A stretch of 64,000 nucleotides of DNA from Ptychodera flava (lineage: Eukaryota; Hemichordata; Enteropneusta; Ptychoderidae), in assembly GCF_041260155.1 (NCBI RefSeq), contig NC_091941.1, forward strand, positions 26,444,247-26,508,246, in the 5' to 3' direction. Under the pieces are notes generated by a model. It worked only from the letters and a program-made list of their open reading frames with translations. It made no database searches and was not told where the DNA came from. Below, piece by piece: positions 1 through 64,000 of this stretch. How positions within the stretch are numbered: the stretch's first letter is position 1; each line of letters starts with the position of its first letter. A program made the translations under genes and the position numbers.

Positions 1-1190
1 CGTTGAGAATAAATCAAACAAGGTGGGAAGAGCTTAAACCGTAAAGCAAGGGTCGAGAAAGAAATGTAGTTAGTACAGTTTATAACAAGTCTATACCTTG
101 TGATACGTTGCAGATTTTACAGTTCTAAACAAAACATGGGATTTGACAAAAACATATAAAGCCAAAGATCGTCCCTGCCAACATTCAAATGAGCACGATG
201 ATGTAATTTCTCCATATGGGCATACGTGAGCATATGGCGTATCATTGAAGTCGGGCCGTGTTTACACTATATTGTTTTCATCATCAGCCACGCGCATAGC
301 AACTGAAAAGAAAGTAGTTCGGTTAATTGCCCACTTGCCTCTTTATGAAAGTGGGCCAGGGCGGCGACGAGGTGCGACACGGAAGACCATCGAATCACTA
401 TGAGGGGCGCTCTTCCGATGATCTATTGTGTATGCAACGGGAAGTAATAGAGTGGCCCTTAAAATGTGATTGACTCAAAATTTATTTTGGGAAGCAATCG
501 AACAGAGAACTGATGGTTTCTATTCGTTTGAAGGAAGAACTTCATTCAGGGATTTATTTGTATCGAAAAACCTTTCGACACGAACATCTCCTTTCATTGA
601 TCGAATAACTTCTGAACGTCTCCTTTTTATTTTTTATCAATATAATATTAATTTGGTATGTAAAATCGTAATTTTCGATGGTTGTTTAATCACCAAAAAT
701 GCGACCGCTTGCACGATCCCTATTCAATTTTAATTGAAATCCAGTAAACAAATAACGTGGAAGTCTACTGAACGAGATTAACTGTACACCGATAAATTTT
801 GAATTCGGCATATTTCGACCATGTTTATGGGATTTTCATAGTGGGTTTCTGTGTCGCTTGTTAATGATTGCTATGGTAAAGTTTATTTACACCTGGTTTA
901 ACTCGACACGTTTGATTTGCACTCCGACTCAGACAGGTTGATTTGCACTCCGAAGCAGACACGTACGCAAACCCCGGGGCTAATATCGTTCACAGAAAGA
1001 TGAAAAAAAAAAACAATTTTACAACTCTCGCCTCCAAAATGAAACGCTTGTTACTCATCAGTTCCGTTCATTCTCATACACCCGATGACTAACGTTATGT
1101 AGTCAGATTAGGGAATGTACCAGAGCATTCATCAGTCTTTTGAAAAACAACATCCCATGAATGCACATAACGACCAATAAATACACAGTA
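1..1190. other. No gene recognised
   Basis: Mixed-composition DNA with only short chance frames. An AP-1 site TGACTCA lies at 471-477. Confidence 0.5.
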
Positions 1191-1194
1191 TTTC

Positions 1195-1380
1195 GTCACG
1201 TGACCACAATGCGGGGAGAATGTGAGAGTAAACCGGCCGGTACGAACCGGTAGGAATTTCTACCGGTAATACCTTACGCCATGGCTATATATAAGTGGCG
1301 TCAACTGTTGACAGATAAAATAATAAAAACATTGCGGTGACCTACTAAAAAATACCTGGGTTATTTGTGTATGACGTCAT
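1195..1380 (+). promoter_or_regulatory. Candidate TATA promoter with palindromic upstream sites
   Basis: It holds an E-box palindrome GTCACGTGAC (1195-1204), a run of four CCGGT motifs including a near-perfect 22-bp palindrome (1246-1267), TATATATAAG (1286-1295) and, beyond the expected start, ATGACGTCAT (1371-1380). No downstream coding exon is recognised, so the gene it would serve is unknown. Confidence 0.35.
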
Positions 1381-2249
1381 GGAGAGAAAAAAAGCTCTTA
1401 TGTAGCAACAATGTTGACCTCATTGTGCGTTCTGGGGATGTTATCATTGTATTTCACTTCCATCGATTATAATGATCTTAGAGAATATTGAAGGCGAGAA
1501 AGAAATGATAAATAGTATTGGAACTTTGTTTCCTGTGTCACTGATATTACATACCACGTGTGCGAGTTGAGAGGTGGCGGTCACTGAAGTTCCGGTTCGA
1601 AACTGAGTTTGTCATCTATCGGGTGTTCGAAAGTGTATATGGTTACAGATGGTCTAAAACATCAACGGTACATCTCTTTAAATTAAAAACATTGCATTGA
1701 TGTCCCCGCCTTGTCTCGCACGTATCCGAGTCACTTTTCTAGGACAGCGTGGACGGCGACGTGCCATATATGCGCATATCATAGTTCAGATGAACTAACA
1801 GGTGTGCCTTTGCAAAGGCCCCCCTTGGAGCTTACGAAATCGACAAACTGCGATGCTGTTTGTCATCTTTCTGCGGTTAGATATTTCCCCCTCCCCTATT
1901 TTAGAAATGATGTAATGTCTGTATTTGTCCAAACAGAACTGAACACCAAAATCTAGGGCGGTTACTACACTGGCTGAATGGGGACCAATGCTCCTGTTTC
2001 AATCAATACAGGTATACATTTCTCATGGATGTCCTTCACTCCGATTGTGGCATGATCGCATAAAACGTTCGACATGACACTGCAGTTTCGATGTACAGTG
2101 CGTCTAGGAGACTGTCATATATTTTTACTGTTATTTTAAATGAAAAAAACTTTGCTGATCATGCTGAACTATAATTTTGAAGGGTGTGGCACAAGTTAAG
2201 TTTTCACCTTTTTGTTTATAGGTCGGTAGAAATCGAAAATTCAAACTTT

Positions 2250-2251
<2 letters not shown>

Positions 2252-2341
<90 letters not shown>
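2252..2341. repeat. (TA)n microsatellite
   Basis: About 45 uninterrupted TA units. Open frames across it are artefacts. Confidence 0.98.
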
Positions 2342-2703
2342 CACAGTGAACAGCGGCGGTTTTTAATTTCATATATAAGTAAACTTTGGGAACTTTGTTT
2401 TTTTAATCGGACCTCACGCAAAAAGAAAACCGTTTTTATTCCATTATATATGGAATCTGTGTTCTTCTGGTGCATTGATAGTGGTCCAAGTTTAAAGGCA
2501 CTATATAGCGAAGATACCTGACTCAAAGTTTATCGCAGTCCTCTTAACGCTGATTTGTTTTGTTTTTTTTTTGTTTTTTTCGATTTTGTTCTGCTTTTTT
2601 GAGGGGGTGTTTTTAGAGGATTATTTTTGTTTTGTTAGCGATATATGAAGGTTTTCTGCTATAAACTCAAACCTAATGTCGATGATTCAGTTATAGCTAA
2701 AGA

Positions 2704-2711
2704 TGACGTCA
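2704..2711. promoter_or_regulatory. CRE/ATF site TGACGTCA
   Basis: The context is GATGACGTCATA; an AP-1 TGACTCA lies at 2519-2525. No promoter is seen nearby. Confidence 0.3.
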
Positions 2712-4693
2712 TACTTTACACAGAGATTCGCAGCTTGGTAAAGAGAACAATTCAACTCATGGGAATTCCTTTATGAAAGCTGCCGGGTATTGTTATAAGC
2801 TTCCTCATATCTTTTCCTTTGTTGACTCTGCCAGTAAAGGAGTTGTACTTGTGTTTTGTCGACATCTCTCTGTGTACAGCGTTTCTGACAAAAATATTCG
2901 ACACTTGATTACAGGACCTGGGCTATTTGTGTTTTAAACAAATGTATTACCCGTCGTCACACTGTATTTTTGATTTTTGTTTTGTTGTTGTTGTTGTTTT
3001 TGTTTTTGTTTTGTAGTATACTTTAGTAGTATGCCGTTCTTGAAATTCGCTGATCTACGCAGGACGAGTATCTTCATTTTGGTACGATCATAAGACCTTT
3101 GGCGGCCGATCCCGATCATATAGCGTTTGAACGTTCAACAAGTTTTACATATGACCACGACATGATAATGGTAATATTTCCGATTTCATGACGGCAGAGA
3201 TAAAATTAGAAATGACAAACAGCCCTTAAAATTTTGTGATCATATAGATAAGGGTAGAGATGACTTAGCAAAAGTATATACAGCAGATTCCATCTGAATT
3301 CCTGAAGACAACCGGCCAGTCACTAACTCGCTCACCAAACCACAGAGAGCGCAAGGGCTGCTAATGAGTTTCAGTCAAATCAGCGAATAATCCAGTGGTG
3401 TGGTGGTTGGATGTAGAAAGTGCGAGTGACACTAACGGTGGCGTGATTGCTCCTTTAGATAAAATGCTGGGTCAGAATAAACAGGCATATCCGTGTAAAT
3501 AATGGTTGCATTGATTTAATATATTTGCAATCATTAAAATAAAGGACATCCAACGCTGTCGTTATGCGGGTCTGCACTGACCTTACAGTCGATTACGTGA
3601 TATGACGTATAGCTATTCAAAATGTCCACGAGTTTCTTGTAGGTCTCTAAATTAAAAGTGCTATCGAGGCAGTACTAGAGTTTTAGGGGTCGCCGAAAAG
3701 AGCACGCGTCCCACTAGAAACGTAATTCCTTAATTTTGGTACCAATCACCCCTCCCCATCGAAACGAAACTCCTAATTAATGCAATATTGGTTTCAGGAC
3801 AACTGTGTTGTTTATTACGTATGGCGAATACCAGCCTGTCTTTCACGGACACGTTGTGCAAAATCTACACATGAATACAGATAAACAAACTTTACTTTTT
3901 CAACGTTCCAGGTTGTCTATATTCTTCTATAAGATTTCAAATTATTTTTTGTGGTGTCTACATTTTCTCGATGAACTTCGGAGCCGTATAGTCACATTCA
4001 TGAGTTGAGTACACACGATTAAAACAGCACATGAATACATGTACCGTGTCTGTATGGTCATTCTTTCCCATCTGTTATGATTTCTGATTTATTTTTTTTT
4101 CGGGGGGAGGGGATTAAAGCAGGAATGATCCTTATTGCGATTTTTAAGAAAGCAAAACGAATTAGGGTCTTACTCCTTCCCCCTAAACTACGGAATTGCG
4201 TTTTTATAGTGTTAGCTTTTATGATTGACGGTCCCTTGTACGGTTAAAGATCAATATTGAACCCTGAAGTACGGTTGTGTGTAGATCGTCACGCATGTGT
4301 GTGTTCCCGGCGGCGGCATTGGCGTGCTGCATCACGAGTAACCATTACCACATCGGTAGATCGTCCAATATCTGTGATCATATAGAAGAACGGAAAAGAC
4401 AAACTAATAATTATTTAGCGCTGTCGGCTACTGCATCAACTTGAAACCAGCTGTCAAACTATCCATCACCGCTTTGACGAAGCGCGGCAATCTATTTCTT
4501 GCGTTGTGTAACTTTGGTTGTAAAAACACGTGAATCGTTAGAATATAATATTCATCACATGTTTCTTTTTTTTTGCTTTCTGGAAAGTTTGAAATTTTGC
4601 ACAAAACGGAGAGCTGTATAAACAGCATCCATAGTCTGATAGTTTGAATTGGCGAACTTTCTCTCAACTAAGAAAGCACAGAAATCATCGCTA

Positions 4694-4978
4694 TTAAGGC
4701 AGTTTGCGCCTCGAAATACTTATAATTTTGATCAAAATTTCCCCCATACCACCGTCAACCATTCCCTTTCCAAATCAAGAATAAAAATGTCAACGTGTAA
4801 CCATCTCTGTGTTAACTCTAACGGAAAAAACTAAAATTCACAATTTTCATAAAATAAGATTATGAAAGTTGTTATTGCGCCAATAGTTATAAAATGAGCC
4901 CCCACAAGTGGTAGGCCAGAAAAGTATTGTACAAATGTTAGAGTCGGGATATCGGCCCCGAGGCGTATTTTACCTTAA
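4694..4978 (+). mobile_element. MITE family 1, copy 1
   Basis: Inverted termini read TTAAGGCAGTTTGCGCCTCG and, from the other end, TTAAGGTAAAATACGCCTCG. The interior matches copies at 30.6 and 46.1 kb around AATGAGCCCCCACAAGTG. It is 285 bp, shortened by loss of the central ATGGCCGCCAT part. Confidence 0.65.
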
Positions 4979-4979
4979 G

Positions 4980-7900
4980 CGGAAAGGAAACAGTTTCTCC
5001 GGACAACTCTCTTCTCCTGGCCATATTTAGAAGTCATAGCTCAGGTGACATGAATGATGTAATGATCGTTGCCCGATTGGAGCGCGGTTAGGCCTAAATG
5101 GGGAGTTTAGACAAGAGATTACCAAGCACACTAGCTAAGTGGCGATAGCCCACATTACAACCTATCGTTTCTCTAAATTATGTTAACTTTCAAGGCTGTT
5201 CGGTTATGGTGCATGCCACGCTCTGCCGTGCCAGGCAGAATACCCAGTGAAAGCAGCGACTATATATTTAATTTTGCAGGGTAGAATAGATTCATATTTC
5301 ATCCATGTTATGGTCATTGTTGATTTTCTGTGGAGGTTACTCCGACAGGGAAATTGATGGATTGATTTCCTTCGGTCAGGTACACCAAGGACATGGTGGA
5401 CACCCTAAGCTTTTGCCCTGCCTGTACTCTGGTACCAAACCCTATTTCTATCGTATTGTTCCGGACAAAGGTTTCATTTTGACAACGCCTTTCACCTCGA
5501 GGGGCGTCAGTGAATACACGTATCTCTGTCAACAAATGCCGATACATTAGCATGGAACATGTGGAGAAAACACATAACGAACACACGAACCACCACCCTC
5601 GCAACTCGGGCGGCACTGAGTATGTGCCAAAGGGCTCCAGTGACGAGTTTGTGAAGCTATCGAGTGTGACGAACTCATCGACTGCGGTGTCGTGTCTTGA
5701 AGACAAAGGCACTGGCTCTAATACGTCAATACGTTTGTACACATCGGCTATTGATCATAAATGTCAGTCGCGTTATATTCCAATAACATCGCAAGGGTAT
5801 TTTCCCGGGGTATTTTTCACCAAGGAGATTCTATTCCCACTATATATCTTCTAGTCCTGCAAATAAATGGACTCTCTCCAAGAGCTTGGAAAGAAAGCGA
5901 GTAAATGGCAGCAAGGGTGGGGCAAATAAAAATAGCGATATTTATAAGTAAAGGTGTATTTATGATTTATTCTTTCCCGCAATATTATGCAAATATTCAT
6001 TTGTTGAGCAACAAAGTACACCAACATATAGGCCTACACATACACACACACACGCATGCCTAAACATACTACATCATACACATATACATACATACGTACG
6101 TATACGTACGTACATACATACATACATACATACGTACGTACATACATACATACATACATACATACATACATACATACATACATACATACATACATACATA
6201 CATACATACATACATACCCATACATACCCATACATACATGCATAGATATATACACACCAGAAAGCATATTTTAGACAGATTGGCCAACATCCAACTGTCA
6301 TCGATATCGCGACCGCAAAGAAAATCAATTTGCAAATTCTAACCACACTTGTCTGACGGCCAAGTCAAACACTCCTTGTGACAGTCCAGGGCGATACCAA
6401 TAAACAAATTAGACACTTTTTATACCTTGACATTATCTCGGTCAGGAAAAATAAATAAATATTGTTAAGATGTATTCAAGAAATCAAACAATGCCAGGTA
6501 AAGTCCCAACTCCTCATTTCCAAATTTAGATCATTACGTAGTATAATTCCCAGGGACCAACTCATTTGCATATGTTAAAACTTTGTTTTTGCTTCGTGGT
6601 CTCCATCAGTGTGCGAGGTAAGCTTTAGGAATGCATCCCTAAAGCGTGAAGTCGTTGTGATTTCTGCAAATTTTGCGACATATGAATGTCTTGGTTGTGT
6701 CATGGAGGTCGCTAGTAGGCCTATACATTTCATCGTTACACGGAGTAACGAGCGACAGGGCCGGCCGACAGTTGAGTCGGTCTTGCGGTTAACTGTGATG
6801 GCGTCTTGTCTTTCAATACTGCCTCACATCCACAACTTTGACAAAGAAAATGGCAGCCGTAATCACTAAAGCATAAACACGGTAAACCGGCCTCGGCGCG
6901 CACCCTGCGAGTCGACGGGGACTCGCTTGCCCACGCAGACGCAGACGTCGCGTCGGGGAAATTTACTATCACAGAAACCACTAGCAACATTCAGTTGGAG
7001 GATGTCTCCGTCCCCATACCGATGCAGATTACGAAGATACAGACAAAATGTAAACATGTTTGTTATACATTTCGCATTCCACACATTTCATAAAACCGTC
7101 TTTCCCACTATCGACGATCATGTATCAAACTATCAGAGTACCCTGACACCATATTTTTGGTTACCGAACGAAAGAATTACTTGAACATCGAATTTGCCCT
7201 TGGCGACTACATTTTAACGAACAAACGAACAAAACGTACGTTCATCGTCGTTAACAGGAGAAAAAAAAACATGACAATAGTACAGATTGACATTAAATGT
7301 TTCACAATGAAATTTACATCAATGTCATTGACCCATGATTCGTAACAATGGATCAACCCGCAAATCTTTATCTTGCCATTATATTTTAACTTTCCTGGGT
7401 TGCTGAACAGCGATGTGACCTGCTTAAAAGCTTCTACGTCCGGCGCGACGCGATCTTTCCACCTCGGAGGCCCAATGGAATAAAAACAACATTTCTATGT
7501 TTCCAGGGCAAATTGACAATAAGAGATGTTACTGGCATGCTAGCATCCCTGTCTCATTCCATAAAAGGGATGCAGGGATACAGTGATACACATGGATAAA
7601 GACGAATGACAAGAAGGGGCAATGAAGACAGACGGGTAGGGAGGTATACAGTAATTGCGGAGAAGCAGCGTACACTAAGGGCATGCGATAAATTCATGTT
7701 GGGTAAACACATCACGGCACAGGGCTTATACTCTCCATGGACGTGATTATGGACTGCCGGACGATGGAGGACCCGACCGGCACCGTTAGCTCAATGGCGG
7801 GACATTGGAGAGAGACATACGATGCTGGAAGGCAATTAATAATAAATGTGAGATGTAAAAGTTGCACAAAAGACCCTGGGAGAATTAGCACGGTCCGTGT

Positions 7901-8270
7901 AGACGTTAAGCGACTAATGCATTGACGGCCAGCGCGATGTAGACCCATGCGTTGGTTGAGTCATAGAGGAGTAAAATCAATATTGTCATTTGAATCTTTA
8001 TATCTCTGTCAGGGAGGATTTCTCGAGCAAACCACACAGTCATAGACAACACATCCTAATAAATAAATAAAAGTTAAGATATTTAATGACACCCTGCAAG
8101 TGTTTTCTTTGTGTCACTTGTCCCGGCTTCGCCAGACGACTCCGCATACTTGCACGTCGCCTCAACTGAACTGCCAGTGCACTGTGGTTATTGTTGATGT
8201 ACACCCTCAACGGGCAGAGCGCGAGCATGTACGAACATGAACACACCACACGTCATGGCGGTTAAAAATA
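4980..8270. other. No gene recognised apart from a microsatellite
   Basis: A quasi-palindrome near 5641-5680 makes similar Ser/Thr-rich frames appear on both strands (5314-5854). I do not take these as genes. Confidence 0.45.
6077..6252. repeat. (ACAT)n array with embedded ACGT units
   Basis: A tetranucleotide repeat in which several units near the left end read ACGT rather than ACAT. It is open in several frames on both strands only because TATG/CATA repeats lack stops. Confidence 0.97.
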
Positions 8271-8273
8271 GGA

Positions 8274-8332
8274 ATGACGTCATCGTTTGCCAGACACTTC
8301 GCAAAATCTTGCTGGGCTGGCCAAATGAGTCA
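8274..8332. promoter_or_regulatory. CRE/ATF site plus AP-1 site upstream of gene A
   Basis: A 10-bp palindrome ATGACGTCAT (8274-8283) is followed 43 nt on by TGAGTCA (8326-8332). Two more AP-1 sites lie at 7957-7963 and 9611-9617. The vertebrate ATF3 promoter is known to contain an ATF/CRE site through which ATF3 represses itself; similar feedback here is an inference. Confidence 0.5.
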
Positions 8333-8683
8333 GTGAAAAATCGTTTTGCAGACCAGGGTCGCGGGAGAAATAATAATATTAAATTGGAAACTTGAGCACG
8401 ACCTTGTCTTCATATATTGTTAATGACTAACCGGCGAATTTCATTGCATTGGAATGCAACCTGTACCAAAGCAGCGCGTGTCGACGCGCGCTGGAAGCAG
8501 ACTTGCGAGCAAGCCCAAACAGAATATGCAAATCACATACATGCTCATGGGATATGATGTAAATTGTTCTAGCTTTGACAGGAGAGAAACATAAGTCAAA
8601 TCAGATATTCTTACTGAGCAAACATGAGGAATCCGTCGTCACAATAACCGACTGACGTGTGCTGAGTTGATTTCCACTCAAGA

Positions 8684-8693
8684 GCGCATGCGC
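8684..8693. promoter_or_regulatory. NRF1-type palindrome GCGCATGCGC
   Basis: This is a perfect core of the NRF1 consensus, a motif common in CpG-type animal promoters. It lies just before the candidate first exon of gene A. Confidence 0.4.
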
Positions 8694-8696
8694 GGC

Positions 8697-8814
8697 ATTA
8701 ACAAAAGCAAAGGGTAGACTTGGAACAAGCATGTTCAGACTTGTTTTGGTTAGCTCGACAACAACACACACACGTGAAGAACTCGCTCTCGCCTTTGGCC
8801 CTTTAAACTGCTAG
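8697..8814 (+). other. Candidate 5' non-coding exon of gene A
   Basis: A strong donor (TAG|GTAAGG, intron starting 8815) closes a stretch that lies just downstream of a perfect NRF1 palindrome (8684-8693) and 400-500 nt downstream of a CRE and an AP-1 site. Splicing to the acceptor at 9722 would give a 908-nt first intron. The transcription start is a guess; there is no TATA box. It could equally be an unused donor. Confidence 0.35.
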
Positions 8815-9722
8815 GTAAGGTACTTGAAATGTATTATTTTAGCTCAGGAAATGACATGTTTCGGCAAGAAGTGAGGTAGATGACACGAGTGCTGTCTGTT
8901 CGCTGGTTGAGGTGTAAAATGACGATTTTCGGATTGCCCTGTAATGGTATGCTCGGTAGGTCTGCACCCAATCGATTATGAGCAGGTCTGTAAGTTCATT
9001 CATTTGGAAAAGTTGCAAAAGTTTACATGTCCTGCTAAAAATCCAGCTCATGACATTTTCAGCTGCCTGCTAGCGGTAAATGAGCACGACTGCAGTCAAC
9101 TGGGTGCATGGTTGAGAGGCTGTTTGTGAGCATGATAGTGACTTAGATGTGAGAGCTATAAGGTTAGGCGCGGGCGATATTGCACAGTGGCCGAGCTGAG
9201 CTGAGACCCGGGAAATCCCCATATTTGAAATTCTGCTGAGACATGGGCAGTAGCCTCTGAAAAATAGCGTCATTTTGGAGTAAGAAACTGCAGAAACCAA
9301 AGCGTTTCACTAAACAGGTTACTGTAAATGTCATCACCTCTTTGAGTTTTACAATTTCGGGTTTGAATTTAGAAAATTCAACCCAAAAAACGCGCGATTT
9401 TTTCCCCCAACACTGTTTGTCAACAAATTTGGTCGTCAGCGAATCGTCACAACAAAGCGAAATGCTTACGTCAGGAAATTTTTGCAATGGAAACAAAATG
9501 CAATATGCCCCATCGCCAGCGTTTCATTTCATGAAAATACATGTCAAGGTATCGGTCTTACTGTACGCCAGCAGGCCGACTTCTAGATATTCACTTGCCG
9601 AGATACGCGGTGACTCATTCGTTGCGGTTTCACACGGGCTTCCAGGCCGATCCAGCACTTTCTAACCCTTCGGTAGACTCGCCTGACTTGTTTTTTTTTT
9701 GTCATTCTTTGTCATTTTCCAG

Positions 9723-9984
9723 GAGCCTACTGCCTCTTTGTAACCCATTCAGCTGCACTAACATCATGGACCAGGCAACTTGCATCGATTTCAATTTCTG
9801 CGACATGGCGAATTTTCGCCAAGACACGACCCACACAGCTCCGGACGAGAAGCAGTACAGCATACAAAACGTGATCATGCCGATGTTGATCAAGGAAAGT
9901 CTAAAATTCGCCATTAACGCCAAACGAAAGTCTAAAGGACTGGACGAGCTTAGGGTGGAACCTAGGAAAGTAAAGCCAGACAGA
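9723..9984 (+). CDS. Gene A exon with start codon (5'UTR 9723-9765, coding 9766-9984)
   Basis: The exon follows a long T-rich tract ending TTTTCCAG and closes with the strong donor GTAAGT at 9985. It codes 73 residues. An acceptor this good before the ATG implies at least one upstream non-coding exon. The second half of the exon carries the ATF3-type KES-LKFAI motif. The reading frame is open upstream of the acceptor, but that part looks intronic. Confidence 0.88.
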
Positions 9985-11441
9985 GTAAGTGTGAAAACAG
10001 GACTTGTAGGAACGTTGAAGTCGCGTTTCAACTGAGCGCTGTTATGTCATGTACCGTGTACGGGTAATCGTGCGCTTTGCCGATGATTCGGCCAACAACC
10101 CACGTGCGTACTTTCAAATCTTTCGGCCTCTTTTGATTTACCTATAATTATACTGGCATTTTCATAGTTTTCGGGATTTATGCTTCACTCAAAATGGTTT
10201 GAGCTGGTCGATTTACCTTGAATTCGATGGATTTGTTGCGTAGAAATGCAGTGCGTATTTCGCGCTGGAACCGAACGGGCGCCATCTTGGTGTACATGAC
10301 GCCGCTAAATCTGACGACAAAGTGTATGGTTTTTCTGCGAGTAAAGTCTAACTGCTAGGCTCATGCGAAGGCAGAGAAGTTACCACTATCGATTTCCGGA
10401 AATATAGCATTATATTTCTAATTGAATAATGTTACGCGGGAACCGCCATCAGGTCAATGAAGTGTCTCGTTCACTGTTTCGCATTTTTGACAATTTTTTA
10501 CAGCTTACTCCCGAAGAGGAAGAGAAGCGCTCTCGCAGACGAGAGCGTAACAGAGTTGCGGCAGCTAAATGCAGAAACAAGAAGCGGGAAAAGGCTAGTG
10601 TACTCGAAACGGTAATTATTATCACTAGTTGACTTTAAAGAGGTTTACCTTTCAAAACAACAGTCACGTTGTGGATTGCGATGCCTTGCGATCGTCGCAT
10701 GCCATACTGTACGGTGCAAGTTCCGCAGACGTCGCGAACGACTCCTGCCGCACGTAACGGGTTTCCGTAATTTTTGATAGGCGAAAACAAATTGGGAATT
10801 GTCGTTCGCCGGAAGTGGACTTTTATTTGATTATCACACCTGTTCAATAACCGTAGCCGGACCAACATTTCGAAGAGTTTATAATGCACAAGCGACACTG
10901 AGTGACATAGGTTCGAATGCACAAAGAGGGCAATTTTCCTCCCATTGTATGCAAACAGGTAGAGTGCGACGCCGCTATAATGAACGTCTACCCCATTGTA
11001 ATTGATAATGAGGATTGACAAATTTAAAATTACTTCAAGATTCTCGTATCTGGGTAAGAAAACCGAATTGTCGAAGGAAATAAAACACACCCGGTCGTGA
11101 ATTTTCGTCCCGTTGATTGTCTTCCACCTTGTGTGTTAAAGGTGTTCACAAACGTCGGTGACTGACATTTAAACGCCTGTTTATTTTCTCAGGAAACGAG
11201 GCAACTCGAAGAAACCAATGCCAAATTGAAGGCAGATGTCGCCCGGCTCGAAGCCGAGAAGAAGCATCTCTCGGAAGCACTCCAGTCTCACCTGCTGTAC
11301 TGTATGATCCAGCCACCGAGCCCTTGTGCAAATTCGCCCCTCATTCCAGCCACTGCCGTCGATCACGCCATCGCCACACCGTACATGTCTGTAACAGACA
11401 CAACTGCCTTTTCGCAGCCGCTCATGACATCTATGTACTAA
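9766..11441 (+). CDS. Gene A: ATF3/JDP2-like bZIP transcription factor (three coding exons)
   Basis: Coding exons are 9766-9984, 10504-10611 and 11193-11441, joined by two phase-0 introns with GTAAGT/CAG and GTAATT/CAG borders. The 191-residue product is close to vertebrate ATF3 in length. Residues 41-58 hold a KESLKFAI...KRKSKGL segment resembling the KEEL(R/K)FAI motif of ATF3. The basic region (residues about 81-103) has the NRVAAAKCR signature that contacts AP-1/CRE DNA. The zipper has leucines every seven residues, Asn at the buried 'a' position of the second heptad, and ends in an H-x3-C element as in ATF3 and Fos. The tail is Ser/Thr/Pro-rich. It should act in the nucleus as a homo- or heterodimer on TGACGTCA/TGASTCA sites. 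The start is the first ATG after a strong acceptor at 9721-9722. Family identity is firm; whether it is an orthologue of ATF3, of JDP2 or of both cannot be settled by eye. Confidence 0.93.
10280..10290 (+). promoter_or_regulatory. YY1-type motif in gene A intron (possible internal promoter)
   Basis: CGCCATCTTGG matches the YY1 core found near many TATA-less start sites. It lies 139 nt before an ATG (10429) that is open in frame through the basic-region exon. No other promoter element is visible. Confidence 0.2.
10504..10611 (+). CDS. Gene A basic-region exon (108 nt)
   Basis: It codes 36 residues beginning LTPEEEEKR, then an Arg-rich basic region with NRVAAAKCRNKKRE. The length (108 nt) and phase (0/0) match the basic-region exon shared by ATF3 and FOS genes. 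The acceptor is a T-rich tract ending CAG at 10501-10503; the donor is GTAATT at 10612. The frame stays open upstream of the acceptor to an ATG at 10429, so intron retention or an internal start could give a shorter bZIP form. Confidence 0.95.
11193..11441 (+). CDS. Gene A leucine-zipper and C-terminal exon
   Basis: It codes 82 residues. Heptad leucines follow on from the last Leu of the previous exon, with QLEETN, LKADVARL and HL in register, then SHLLYC. The remaining 44 or so residues are Pro/Ser/Thr/Ala-rich with a terminal MTSMY and stop at 11439-11441. The acceptor TTATTTTCTCAG ends at 11192. Confidence 0.93.
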   Translation, partial: ETRQLEETNAKLKADVARLEAEKKHLSEALQSHLLYCMIQPPSPCANSPLIPATAVDHAIATPYMSVTDTTAFSQPLMTSMY

Positions 11442-12044
11442 AAACTACTAGAGTTTGACCGTCGTCAGGTGAACGTTCAAAACGTGCCAGCCAAAAAGGA
11501 CTGCGTTTTTTTTTTGTGTGAGAAAAACGTCTGGCAGGGAGTGTGTATACCCGACATAGATGGAACGCTGAATTTGCCATCATTCCGATGTTTTTTTCTG
11601 TTTGGAAAAAATCGAAAAACAGACAAGACCTAAGAATTACCACAAAACCTGTGACTCTCAACCTGACACTAATGTCTGGAGACATAGTTGATGGGATTTA
11701 ATTCCTCATTTCATGAACAAAATCTGTCATTTTCCCATGAAAACTCCCATGACCGCCCGAAAAAAAATCAGCTCAAGGTTTTCGGTCGAGTTGCGTGTCG
11801 CAATCCTGGCGTTCAGCCAAAAAATGAGACATTCCATGTGTTTCCTACCATCCTCAGTTTATTGTTTCATTACCTACCTCAATTTACCCTACACTGTGTC
11901 TTTCTTTGCTGATTTTCGTGTATTTCACCTGGTCAGTCTGTCAAAAGTCTTCATTCCGTGAAAATTTTATTTTATTTTTTGTCCGTGGCCGTGGTGGGCG
12001 ACAAACATTGAAAATATTGAACCTTGAGGCCACAATGTAAACGC

Positions 12045-12102
12045 CAGAGAGAGAGAGCGAGAGAGAGAGAGAGAACAGAGAGAGAGAGAGAGAGAGAGAG
12101 AA
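12045..12102 (+). repeat. (GA)n microsatellite
   Basis: An interrupted GA repeat within the presumed 3'UTR of gene A. Confidence 0.95.
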
Positions 12103-12987
12103 GTTGAACTAAAACAGGGAAACAATAGATTGTTACTGGGGAAAGGAACACACATGCCACCTGATGTACATATCAACATTCCCTGTCATACTTCAGTTTG
12201 TTTTCTGGATGGACCGATTGGTAAAAAAAAACAATTCGACCTTTCCATTCAGAAGAGTTTTTTTTTCCTCTAACAAACTTTGGTGACATCGATCGTTTAG
12301 AGTCTCATTACCTTTCTTGAACTCACCTGAAAAGAACATCCTTCACTTTGAAGAGACCAATCCCTTTTGTTCGCTGTCCGAGAAGTTAAGTTTGTTTTCA
12401 ACGGTCAGCAAGGTCCATATAATTGTTTTCAAATGTTTATTCTTTCGCTTGTATAGCCGCGTTCTTAATTCCATGTTACCATTTCACACCATGGGATAAA
12501 TTCTGTTTTTTTCGGATTTGTGAGTGTATTATTTGTGATCTCATCTTAAACATCTGGGAAGAACTTTTACACACAGAATTCTACCATTCTTAACCTGTTG
12601 TTGTCGACTGAAAATTAATCATTTCCCATTGTCGATGAATAATCGCCTCTTTTTTTTCTGAGCATGTTAATATTTCTTCGATGATTTATGAGAGCGATGC
12701 GGTGAAGAATGAATCAGGGCGTGTGCGTTATCAGTATGCGTTTACTTTGATGAAAATCATGTACTTAAAATTAATTTTCACGAGGTATTCGTGGAAACTG
12801 GTCTTTTCCTTAAAACAGACGGCAATGACATTTCGTTTTGGTACTTAAAGCCATTTTGCCTTTTACTATCGTTGTGTAATATTTTTTTATTTGTCCATTG
12901 TTTATTATGGTAAGGGGATTACTGTCTTTTTTCCTTCAATCTTAAAAAAATTAGGACATAAATCATGCTATTTCCGTATTTTTGTAC

Positions 12988-12993
12988 AATAAA
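12988..12993 (+). terminator. Polyadenylation signal AATAAA of gene A
   Basis: This is the first canonical AATAAA after the gene A stop codon. It is followed by a T/GT-rich stretch (TTTGTGTGTTTGTGTTG around 13030-13046), a fitting downstream element. Confidence 0.65.
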
Positions 12994-13010
12994 ATGTTTC
13001 AAATGAACTG

Positions 13011-16000
13011 GTTCACGGTTCCATTATGTTGTTTGTGTGTTTGTGTTGTTTTCTATTCTGTTTTGCTGTCCTTATGACTCGACTATGAAATGAATGGACA
13101 ACACACAAGCTTCTCGTTCTTGACCGACGGGAGACGAAAATCCATCGGGGCCCCCAGCCGACTTTTCACCGTGTGGGACGGTGGACGTGATCGCTCCATG
13201 GCCGATAAACACGTGCAGGCTGTCCCGGCTTGTTTTTCACACAGACAGAACGATACAGGGATCGAGCGACATCAGTGATAAATTTATTTACTGAAATCTG
13301 CATCTGCGGGCCGCACTTTTCTCTCCCCGATGCCCTCGCTTTATAGGTCGGGAGTATTTATCCTGTAAATCAACGAGACAATCCAGGCAGTGATCCGATG
13401 ACTTGTCAAACAATGTGCCATTAAGTTGATTTCTTTTGAAGTCTTTTATTCCAAACCGTCGACTGAGATCTCTTTCAACAAATTCGGACAGGCGGCAGTC
13501 GCCCAGTTCACTGACCAACGATTTTTTGTTGTTGTAATTCCGAATGCCCTTCCTTTGTCTTTGCCGACTCGAGTCGGCTTCAACCACTCTTAATGTTACT
13601 TGCGCCGCCCAGCTCAGATGTCGGCTACCACATAAAGTACCGCTCTTTACCTTGTGGCACAAATTAAAATAGGCAATGATAACTTTCTTTCTTTGCTTCT
13701 CGCACTCTGCCGTTGTGAGAAAATGAAAGCCCCGCCGATATCGGATTGGAAAGATAGAGCAGCCGTTTTGGCGCGCAATATACGCTATATGGCTGGCGTT
13801 GCGGCGACAACGCGTGTTATGTACGACTGTATGTACTGAGTATCAATAAAAGAGATATGTCTAGTCGCGTGCCGGTCTGAAGGCCCGCAAAAATGACGCG
13901 ACAATAAACAATCCCTCATGATACTAGTAATTCGCATTAAATTATCCAGACCTCAGACGACCCGAGCTGTTTTGATTGACCCGGAGAACAGTTTCACGTG
14001 TAACAGTAGTCAAAAACTTTCCCTTTGTTCGATGATTTTGTTTGGTTTTTTGTTTTGTCACCCGCTACAAAGACGTCTCCCAGACGAGCGACTGCTTTCT
14101 TCTGCAACGTTCCGGTGTTTGGTGACATATGTAGCGGCGCATGCGGCGACAACGGTCTGATAAAAACTCAACAGCGCACTTCGGCAATACTGCTCTCAAG
14201 GCGCGGGTGAACCGGAACGTTTGTAGCGGCGCGCGGCTACCATACACCATAAGCTACATAAACCTTGTCTGTGGCCAACCGTCTAAATTAAGGGCCATTA
14301 CGCATCGTCACCCCCGGCCCCGAATCAAGATGACATACACCTATTGTTGTCGCGACACCCGGAGGTTACCGATAGTAAGACAACGGGTTACTGTTTCTCA
14401 CTCGGGGTCATTTCCAAAATCAAATTTATTGACTTGGCGGCTTCCGCTTAGGGCTTATTTTGGTTTAAGTATTTGGTCAATGTCGGAGGTGTCTTCCTGT
14501 CTCGCTGACCGTTATTAATCAAACACCTGTTAACGGCCCCCTGTCTGCACCGAAGAAATCCAATGCACACGTCTGACACGGCGACAAGGACATCGCTGGT
14601 ATTATTGGCTCAACTTCCAGTCCGGAGGCTTATTGTGATCATTTGCGGCGATAATCAACCAGATTGGAAACACACAAAAAAAACACAATAACGACCTACT
14701 TTTCTACATGTGCCTGCCGACCATTTGAGGACGAAAGCAAACAAAGTGCAGACACGCTTGATTACCAAAAGAACAAAGAAATTGAACGAGGAAAAATAAA
14801 TTCAACTCCAAGGGTGACAAACACATAAATTTTAGCCAACTGCTGAATGCGAGCGATGTTTTCAGCGCTCTGCGTGCCTGCAGAGGCACGCTCTTGCATT
14901 GTTAAGCCTATATAGGCAGACAAGTAGGACGAAAGTTACAAGTTAGAAATACTGCCAAAAGAACCAAACATCACAACAGAAACAATTATTCTTTGAGAGA
15001 ACACCACACAGAATAATCGTGGAACATGTATAATTTATTGTCGGCGAGACAATTATCACACCCGTAGTGAATTCTAAATTTAGATATTAGTGGACGCGCT
15101 AAAATGTACACCGCTACGGCGAGGCATAAGATTCACGGGCTAGAAACGCGGGAGATTGATCGAGACAATTATGTCAATATCCGCTCGCGAAATTTCAGTA
15201 CAACAGCGGGACTTCTGCTATGATAACATCGATGTAAATTAGATTCACTTTGGAACAGGCACGAGACAAAAAAAATTACGTTTGCAAATAAAGCAGCAAT
15301 GTTTGGTAGCGGTAAGTAAGGAGTGTTTGGAAACCACCCACACAAAGGCCTCCTCTTCCCTAGTCCGCATCTGGTTTCTATACCCTGGGAACGAATCACA
15401 CTGGTCGCGGGGAACGGACGTACCGGTCTCGGTTGCGGATTTTCATCGTCCCACCTCTACATCAGATACGCCTTCTGGCTGAATCACGAAGATCCCGACA
15501 TGTACGTATAATCGACTGATGCGGTTGTCTTTCCCCTAACTGATGCGCAAACATCAGCGAGAAGCCGTGAAGTAGGAGACATGCTGTACGCTGATTACAC
15601 TTAGACCGCCAAAATGGTCGGCTCAACCGAAAGGTACAAAAACACGAGACAAAAATCATCGTGAGGGTAAGTTATTGCTTTTCTTAGGGATGTTTTATTT
15701 TTCGAGACCAAAAGAAAAAAAAATAGCGTCCAAATAGGTAAGCAAAGGAAAATGTAGTCAAGAGACATCAAACAGTGACAGTTGCGCTTTCTGCCGAGAA
15801 TGCGCAACGATCCGGGGGTCTGTGGACGTGAGTCGATAGAGAGCGGAGTCGGGAACGGTTAGCGCAAGCCGATGCCGTACTGCGGTTTTCTGACGCGAAT
15901 ACACAAGGACAGAGTGCTCTAGGTGTTGTTGATTGGCAGGCATGAAACGCAGGCCTAGCCTCTCATCCCAAACGTCTGGGTTCACTTTGACGGTACACAA

Positions 16001-19000
16001 TAACCTGGCCGTATCAAAACACAAACACCTCACTTGTGTTCACATGCATTGCACACACCGCCTGCCTCCATCACCACGCCGCCGCCGCGGCGATACCCCA
16101 CAAAATGGACTTGCAAACGAAATCAAGCGAGATCCACAAATATAAAAGAATTATTTATATTCTCTCGGTTTTGTTCATCCTGGCCTACGTTTAGAGCGAT
16201 AATCTGCCAATAATTTACAGCGATCACGCCGACCAGCAACGAAAATCAGCCGCAGAAGTGGCCCCCCACAGGTAAATACTACTGAAGGTAGTGGAATTAT
16301 TTTCGCTTACTCACCGAAATAATCAACAAATGCTGCTTTTTTAAGTTGAACAAATAAAATCACTAAGCGCGTCTCTCCATGAATTAACATAAAGATATAC
16401 CGTACAGCTTCAATGTTACGATGCACTAAGACACCTGACGGATTCTGTTCAAGTCAAAATATTCATATCTCAAATATTCTACAACTATAGTATGCAGCTT
16501 TTATCCTTCAAAATCTCCGTATTTTAAACAGAGAAGTATTCTGTGTGCGCTATAGAACCCTTTTCACCAGTTCTGTAATCAAAAATTCACCGTGAACTCG
16601 AAATTTCGATAAAGAGTGAGAAAAAGTATCAGTGTAGAAAAAAAATGTGTTCTTCTATGAACCTTCTCCGTAGTAGAATAGGAATGAAGACATGTACTAC
16701 AAAACAAAAAATTGCGATCTGAAAATGCACTACTACAGTGACGTGCTTATTCCTCGGCTTTTAGATTATCCCATGAAATGCCATGATTGTCGTTTTGCTT
16801 GTCGTAGTTCACCGTCGACGGAAAAATTCAATCAAATCCGCTTCGCGTGTTTTTTGAAACACTCGACTGCCTGCCCCCAGCTTGGTCACAACGTAAAGCA
16901 ACCATCAAAGGTAGAGAAATTGTTGATTTACAAACAATACTGACACAAAACTAGTCCACATTTAAAATGAAAAAAAAACAATCGATATTTTTCATTCTAC
17001 TTTTAGCACCGAGGTCCTTGAACTACGGCTATATTGCCTCAGAGGTCTTGATTGACACAATTTGGCCATTGATTGGAGTCCCTGATATTGTTCGTCTAGC
17101 CTGCGGCTTCAGCGTTCACGGTCGCCAACCCTCTCCCACGGGGATGGCACATCTTGTCCAGCAGCTCCGCTCATCAAGCAGTGGGCACGCTGGCGCGTTA
17201 AAGACTCCCCCCTCCCTACGGCCCAATCGTGGGCCATGGACTTTTTGAATGACTTCAGAACGTGCTGAGCGCATTTGCAATCTCCTTGTTACCGCAACAA
17301 AATTATGAAAATTGACCCATCTTGCCTTGAGCTGTCTATAGTTTGAAACTGTTATTCCCGATTCGGCCCTGAAACCACAGCCGTTAAAACAGTTAGGGTG
17401 GCAAGTTAATTACATTCACCGTATTCAGAGTTATTAATGAAACATTGAGCAGAACAATATTAAGTGCGGCTGAAGGCCATGTTCGGAGCTGACCAAAACA
17501 TTGTTTCTGTAACGAGCAGTCCGGCCATGGCCGTGAACTCAACTCCGACGGCGCAGCCTATGTTATTAATCATGATACATGTATGACTGTTGTCATTCCC
17601 GTTTCACAGTAATCAGCGTGGAATATACAGAGACTCATTCCTACATAGGTAAACATGATCATTCGATCGGGTAAAATTTTCTCACATCTCAATTTTCCAG
17701 GGGAAAAATATTCTTTTCACACCAATAAGCATTCAATGAAATCTAAGCCGTCGCATGTATGTCAGAGTATAGCCTAAGTAAACTTGTAGTAAGCCCAACT
17801 AGAAGAAATGTTTTCCTTGTATCGAGTAATTTTGAAAGCAATGTGGTGTATAAAAGCCATGAAGCAGCACATCAACATATCTACAGATTGTAATTTTTAA
17901 CATTTGCAGTTTTACAAATGACGAAAAAAAAAATTAATAATTTACCATAACTATTATTTATTATTCGGCATGCCATGTAATTACACATACACATGCAAAA
18001 ACATTAGACTTGGACCGAGCTCTCCGGTTACACGCTGCCCGCATGTACGACTTGTCAGAGTTGTTTTTTTAAATAGCCGCAAAGTAGCTACTAAATAACT
18101 ACCCTCCAATCTTTAAGCAATTAAAAACTTCAACAATGGTACCATTTAATTCCAAAAGTCGTTGACACCCATAGATAATTTGTACAAATTCACAGTCAAA
18201 GGGGGAAAAAAAGCTGGTATTAGTCTGTGAATGCTGCACAACCAGCAATCAATATTTATGCGTGTGTCTTGTCCTTGACCAGTCATGCGGACGTTTAATT
18301 CTATCTTGACAAGGTTGTCGCACATAGCCGCGACCTTTGGTCAAACAAGACAATCTGTGGAACGCAGAATTTAATAACAATAATAAAAAAAATATTATAA
18401 TAATGGAAGTTCTTGAACGTCGGCGTCATTCAGTTTACTGATTAGGGTAAAACACTGAAAGAAATTCAGACCTTCATATGCACATGATAAATAACCCCAA
18501 AACACAAATTTTCATTGCTGAAAAATAAAACAATGTCATATTGGAGATAAAATATGGTGCAAATTATAATACTTTATATTGGAATGATTGGGTAAAATGG
18601 TTGACCTTCACAAAATAAACTACCTTTACAGGAAAAATTATATCAACAGTTCTCAAATTTTCTTTTATTAAACCAGTGCGTTATCATGTTTATTACATTA
18701 CTCAATGTTCCCGGTATTTTACTCACATTTAATTGCGCGATTTTTGTGGCTCTAGTGGCATTTTACATCTGATTTGCAACAGTTCGAAGCTAGCAGTTTT
18801 CACAAATTTAGCTATGCTACGGTGTATTTTCTCTGCCAGCGTTCTGCCTGTGGGCCCCACTCGGTGAGGCCTTCGCAGGGACGGCTGTCCATTGTGTCCG
18901 TCTGTGTGTCAATAAACATTGTTCTCCGCAACCTTGACAGGCTGTCATTGAAATAGGACGATTTCGATTTTGTATGTCAACATACCTCTAAATTTAGACA

Positions 19001-19600
19001 GTTATTTGTCGGCGTCTTCACGAATCGGTCACCGTAATATTAATTAGCGTAGCGGCCGCGTTCCGCGCTGGCGTACGACGGAATGTTAACTGCAAAAGCA
19101 GACGTCGATCGAAAAAATTCGAGACTGCGCGAACTGAAATCACCAGACACTCAGGTGCGCCTAGACTGAACTTTCAGCGCTACGAAGGTCACACTGCTCC
19201 ACGGACGACTGTCGACGTCATTTTATGAATATGAATGAGCCAGGTCGCAACATGCATCAATTTGCGCGAGAGGTGTCTTCCGCAACGCGCTATGCAAACT
19301 GGTTAAGTCTGAAATCCAATGGACCTAGGGGGTCTACAATACGGTGCTGGCAAGATTGCTGATGCAACACTTTTTGAGGTTTACATCATCGTTCTGGAAC
19401 ATTCCCTTGGTGAAATTTGCATACGGTCATGCGATCGATGACGTGTAATTACAAGCGCGAGCGTCGTTTACCGGGGATCCCCGTGACCGATATCATGGTG
19501 TTGCAATACATAGCCTGGATTGCGAGAGACACGGTTTTGATGCTGCGACATTTCCGAGGCCGCACCATTCAGCGAGAAACTGTTGACTAAGCAAGTCGCG
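13011..19600. other. Intergenic stretch between genes A and B
   Basis: 6.6 kb with no supported exon. GC-richer patches at 14,080-14,240 and 16,060-16,100 hold no recognisable coding sequence. Gene B's promoter should lie at its right end, but no TATA, CRE or NRF1 palindrome is visible there. Confidence 0.45.
13288..13662 (-). CDS. Weak minus-strand ORF of 124 codons
   Basis: The predicted product is charged (many Arg, Lys, Asp, Glu) with no familiar motif. Its stop codon overlaps an AATAAA on the minus strand, as in some compact genes. No promoter or splice partner is evident; a chance frame is the likelier reading. Confidence 0.12.
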   Translation of the reverse strand: MCHKVKSGTLCGSRHLSWAAQVTLRVVEADSSRQRQRKGIRNYNNKKSLVSELGDCRLSEFVERDLSRRFGIKDFKRNQLNGTLFDKSSDHCLDCLVDLQDKYSRPIKRGHRGEKSAARRCRFQ

Positions 19601-19608
19601 CGTCTATT

Positions 19609-19902
19609 ATGTTCGTGAACTTCTTCCAACTTACGACAAGCCACTGCGTGATAGACAGAGGACACCACAAAATGAACGGCAACACACATCACCACCAGCA
19701 TCATAACAGTACGCATACAGCGGACAGTGGGGATATTACGAAGACGCCCCTGTTGTTGTTGGCCGCCGGATCGACAAGCTCTGGCTGGCAAGACTTGGTC
19801 TGTAGTGGCGGTCACACTGCTGGGTCAAATGCAAGTGCTCAATCCGGAAGCAGCAGCCGAACTGAGCTGACAATCGACATGGACAGCGTAAGAAAGGAAC
19901 AG
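19609..19902 (+). CDS. Gene B first coding exon
   Basis: ATG at 19609 is the first in frame after a TAA at 19588-19590. A second ATG at 19672 has a better context (ACAAA before it) and could be the true start. It codes 98 or 77 residues: HHHQHH, a leucine run, then Gly/Ser/Thr-rich sequence, ending MDSVRKEQ before the donor GTGAGA at 19903. No TATA box is seen upstream. Confidence 0.7.
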
Positions 19903-22366
19903 GTGAGATCTAATACCATTACCATTACGGTATAACCTTCTTAACTACGGGGGGGGGACTGTAGTTGGTGATTGGAAAAATATGCAGCATCGTATGAAAA
20001 TTACTGCTAGTCGGTATCTAACCTACCTACCTACCTACCGCCGTGTTCAAAAGACATGCTGGGTAACCACTTCTCAATACTTGATTCTGCATGCACGTGT
20101 ATGACCGGTTGTCTGGTTTGACATAGAGTGAACTTTGCAGGGTCACTAACATGAAAAGCCGTGTGTCGATAACCATCGCCCCAGTGGAGCGCATGCACTG
20201 GCAGATAATGAGAACGCGAAACCCTGTAGCTGATCGACCCACTTTGACGTAGTGATAACGAACAGCTGATTTTCATGCTCTCGTAAGCTTGTACAATTAT
20301 CTGCCCTCACACAAACCTAGTACAAACCCGGAGTCGCACGTAGGCTTTCATTTTTGAAATTGATAGCGGATGACGTATGATCTGAACACGTGGGCGGGTG
20401 TTCACTCAGATTTGAAACACCCACCTAATTGACTATATCAGTAACTTACCCATAATTCGGCATGGCCTAGTACAAGAGGTCGGTCCTCCCCAAAGCAGAG
20501 GCACATAAAAAATCTGCGTGGCTTTTTACTCAGTGTCCCTTTCTGTCATCAAACAGAACGCCGAGGAGGAGAGACGCCAAAGAAGACGAGAACAGAACAA
20601 ACTCGCCGCCGAACGATACAGAAACAGGAAGCGAGAGTCAACAGACTCTTTGCACAAGGTAAATACAGTCTTCGCATGATCACGTGACCTCAGGCCCAGT
20701 TTACGCGCTTGTGAATTATTTTGCCACACTGAGTCCGATGTCGCTTCGAAGACCGAATTGGGCAAAACTGATGCAACTCTATCTCAGGAAGTACTTACAT
20801 CATCGTGTCAGGTCCGCCCCTATCATCGGAGATGATATCTCAAATTATTTATCGTGCGCACTGAGTAAGTACAAACTTTGTACTCAGTGAGCAGTTTTGG
20901 AGACAGGAAACATTAGGCCTTCATTGACACGCCGTTTGGCTGTATTTCTCCTTAAAATTGTCAAATGTCTATCAGCTTTGTCAAATTTTGTCCTGATTTT
21001 CTTGTTTGACATGTTTTATTCGTTCCCTCCCCTCTGAAACCTATCTGTCATCAACACCTGACATTTTGTGCCCGGAATAGAATTTCTAACATCGTACATC
21101 GTGTATAGAGAATGCAGTGTTTTTGTGTAACTCAACACACGAGGGAGAAAAAGAAAGAAATAACACTTTTTTTGAATGAAGATGACATTGTTATGAAAAG
21201 TCACAGTTATTGTTACTAAAGTGGAAATACGTACAGTTTTATATGCTAAAACAAGAGTGGCTTCAACGAGCTCGAGGTCATTGTCCTGGTCCAGTTGTCG
21301 CTCACTCAGCATTATATAGATGCGTGACTGTGATTGTGCGTTCGTGCCGCGATAAACGGACAAAAATGTTTATCGACAACATATACAACAGGCAAAAATC
21401 ATAACTGCAGAAATTTTACTGTATTTCGTCTTGACCTTCTTTCAAATTGATATTTTCTATATTGCCGAGAGCATCGATGAAATCGACTCTCACAGTCATA
21501 TGTCATAGCACGGGATATGTTGCTGTTGGTTATAAAGTGAAAGAAAGCCTGTCAAGTGTTCCACGATCGCGTGAATCCCGAGCGTTAAGGCGAATAAACA
21601 ACGCTGAGACAATACCTCTGAAAGCTACAAAATTCCAACACCATCACATTTCTTTTCTGTCTGAAATTTTAGCTGTATTACAACAAACTTTGTTTGCACC
21701 CCATCTCTCACACCTTTACAAAGTTTGCCCGTTTTCTGGTTTGCCTTCACATGTACAGGAGTCCGAACGCCTACAGGAAGCTAACGCCGCCCTCCACGAG
21801 AAGATCCGAGCCCTTGAGCATCACAAGAACTTTCTCACCCGTCTCCTGGGTCAAGTGAGACCGAGTGCAATTTTGCAGATGCCTTCGTTTCCCGGCTCCA
21901 TGAAGCTGATGTTCTGAACATATGCACACGCAATCACACAGCTCACTAGCCCATACAAGCCCTCATCTGCTTGTCAGACTATATCAAAGCGCGTATTTTA
22001 TTGAGGGAGCTGAGTGATCCGAGACAATACGAGCCCCGAAGGCAATTTTTTTTCAGGAGCACAAATCTACCGAGTAAATGTGAGTTCAAAAAGTTCTCTG
22101 ATATAGCTTTCAATGTTAACTCTTGTGTACAGATGATCGAGGACCTGCTGGACACCAACATCGCCCTGAAGGCAAAACTGCGCCTCCTTGAGGACAGGAG
22201 AGAGCACTGGGTCCACGCCATCAAAACGATGCGGCTGAGTTGTTCTGTGTGCGAGAGGGAACCCCAGGTAGTGGCTCTCGACCACAGGCACCATCCTCGC
22301 TACCAAGAACAGTCGCATTCTGCAGAACAAACAGAGGCTCTGTGCCTGTCAACAAAGGTGCGGTAA
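19609..22366 (+). CDS. Gene B: divergent BATF/ATF-like bZIP factor with two alternative zipper exons
   Basis: Coding exons are 19609-19902, 20557-20658, then 21759-21917 (with stop) and/or 22133-22366 (with stop). With the first terminal exon the protein is 184 residues (163 from the second ATG at 19672). The N-terminus is His-rich then Ser/Gly-rich and shows no ATF3 motif. The basic region reads EQNKLAAERYRNRKRE: the usual Cys/Ser of the core is Tyr, as in ATF4/ATF5. The zipper (SLHKESERLQEANAAL...) is most like BATF. It is predicted to be a nuclear DNA-binding dimerising factor. Assignment to BATF rests on zipper wording and cluster context only; a lineage-specific ATF3-family member is the main alternative. 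Confidence 0.85.
20557..20658 (+). CDS. Gene B basic-region exon (102 nt)
   Basis: It codes 34 residues, NAEEERRQ then the basic region with NKLAAERYR and SLHK. It is two codons shorter at its 5' side than the matching 108-nt exons of genes A and C, and both borders are phase 0. The acceptor ends AAACAG at 20556; the donor is GTAAAT at 20659. Confidence 0.92.
21759..21917 (+). CDS. Gene B zipper exon 1 (terminal form)
   Basis: It codes 52 residues and a stop. Heptad leucines ERL, AAL, RAL and NFL continue the register of the basic exon, with Asn at the second 'a' position. A tail of about 20 residues rich in Pro and Met follows. The acceptor is ATGTACAG at 21751-21758. A phase-0 donor-like CAA|GTGAGA lies inside it (exon would end at 21854, exactly 32 codons). 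Confidence 0.88.
   Translation, partial: ESERLQEANAALHEKIRALEHHKNFLTRLLGQVRPSAILQMPSFPGSMKLMF
22133..22366 (+). CDS. Gene B zipper exon 2 (duplicated, alternative)
   Basis: It codes 77 residues and a stop. The first 25 or so residues (EDLLDTN, ALKAKLRLLE) align with zipper exon 1 (SERLQEAN, ALHEKIRALE), including the Asn. They keep the same heptad register if joined directly to the basic exon, giving L, L, L, W and M at 'd' positions. An acceptor TGTGTACAG ends at 22132. A Cys-containing LSCSVCE follows the zipper, in the place of the Fos/ATF3 H-x3-C. There is no polyA signal between the two zipper exons. A possible donor CAG|GTAGTG sits near 22269. Confidence 0.7.
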   Translation: MIEDLLDTNIALKAKLRLLEDRREHWVHAIKTMRLSCSVCEREPQVVALDHRHHPRYQEQSHSAEQTEALCLSTKVR

Positions 22367-22560
22367 CATTGAAAAACTGACAGCAATCACTGTCTAATGA
22401 TGCCCAAGACTTATGATCGCTTCTTAAGGTATTTACCTCGTGGGGGTGATAAAGGCCCCCTGCTCCATCGCCTACAAGTCAGGGAGACTCCCAAGTTGAA
22501 CATCTGCACCCTTAGAAGAAGTAAACCATATTTACATGCGACAACACGAAACCAGAAGAT

Positions 22561-22566
22561 AATAAA
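22561..22566 (+). terminator. Polyadenylation signal AATAAA of gene B
   Basis: It lies 195 nt after the stop of zipper exon 2 and 644 nt after that of zipper exon 1. It is the first AATAAA after either, so both forms could share one 3' end. Confidence 0.5.
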
Positions 22567-22668
22567 AGAATATCTCGACAATCACCTATTCCGACTCAGA
22601 ATGGCTCTTGGGTCCTAGTGAAAACGAAGAAATGCAGCTGCCCAAAGATGCCCCAGTCAATATTTGTT

Positions 22669-22816
22669 TTGTAACACACCTCATCCAGTACACTCACTGC
22701 AAAAATCAAGAAATTTCACTGCTATAACTTCTCTCCTGTAGCCACAATTATATATACCATGCATGTGACCGTAAATTGACGAAGCAAGACAGATTTTGGA
22801 TGAGGTGTGTTACAAC
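22669..22816. repeat. 19-bp perfect inverted repeat, 110-bp spacer
   Basis: TTGTAACACACCTCATCCA at 22669-22687 recurs inverted at 22798-22816, about 100 nt after the gene B polyA signal. It could be a small MITE or a foldback RNA in a read-through transcript. Confidence 0.5.
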
Positions 22817-22865
22817 TTTGTCTACCCCATTCGCAATGTATTTGTACATTTGTGTGTACACACAC

Positions 22866-22866
<1 letters not shown>

Positions 22867-22914
<48 letters not shown>

Positions 22915-22928
22915 TATATATATATAGA
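22867..22928. repeat. (TA)n microsatellite
   Basis: About 30 TA units with a TAGA interruption near the right end. Confidence 0.97.
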
Positions 22929-23195
22929 TCACATGCCATGCTTGTTCTCAATGTTATATGGGCATTCTCCCCACAAAATATCACCAGTAGGAGTATTAAT
23001 GATTACAAAAGCAGTAGATATTGACCACTTTGATTCATCAAAGGATGAGGCCAGTAGAATAGCAAGGCCAGTGGGAAACGACATTAAACATATCTGACTG
23101 TCCACCAGATATATGTATCCTTTCAAACGTTCACTCTCCTGAGGCCAATTGTGCACAGCACTTTCTAACAGCTGAGGAGCAAAGTTTCCATCATT

Positions 23196-23203
23196 TGACG
23201 TCA
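23196..23203. promoter_or_regulatory. CRE/ATF site TGACGTCA
   Basis: The palindrome extends to TTGACGTCAA; it is 0.6 kb beyond the 3' end of gene B. Confidence 0.3.
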
Positions 23204-24085
23204 ATATTTTGTTATTCCACTTCACGCGGGAATTAAGTTATTCCACTCGCTGAACGTGTTTGCAATATGGGCATTCCCTTTAAATCCTTTCTCAAACCTG
23301 GGTTGTAACTATGAAAGAAAAAAAATTGAAAATGCACGGCATTATAACAGTCAGGGCGTTATGTTTTACCTAGAACAGTGACCGGATGCCCAACAAATCG
23401 GCCTCGGCATATGTAATTAAGTAGCGTAAAATGACTAATGACTGGAAAGATTGCATTGATGTATACTTTAGGGTTAATGTAGCAATGCTCTGTTGTTCTC
23501 ATAAGCTGATTGAAGATAATTTTATTTTCCATTGTCTCATTGAAGCAAACGTTTGGAAAGGATTCTTGAATGCTTACATTCTGCCATTTCATTTTTATCT
23601 TGTTAACTTGAACCTATAGTTTTTAGTTGTCTTCAGTGTAAGTAGCTCCTTTTTTTACGTGTTTCAAACCTTTTTACGTTTACTGTTGTAAGTTATGAAT
23701 TTTTTGAATAATTATACAGTTCATTTGACGGGCAAGGTTGATGAACTTTACTGAGCGCGCTACAATTATAATTTAATTGTGCGAGGCAAACGTTAGACAG
23801 GAAGTGTGTGCTGTAGCTAAGATCATTGGCCTTGATTCCGGCCTTGATGTGCAGCTGATACTCATCGACGTAAAACCGATGATTCAAATCACCTGGGTCC
23901 GTGTACGACAATTGTCCGTATGAAAGTGGTCCTGCGCAGACCATTGCCACCCCTACCAGCAAATATATTTGTAAATTTTGTCCAACACTCTGGTGATTCA
24001 TCAATTTTTCGTCGATTGTTTTCCTTTGCACTATTTCTTAGTTCTGCGGAGTTGTTTGTGACGGGACATTTTTTATTCCCATATT

Positions 24086-24787
24086 TTATATTCTTTCCAT
24101 ATGCGATACATACTGAGTGTACATACATATAGGCCCACGTGATTTTGCGAGTGCAGGATTGCAAGCAACGTCACCGGCGTAAATGTCGGCAATGGGTGAA
24201 ATCACCGTCGTCGTCGTGATTTCCGTGTCATCTACTCTAAAACATCGCCTCCTTTCACGCTCAAGATGAAATTGTTGCACGACCAAACCGTTGTTCTCGG
24301 GACAATTCACCGCTTGCCTTTTTGTGTCGAAAATTAGAAGCAACGCTTCATGGGGGCAGTACATGGTAGTACAGACTTCAGTAGTCAGACCGTGAATATT
24401 GAGTACATTTACTTCTGCATATGCGTTTTTACTGAACGGCCGACACCCTGACAGGTCCATGAGGCGTGTTCGCAAGTGATCTATGTGAGTGTCAACAGAC
24501 CTACCTTCGTGGGCGACACAACTAAATACGTCTATATACGTATTATATACGTGAACACTTGAGTCAGTATGAAATGTAGAGTTAAAAATATGTGCGCTCC
24601 TGCAATCGTCAACCATCAATATCAAAACACTCACCTTGATATTCCTATGGCGTCCTGTACATGGAGTAACAACCATGTCGTTTGTATGGCATCGATTACT
24701 TATTATTTCAATGACAAATATCCAATAACTGTGCGTCAGGCACTCCTGAACTGTCCAGCAACCTTTATTGTCCAAGCCACCGCCCAA
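24086..24787 (-). CDS. Orphan ORF of 233 codons, unknown
   Basis: This is the longest non-repetitive open frame in the window, ATG to stop without interruption. The product has 13 Cys, no obvious signal peptide or long membrane segment, and no motif I recognise. An AP-1 site lies inside it. By a rough estimate a frame this long arises by chance in a few per cent of such windows. It may be a chance frame, a single-exon gene or a decayed mobile-element fragment. Confidence 0.2.
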   Translation of the reverse strand: MGGGLDNKGCWTVQECLTHSYWIFVIEIISNRCHTNDMVVTPCTGRHRNIKVSVLILMVDDCRSAHIFNSTFHTDSSVHVYNTYIDVFSCVAHEGRSVDTHIDHLRTRLMDLSGCRPFSKNAYAEVNVLNIHGLTTEVCTTMYCPHEALLLIFDTKRQAVNCPENNGLVVQQFHLERERRRCFRVDDTEITTTTVISPIADIYAGDVACNPALAKSRGPICMYTQYVSHMERI

Positions 24788-27700
24788 CCGACACTACTGT
24801 GGTGGTCCATTCAGTTAAGTTCTCCGATACAGTCGCTCTACCGCATGTTTGCTGGGTTTTTTTCTCTCGATTACTCCCTGTAGCCAATCGTCGACGACAT
24901 GTCTTGCACAAAACAGAAATAAATAGATAAAGAAAAGGAAGTGGAATCTAGATATCAGTCATCCACACTTCCTCTTTCAGAACTTGCCATGGTAGGATAA
25001 TGGAGAAAGACGAAGCCATCAGCACATGTGGTCCTGCTTTTGTCGGGCTTTCCAATCGACCGTAGTAAACGTAGGTGAGGTGGTGCGATGCCGACGCCGC
25101 GTTTAATTGTTCCAGGGTAATTAGGCACCGATGAAATTAAATAAAGAGAAATTGTGTTACGTATTAATCTGGAACAAAAGCAAAGCAAAGGATGTTTGAC
25201 GTTTCTGCTGTCGGCTGGCCGGTACAGGATGTGAACGGGAGAGAATCTGATCGATCGCGCAGAGACACGTCAATGTTCGCAGTTGTGATTAAAACTTCTG
25301 CGCAGGAAGTTAAACAGTTCACTTGGCTCGATGTGCTCTCGTGGCACGACCACGTATGCAGCAACGTCAAATTTTGCTCACACTGTTAAAATTCGTTACG
25401 TGTTAGAAATTTCTCAATAATGCATGGAGTCAATGACCTTGAACGTTTGGGTCTTCGGTAGTCGACATTCGTTTGTACCGAGCTTCAAAGACTGTTTTCA
25501 GGGCTACATAGGGAGGTACTAGATAGGGGTAGCTTTGTGCCATAAAGTGCAGGATTTGCTATTTCGCTTTGTGCACTTCACCCAATAGAAAGTCTGACTG
25601 TGCTCCGTCAGCTAATGATGTAGCGGTAGGATTGGGTTTATGACAATCACAGGTTTTCCGCTGTCGCCTGGTAAGGGTGACTGACCCCTGCTACGTGAGA
25701 GAAATGCCAGACGATGGATTAGGAAAGCTTTAAAGAGTCGTAGTCACGCCGACATCCCGCGGTGATAAGTGTCAGCATCCCGTTGAAGTCAAAATCGGGG
25801 TCAAATTTAAAGGCCCAGGCTGCACCCTGTATGTGCTACTTTGGAAAATCCTAGCCAAGTGGGTGCATTCCGTTGTACAACAATGTACCCATCGCTCATT
25901 TTGTCTTATTTTAACCAAGTTTGATGCGTGAAGGGCGACTGTGCAGAATGCTGTTCTCAGAACTTTCATAAATTTGGATTAGCTTGTATTTCAAACTATC
26001 CGGAAATATTGATCTTAGAATGTCGAATTGCTCCTGGAGCATTTTTCTTAACCCCTAGAGTACGAACTGAAATCTGTACTATTTCAGAGCTAGAATTCAT
26101 CATCTTGCCAGTATTCCCAGCTGTCGGATCTTCGTGCAGATGAGTGTTACAATTCACCAGGGACCAAAAGTCAATCAAATTAAGTTAGTGCTTCAACGCA
26201 AAGTATGATAATCTTTGTGCTTTGGTATGTTTTTTTTGGTGATATTTGTGTACATACTGATATGAAATTTTATATAGATATGTAATGCAAAGATTTTTTT
26301 GTACATGTGTTTATCAGCTACAGAATTTATTAAAATATTATGAGACGAAAGTAATCTGGTCAAAGTGTGTAGGCTGTCACTTTTTTGTTTGTTCCCTTCC
26401 TTTCTGTGTTTCAGTAGAAATCCTTTGAATGGATGGATGAAGGAAAGATATCAATGAATGAATAAATTACATTTTGATATGAATGTGGCTCGTACTGCAA
26501 CCATGGAAGTCAATGCTGTTTATGCACAAACATGAATTTGTGCCACCTGCGAAATGTTTGCCAAACAATTGACTCTGGTATTTCCTCTCCCCCTTTTTTA
26601 TTAAGTCATTAATCCTAGAATGTCTCAGTTAACCACTGTCAAAAAACCCCGCTGAAGTCAGCTGCAAGAGTATAGCATCATTGATTCATTTCTTAATTTG
26701 CGGACTCTCTCATCAAAACATCGGCCAGGAGTGTACAGTTTTTCATTGGCTGTTGTCAGGGGAATCCCGGTTGTGAAATAGCAAAATCTTGAAACCTCAC
26801 ACTCACTTCCGTGTATTGTGTTTGAAAGCATTATCTAGAATTTTGTCTCCATGCCAAATATGGTTAAAACAAATGTCAGCAATACAGGTCGCTCCAGACT
26901 CTGCCTTGCGAAATATTGATTTATGCAATTCACAAACATTGAACAAAGTCAGGGATGAATCATGCTTCCCTTACGCGTTTGAAATATGGCATATTGTTTA
27001 AAAAGACAACAATTACAGAATATGGACGACGAAGCGAGTCGTTTGCATTCCCTGGAACCTGATTGGCTGTTCCTCAATGTATTCAAGGTGATTCTAGTCG
27101 AATGATGAGCACTTTTACGCACAATTGCAAAGCACGCACGTGCTCAGACAGGGCGTAGACTTTGTAAAAAGTGTGATTCATTGAACCCCCAGGGGGGCTG
27201 CAAGCACAAACAGAAAGGCACAATTTCACCTTTATGCGGGCCAAGACAATGAGGTCTATTTTGAACTAGTCGGTTTTGCAGTCTGCGATTTACCTGGTCA
27301 TTTGACTGGAAGAGACCGACCTTCGAAATAATTTGGCATGACTGTCCCAAACGCCACCAAATTAGACCATTGTAAACGCAATTAAATCGTCCACGCACAA
27401 CTTGAACATCAATAGAAGTGAAAATTTCGTGTACCAAACAATGATATGATTTTATTTATCCCGAATTCAGTCAACAGATACGCCTACATGGGTGCAAAAG
27501 GCAATACCAGTAGTATATGCAAACAGGAAGAACCCATACAGGACAATAAACCATAAACAAAAGAAGTGAGGGACGAAAAACAAGTAGACAGCCTCAAACA
27601 TGATACTCTTCTATGGGGGCGTCATCCACAATTGTAATTCTAGACATATGAAAACCAATGCTGAATCGAGTCTGTTCAAGTAGCATTGTGAGCATGATCA

Positions 27701-29629
27701 TGGAGCTCTTTTTTAAGCGCCTTAGAATTACAACAAGGAGCCAAAGACATCATTCACACAGGTAGTAAGGGAGAGCAGAGATGTCATTCACAGCCAGAAA
27801 TTTTCTCTCCCCGCTGCCAAGGATGCAACCTTCCGCAGTCCGTTTATCGTTTAGTATTTCGTCAGTTATTTAATCCCCCCTTGCTTCGCCTATCCATCAC
27901 ATGTTGTACCGTCCCACCCCACCTGTGAATCACCATTTGCTCACGTGACCGAAAATTGAGAAATGAAAACAATGACACAATTTCCGATGGACGACAAATC
28001 CGACCAAATAATTTACAAGTACACGTATGGACTGTGATTCATACAAAAACAATTTTAAAGTGGGATTTAATTCTTCCGTGGAGGGCGTCATGATTGCTAT
28101 CAAGCTTTAGGTATTTTTATAAAAGATGATGTCTTTCTTCAATTTCATGTGATTAAAGAGCGGTAATTTCCATTCCGTTGCGGATTGGCTCAGTATAGAC
28201 TACAGTTTCTCGTCGGTTCGCTTACCAACAGCAAACATCTCTAGACGTGTTTATTTGCCATGCGATGAACCAAGCAACACTTTTTCCCGGGATTTCCAAT
28301 TAATTTCTGTGATTTTAGTCCGGAAGCTATACCTTTTAAGTTTGAGTGTATGATGTTATTGAAGTCAGGGTTTTGGGGAAACAAAGAGAAAGAGACATTA
28401 GGAGTATGTAATCCCAATTATAAGTCAGCCAAAGATATATTTTTGTCGTTCACCCTCTTTTAAGCGAGGAGCCTGTCACAGGGTGATTTTGTGGAACAAT
28501 TTGTGAATTTTCAGTCATTAAGTAAAAACTCAGTCAATTTTGCTCGTTTTTGTCATGTATATCGTCTCTCAAACAATCAACATCGCGGCAATTACTTCAC
28601 TCAGCACGACAAGGAAGTATTGGTAACAACTGCGTCGATTCCATTCGCAGCGAAATATCTGTCTGTAAGATCATTGCTCTGCGTCAGTTTTGACGAAACA
28701 TGCATGATGAATTCCAGTTCCGTGCTTCTTCTTTGTCACTGGCGTAGAATTCATGGCACAACTACGAGTTGTCATTCAATATTTCGTTCAATACGTCATT
28801 CACTTTCAGAAGCTAGCTTCGCTTTCAGATCGATGGCATCTTTCAACTTCCGCTTCCGCACCAAGAAGTCTGAGATTTAATGAAGGGCGCGGTTTACAAA
28901 GCTCAGCCTGTTTGGCAGCTGCATTAGTCATTTCATTTCTCTGTAAGGGCTCTCAACAATTGTCAAAATTAAGCCAATTTTTCAGATAATATTTTCCCTT
29001 TAGACACGGCTAAAGCACAGCAAGTTTCCACCATTCGTTGAAGCATTTATTTCAAGCGTGCCGTGATAAACGACTGTTATTTTCATCAGCAAAAGAATGT
29101 TTGCCTTTTTGCCAAAACCATTATACTTGTGTCAAAGGTGTCAAATCTTGAAAATCAGGTTGGTTTACCTCGTGTCAAAGGTCGAAGTATTAAAGCGGAA
29201 GATGCTTTCCGCTTGTGAGCCACGGCGCTCCACCTTGTAGAATTAACAGTCCCTCTCAGTATTACGGTGTCACGATATGACAGCTCAAGGGAAAGCTTCA
29301 CAGAATTGTTAGGAGACACGAAGCTGTAACTTTTGACGATATCCCGGATGTTTTATTGTTCTACACATAACTTTAAAGATTCATCTTCTTCTACTCGTAC
29401 AACACACTGGCCCAGTATTCAACTCGTCAACGTAGCAGCTGCTTTGACACGTCGCACGTTTTACTGTCCATTCGAGGCTTTAAATCCCAAGAGAAATTTA
29501 TACATATTTTATGCTAATGAGCCATATGAGTTATTTTTTTGCGCTGTACACTAAGAGAAACAATTATGAGCAACATGTCACTCTGAAAAAACGAAGCAAA
29601 TTGTCTCTTCTGAAACAATTCTGCTACCG

Positions 29630-30376
29630 CAGGGGTTTCGAAATTAACTTTTTTCCCTGGTAGTGCATTTGGGCTACCATATTCTGAAGTTGGTAGCCCA
29701 GTGACAACGGGTAGCCCATGCATATTTTAGTTCAGGGTTTTTTTTATTCATGAACAAGAGAAGAAAAGCTGTTTTCCAAGATTCTGCCCATGAAGTGAAT
29801 TTGTTAGTCATTTGATGTGAATACTTGCACATCTTTATTACCTAAAGGAGCGAGACTGGTATAATTGACGACAGTGACACTAAAAAGTTTGGTGACCAAT
29901 CATTGTATTGACAACCATTTCATTCTCAGAGTTGTATGTCAATTTTGATAGTCGTCATGGCAATGACCACCACCTTCTCAGCAGGGCTAAAACAGACCAT
30001 GGGCTTTATGTAGTAGGGAGGAGTTTGTGATTGATACATTTTGATCAAAATACAATAAGAATATTCTTTTTCATTGGCCATCATTTTCTGTGCCTGTCAT
30101 CCAAGTACATCAGTTGAGATATTGCAACTTTGTTGCAAAGTTCCATCGCAGGGTCGTCTTTGTTCTTTGCAAAACAAAGTCATACTCTGGCCTTACTGTG
30201 TCCACTGCATTTAGCTGGTCCAAAAGTGAAAGACCAGACATGGCACGCCAAGTACTAATTGAATTTTATGTTCCAGGCTTTGGTAGTTCATGTGGGCTAC
30301 CATTTCATGGCTTTTGGTAGCCAAGAGAAAAGGTGGTTGTCTATGGACGCGGGACTACCGCTAATTTCGAGCCCTG
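29630..30376. mobile_element. 747-bp non-autonomous hAT-like element
   Basis: Termini are CAGGGGTTTCGAAATTAA and, inverted, CAGGGCTCGAAATTAG. They are flanked exactly by a 5-bp direct repeat TACCG (29625-29629 and 30377-30381). Both subterminal regions repeat GGTAGCCCA in both directions, as transposase-binding arrays often do. There is no coding capacity. The CAGGG ends suggest hAT; a 5-bp rather than 8-bp target duplication would fit hAT5-type elements. Confidence 0.7.
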
Positions 30377-30638
30377 TACCGAACACCCCAACTCGAGTGA
30401 TTTAGGTCAGTATAATCATCATGCAAACAGTAACGAATATCGGTGCTCTCAATAAATATGTGAGTGAGCTAGACTTCGACGGATACTTTCTGACGGCCAC
30501 AAGGAATTCTCAAGAGCCGACTTTCATATGATAATTTCGGTAGTTGTTTTTGTTTGTTTGAAGCCGTTGTGACAAGATTCCGATGAAAAATTGCTCTTCT
30601 CTATACTGTGGTGGACACAAATTAGACAGGAAACATTG

Positions 30639-31002
30639 TTATGGTAGTATGAGCCTCGAAAGTGAAAAGTTTTAAACTTTTTTCTCGAGCTTTCCCCAAC
30701 GAAAATTTTTAACCACCCTCTTACCATATCAAGAATAAAAATCAGGGGTCACTGTGCAAAATTTGGTACTAGAGCAACAAATTATCTAAGATTTCCAGAT
30801 GTTCAAAATTCAAAATGGCCGCCATCCCTGTGATAGTTAACTCTATGGGGAAAAATAAAGTTTTCAATTCTCAAAACGCCAAGACGATAAAAAAATTCTC
30901 ACATCAATAGCTTTAAAATGAGCCCCAACAAGTGAAAGATTAGAAAAATATGATAAAATTTCACAGCACGAAGATCTGTCCCCGGGGCGCGTTCTACCTT
31001 AA
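30639..31002 (+). mobile_element. MITE family 1, copy 2
   Basis: It is 364 bp with termini TTATGGTAGTATGAGCCTCG and TTAAGGTAGAACGCGCC. The interior has CAAAATGGCCGCCAT, TTAACTCTATGG and AAAATGAGCCCCAACAAGTG, shared with copy 3. Confidence 0.7.
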
Positions 31003-33435
31003 GTATAAACGGTTTAAGGTGCGTTAATGTAAAAAGGCGTTGCGTAAAGAAATCCACAAGGTTTTGCCGATCAAAGGAAACTTTGGGATGACAATGACAA
31101 GATGCTTTAGGATATGAGAGAGACATTTCAGGACGATATATTAAATTATCCGTCCCTGATGAAAGATGAACTTGCAAACATGGGCATAACGTTTTTATGC
31201 CCAATCGACTTTAACAGCTTGGTTCCTGCGAGACTTTTTTCAGCTGCACAACACAAAATTGCATCGCAGCTCACGAACGTATGGTAGTTCCTAAGAAATG
31301 CATGAATGAAAACCAATTTGAAGCCATTTAATCGTTCAACTCCAGCGACTACCTTTTACGCCTTTCTTTTATAAAGTTAACGTCAGTACCCTTAGCAGAG
31401 TGCTACTAAAATACAACTTCACAATGCTCTTAAAGTTCTTCATAAATGTGTTTATCAGTTCCCGTCAAGATTTCTGCAACCCTCGAGTTACAGTGGACAA
31501 AGAACTTAAATACACCAGACACGATACACGGACCATAGACTCTTTATACACTCGGCGTTGCGGCTGAATGCTTGCATTCTACAATTTAATAGGTAAATCC
31601 TCAATCTTTCGTAATTTTTACACCTGAGTTCCGCATTAACCGACAATGCCATTCACCAAAACATTCCCTTCACCCCAACGAGTCTGAGCTATTCTCCCAA
31701 CCAGTCTGACCCCTTCTCCGTCTTTTGCAATGTTTATCATATTAATTTTCGTCGGCCTGACATAAAACGAGAGTAAGTTGCGCTACCGAGATATAGCTTT
31801 ATAATATTTAATATTCTCATTTGGGGTTGTGTATTTATTGTTCTGGTTGGTGATAATCTGACATCGCTTTGTCTCCAAGTTTCATGACCCTGCGATACCC
31901 CGGGGCGATACCCAGTATCTATAACATTCTTCAACATAATTGACTGAGATACTGGTCTTTCTGGAATAGAAACTTTTAAGCTTTACTTGCCCTTGGGAAA
32001 TTTGACCGGAAATAAATGTCACATTGTCGTTCAAATACAAAACATGTACTTTCGTCGTCCATGAGTAAGATATGCAACACTACCAAAGGTATTCTTAGGG
32101 CAAAATTTTGTTCAATGTTACGCTAACTTCAAAACTTCGTGGTTTTTCTCGTTCAAATGCCGAAAATCTCGCTAATATTTCATCTTATTTTGTTTTATTT
32201 TGTTTGTGTTAAAACGTCTCACTTCGCTCATTGTTGAATAGTTTGAATCACGTTGCTGACGTGGCAATGTGAAATGATTTAACCCCCCCCCCCCAATTTG
32301 TCTCTCGTGACATGTAGCAGCCTTCGTGTGATTGTGACTGAGTTCCACGTGGCTCGGCATGTTTTGTTGGCAGTTTTCCAGTACTATGAAGAGTTAAATT
32401 ATATATCACCCTTTGTCTGAACATAAGCCCTGGAGCGAGACCTAGGGTCTGTGGTCTGACTAATAAAACCCGTTGATATATTTTTTGCTTCACCAGACCG
32501 GACCCGTTGACAAAAGCGAAAAACGTCTGTTTAGGAGTCAGCATAGTTGTTCTATGTCATTTGTCAAATGGTCAGTCGTCCTTCAAAGGTCAGACGTGAA
32601 ACTCCCGCTAAACAGTGACTTAGTTTTGCTATTGTTTTGACCTCCGCGGGCCACTTACCATTGTCAGAGCTCAGACGAATACAGCATTGTGAGTAAGACC
32701 AGCCACTCAAATTTGATGACGTCATAATTCCAACTTAGTAACATTACGGCGCTTACTGACAACAACAGCTAAAAGGCTATACAAAGAATTTAAAATTGTA
32801 AAAAGGCATAATAATACTAGATTTTCGTGCGTTCTTATCAGGGTTCCAGACTGTAACCTTTGCGCAAGCGCAGAATTATTTCAAGGCGTTGAGTAATCAA
32901 AGCGTGATTTTGCACAAAAACTGCTGATGTCAACATTTCTGGAGATATCATTACAAATTCGTTGCTGACAGTCAAACTTGTCAGAATTTTGTTGCTCTTC
33001 GATCAAGAGGTGGTCTAAGTCTTTTTGCAGTTGAAAACCATTGAAAAATTTCTACTATGGGAGAACCTCAAAAGCAGGTGAGACAACGCAGCTCAATGTT
33101 AGAGGGCGCTGTATTTAAACTTTATTAAAATTGTAAATTCGTCGCTTTTCTCCCTTAGCTATTGAAATTCTTGGATTCAAACAATGGCAGGACGCACATC
33201 TGGACTATTTTTTCCAAGCCAGAATCTCGTTTAATCAAGTCCGAATCTTACACTTGTGTCAAGACATCGAGGGGTGCCGTCACGTCCGGACAAATTATTA
33301 CTCTTCGTTGTATTCATCCCGTGCCCTAATTTGTCATACTAATATGAGACCTGTTTTTGCCTGAGAAACGCGCGGTGTACTTGTAACTACCACTCAGGGT
33401 TGCATCATGATAAGAGGAATGTATGTCAGTATATA
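31003..33435. other. No gene recognised
   Basis: It has a run of 13 C at about 32282-32294 and one CRE; otherwise unremarkable. Confidence 0.45.
32717..32724. promoter_or_regulatory. CRE/ATF site TGACGTCA
   Basis: The context is ATGACGTCAT, in intergenic DNA between genes B and C. Confidence 0.3.
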
Positions 33436-33439
33436 TGGT

Positions 33440-33838
33440 GTATGTATGTATGTATGTATGTATGTATGTATGTATGTATGTATGTATGTATGTATGTATG
33501 TATGTATGTATGTATGTATGTATGTATGTATGTGTATGTGTGTGTGTGTATGTATGTATGTATGTATGTATGTATGTATGTATGTATGTATGTGTATGTG
33601 TATGTGTATGTATGTATGTATGTATGTATGTATGTATGTATGTATGTATGTATGTATGTATGTATGTATGTACATACATATATATATATATATGTGTGTG
33701 TGTGTGCGTGTGTGTTTGTGTGTGTGTATCTATCTATGTATGTGTGTATATATGTCTTTGTGTCTATGTATGTATGTATGTATGTATGTATGTATGTATG
33801 TATGTATGTATGTATGTATGTATGTATGTATGTATGTC
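33440..33838. repeat. Compound (ATGT)n / (GT)n / (TA)n array
   Basis: About 400 bp of ATGT units interrupted by GTGT and TATA blocks. Three long frames through it are repeat artefacts. Confidence 0.98.
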
Positions 33839-33960
33839 ATTATAATTCGAGAACCAGCTCATGTAACGATGCTCCAGGGTGGTGAAAGGATGAACAGTAC
33901 ATGTAACAAACAAGACTGATTAAATTCAATAAACTCACATCGTACGGCACCTAGTGACCT

Positions 33961-34172
33961 ATGTATGTATGTATGTATGTATGTATGTATGTATGTATGT
34001 ATGTATGTATGTATGTATGTATGTATGTATGTATGTATGTATGTATGTATGTATGTATGTATGTATGTATGTATGTATGTATGTGTATTTTCCCTCTATG
34101 TATGTATGTATGTATGTATGTATGTATGTATGTATGTATGTATGTATGTATGTATGTATGTATGTATGTATG

Positions 34173-34231
<59 letters not shown>

Positions 34232-34242
34232 ATCTATATATC
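33961..34242. repeat. (ATGT)n followed by (ATCT)n
   Basis: About 215 bp of ATGT with one TTTTCCCTC interruption, then about 55 bp of ATCT. It is separated from the array before it by 122 bp of unique sequence. Confidence 0.98.
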
Positions 34243-34648
34243 TACAGTGTGTCAATGTATCTATGTTCGATGACGAGTTTTGATGTATTTGTAATTCAGT
34301 CGACATTACCATTAAGTGATTTAACTTGTTTTTCAAATATGTCCAATTGTGATAACACCCTGACTAGGACAATAGTTCCTTGCATGAACATTGACAGCAC
34401 AGAAGGGTCTCTTCATAAACGGTCCGTTTGAGACGAACCATATATAGTGATTTTTCTTAACTCTTTAGATTGTTTGATATCACCCTACAGTTCATCCGCC
34501 GTCATTTTCACGTGGTTTTGCAAAGGGCTTTGCTTTTCCTGTCGTTTTAATAGACAGGCTTTTGCTCAGACTGGCGGGACACATTGTTGACATATGGAAG
34601 TTAAAATTTTATCTGTGTCACACATTTTGCATTAATATTAGCAATGAA

Positions 34649-34906
34649 TGAGTCATCTCAACCAACACTGCCGATTCATAAACGTCTAATACGATGGCTG
34701 TCGTCCCATGTCGTTCGTAGAACGGTAGATTGTGCAACACGCGTGATATGTTGTTGGTCGGCATAGTAACTTACAGTTCCAACCGGTATGGACACTTGAA
34801 TTTTTTTCATACAAATAACTCCAAAATTTGCTTTTAAGTTTACGTTTGATCGACTCGTCTTACAATGACGTCATCGTCTATATTTAGAACGGTCCCCCTA
34901 TATAAA
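34649..34906 (+). promoter_or_regulatory. Candidate promoter with AP-1, CRE and TATA box
   Basis: AP-1 TGAGTCA (34649-34655) is followed by ATGACGTCAT (34865-34874) and, 25 nt later, TATATAAA (34899-34906). A perfect NRF1 palindrome (34966-34977) falls just after the expected start. The spacing of CRE to TATA is that of a classic cAMP/stress-responsive promoter. A donor ACCAG|GTGGGT at 35222 could close a non-coding exon of about 290 nt. It may be a distal promoter of gene C (9 kb downstream); this is inference. Confidence 0.45.
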
Positions 34907-34929
34907 TCGCGGGCAAGGGCATTTTGTCA

Positions 34930-35221
34930 AAAGAGCTCCAAACGACCGTGGTAGACGTTGACGTATGCGCATGCGCACTAGATGTAGGTCGAAGTGATTC
35001 ATCGCTTTCTATTGTATACAAACAAGCGCTGACGTTTGTAACTTTCAGCATCGATTTCGCCGACATATGCCTTTGCCCCGACGTCGAATTGGGCCGAACG
35101 CAGTGTCAAAATCACCCTTTTGACGAATAGAATGGAAGGAGAGTGTACTCAAGAGGTCAACTTTCTGCAATCATCCATTTGTGAGCGTGCTAACAGGTGT
35201 TTAAGTGAAATAAGTAACCAG
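34930..35221 (+). other. Possible non-coding first exon below the CRE/TATA promoter
   Basis: The start is placed 25-30 nt after the TATA box and the end at the donor GTGGGT. It contains short upstream ORFs only (for example ATGCGCATGCGC near 34965) and no recognisable domain. Confidence 0.25.
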
Positions 35222-35461
35222 GTGGGTACTATGACATGACGTAATTCTTGGCGGGTGTATGTTTACGTCTATTGTGAAATACGGCCAACGTTCTCGAAAC
35301 GTCTTCCTTTGAAATGGCGCCAAGCGCCTTCTCAGAGGCGAAGGTTGCGTAAGTATTTCGCAGTACACGCATACTCATGTCGAACTAAAATACTTAGACA
35401 GTATTTAAGTCCAGTAGTTTGCCTTTTTTCGATTATTATCGGAGTTAGCCATGTTAACTGC

Positions 35462-35500
35462 TAATGTTACGCAATATTTCAGCAATATTGCATAACGTTA
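35462..35500. repeat. 17-bp stem-loop
   Basis: TAATGTTACGCAATATT pairs with AATATTGCATAACGTTA across a 5-nt loop, with one wobble and one mismatch. It is too short for a typical miRNA precursor. Confidence 0.45.
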
Positions 35501-38500
35501 ATTAATATATACTGTCGGACCTCTGGACCTCATGAGCATTTTATTTTTTTGTCGAAGGCGGTCGCTAAATTTTCGGATTGAACTTAAGACATGTTTTCGA
35601 GATGATCGAATGGCTCTTCCGGCATCTGTCTTGCCCGGGTCACTCCTTATCTGATGAATATTCCCGGGGTCTGGAAAAAAAAAGCAGCCAACCGAGTAAA
35701 GACAGCATCATTACTTCCAACGTGGCCTGTGTGTGCGCGCGCATGCATCCAACCGGGGTGGGCGAGAACGGCACGGCGAAATTCATAACCTATGAAATCA
35801 TTGTTAATCGATACATTGGATTGCCGCAGGACACTCCTCGCAAGCCTACAGCAATTAGGGGTATTTTATCTAATTGACCAAAACAGCTATGACAATGCTC
35901 AAACTTTCTTTCATGTTGAACTGGTAGAAAATAAGGCCCAGCAATATTTCATATCGCAACCGTGGATTTGATTATTTTCACTGCCATTTGCCTGATTAAC
36001 TTGCCAACACATAGTTAATCATCGGAATTTGAGACCAACGCCCTTTAGCGGTTAGATTGAAATGTTTTACTGACATCGTCATTTATTGGTATAACCTCTG
36101 TGTACTTTTTTCCGAAGGTTTGCACCGGTCTGACCGTGACGAATCTCAACTGTTCGCAAGTCAGTTGTGGGTCAAATACTAATACTTGAAAACTAAACTA
36201 CACCGCTATTTAATGATGACCGGGGCAGGGTATCGTGGCGCCCGAGTTTCCATGCGATATTCGTAATATCCGTGGAATATAAAGAAGATGTTCGCAAAAA
36301 AGTCATCCAAACGAGACTTTACATCCTGATCTTACTGACTTTTGAACTTGACCTCGCATCGGCCCTGAATATATTCGAAAATTAAATAAGAGGTATTTCT
36401 GTCAAACAGCTATCTCAAAGCTAATATTATTATGGAAGGTATACAGTGACCTTTTTTCAGTGTGAAATTCTGTCGGTTTTTTTTTCGCGGAAGCTGTGAA
36501 GGTCTCATTGATCGATAATCTGTATTGTTCTCTAAGTTGCCTCCTAACGAGCTGAAATAATCAAACACATGTATCGCGAAAATACAAGAGGACAGAACGG
36601 ATGTAAAAACAACAAACTGAAGGACCTCGTTATCACTCGAGGACACTTTCAAGGCCCCTGGAAGGCGGGAAATACAGTACGTTGGCAATGTTCGTTGATC
36701 CATAAATTTATTCCTTTTTTTCTATTGTCACGTGTCTCTGCTCATATAATTTGATTTTTTTATCAAACCAGTCGAACTCAATTTGAACTCAGAGTAACTG
36801 AATGAGAAATATGTTTTAGAAATAGAAAGTACCGCGCCGGCACTGTTCCGAATAATGTTTCTCGTCGTGTGCGCCGTTACTGGGCAAATTATATATTGAG
36901 TTTAGTTATGAATCGTTTACTTCAAATTTCCACGAAATTCGTCAGAGGAAACAAAATATACAAACCTCTCGAACTGGAAAGCCGTTCTTTGCTCCAAAGA
37001 TGTTTCAGAGCTGTAATAAGGGGCCTGTCTGGAATAAAAATTGTAACAAAGGCCAATAAAATGCCATAGATGCAGTGACGAATAAAATTAGGGAGCAACC
37101 CAGAAATCATATAAAATAAAACTGAACGACTCTTAATTTTTTTTGAAAAACATCAAAGAGTCGGCGAAAAAAAAAAACACGTCAAGTATATTATTTCGCA
37201 TTATACATACCTGATGGCTCCCTTTTTGGAAGCAAGTGTGCCTTTCGCCTCTTTATTACACTCCTCCGATATTTGATTTTTGGCAACATATGCAAAAGTA
37301 ATAAAGGATATGATGACAGCTTTAATAGCTCAGAAAAATAGTGTGATTGATTGCCCAATGCTCTTTTGAAAATATTTTTCTTTCGCGTGTTTCCAATTAC
37401 GTCTGGCTTAAACGTACGATTATAACGGTTCGGGGTCGAAAGATACCAGTTCAGCTAAGAACTGCTGGGTTGGTGCCAAATCGTCGATATTTGGCACAAA
37501 TATATCAAGCTGATTTCACCGACAATTATCACCGTCATGCATGGATACATGAAAATTTCAGCAAAATCCTGTTTGCGCGACGCAGGGGCGTATCACCTGG
37601 TAATGATGACTATGTGAAATTCCTGAGACCTGAGTAGAAATGGGACATTGAAGTTGTTATGGAAGATCACGATGACGCTTAGCAACCTGTGCATGGTTTA
37701 GTTGCCATGGTTGCATCCGCCCGCTTTCGCAAACTATACAGAGACAAGCATATATAATTCCCTAATTAGCTCTGCACGTATATTCTCCATGCATTATGCT
37801 GTCTGTGTCATTTGGGGGCGTGGCTTGTCAAAAGAAAATCAAACACAAACGGGGAAAAAAACTGGTCCATAGTTCAAGAATATTAGCACAATGAGACGAG
37901 ATAGACATTTTCGCAGTCACGAGTCCGTGGCTGATTTGTTGGTCTGCAACTGATTCCTGAGAGAGTCACCAATAATTTATAATAATAAACTTTCACCGAT
38001 ATAAAAGTGATCTGGGTTCAGACTGGCCTTGACGCTCGTCGTATGTCAGACAGCTCGGATGCCTTTCCAGTTATTCATCAATGTCAGTTACCATAGCTAC
38101 AGCATATCAAAATCGGTTTCGTCTTTTGGCGGTAGAGGGCGCGCTTCATTGCGGCATCACGTTTACACACTGTCGGGTCACAGTGCCCTCTGAAGTGCCA
38201 ACTCCGTGTGACTGGCGTATGTATATGTTTGATAGCCTGATAACCTTCTTGTAATGAGTAAGCCGACCAGCTCGACTTCACCCAAATTGATCAAATTAGG
38301 GGAGTAGGATGATGATCCTTTAGGACAAACAAACGATCTTTGCAACCACTGTTGGTCAATTTTATCATTGTTTGTTTTTAATACTCTTTTCCGTTATGGC
38401 TCACCACCTGTTGACAGTGTGCTTCCGTGACAGTAGCCTGCTTGAATCACTCACAGGTCAATGAACCCTAGAATGTAATGCACGATGGAAAGTGTGTCCC

Positions 38501-41500
38501 AAATTAGGACGGCTACACTGCCGGCCGTAAAGAATATTGGATTTAGAGTCACGCAATTGTCGGGAAAATTGAGGTCAGCATCTAGGGTCTTGCCGAGAGG
38601 GGGTAACATAGCAAGTCTTTCAGGCCACAGAATGGTGCCAATGTTTGGGGACCCGATTATTTGTTGTTCCCTTGACAATGAGCTGATCGGCTCCCACAAT
38701 TGAATGCTTATCCCGGTATAGACGGTTTCGAGATTGCACTATAATATCATGTACAGGTGTTAACATATTTGAGCCGCTGGAGGGCGCGCGCGTCATCCAT
38801 GTATAGCCATCGACACTCAAGTGTTTATTTTGCAGGAGATGATCTTTCTCTTAAAGGACCAGTGGGTGTAACTTTTTTAAGGTTTTTTCAGTATTTATTT
38901 ATGTCAACTGCAAGTTCTTTTTGTACTCCCTAAAATATTGTGAAATACGCGATATTTAGCTCGTCAACAAGTGTAAAATGCACTGTTATTGTTTACTTTT
39001 GAATTCAGAATTCACTTGTCAGCACAATGTAGTTTACAAATGTACAGCCTGTGTTGAGACGCTGAACACTGTGTATCGCAATGCGCTTTAAGGAATAGGG
39101 CATGACGCTTTATTTGAGATTAAAAATAAAATTGATGAAAAAAGTATCAAGAGTTCAAGTTACCGGCCCTTGATCAACGTCGAACTCAGTAGCTTTCGTA
39201 TCGAAACAGGAGAATTCACGAGAAATCAGGTGATAGTAACAGGTGCTAGCGCTGTCATGGGAAAGGGGTATCCATGCATCAAGCGTGTTTCAAAAATCAT
39301 GGAAAGGGGAAACTTAAGGTGGTTTTATTCATCATAATGGTCCGTGCATACAAGAAAATGATCATTATAAACATTTTCCAAAGTATTTGCCCGTTGAAGG
39401 AAAATAATATCTTATCTGATTCTCAAAACTGACAAAAAGGTAAAATAAAGAGTCTCCTATTTTCAGAACATGTTCTAGGATTTACAGGCATGGGAGTGCT
39501 AAATTTAAAAAAACATGAGATTGTTTTAAATATTGACGTGACACGTCATCAGTACACTTTGTTTCCAAAGATCATTAGCTTTCTCCAGACATGTACTACA
39601 CGAAAGTTAGTTAAGACAAAAATAGTGGACTACATTGATGTGTTAATACAAAACGATTTCATTGATCTATTCAGCATTGGTACAGCTGTAACTCTATTCA
39701 AATATTATCTCTCCCTCTCCTGGACATTGTAAATTAGGGATGTGTTTTGGTTTGGTTTGATTTTCTCCTGTATTTCTGAAAAAGACGTCGTTTTGAAAAA
39801 AGGTCCCGGCAAAGGGTAGCGGAAATTTAACCATGGATACCCAGCCATCCTGGGAGTGCCAGCGCTTGGCGTAATCAATGACTACCAACTTAACCGAAAA
39901 AATGAACAAGCATTAATGTAGACATATAGTGAAGGACATCCGGCTCAAAACATTGCCAGGAATGCTATCGGTTGTTATCGTAAACGGTTAATACGTCGCA
40001 AAATTCAATCACACCGATCGACAATACTACGCTGTGACCCACACAACCAACGGAAATCTGCCGCGTGTAACTTTGGCGTGTGCGGTATGTTCATCACTAC
40101 ATGTGAATCAAAACTCACATTCAGTCATAAATAGTTAACCCAGTGTAAGATAGTCATCAAACACTGTTATATGTTTAAAGCAAAAGCTCCATGAAGATAA
40201 ACTAAATTTTATGAGTTAGAATGGGTAAGTCCCACAGACAAGTGTCTTCGTATGATACTTAATGTTTCTGAGCAGATCCAGTGTTTCCGGAGTTAACCAT
40301 GTGTTGAAGCGTTTTTAGCCATGGAAAGACAATGGACTTTTTGACAATAGCAAAGGAAAAAGTTTCGAATAGATGGAATAGATGCGGTGTTGAACCGTGT
40401 TCTTGTTCGTCTCGGTTTACCCAGACTGCACTTCAAGGCTCTCGTTGGAATTCCTCTTATGGTCGTCACCGCGCGGTGGCTCCCTTTCTTATCGATCGGA
40501 TCTGTGTGACTAAGTAGACGTCACCGAAATAGCGTTTCCTGCCCCATAGTCATTGTATTGGTCGCTCATGTGAAGCTCAACTCAAAAGAATCTTGAAGCT
40601 CCAATAGATTTAGCTTCAATCCATGGGACACTGGTACGTAGAATGCGCCTGGGGGACAGGTATATTCGGACTCTCAAACTTTTACAACATTCTCTTAGCC
40701 TTCCACTTGTAGGGGCTCATTTTGAAGCTCGGGTAGTAAATAAATAGTTCAACCGGCTTAGTTTTATGAAAATCAGTAATTTTATCCCCCCCCCCCGAGA
40801 TAACACGGGGATGGCGGCCATTTTTTTATTTTCAAATATTGGTAATATCGGGTATTTAGTTTCTCTAGTACTAAAATTTGCACGATGATCCCTGATTTTT
40901 ATTCTTTATTTTGAAAAAGAACTGTTGAAAGTTTACTTGAAGATAGTTCAAGTCTTTCATATTCGAGGTGCGAATTACCTGAGTATACAGATTGGAGAGT
41001 TAAAATTTGATTCAATCAAACTACCTGAAAGTCTCATGAGTATTTCAACATAGTCACAGATAAGGCATGAGGAAACATAGTCACATTGACTACGCCGCTC
41101 GCATGGTTCGTGACACAGAATTTCCTTTATTCCAAGCAAAGTCGATTTCTTTGTGAAATTCGTTCCATTGTACTTTTGTTCGGTGAAGGTGTACTTTGCT
41201 CGGGCGTTTGGGGGCGTCTTCCTGTACAAGGGGAACCCCCTGACATAAGTACGCCTACTGTCCATATCGTGAATAAAAAAGTCTTCGTAAACTTTGCTTT
41301 TTCAAAAAAGAACACTACATTTCAATATTATTATAAGATAACTAGACAAGCATCTTGGAGATTACTTTTTAGCTCTGATGTACACAGCTACTTTAAATAC
41401 TTTTCACATTGTTATACCGCCGCGTAACTGCATGCTGGCTTCTTTTGGCTAGAACAGAGCGCCACCTGTGATGACACCATGAGATGACACTTTAACATTT

Positions 41501-43250
41501 TTCTAGGATTCTGTGAGTGATCGTTCGCTTTTGTCATAGTGTTCACTAAAATCGAGGAGAATGTCTCATCGCGTTTGTTATTTTAAGATGATTCGGAACT
41601 CGGATGTATGTTGATTTCTCCGGAATCTTTACGGGCGCGCTACGCAAAGTGGCTGCATCATCATAATTAATGGGGCCTAACACCCCCCACCCCCCAAAAA
41701 ATAAAGTGTTTTCATTGTCTTTACAATGTGTATGTTACAGATGGGAGTGAGAGTTGGCAATTTCAGCCACTTTTTAAGGCATCGGATTTACATAAATCTT
41801 AGCTTTTGCTTTATGTTGTCAATATTGCCTGGTGACAAATCAAGTTGCATCCTTCAGAGAAACAGGAGGTACGTTGACTCTGTCTGTCACCCAGTCCCTT
41901 CAGCACGCATTTCAAAATCATCATCATCATGCCTTGCACAAGCGACTGGCCGATGAATGAAGACATATATGGAAAATACAAAATCACACATTTCGTTCAA
42001 GAAAATGTCGGAACAATAGTTAAATCAGCATATTTCTTTCTTGCATGAGTTTTACAGAATAGAATATCTTTTTTAAACTTCAAATTAACAACGGCTTCAA
42101 CTTTTGAAAACTTTTTTCCAGTATCATGGGGTCAAATGATGCGGTTCCAAGATAATGGCAATGATACGACAAGTATTTTCTTGCATTTCTTCATGCAAGT
42201 TAATGGGATGGGATGTGAGCTAACGCCACACTACGTGGAAATTATTTCGCCCGGGCGAAAGCAAAATTTCACAACGAAGTCGTACGAGAGTAACAAAGTC
42301 TGTATAAAATGACACAAGCTTATCTTTTTTGCTTCGTAATGAGTGATGAATATTACAAAGAGAAATTATTAATATGTTGTAAACAGTCAAGATTTATATC
42401 TCTAATCTATTCTTGACTCTCATTTTTAATTAATTATTCCTTTCTTGTGTTTTTTTCTGCAAACTTGTAAGTTACATACCTAAAACCTACGTAAGAACAG
42501 GGGGAATGGTTAAACATCAAAATTATTGAATGAAAGGGTTCTTAAGTTTCTTCCGAGCGACAATTGACTGAAAAGGACCCATCAAGATGGCGCCTTCATA
42601 TAAAACATGTACGTTTCTGTCACTTTGTTTGTTCATATTAAAATTAAAAGACAAATTTTAGGGCTGGCTCTATAACATGGAAGTGGGCCAGGTTACCGAA
42701 AACGCACACTAGCTTTCATAATTTCATTTTGTAGTTTATCAGCTATAATACATTCGGCTTTCGAAAAGCATTAAAACGAAATTATTTTGAGTAATTAAAG
42801 TTAGCCCTTTACGATTATGTTCTCGCTGAAGTGTTGTATGTCGGAGTATATATGGCATGGCTATAGAAAGAATGTTGTTGTTAAAATAAGTCTGACATTA
42901 AGCCATTTCGGAAAAAAATTAATGTACGTGTACTTAACCAACCTGTAAAACACATCAACACCGTATTGCACGGGCGTACTTATTTATCCATTACATATGC
43001 TGGACTTTCGATCGACGAACGAATTCCAAATCTCGTTTGATCAAAGGCTCTCCCCCGACACTATTAAAACACATTGGCGAATGAATGCATCATGTCAAGT
43101 TTGTCATGGTAACTGAGTTTTTCGCGAACGAATGAAGTTTTCTTTCTTTCATTTTTTACGTTTATCGGTCTTTTTTCGTCATTTTTTCCACGGACGGTGG
43201 CGATGCGTCTGAATAAAAATAGGGTGATGACATCATCTTTCTGGGTAAAA
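35501..43250. other. Upstream region or first intron of gene C
   Basis: 7.7 kb without a supported exon. It contains MITE copy 4, a C run at 40784-40793, and a 16-bp palindrome TTTCGCCCGGGCGAAA at 42245-42260. A YY1-type CAAGATGGCGCC lies at 42583-42594. Confidence 0.4.
40632..40983 (-). mobile_element. MITE family 1, copy 4 (inverted)
   Basis: Read on the minus strand it runs from ATTCGCACCTCG to GGCGCATTCTACG, with the family's ATGGCGGCCAT core and the GGGGCTCATTTTGAAGC segment. Confidence 0.65.
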
Positions 43251-43254
43251 CTGT

Positions 43255-43592
43255 CATTTGATTGGTCAAACAGGCAGCTGAGTACAATGCGATTGGCTGA
43301 CAAGAAATCAACTTACAGGCAAAGAAGTCGCAGAGGAAGGGAGGGACAATGGCGTTAAATATCCCAACTTGTCATTTTTTTCCATTAGCATTGGCATTTT
43401 TGTCGTTGCAATGAACAAATATCGCGCCATTTTACAAATGTTCGTACTCCATTCGCTGTTGTCGATTTTCCTAACGTGGCAGGACACGCGATTAGAATGA
43501 TCATTCTGAGGGATTTTCCATATTTAAGCCCGGACCAAAATTACCCTACACCTCATCGATTTCAAGACCAAGCACTCGCCTGGATGTATAAA
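43255..43592 (+). promoter_or_regulatory. Candidate proximal promoter of gene C
   Basis: A TATAAA box (43587-43592, in GATGTATAAAACGCG) lies 400 nt before the start codon. Inverted CCAAT boxes (GATTGGTCA near 43260, GATTGGCTG near 43291) and a CRE-like GATGACATCATC (near 43228) lie further up. Confidence 0.45.
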
Positions 43593-43982
43593 ACGCGGAG
43601 ATGGCACCCTACGAATGGCACAAAGCGAATCGAAGTGTTGAAGTCAATTCTAGTTTCTCGACTGCCCTGACCGGTCCCAGCAAACTTGTAAAACACACTC
43701 AGTGGTTCTTCTATCGTGACTTCTCTGTTCACTACTAAACAGTAAAGAAACACTCGGCCAACGTACAACTTCCTACTCAAAGAGGCAACTTTACTTCAAC
43801 TGTGAGTTCTAGACTTACAAGATAAACATATGAAATATAGTGTTGATCATAAACAGAAACTTATAACTGAACTTTCCTCCAGACTGTCGATTTGTTGTTT
43901 TGATTTGTTTGGTTTATTCTTTTTGTCGTTAACTAGGCTGTATGATTTAAAAGTTCAATTTCTTTAAAATCTCTCAACCCAG

Positions 43983-44270
43983 GAAAACATCATGACTAGA
44001 GCGAGACCAGACGGCGAGAATTGCGGAGACGAGAGGCCTAGTGCCGCCATGATTTTGCTGCAAGCTTGCGGCAGCGACGCCGACTGTGTCCAGACAGAGC
44101 AGGTTTACCAGGACGGCGACCTCGCCGTCCTCGGTGTAGCCAACGAGAAATCAGAAACTTCGTTGACGGCTGTACTCAAAGAAGAAATCAAATACACCAT
44201 CCAAACGAAGAGACTTGCGAGGGGACTTTCTGAGCTGAAGGTGGAGCAGCCTGCACCAAAGAGGGAAAAG
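43983..44270 (+). CDS. Gene C long-form first coding exon (coding from 43992)
   Basis: It follows an acceptor-like CTCTCAACCCAG ending at 43982, and ends at the donor GTAGGC (44271). It codes 93 residues. The acceptor suggests an upstream 5'UTR exon, though transcription from the TATA at 43587 could also read straight through. Confidence 0.85.
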
Positions 44271-47200
44271 GTAGGCGAATATTCACATCGTTCCTTTCGC
44301 TTCGTGTACGCCCATAGCTTGAAAGTTTCCGTGCGGCGCGCATAGTGTTGCCTACCACAATTCCTACAGCGGTGGGTATGTGCTTAAGCCAGCTAGCTCT
44401 TCTCAACGAAGAAGGGTGTATATAGCATGCCCTCTATAGCAGTTGGCAATGTTGCATTCAAATTTTGAACCGAACAATGATTCGAATAGCACGGTATTGA
44501 GTCAGTGCAAGTCGGCATACAACCTTTTTGTGACGTTAGAAGAACTGCTTCATACTAATTTGGCATGTTTATATGAACTTCATATTATGTCGGCATGCAA
44601 CAGACTACCTTTACTGTTCACATAAAACAATGAAAAAAATGGCAGCCGAACATTAGTGACAGGTAGCGGTACTAATTTTCCCGCTCAAGTGGCCCCTGGT
44701 ACTACATACGTGCAGTGTTATCCAAAAGGTACGCCAGCAGCCCTGGTCGCTGCCGTTCCATTGTCGGTAAACCACAGGGTCAACTGACCCAGGTGACCGA
44801 GGGACTACATTGACGTAATCCGTGATCGTAATTTATCCCGACCAACAAACAAAACTCTAAATGAAATCAAGAAAATAATGAACTTCGTTCACATTGTTAT
44901 GGTGTTCCCTATCGATGTAAAGAGTTAATCATGGTCGCCCGTTAGACAGGCTGCCAGTCCGGATAAACTTCAATAAACAACGTTTCTTTGCCAAGTTTGC
45001 ATTGGTACCGGACCATTTCTCTGAAGCGCTTAAAATATATCAAAATTAACTACTCAAGTCAGCACATTTCAACACTAATTTGGCGGTTGCCATTCTGCAA
45101 AGCAATGAAATAAATGGTTTGTTTTCTTTAACTGGTGATAATTCTTTGAAGTAAAGCAACTTCGGGGAAATCCGTAGTCAAATTTCGATCAGGTGACAAC
45201 ACGTGTCGTAACATTTACCTCAGTACCTGCCAATGCTCGGCTTAAGCCACGGCATTTCACTTACAAGGCGGCAGAAGAACGATGGACGAATGTCGTGCCA
45301 CGTCTACCGCCCGGAAGCTCGATGTCTGTGCGTGGGAGGACTAGGCCAGGGCCGGGAAACGAATCATATCAGATTACGCCGTCTGTGTGGGTATGTACTG
45401 CCTGCCCTGGTTCATGAGGTTGGTGTTATTTCGTTTTGATTGGTCACTGCACCGCACGATTCAGAATGAACAGTATATCAACGCAGTACTCAAGCTGCAA
45501 GGAAAGTTTCCAAGCGTTTTGTGATGTTTTCACTTTATACCATCAAATGACACCTTCGACAGAACTTACGTGACGGTAGTAGAATCAACAAAGGTAATAC
45601 CTGTGTGGTTTCACTTTACTCAGGTTTAGTTTTTTTGTACTGGGGTAAAAAATCATGATGGCGGGTTTTGCAGTACGTGTCAGAGGTCGTTAATGTTGTT
45701 TTCAATGTCCCCGGCACTCGGAGCAGTATCGGAACCATCAGAGCCGGCTCAAATTCGGCTCGGAAGAAGAAAACGCCCTGAACAAAATTTACAAAGAAAT
45801 TCGAAAATGACCGGGCCAAAATCTCAAAATCATGTTCTACTTTCGCTATAGTATGTTAGCTCGTGACGATGAAAATTTAATCATTTCCTGTTTCATAATA
45901 AATAACCATCCGCCCGTAAGTTTGCATCTTAGAATTCCGAATTTGCCGATACATCAAATTCATGACAACTGCTATTCTGTGTATTCTTTCGACGGGGAAA
46001 ACGACAATTTTAGATTTTGCCCAAAATGAAGACAATGAAAACTTAATTTTCCGGATAGGTGTTTAATATGTCCATATAAGCCCTGTTGAGACTACAAAGG
46101 AAGTCAAAATCCTCTGTCCCTAAGATACATTCTTCATTAAGATAGTATGCGCCTCGAAAGTGAAAGACTTAAATTCAAACTTTTCAAAAGAACTTTAAGC
46201 CATTCTCATGTCAAAATAAAAAATAAGAATCGTCGTCACCGTGCAAATTTTGATACTAGACAAACGAATTACCCAAAATTTACCGATATTTGAAATTCAA
46301 AATGGCCGCCATCACTGTGTTAACTCTATGGAGGAAAATAAAATTTTTCAAAAAAAAACTAAGATGGTGAATTTTTTTCTTACACCAACAGCTTTAAAAC
46401 GAGCGCCCACAAGTTGTAGATCAGAAAAGAATTGTAAAAGTTCGAGAGTCCGAATGTCTGTCTCCAAGGCGCGTTCTACCTTAAAACCGAATGTACTCCA
46501 ATACATTTGACGTCATAATACATAATTGTTAATTATATTGATGGCACGTACATTTCCAAACAGCCAATTATCTAGCGACTATTTAAATATAATTTTCAGC
46601 GAATTGATAGTGTCTGAAACAAAAACAGCGGCAACATGTTTTTCGGGAATATCATCAAACCACATTCGCTTCCATCTCATCGTTCAACGTTTTGACATTC
46701 ATATTTTGTCATTCACTACGTTGCTTTCTGGTTGGGTACGGAACGCATTAATTTCCAAATATGCATTGTTTCAAAGTAAATACATGAATTCTATTTTCAA
46801 ACATGCAATTACTATGTGCTGACGCAACTATTGGTGTTGCTTTCTTTTGCTATGCATGGACGGAAGAAATTGTGGAGATTTTACTTTCGTTTTCATCCGA
46901 GGCCTCAAACATGTAGCAAGCGCACCCGTCGGACGCGTATGTGTTGATCTAATAATTTACCGAACAATTTACCCTAATTCCAGCATAGAAATAGTTCGGT
47001 CAGTGTCGACTGAGAACGATGACTGAGTGGTACCATTAAATAATGTTAACCAAATCCAAAACGTGACTAAGTATCACGCTGATCGCGTGGGACAGATCCC
47101 AGAACAAGGTGTAAGTTGGTGGCATCAAGTATTTCCACTCAGGTACTTGGTGGGTGGACATGCGTTCTCGCCGAGCTTGAAGTGCGCTCTCTGCTGTCAA

Positions 47201-49525
47201 AAACTTTCCAAGCTAAACCTCAAACCCACCTTGCGTAGTGTGCTTTACTCAGAACCTTTAACAATTTGTAGTCATTTGCGAGGAATAACCGCGGTTCCAG
47301 GTAATGGACAAAATATATAAATGCATACGAACGCAACTTCCGGTGGCGTTAGAGCGCCTGCGCACAATAGGGACGGACTTTTCTATATTTGGTCGACGTG
47401 GGGAATGCCTTGCTCTGAATGCGTTGGAGTGTTCTATATATGTAACTCAGCCCACGGATTCGGAATACTGTCAAGTTTGAGCTATAAAACAGGCAATTAT
47501 ATTCAAGCTAAGAGATTCGAGCGCTGCAGTGCGAGCGAGAAGCTACAATAGAATGGACTCTCAGCAACAAATGACCGTAGTACCTAATTTTGATCAACTA
47601 CAGCCGGACGAACAGGTGGGTCACCACGTGTAGCGCGTCTGCATCACAATTTAAACCAATTCTGTATGCGTACATATAAATGTATGCATATTTATATATG
47701 TATTAATACATATTCACTCACATTGATATATTTGTACATATGTGTATATACACATATTGTTTTATATATTACGTTTCAGATCTTTACTTATTTATTTATT
47801 TTTTTTTTCACTTACAGTTGTCACCTGAAGAAGAACAGAAAAGACACGAGAGAAGAGAGAGAAACAGACTCGCTGCGACGAAATGTCGAAATAAAAAGAG
47901 AGACCACATGCTGACGTTAGAAAAGGTAAATATTGAGATATAGGCCTACTTAGAATAATCAGCACGGGTGTCTCTCATTTTGGGTCGACCTACTTAACTC
48001 GGTGAATGTAACGTCACAGCCATGGCTAACAAGGTTGATATCGCATCGGATAAGCTCAGTATAGTAACGCTGACACCGGTAAATTGAAGGTGTTGTGTTT
48101 GAAGATCGCGAGGAAAACTTAAATTAAAGTCACATCAAAATTCCATCTGCAGTGTTGCGTGTTTTATGCCCGTTGAAAAAGGTTAGAAGCGTTTGACACG
48201 CGCAGTGCGACCGACGTTCGACAACGCACACTGATAACAATGGTACTCACATTCATTGTCTGTTTCGTGGAATTCAGCTTCGAGGAAATCGCACCAGTTC
48301 GGCAAAACTGATTAAAATTTAATGCAGGTTCAAGGTCGCAAACCGCCTCTCGCGTTTTTTTCGCATTCCAGCAATCGTTAACTTTAGCTGCCTGACAAGA
48401 AAGGTACCTGACAAACGTGAACTACGGTAACACGCTGAGCCAAACCGGGACGCAGCCGCCGGTTTGTGAAATGAAATCAGCGGAATTCCTAGCTTGCGCA
48501 TGCGCAGATCGCCGAACGCTTCGTTCTTTCGTTTCAAGATTTATTGAAGGTCGGTTTCAGCGTATCGATTTTCAAAGAATAGCGCTGCGCTTTCTTTTCA
48601 GCAAAATCGTTGAATTAGTCTTGTTTATTAGTCTTACTTGTTCAAGCCACATTTTCTTGAACTGGGAGCGTTAAGTGAGGGTTAGATTACTCGGAACTGT
48701 TGTTGAGTTACACAGGCGCTTGGGAATCCGTCAGCCGCGCGTTCCTCGGGAAGTCCGCCAATCAAGGGGGAGTCCTGAAAGTACGTGTAGAAATTTTCTG
48801 ACCATGAGGGGCAAACCCTTGATCACGTAACAGAAATTGTCACCCAGCGAGGATGAATCATAATTAATCATGCGAGTGATCCAAATTTTTGCCACCGTAG
48901 CATCATTAACCATTTTAATTCTCCCTTACATCTGGTTATCAGTGACTTTATATCAGTGTTATCGGAACTTTAAAACTCATGTGTGATGTGTCGCATAACA
49001 CGACCCGTACCGTTATCGCTGTCGTTATTATTGCGTCGTGCCGTTCGAAACTAGGCCGCCATACGGACGAACAGGTCACTGGTTTTGCCGGACAACGTTG
49101 TTACAATTTTTACTACTAAAAATTTACATAAATGCATATAATACTCAATGCAAACACACGAGAGATATATGTCGCCATCGAATTTTGTGTTAATTTGATT
49201 TTAAACAGGGGAGTCAGTGTACGTTAGGCGAAAACAAAAATTCACACCTTGTATATATTTTAATTGTTTATGATCAGCTTTGTTACACAGATCAATGAAT
49301 GTAGACTTGAAATTATCTGAAAGGTCAAGCAATATTTTTTTTTGCTGATTTCCCTCCCATCAGGAAACGCATAAACTTGAGGTGCAGAAGGAATTTCTAT
49401 TGGATCAAGTGGAAAAGTTACAAAGAGAAAAAGAAGAACTAACGTTCCTGCTGGATGCCCATCTGATTCAGTGTACCAGAACGAACAATGTTGCGTGTAC
49501 ACCTCAATGTAGCAGAGACTGTTGA
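43992..49525 (+). CDS. Gene C: ATF3-like bZIP factor with Fos-like zipper (long form)
   Basis: Coding exons are 43992-44270, 47818-47925 and 49364-49525, with introns of 3.5 and 1.4 kb, all phase 0. The product has 182 residues, like ATF3. Residues 65-83 hold LKEEIKYTIQTKRLARGLS, the ATF3-type N-terminal motif. The basic exon starts LSPEEEQKR and contains NRLAATKCRNKKR. The zipper has leucines in register and ends LDAHLIQC. The second-heptad 'a' position is Lys, as in Fos, where ATF3, JDP2 and genes A and B have Asn; this should disfavour homodimers. The C-terminal tail after the zipper is short and Cys-rich. Joining of the 43992 exon to 47818 is inferred from phase and motif order. Confidence 0.88.
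46137..46484 (+). mobile_element. MITE family 1, copy 3
   Basis: It is 348 bp, from TTAAGATAGTATGCGCCTCG to GGCGCGTTCTACCTTAA. It is the best-matched partner of copy 2 and sits in intron 1 of gene C. Confidence 0.7.
46508..46515. promoter_or_regulatory. CRE/ATF site TGACGTCA in gene C intron 1
   Basis: The context is TTTGACGTCATAA, about 1 kb upstream of the intronic TATA promoter and 24 nt beyond a MITE copy. Confidence 0.3.
47336..47488 (+). promoter_or_regulatory. Intronic TATA promoter of gene C
   Basis: It holds an ETS site ACTTCCGG (47336-47343), an NRF1-like GCGCCTGCGCA (47354-47364), a CArG-like CTATATTTGG (47383-47392, one base off consensus) and TATAAA (47483-47488). The expected start near 47513 precedes the short first exon at 47553. 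ETS plus CArG recalls the serum response element of FOS, but the CArG is imperfect. Confidence 0.5.
47553..47615 (+). CDS. Gene C alternative short first exon
   Basis: An ATG 65 nt downstream of a TATAAA box opens 21 codons (MDSQQQM...QPDEQ) that end exactly at a phase-0 donor, CAG|GTGGGT. Splicing to 47818 gives a 110-residue protein that is little more than the bZIP domain and lacks the ATF3-type N-terminal motif. It could instead mark a separate gene, with the 43992 exon belonging elsewhere. Confidence 0.65.
47818..47925 (+). CDS. Gene C basic-region exon (108 nt)
   Basis: It codes 36 residues, LSPEEEQKRHERRERN then LAATKCRNKKRD. The length and phase are those of the gene A exon and of the ATF3/FOS family exon. 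The acceptor is a long T tract ending CTTACAG; the donor is GTAAAT at 47926. Confidence 0.95.
48495..48506. promoter_or_regulatory. NRF1-type palindrome TGCGCATGCGCA in gene C intron
   Basis: A perfect 12-bp palindrome matching the NRF1 consensus. It sits between the basic and zipper exons, with no exon or TATA beside it. Confidence 0.3.
49364..49525 (+). CDS. Gene C leucine-zipper and C-terminal exon
   Basis: It codes 53 residues: heptad leucines in KLEVQKEFL, QVEKL and EELTFLL, then AHLIQC and a short tail with four more Cys. The acceptor is CTCCCATCAG at 49354-49363 after a T-rich tract. The stop is TGA at 49523-49525. The tail is about 30 residues shorter than that of gene A. Confidence 0.93.
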   Translation, partial: ETHKLEVQKEFLLDQVEKLQREKEELTFLLDAHLIQCTRTNNVACTPQCSRDC

Positions 49526-51365
49526 CGAGACATTCGTCCGATGGGAACAATTTTACGACGGAACTTTTCGATAACAAGGAGAAGATTGCTAGATTTCGCA
49601 TCAGCTTGGAAAAACCTTCATTAACTGTGTATAATCAGAATCAAAATGACAGAACAAGCTTCATCATCGCTTCTGTGCTCATCTGATTGGTTAGCTTTAG
49701 CAGGTGCCGGTGGAAAGACTCGACCAATAAGAGGTCCGAATTCATATAGCGTCGCAATATTAGGAAACCGCTTAAAGGACATTTACATAACGACAGCACA
49801 TGCGTTTCTTCTGGTGGCGTGTTTTTGTTCAGAAGATTTCATCTGAAGCATCGAGTACAGATCTTACAGATTATCGTCAGTTTTACTCTCATTGTATTTT
49901 TTTCTAACTCAGGCAAATTTCGGGTAATTGCTGTTGACCCCTCCAGGTGTCACAGTCAATGAAAGTTAGTATCGGTATTGTGTTCCGATGTATGATAGTC
50001 CTAAAATGTTACTCAACTGCTTATAGAGCCAAACAAACATGATTTCTTCGGATTTTGAATGTGTTGAGTGTATTTACATTTTGACTAAAAATGTACATAT
50101 TATTGGCGACAGAAAATGCAAGGATTTAGGAAGGAGAAGAAATGTATAGAAGTGTAAAATCAGTGTTCATGAAACATTCAGGGGTCGAATGACGTATGCT
50201 ACTTAAGGCCAGAGATGGCATCATGGCATCTTGAGACTATACGAGAGATAGTTTTCATCTCTGTCTCTTTACATTGCAATTTGCCGGCGATGTGGTGTCG
50301 CAGTCAGCCTTCCGATTAGTCACTCTGACAGTACAAAATCCCTCGCGGTTTTCGGAGAGAGTAAGGAATGTAAGTGCGATCCAGAGAAAGAAAAGGAACA
50401 CACTTGTGATCACACGAAACAAAGTTCAAATATTTGGCGGTAACGCTTTCTATTTTAATGTTCGGGTATTATAATATCATGCAGACCTGCCCCAGATCAC
50501 GTATAAAACTGAAAACTACAAGAAGGCTGAACAGATGACATTCTTTTTGGTCACATTACCGAAAGACTATCTTTCAAATAATATTTACAGTAAATGAGAC
50601 GAATCAAGGAAGAAATTTCCAGCTCCGGGATGCCAGGACAGCGCCATTGAGAGGCAGTTCTTCACAATTCAATCCATATTTGATGACATGACACGGCTGT
50701 GACCCAAGCGTAACAAAGCAGAGGTGGAAGCTCGGCTCGTGGTCAGATTTCCCATACACGTGTCTTTGAAATATTCTTTGCAACGGGTTTCATGGCAGAA
50801 GTTCACAAAAGACACCACAATCGTTGAATTGTGCGTCAAGCAGACAGATCAAGTGTCGCGTCGCCATAGGATTTACAATCGATCAGACACCATTTCTACT
50901 GAAGGTGTATAATACAACACTATTCTCCATTGACGTGTCGACTCCAGTTTGGTCGGTCATTTCAATGGGACGGGTCCGTATAATTGACCTCACGTTTCCT
51001 AACCTTAAAAGTCAATTCCATCAAGTTTGGAGAGGAATTGGCTGTTAGTATGCCGGGGGACTTAATCATAAATTACTTTTATTGCTGACGTGGCAGCAAG
51101 CTGAAGCATTCTGCTGTAGAGTTATTTATGAAACAGAACAAATCTCATGATCATTATCATCATCATTATCATCACTACCACAACCGCCATGGGTGATGCT
51201 CATACTACCTTAGTTAGTTTCTTGCTTAACTGCAAAAATGTTACTGTCTTTCAACTTGTAGGCGAAAGCAACTTCTTTTTATCACATCGTGTGTGTTACT
51301 TAGAGTTTTACCATAGTTGTCAATATTTGTATTTTTCTAAATAAAGTTATATGGAAGAAACTATG
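49526..51365 (+). other. Gene C 3'UTR
   Basis: About 1.8 kb lies between the stop and the first good polyA signal. It contains a Pumilio-type TGTACATA (50092-50099) and a small (ATC/ATT)n tract at 51149-51178. No further exon is recognised. Confidence 0.5.
51340..51345 (+). terminator. Polyadenylation signal AATAAA of gene C
   Basis: The AATAAA is followed within 30 nt by GATGGCGTGGTGCTTG, a GT-rich downstream stretch. Confidence 0.6.
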
Positions 51366-54300
51366 ATGGCGTGGTGCTTGATTTTCCAGAGTCTACAGAG
51401 AAGTAGAATGTTTGGTATAAGTATCGATATAAACACAAAAAGTCAGGGTCGTTCTGATACACTGGTCTCATCGGCATAACTCTCCAGGCAAAAACAGTGA
51501 AGAATGGGTTTGGAGAAAATGCGTAGACGTGACCGCATGAATTGTTTAAAGTGACTCTGAAAAATTGAAATATATTTATCTAAAGGTATATTCTTGAAGT
51601 GAAAAGAGAGGGATGGAATGAAAGACGTGATCATGATGACAATTACAAATGTATGAATTGATCATCGCCCGCTCGTAATTTACCTGTAGCCATGGTAACG
51701 ACACGAGGAGTTGGCGACGGATGTATTCGTCAATTGAATGCTTTCTTTGTAAAATGATGGATTATTCTTTGGCACACATCTGTTCTTCAGAAACAGACAT
51801 TTATCATAGCACTTCAAGGCGGACATAGATCTGAAAGAATGTTTGACTACACATATGCAAGGAAAATTTCGTAAGATGCGACAGCCAGCGGAAATACAAC
51901 AATGATACGACTTTTCAAATGAAACACACTCTGAGGTCAAAGCGGCAATACTGCAAGACAGTTGATGTCAAAAGTACAGTATAGTTGTAAATGTTGACAA
52001 TATTTTGGTTATTTTTGTTCTGACGACAAGAACCCTTTCTTCTGCTTTTTTTCCTTGAAGTATTAAACATAACCCTGGCCAACACATCGTACTGTGTACT
52101 CTATGGCAATATAAGTTATTTCAGAGAAATAGATTGCTTGTCAGAAGCTAGAAAGGATTTATAACTACTCACATACAGCCCGTGTAGACACCTGCCCTGA
52201 CATTGGGACATGATTTTAAGAATCGAACAAGTAACTATATTACAGATAGAACAACAACAATGGAGAGTACATCAAATTTAACTTTCAGTGGCGCTGTAAG
52301 CGATACAAAAATTGATAAATCGTCAATAGAGAAGAATAGTACTGTACTCTCTCTTGTTTCAACATCGTTTAGGCAGATTAACGACCCACTATAGGAAAGA
52401 TTTCTCACCTTGGAGAGTTCAAGTTTCAATGGAAACAGTCCAAGATTTGGCAGTGTGGATTTCAGTATGGATTCTAATAGTCTTTTAACTTTCTGAAATT
52501 ATTGCTGCATGTCTTTAATTCGATATGATTCGGCGATGAAACTGTCGTTGACAGATAACTGTCGCCTATTGAAGGGGTCGATTGTCACCTTTTTTGTTGT
52601 TTCTTTTGATCTACCTGATGTCGATTAGGTCAAAACAAAAAAGGCCATTATTAGATTAGATCAAAACAAAAACGGGAAACAATAGCCTCAAATCGGCGTG
52701 TATGCTAAAAAGGCAATGAAACCATAAACGTGCGTGACGTCATACCTTAACCGGCTGCGTGATTATCATATTGTCAGCCAATGATTTATATCACTAAAAT
52801 AAATGTTTTTGTCAATTAAGGACTGACTCTCATATACAGTTGTAAACAGTCATGTAGACCGTTGCTAAGTATGATTGCGCGCCCGTTTACAGAACCGAAA
52901 CTGGCAAAGTACACGATTGTGTATATGTAGTAAGGTACTTCCTACCGCTACCTCTAAAGACAATTTCGCGCGCATTTGTTTAGCATTTTTATAAGACTGT
53001 AAATTGACAATAAGTCGCGAATGGATCGATTCATGGTTTTGCTCGGTGGGTATTTTGATCTTACGTCATCCGATTTGATTGGAAATTTTGGCCCTTAGGT
53101 TTTTTTGGGATTTGCGCCAGGATCACAAAAAGAACTTAGAAATTCTTCCACGGTAAATAACCCTTTATAGCAACTGAAAGGGGAAGAGAGGGGTGAGGGG
53201 GAGGAGGACGGAAACAAGATTCGGGAGTGCGCGTTGTTCAGTCCGTGCGTGCTAGTATTGCGATATACGCAATAGCCAGAGAGTAATAGAGTGGAATAAT
53301 ACACAGGTCATTTTTTACAGATTTGTTTAGCAAAGATATTTACAAAGTTTGTTTTTCCCTAATCAATCTCACCAGCTATCAGCTACTTCCGCCATAAACT
53401 GTCAAAAACCTGCACATGTTATGATAACTGGGTCAGTTGGTGAACGCACGGCTACACCATAAAAGGTCTTTCTAAATTTAGAATATGGCAGGACGTGTAA
53501 AGTTCGTGTCGATGCATACCAGTAAAGGTCACGTCTATTGAAGCGTACTGCGACATGATAGGTAGTTATTATTTTAGTTTTATCACAGAATAATGTACCT
53601 AGGTTGAGTCAGATATTTTTGTCGAAAAAGAATAAACAGATTAGAATAACACAATGTTGTTTTAAGGTATGTGTTCTATCGGATTCACGCCATGTGGCAA
53701 ATTACTCTCTTAACTTAAGATTCGATTGGAAACAAGTGTGCATGCTCATATTGCCAGTAGAAAGCATTTCTATCGTATATATTTTGGTATAAGCTTACGT
53801 GATATACATCAGGAAAACTATTCTTCATTTCACAAAGCTTGAAGAGCCGGGTTTTCCAGCACCATACTCATACTACAGACATTTGACACCAGTTGACTAA
53901 AATTATTTTGTCACTGTCATTCAGTGTCTCTGCTAACCAACGAGTGGGGTTTTGTTCTGTGATTGTTGTAATACATTTTAAGACTTTAAAACAAAAAGCG
54001 AAAGAAATTTTGTAAGTGTAGATAAATCGATAATGTACCACAATCCCTTAAATTGCATGAATCATTCGGGATTATTTTCCTCCCGTAAATATAACAACAT
54101 TGAAGTTGTAAAAGTACCCATTCAACAACGGTGTAGGGAAACTCCAGTATTTCGGCCCTGTTTGTTACGACCGGCACTGTCATTGTGTGCTCAAACTATT
54201 CTTTCAGTTGTAAAATACTTCAAACAACCTTTTCGGATTCGCTTGGTCAGTTAGGAACACTGTTGTCTGCTAGAGTTGTGTAGTGTTGTATTGGGGGAGG

Positions 54301-56038
54301 GGGGTCGCCGCTTGTGTGGATTTACAGGACATAGCCGCTAAGTCTAGGGAAAGCAATGAAAGTATATACCATGCGCGGTCGGAGTAAACGCAACATATAA
54401 CATAGGAAATCTGTCTTAACCTTATTTGTGTGCCCGTAATGTCGGTTTAAAATTACTATTTTCTATACCTTTCTTTGTTGAAACAAAAGACGAAATGTTA
54501 TCACCGTCGTGACAAAGATCATACCAGGGGTTTGAAGCGGCTTTAAAAATAAACTAAGGGGACAGGGTCAAAGAAATGGAACAGTGCACTTTAATCATGT
54601 TAATAGCAGTAGGTCACAAAAGAAACATATATTCGGTTTGTACACAGGTGAAGGGCACTGTCACTATGGTGATGGTTGATGAGTTTAATACAATTGTGAT
54701 CTATTAACGGTATAAGCTATGAAAAGGGACGATCAACTGCCCTCGAATTTCCTTCTTACATTTGATATGAGTGGCTCATCCAGAATCAACATAGGTTTTC
54801 TTTAGAGCTCCTCCTATATACAATACAAAAGTTGTCGACCCCCTCGAGAAGAGCGGAAAGTGGGATGTGACCGCTAAGACCGAATGTCATAACCGTCACA
54901 AACCATTTTTATGGCCTGGTTAGATCACATTAGGCATACCCCTGACCCTGGAAAAATAAATCATTTGAAGTGTCGATGGTAGCCCAGGCCGCGGCCACGT
55001 ATCAACAGCTGGTATAACAAACAGCACGGCCGATAAGATGACGGTTCGAAACAGAGAGCATCGACACCGCGTAGCATATTCCACTAGAGGACATCATAGC
55101 AAACAAAAACATGCGCCACGTACAGTTGCGTCCGGAGAGAATTCAAGACAACTTGAAAGTAAAATTGCCTGAACACGTAACTATTTGGTCGGTTTGTTTT
55201 TATTCAGCTATTCCACAGTCCCCAACCAGAGACTGTGGTACTTCGTAGCATTTACCGTCGGTTCGCTGAAATACAATGTATATGTTGTTCAGCCAATGGA
55301 TGTATGTGAACTCTACGTGTAAGTATTCTGTAATAAACTGCCCTGCTTTCATTTGAAGTTTGTGTATAAATAGTGTACATGACAAGAACTGATTTATAGA
55401 AGTTACTGCAGGACAACCGCAAAGGATGACATGGTTTAGGGTTCATAATCTGACGAGTGCAATTAGGGGTGGACCATTTGATATGGGGGGCGCTTGAAAG
55501 ATTGACTGGAGTATTTTTTTTTTCTTCCTGCTTCACCTGGAATTACAATTTTTTTCGATTGAGTGAATTCTGGCATCTCTTTTTTCACTTTCACGCGCGC
55601 TGAAATGCCATTATTTGCTGTTCTTTTTGTAAAGATGCTTTTCTTCATATGACATGACAAAACTGAATAAGGAAAGAAATGTAAAGCATCACAAAGTTTA
55701 CGTGGAACTATAGGCAAACAGCATCTGCTTCAGAATACTGGAAAGTTGGAAAGAAAATAGAAGCATGCTCTACTACAGCAAAATTACTGATAGAGACAAA
55801 TAAGAAGTCATGGAGGTCTCAATCTGTAAGAAAAGCACTACCACTGTTAATTGGTCAAGTTTGTTCTAGGTACTATAGCAGGCTGAGAACAGGTTGCACA
55901 AACCGACTAAAGATTTGAAAGACTACAAATGTATAGACGTAGTGGAATACTGAAATGACACAATTAATCTAATTACTTGGGGTGGTTAGGAGGGGCTGTC
56001 CCGTCCTGATACAGAAAATTTGGAATTTTACACTAGAC
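51366..56038. other. Intergenic, downstream of gene C
   Basis: 4.7 kb with one CRE (52735) and an AP-1 site (53605-53611). No exon was found. Confidence 0.45.
52735..52742. promoter_or_regulatory. CRE/ATF site TGACGTCA
   Basis: The context is GCGTGACGTCATAC, about 1.4 kb beyond gene C. Confidence 0.3.
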
Positions 56039-56320
56039 AAAATGCTTGATATGCGCTTAGCATATTTACGTATATTGATGTATATGGAACAAAATACTAA
56101 TTGCATATGCAGCGTATATCTTTGTATATGGAACATTCCAATACGTTGATGTGCGTAGTGTATTTCTATGCAGATCATTAGTATACGTAATGCAGATCTT
56201 TGCACACTAAGTGTACTCTGTAGTTTTGCATTTTATTAGCATACGTACTGTATACTGAACGTATTTGACACGTGTACAGAATCAGTATATGTGTATATAT
56301 TGTTGTATATCAAGCATTTT
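56039..56320. mobile_element. 282-bp element with 14-bp inverted ends
   Basis: Perfect 14-bp inverted repeats AAAATGCTTGATAT bound a stretch full of TATACGTA/GTATATGG-type words. No clear target duplication is seen. It is a MITE candidate, or a purine-pyrimidine-alternating sequence that happens to end in a repeat. Confidence 0.4.
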
Positions 56321-56554
56321 TCACATATTTCTAAATGGGGCTATTCGGTGGCAATTGGACTTAAAACGTATTGGACACAAAATTATTTCCCAATTATTAC
56401 CTTGTCGACAGAGACAAATGAATATTTCAATAGGAACATTTTCTACAAATTGAAACACTGAGCACATGTGTAACAAAAGTGTGAGTGATAATATTAATCA
56501 AACTTTGAATCAGGGCATTACTGAAATGAAATGTAATGAATTCAAATGTTATTA

Positions 56555-56728
56555 AAATGTCGTGACCAAAGGATGCGGCGAAAGTGAAAGATGTTATGAA
56601 AATAAGGTGCCCGAAGGGCGCGCTGACATTAAAAGATATTATAAAGATCGTGTGCCTGAAGGGCATGCCGTAAATTACAGAGGTGATAAAATATAGAGAG
56701 AGCGCCCGGAGGACGCCCCGAAAATTTT
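56555..56728 (-). repeat. About 45-bp tandem repeat, four degenerate units
   Basis: Units carry GCCCGAAGGGC-type palindromes at about 56609, 56653 and 56702, preceded by a weaker one near 56565. On the minus strand the first units read as 15-residue repeats (PFGHLIFITSFTFA-like) in an open frame. It is a degenerate minisatellite. Confidence 0.55.
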
Positions 56729-57749
56729 AAGTGAAGACTTTAGTACATCCGTGCATTATTTTTTTACTTCATGCTGGCATTCTTTTTTTATTCTTTTCTG
56801 TCATTCTTGGCTGGATTTTTTTCAAAGACACCTCTCGGAAACTTTTCCCCAGAATCATCCTAGCTTCCCCAAGGACATCAAATGGTCTACCCCCTAAGCT
56901 TATGCTCCTGAAATTGGCCGCATTTCTGACAGGCGCGTGAGCGCCATCCGAAGAAATTGAGTGGTGTGTTACTTCGGTTCACTTCAACACGCAACCGCTT
57001 TGCTTTCAACCGTATTTGATGAATACCCTTGTTCACATGGATTGTTGGCACGAAGTTCATTGCTGTTTAAGAATGTAAGTGATAATGTGCCATTGAACTT
57101 TATCTTCACGGAGCCACAACACAAATCGTAACGATGTGATCGACGCTTGTCGAGGAAAGTCCTGACAGCGGCATGCGTGTGTGTCGTATTTTACGACAAG
57201 GGGAATCCTACCAGGACGTAAAGGAACGCCATGTATAGCGCATGCGGGCAAACCCCCATAACGTGGCAAGTATTTTCACGCCAACGATTGAATCATGGAC
57301 AAGCTCAGCGGTAAACTGAAAATGATTCGCTATGGTGACAATTGGTAAGACATCTTAAGAATAACATCATATCGAAGATGAATATTATCAACAAGGAGAT
57401 GTGACTTTCGTAAATCCGCACTTCTTAAAAGTTTCAAGGTCGCCATCTGACGGTCATACTGGTGAACGCTTTCAGATGACTTATTCGACATCTCCAATAT
57501 ACAACACTTCATTTTTAACACAGCGTCATACCAGTAGGTACGTAGTGCACACTGAACCGACAACAGGTCATCACGATCCCTATTCGGCAGATTTTGATGG
57601 TTTGATTTAACAGTAAATGGTCATATTTTTAATTTCATGGGTGTCTTCTCCAGATCTCACAGTGACGATGACGAATTGCTGAGTGCTCTTAGTCCTGCTA
57701 TATGATATTTAATGCAGATAAATGTTCATAGCTATCGTCTATTTTCAAC

Positions 57750-57751
<2 letters not shown>

Positions 57752-57816
<65 letters not shown>
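57752..57816. repeat. (CT)n microsatellite
   Basis: About 32 perfect CT units. Confidence 0.98.
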
Positions 57817-57818
<2 letters not shown>

Positions 57819-59596
57819 ATATATACACACATTGAAAGTGCGTAGATATGAGTGAGTGGTGTATTCAACACTTTGTTTCATTTTGGTGTGTTATCGCGTC
57901 GGTTGAAGTAATTACACTTTCTAGACCTGTAAACTAGAACACCATTCTGAGGGAGAAATTGAACTTACGTACTCGAACAATGTCGGAAACTGATAAGCCA
58001 ACGTCAAGATCTGAATCGGCATTTTCAAAGAGGTGCCAAAATTGCTCTCTTCTTTGTAGAAGCGTTCAGATGGAGATCCATTCTAAATAAGGTGAAAAGC
58101 ACGTGAAAGCCTTGCCGGTTGTTTTTAGTTTCGATTTCTATTCCACGTTTAACATCGTCTTCGTTTATTTGCGGTAAAATATGTCACGGGTTATTAACCA
58201 AGCAATGAAACTACCATGAAAATGACAACTCTATAATCTGTGTATCATCCGCTCTCTCCTATCTCAGCCTCACACTATCTCTCTATATCTATCGCATGTA
58301 TCTATCTAAGTGTGTATCTTTATGTATTTGTCTATTTCTCCCACTCTTCCTTGCTTTCAAGTTCTCTACCGTACGTATCGTTATGCATTGACTGTTTTCA
58401 GATTAAGACTCGAGATGAACTTTGCCCTATCACCTTTGACTTTCTGTTCAAAGCTGGGCGTGTTTACGGTCACTGTTTTGTTATAACACACATTCATATT
58501 ATCAGTCCCGCTTGTGATAATGCCAAAAATTTCAGTCGTCGATGATAGCGTTTGACCTCCAGTGCCTACAGATTGTGTCGGCGATCTGAAAACCAGGCCC
58601 AGTCATTTCGACATGTTTTTGGGAGTAGATCAAGAGAAGTTTTGTAAAGACGGAACAAACATAGTACAAAATGGAGCTTACAAATTTAGAAGTAGTGAAT
58701 GTTCAAAAATAGTTGCATATATTTTCGACATCATACAGAAAACAGATTTATGAGAATGTTTACCATGATCGAAGTCACCATATAGACGCAGATGTACTGT
58801 AAAAGTCGGCATTTGACATGGATTGCACATTTAATTTGCTTGCAATTCATCTGTACACCCTGTCTGGTAATGGCAAACCTGACGATTGAATTTGACAGCG
58901 GCGACATTGACTGCAGGGAGACAAACACTGCACTGAGATGTGGTACAGACCTTCTTTTAAAAAAATGTGAAATAACTTTCTCTGAAACGGTACCGTGTTC
59001 TCAAGAAGTTATAGGGAGTCAGAAAATCTCAGGCTGGCAGCTGAAGCTCTCGCTGAAATCTGGCTGACATGGTGAATACAATTTTGGGGTTTTTTGTTTT
59101 CTTTTTTTTTTTTAACTTTTATCCTATTTTTTGACCGACGTATCACCTGCCGCGGAGCCCATTCGAAATTTACTAAACGTTTTAATAATATTTTCGGAAA
59201 CAGCACTGGCTCTGTGTCGCATCCTAAAAAGGCGATCCATTGTTGACGATTGACGCGGAAGTCACTAAGGCAACGATATAGGAAGTGCAATTATCACAAA
59301 TTCCATTTTGCAAATCAGTTTCGGTTCTGTATATAAGGTCACGCTCCAGTTGCTAGGGAACAGTCTGTCCTTCACGTTTATGATTTGAAGTGGATGTGTT
59401 CATGATTGGCGTCTATACCCCTTGTAAAACATACTCACTGAATAAGTGAATGAGGTCACTTCGATGAGCGCCGACAATCGTGTGCTTTAAAGGATTGAAG
59501 ACAGTCCACACACAGTCTGTGGATGGAAGTATGACTGACTGTATTGCTTTTAATACTGAGAACTTTCTGCAAATTGTTCTCCGCCTGATGAGGGGA

Positions 59597-59692
59597 TTTA
59601 TTTAATTATTTATTTATTTACATATTTATTTATTTATCTATTTATTCATTTACTCATTTATTCATTTAATATTATTTATTTATTTATCTGTT
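59597..59692. repeat. (TTTA)n microsatellite, imperfect
   Basis: TTTA units with scattered TTCA, CTCA and ATCT variants. Confidence 0.9.
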
Positions 59693-60252
59693 TTACATGT
59701 TCATAATTGATTCATCTATCTTGGTTAATTGACATTGTCTTTGAATGTTTGGCAACATGGAACTCTTTCCTTGTAAGTATATGATGACAGCAAGCACTGT
59801 CTGTATGGCGTTGTGTCGAACGCTTCTGAAGGCTTCGGCACTGCATCAATTCATGACTGGATGAACACTCCAATAGGCTTATGAAGTAAGATAATTTGCA
59901 ACGTCTGACAGGTTTGATTATGTCGTCAACAGGTTTAAGGCACCCGCTAATATCACAAACTTCTGCGTCGTAAATCACTTAATTAACGAAACGCCCTGGT
60001 TCTGAGGGTGTGAGTTCAGTGAGTTCGAAGAAAGACGCATTGTCTCGGCAGCTGCTTTCGTATTCCCTGGCCGCGGCTTCCAAGAACCATAAATACCGCC
60101 ACGCCATTTTGTTTAAAGGTGCGCAGGCGCGATTTCGGCATGTGAATAGTGTTAAAATGTATTTGACCAGTAACGTCCCGATGATTTATATGAGTAAGCC
60201 GTTCAACCGCCGTCAGATCAATTACGATGACGGAGGAGCTTTCGACTAGGTC

Positions 60253-60351
60253 TATAAATTTTGAACACCACTAACACTGCAAACCTTGCGAACCATTTCA
60301 TTCTTGGCAATCATCAACATGAGGGCTGGATACTTAATTTTCGGTTTACAG
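60253..60351 (+). CDS. Possible first exon of an unidentified gene with its own TATA box
   Basis: TATAAA (60253-60258) is followed 61 nt later by ATG at 60319. Eleven codons (MRAGYLIFGLQ) run to a strong donor CAG|GTAAGC at 60352. The hydrophobic start resembles the beginning of a signal peptide cut by a phase-0 intron. I could not identify following exons in the remaining 3.6 kb, so this could be chance. Confidence 0.3.
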
Positions 60352-60572
60352 GTAAGCTTAGACTTTGTTGGACATTGACAGGAAGGCCGACTTAGACGGA
60401 TAAGCTAAAACTGTGATAAGAATTACTTCGAATACTTTCCTCCACAGTGTCATTCACTGGTCTTTCAGTTTTGAACATGTTTTTAAACCCACCTCTCCGG
60501 ATTGTGAATCGCGCAGGAACTGTAACAGCACTACTAGGCAAGCCAAAATAACTAGGTCAAAGCACTTTTCGC

Positions 60573-60580
60573 TGACGTCA
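60573..60580. promoter_or_regulatory. CRE/ATF site TGACGTCA
   Basis: The context is GCTGACGTCATCA, 0.3 kb downstream of the candidate TATA promoter at 60253. Confidence 0.3.
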
Positions 60581-61097
60581 TCATTCCAAGAACCCTTCCT
60601 CGCATGTGTTCAACGAGCACTGCTGTATGCGTTTCGTAGAACAACAATATAAATGGTAAATAGCATTTAGGTTTTTGAGAAAGCCTATTTCTTTCTCTTT
60701 TTATTTCATTTCTTATAAATTCGTCAACTGCTGCAGCCCTATTGTCAATTTCGGAGTATCGGCAATTAATTGATGTTCGGACCTGCTTACTGCTATACAG
60801 TGAACAAGTAGTGCACAGCGCACTAGGAACATGTTAGGCATGCTGCTTAAGGCATTGTCATATAGGCAGCGGCTTCTGTCAGCAACAACTAACACGGTGT
60901 ATAGGGGCCACCGAACTCTGCTAATTTGTCACTCGTTTATTAATTTTTCGAAAAGAAAGTAACAATTTCACAACATCGAACACATCATAACATCGAACGG
61001 TGGTTGCAATGGTGGCAAGGGACGTCTCAAAAACTTCACATTTTCTATGAGTTCAAATCGTTCATTGTGCATTTTATAATTATATGGTCGAAAAACG

Positions 61098-61345
61098 CAT
61101 GCATGCATGTACATACATACATACATGCATGCATGCATGCATGCATGCATGCATACATGCATACACACATACATGCATGCATGCATGCATGCATGCGTAC
61201 GTACGTACGTACGTACGTACGTACGTACGTACGTACGTACGTACGTACATACATACATACATACATACATACATACATACATACATACATACATACATAC
61301 ATACATACATACATACATACATACATACATACATACATACATACA
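61098..61345. repeat. Compound (GCAT)n-(ACGT)n-(ACAT)n array
   Basis: GCAT-rich units to about 61196, then about 12 ACGT units (61197-61247), then about 24 ACAT units. The first two blocks are self-complementary. Long frames across it are artefacts. Confidence 0.98.
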
Positions 61346-63709
61346 CATCGTGCCTTTAAATTCAATGTTAGTTATTCACTTCATTTTTTTGCAAAATTCT
61401 GTAAATGCAGGAAAAAGTACTAGTTCTTTATTGAACGTTAATCTCTTATTTATGCCACTAACTTAAAGAGAAAATTTGTTACATATATCTTAAATTTCAT
61501 TTCAAAATAAGTTAGCCTGTTGTAAACCCATAAAAGGTCATTGATTCATATTATCATTCAAATAAATGCTTGGTCTACGGCCGAAGTAAAAAAAAATAGA
61601 CAAGCGTATTTATAGGCACTTAGTGTCATTATGGTCAGAAAGAGGGACATCTTTTATGACCTTCAATAATGTCTGTACTAATGCCGATACAGTGGTCTAG
61701 CCATGATTACACACAGCGGTGCTGAGTGGAATTTCGTAAAACTGTATTTTTTAATCGAGTTGTTTTGCAAATGAGATTGTCACAAAAATGTGTATGTCTG
61801 TCAAGTAACCTCGCAGAGTACATCAGCCATGGCTGTTTCTTGTCTATTTCTAACCTTCGAACCTTTCCACCTTTGACATTATGTCTAGTGCATCCGTGGT
61901 TTTCCCGCCAAAGCCCATAAAGCAGACGTGATGCACACGGGTAAAGGCGTGTACAGTCAAGAAGAAAAAGAGGTCGATTTTGACTTCATACAGATATCGC
62001 TGAACCGACCTAAAGTTGGATTAAAATAACGCGATTTGAAAGAACCGGCCTGCACTGAATGTAAACGTGTGACCTCAAAACCCATCCATTATCTACCCCT
62101 AGTAAGCAACTTTTTAAGGCCAGCGAGTTCCAAGATGATGTTCTGTGCACACATTCAATCCTGCACTCAGTGAAGACCAAGCTGAAAGTTGGCATTTTTC
62201 AAACCATATTTTATTTCGTTTATATATGTTAACACCGTATTTAGACACAAGTACTATGAACGCCAATGCAACATAGAAGAGGTAGGAAGGAGGTCATTGA
62301 ATTTCATTTGATTATATTCTTGTAAATTGGTCACTTTCATGACCCCATACAAAGTTACATCCCAATACTTTGGTATGAGTGGCATTAAAAACTAAATATT
62401 TAGTGCGAGAAAAAATGCACTCGTTCGTTAAAGTCAGTGACAGTGGTAATTCGTCAGCGAATTGTGTTAATATGGTTTGTAATCACTGAGTTTTCAACCG
62501 GAATGTTTGAGCCATAATTCATATATACCACGCTGTAAGGTCATGTAGGGTCATTGAAATGTTACTCCTTATCGTTCTGTTGACTTTCTACAACATTCAT
62601 ACCTGCGCGTCTACGCATGCGCTATAAAACAGACTCTACGCTATCACATCTGTTTACCTGAGCAGCTACAACAAGTATCTTACAAACAATTTGAACCCAA
62701 AAAAAAGTCATGCAGCATTTAAAAGGGCAATGTCAACGTCCTTATCCACTTCGAAGAATCCTTTATCACACTGTATACCTACTGCAGATTTGAAGGCTTT
62801 AAGTTACTCAATCGTGGAGGCAGACTTGCTCGTAGGAGGCGCCCTTTCGTGACAGGGACCCCTTTTTGCGACTCTTCCTTATTACGAATATATTGTTCAA
62901 TTTAGATAGTATGTCGACTACATTTGGCAGATATGCTGCCTAAGACATGGGTAAACTACCAGTATTAAACTGCAACTTCGGCGAATTGAAGGCGAACATA
63001 CAGCGCGTCGCCAAGTTTAGCTATCTCATTAGATATATTATACACGCACCTGATTAGTTATGAGGTAATCAGCCAATTAGAGACAGCATTGTCAGACTGG
63101 TCCACCACATACGGCCTTAATGTAGTACGTAATTTTTGCCTCATTGATTTTCTACCACCATAGTTATGAAGGGGTCAAAGGGACACAGTCGTCGCTTTCA
63201 ATGATTTTGTGTCAAGACATATCTCTTCAATTATTACCACAATTTGAATTCAAATAATAGTAATAAAATAAACCTTCATCGAGGTTAACAGTTCACGGAC
63301 ACATGGTATCCACTCATTAACAATTTTTGATGGATACCAAAAATTGACAAATTGTTTACTGCATCGGCCCTGTCTACTTGTGGATTTGAAGATGAGCTTT
63401 GCCGACAACTCTTTCAGCATAATTCAGGGTTCTGACCATTGAATAGACTTCCGACCAATGTATTGGATGGACATTCCCTCCCGTAACGTTTTGCATATGA
63501 TGTCTGACAAGGATGCAACAGGACCATTTTAAAAGCAAATATAAAATGTGGATCGGGCTATATGAACAAAATGAAAGTTGTAGACTTGAACATCTATATA
63601 CCACTGCACTTAAGACATAAAATGTTCGTGATACATTGTAAATGAAGTTATTGGACTTGCACTTACGAAAAAAAAATAATCTTGACTCAACTTACAGCTA
63701 TATATTAGT
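61346..63709. other. No gene recognised
   Basis: It includes the isolated TATA candidate at 62623; otherwise only short frames. If the 60319 exon is real, its later exons may lie here or beyond the window. Confidence 0.4.
62614..62628 (+). promoter_or_regulatory. Possible core promoter: NRF1-like site and TATAAA
   Basis: CGCATGCGC abuts TATAAA (62623-62628). The first ATG downstream (62710) opens only 27 codons. No gene is assigned. Confidence 0.25.
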
Positions 63710-63840
63710 AGGTCAAAGGTCATCTGAAGCCATCCCAACTTTATGAAAAAAGTTTTCATTGCATAATGGTCCATATGCAAGAGAAAGCAAACTACTGACT
63801 TTTGCAGTTACTGAGATACAGGAGAGAAGGTCAAAGGTCA
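63710..63840 (+). promoter_or_regulatory. Two perfect DR1 nuclear-receptor sites
   Basis: AGGTCAAAGGTCA occurs at 63710-63722 and again at 63828-63840. This is the DR1 consensus bound by HNF4/RXR-type receptors. They lie just before a MITE copy and may be repeat-borne. Confidence 0.35.
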
Positions 63841-63852
63841 TTCTAGCTGCCA

Positions 63853-64000
63853 AAATTGTAGAATGCCCCTCGGGGTCAGACACTCCAACTCTCAAATTTT
63901 TTACAATACTTTTCTGGTCTACCGCTCTTTGGGGCTCATTTTGAAGCTCGTGAACTTAAAGTTTCCACAGTCTTTAACATATTTTTAGAAAGTCGACAGT
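63853..64000 (-). mobile_element. MITE family 1, copy 5 (inverted, cut by window end)
   Basis: It begins GTAGAATGCCCCTCGGGGTC and includes TTTTTTACAATACTTTTCTGG and GGGGCTCATTTTGAAGCTCG, both shared with copy 4. The rest lies outside the window. Confidence 0.6.

What the first reader, a model, noticed from the sequence alone, without database searches (positions are those of the whole stretch)
20557..22366. Gene B has two homologous leucine-zipper exons after one basic-region exon
Both exons (21759 and 22133) start at good acceptors in phase 0. Their proteins align: SERLQEAN..ALHEKIRALE versus EDLLDTN..ALKAKLRLLE. Joined to the basic exon, either one keeps leucines at the same heptad spacing and the buried Asn at the same place, while e/g residues differ. 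Only 215 nt separates them and no polyA signal intervenes. This suggests alternative splicing that swaps dimer partners while DNA binding stays the same. I know of no described ATF3/BATF/FOS gene with a duplicated zipper exon.
Basis: partly seen in the sequence, partly recalled or inferred. Interest (0 to 1): 0.88.

Follow-up and report, generated by a model that had tools for sequence, protein, structure and literature searches.

The report
Gene with two alternative zipper exons
In acorn worms, one gene for a DNA-binding protein carries two interchangeable end pieces, so the same DNA-gripping part can be joined to either of two pairing helices, and both pieces have been kept in distantly related acorn worms.

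Summary
The window is from the acorn worm Ptychodera flava. Gene B joins one basic-region exon (20557-20658) to either of two zipper-plus-tail exons, z1 (21759-21917) or z2 (22133-22366), through phase-0 GT-AG junctions. Public annotation holds both forms, isoform X2 (z1) and X1 (z2), letter for letter as the window encodes them. Saccoglossus kowalevskii also has both (P0004 z1, P0005 z2). Glandiceps talaboti has z2 and a zipperless form; its z1 was not found.

Three corrections. z1 and z2 are no more alike than either is to some other zippers, so direct duplication is not shown. The swap also exchanges conserved C-terminal tails. A change of dimer partners is inferred, not shown; charge counting gives only a modest difference.

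The closest precedent is mammalian CREM, with two alternative bZIP ends. This is the same trick in another bZIP group, probably through competition between two 3' splice sites. My literature searches showed no paper on it, but automated annotation already lists the isoforms.

The parts
19609..19902 (+). Gene B coding exon 1 (98 codons from the annotated ATG), followed by donor GTGAGA
   Evidence: translation equals residues 1-98 of P0001 and P0002
20557..20658 (+). Shared basic-region exon, 34 codons, phase 0 at both ends
   Evidence: bZIP_1 and bZIP_2 above Pfam cut-offs for both isoforms
21759..21917 (+). Zipper exon z1 with its own C-terminal tail and TGA stop; NCBI isoform X2
   Evidence: 36 of 52 aligned positions identical to the Saccoglossus z1 segment, E 5e-26
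21855..21860 (+). Donor-like site inside z1 (CAA|GTGAGA) that would leave a 96-nt phase-0 z1 exon able to splice to z2; no isoform using it was seen
   Evidence: sequence only; inference
22073..22078 (+). AGTAAA, the one variant polyA-like hexamer between z1 stop and z2 acceptor
   Evidence: 11 hexamers tried
22133..22366 (+). Zipper exon z2 with its own C-terminal tail (CxxC) and TAA stop; NCBI isoform X1
   Evidence: 40 of 77 aligned positions identical to Glandiceps, 18 of 41 to Saccoglossus
22561..22566 (+). AATAAA, the first canonical polyA signal after z2, probably shared by both forms
   Evidence: use by both forms is inference

Best explanation
Gene B of Ptychodera flava is a bZIP transcription factor gene whose basic-region exon is joined to one of two alternative terminal zipper exons. 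Choosing the near 3' splice site (21759) gives isoform X2: zipper z1 and a tail ending PSFPGSMKLMF; z2 then probably lies in the 3' UTR. Choosing the far site (22133) leaves z1 inside the intron and gives isoform X1: zipper z2 and a tail with a CxxC motif. Shown: both reading frames, junction sequences, annotated isoforms, and conservation of both forms in Saccoglossus and of z2 in Glandiceps. Inferred: that choice is by competition between the two 3' splice sites in one composite last exon sharing the AATAAA at 22561, and that the forms dimerise with different partners or recruit different cofactors on similar DNA sites.
For: Both isoforms are in public annotation on a contig of 41,862,543 bases and match the window letter for letter. 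S. kowalevskii LOC100376084 X1 and X2 are identical for 138 residues and then carry z2 and z1; the split falls at the place of the P. flava junction, give or take one shared Glu. Glandiceps X1 carries z2. Segment comparisons: z2 Pf-Gt E 1e-24, z2 Pf-Sk E 4e-12, z1 Pf-Sk E 5e-26. Distinguishing core residues are kept: z2 d5 W and a4 R in 3 of 3, z1 d5 L and a4 K in 2 of 2. AlphaFold gives one unbroken helix over basic region and zipper in each form (z2 form 91-168, z1 form 91-165; 10-residue pLDDT means 93-98 over residues 91-160, 78-80 over 161-170). No canonical polyA signal in the gap. P. flava-S. californicum ancestor more than 370 mya (PMC11175523, passage).
Against: No RNA reads could be examined; that the annotated isoforms rest on RNA-seq is my general knowledge of NCBI models. 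A z1 form of Glandiceps was not found in three searches. Charge pairing does not separate z1 from z2 for self or mutual dimers (each 2 attractive, 0 repulsive). AGTAAA at 22073 could end z1 transcripts before z2, and the donor-like site at 21855 could make a longer z1-z2 form. The helix models rest on alignments of only 7 and 6 sequences, mean pLDDT is 59.9 and 63.1 because the rest is disordered, and single helices say nothing about dimers.
Confidence: 0.8

Rival explanations
1. The z1 and z2 forms are real, but the zippers are near-equivalent in dimerisation. The important difference is the C-terminal tail, or z1 choice is regulatory through the 3' UTR or RNA stability.
For: Charge counts are equal for self and mutual pairing, and both zippers keep the Asn. 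Tails are conserved: CxxC and EQ-(2-3 residues)-LC in 3 of 3 z2 proteins, PSFxGxMKLxF end in 2 of 2 z1 proteins.
Against: Core residues differ and the differences are conserved (d5 L or W, a1 S or I, a3 I or L, a4 K or R).
Confidence: 0.3
2. z1 is also an internal 96-nt cassette: the donor-like site at 21855 joins z1 to z2, giving a 241-residue protein with an extended coiled coil rather than a pure either-or swap.
For: CAA|GTGAGA at the right phase (length). The Saccoglossus protein keeps Gln-Val at that place.
Against: No such form among the six gene B products returned by the searches, all six read. The annotated z1 forms run on to their own conserved tail.
Confidence: 0.08
3. z2 is the remnant of a separate, neighbouring bZIP gene (zipper exon of a decayed tandem copy), captured by annotation.
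For: Three bZIP genes lie in tandem in the window. z2 grouped with the gene A zipper is not rejected (p-AU 0.276).
Against: tblastn with the basic exon found no other basic exon between z1 and z2. z2 is conserved and attached to the same basic region in three species. This could be its origin, but it is no longer a separate gene.
Confidence: 0.04

Closest known systems
CREM (mammalian cAMP-responsive element modulator) with DBD I and DBD II
   Same: One bZIP gene with two alternative C-terminal bZIP ends selected by splicing (passages of PMC3941242 and PMC3285179).
   Different: CREB family, not FOS/ATF3-type. CREM DBD I and II are said to have strong homology, and the ICER forms to be in principle functionally equivalent; here z1 and z2 share only 11/37. 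As I recall, part of the CREM basic region is also swapped, whereas here it is wholly shared.
ATF3/JDP2, FOS and BATF genes
   Same: Basic region and zipper on separate exons with a phase-0 intron at the same place as genes A and C; the same boundary in the human genes is recalled. Best PDB matches are c-Fos and FosB.
   Different: Two alternative zipper exons. EQN...RYR (AKYR in Saccoglossus) in the basic region instead of ERN...KCR.
ATF4/ATF5
   Same: Basic region EQNK.AA.RYR..KR; trees join gene B to ATF4/5 (96/95, 95/96).
   Different: With zippers alone ATF4/5 stand apart (100/99), though z1 held with them is not rejected (p-AU 0.399). Gene B in the FOS/ATF3/BATF class is not rejected either (p-AU 0.237). 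ATF4's bZIP lies in one exon (recalled).
Zipper-lacking or truncated splice forms such as ATF3 deltaZip and delta-FosB (recalled, not looked up)
   Same: Splicing changes the C-terminal half of an AP-1 type protein.
   Different: Those remove or truncate a part; here one complete zipper replaces another. The Glandiceps X3 form (P0006) is of the zipperless kind.

Membership tests
bZIP transcription factor | Pfam bZIP_1/bZIP_2 above curated cut-off with each zipper | tested here: met
   P0001 and P0002: bZIP_1 35.0 and 37.8 bits (cut-off 27.6), bZIP_2 27.7 and 32.8 (cut-off 22.3)
bZIP transcription factor | unbroken helix through basic region and zipper, leucines at heptad d | tested here: met
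   (monomer models, shallow alignments)
FOS/ATF3/BATF class | phase-0 intron exactly between basic and zipper halves | tested here: met
   same in genes A, B and C of the window; human structure recalled
FOS/ATF3/BATF class | groups with that class in a tree | tested here: inconclusive
   joins ATF4/5 at 95/96; held in the class p-AU 0.237; zippers alone leave it with the class, ATF4/5 apart by a 100/99 branch, but z1 with ATF4/5 is not rejected (p-AU 0.399)
FOS/ATF3/BATF class | Cys in the basic region (KCR) | tested here: not met
   Tyr in Pf, Gt and Sk; BATF has Ser (recalled), so this feature is not universal in the class
CREM-type gene with two alternative bZIP ends | two zipper-coding 3' ends used alternatively by one gene | tested here: met
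   annotated isoforms in two species; RNA not seen. Works like CREM.
CREM itself (CREB family) | CREB-type bZIP sequence | tested here: not met
   no CREB or CREM chain among the 8 PDB sequences listed for each form at E<=0.1; recalled human CREB1 falls outside with JUN/ATF2 in the tree (85/88, flagged long branches)
tandem duplicated mutually exclusive exons | exons descend from each other | tested here: inconclusive
   support 57/76 and 44/68; BLASTP none, tblastn E 0.20-1.0

The most novel reading that the evidence does not exclude
An acorn-worm-wide zipper switch, more than 370 million years old, in a FOS/ATF3-type gene: 3' splice-site choice holds the DNA-reading region constant while exchanging the entire dimerisation helix and the C-terminal tail, so cells re-wire which AP-1/ATF partner occupies the same sites. 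It arose independently of CREM.
Probability: 0.5. Interest if true: 0.72.

Novelty: new variant of a known kind. Interest (0 to 1): 0.56.

Why it matters
bZIP specificity is set jointly by the basic region and the dimer partner. A natural gene that keeps the first and swaps the second, conserved between deeply split families, is a ready experiment on how much of target choice comes from dimerisation. It also suggests that the CREM solution exists in a second bZIP group, probably independently, and it is a warning for annotation, since the two products of this one gene are named 'c-Fos-like' and 'ATF-3-like'.

Tried and rejected
Chance ORF for z2: rejected (rank 4 of 1441 open sites; orthologues). 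z1 and z2 as proven duplicates: not accepted; each is as close to some other zipper. Gene B as BATF, my first guess from remembered residues: not supported by the trees. Partner change from charge pairs: only modest differences (attractive/repulsive: with JUN z1 1/1, z2 0/2; with FOS z1 0/2, z2 2/1), so it is left as inference. Pfam on five other long ORFs of the window, out of 18 of at least 130 aa listed: no match at E<=0.01. Literature: ten searches listed no title on this gene. I read listings with the starts of abstracts, and passages of five papers; one search listed 12 of 86 papers, 12 of 15, 8 of 16. The library holds open-licence papers only.

Full report
Source. The window has no whole genome held. 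A search with the joined z2 product returned P0001, 100% identical over the query: 'protein c-Fos-like isoform X1 [Ptychodera flava]', on a contig of 41,862,543 bases. It also returned P0002, 'cyclic AMP-dependent transcription factor ATF-3-like isoform X2', on a contig of the same length. P. flava is an enteropneust hemichordate of the family Ptychoderidae. P0001 (209 aa) and P0002 (184 aa) are identical to the window's exon 1 + basic exon + z2 and exon 1 + basic exon + z1.

Anatomy. The coding exons are 19609-19902, 20557-20658 and then either 21759-21917 or 22133-22366. All junctions are GT-AG and phase 0. z1 and z2 are in different frames of the genome (offset 374 nt, remainder 2). The gap after the z1 stop is 215 nt. 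It holds no AATAAA or ATTAAA, and of 11 hexamers tried only AGTAAA at 22073; after z2 there is AATAAA at 22561. The other AATAAA near the gene, at 21593, lies in the intron before z1. The simplest reading (inference) is one composite last exon with two competing acceptors, the z1 mRNA carrying z2 in its 3' UTR. A donor-like CAA|GTGAGA at 21855 would allow a third, joined form of 241 residues; none was seen.

Not chance. A zipper profile made from nine human zippers (typed from recall) and those of genes A and C was scored in phase 0 at 1441 AG sites open for 30 codons, of 6648. It separates four sites from the rest: genes A and C (68.7 and 69.7, partly by construction), z1 (24.6) and z2 (10.6); the next site has -15.2. 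So in this scan no further phase-0 zipper exon of this type shows in the window, and genes A and C have one each.

Relatives. Three protein searches were run (3, 3 and 36 proteins listed; the last scored only the 7993 candidates sharing most words). I read 11 of the 36 sequences. Six of the 36 are gene B products: two of P. flava, S. kowalevskii LOC100376084 X2 (P0004, z1 type) and X1 (P0005, z2 type), and G. talaboti X1 (P0003, z2 type) and X3 (P0006, basic region then seven residues and stop). The two Saccoglossus proteins are identical for 138 residues and part where the P. flava junction lies, after one further shared Glu. Segment comparisons beyond the boundary: z1 Pf-Sk 36/52 identical, z2 Pf-Gt 40/77, z2 Pf-Sk 18/41. 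A Glandiceps z1 form was not returned by any search; loss and missing data cannot be told apart. Glandiceps is a spengelid and Saccoglossus a harrimaniid. PMC11175523 (passages) calls Ptychoderidae and Spengelidae sister groups, with Harrimaniidae completing Enteropneusta, and puts the P. flava-S. californicum ancestor (ptychoderid and spengelid) at more than 370 million years ago. Both zippers in Ptychodera and Saccoglossus therefore date the pair to at least that age, unless it was gained twice.

What differs between the forms. Heptad letters: z1 d LLLLL, a SNIKL, e HQHET, g EAKHL; z2 d LLLLW, a INLRI, e HLKEV, g MTKRA. The z2 Trp (d5) and Arg (a4) are kept in 3 of 3 species, and the z1 Leu and Lys in 2 of 2. 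Counting only charged g-e' pairs, z1 and z2 are alike for self and mutual pairing (2 attractive, 0 repulsive each). They differ for human JUN (z1 1/1, z2 0/2) and FOS (z1 0/2, z2 2/1). That is a hint, not a result. The tails also differ and are conserved: CxxC and EQ-(2-3 residues)-LC after z2 (3 of 3), PSFxGxMKLxF at the end of z1 (2 of 2). AlphaFold models show one helix through basic region and zipper in both forms (91-168 and 91-165), with disordered N-terminal parts. These are monomer models on 7 and 6 sequences.

Family. Both forms pass the Pfam bZIP cut-offs, and the best PDB relatives by sequence are c-Fos for X1 and FosB for X2. Genes A (basic 10504-10611) and C (47818-47925) have the same phase-0 intron. 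The basic region of B reads EQN...RYR, like ATF4/5. With human sequences from recall, the whole-bZIP tree puts B with ATF4/5 (96/95, 95/96), which counts against a plain FOS/ATF3 label. Holding B in the FOS/ATF3/BATF class is not rejected (p-AU 0.237). With zippers alone ATF4/5 separates from all others, though z1 held with ATF4/5 is not rejected (p-AU 0.399). I file B as a divergent FOS/ATF3-type bZIP on intron position and neighbourhood, with the subfamily open.

Origin of the pair. z1 and z2 share 11/37 residues, no more than with human ATF3 (14/37 and 10/37) or gene A (11/37 and 12/37) taken together. BLASTP finds no z1-z2 alignment; tblastn without composition correction gives E 0.20 to 1.0. 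z1 plus z2 as one clade has weak support (57/76; 44/68), and z2 with gene A is not rejected (p-AU 0.276). Tandem exon duplication and capture of a neighbour's zipper exon both remain open.

Known precedents. CREM has two alternative bZIP ends, DBD I and DBD II; for ICER the review says all isoforms appear in principle functionally equivalent (PMC3941242, passage; PMC3285179, passages). The original 1991 report was seen only as a reference entry. So the principle is known; its use in a FOS/ATF3-type gene, with strongly different zippers and tails conserved over deep time, did not show in ten searches of an open-licence library. The isoforms themselves are in public automated annotation, so the sequences are not new.

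Verdict. The feature is real, conserved and annotated. Alternative use is well supported at the level of gene models in two species; no RNA was seen here. A partner switch is plausible but untested.

Noticed in passing
10504-10611 and 11193 onward; 47818-47925 and 49364 onward: Two more bZIP genes (A and C), same strand, flank gene B, so three lie in tandem within about 40 kb. Open stretches at 9853 and 44112 encode KES/KEE...I..KR-type motifs that resemble ATF3's N-terminal part (resemblance recalled).
   Followed up: partly
P0006 (Glandiceps talaboti, not in the window): Isoform X3 ends seven residues after the basic exon, a zipperless form, which might act as a decoy or be a non-productive transcript.
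   Followed up: no
22133-22366: The z2 tail has a CxxC motif and EQ-(2-3 residues)-LC conserved in three species, a possible metal or redox site outside the zipper.
   Followed up: partly
20557-20658: Tyr replaces the conserved Cys of the AP-1 basic region in all three acorn worms, as in ATF4, so DNA preference or redox control may differ.
   Followed up: partly
22869-22912; 33326-34431; 60944-61423: Long simple repeats: a (TA)n run just after gene B, and four-base ACAT/ATGT-type arrays that give false open frames.
   Followed up: no
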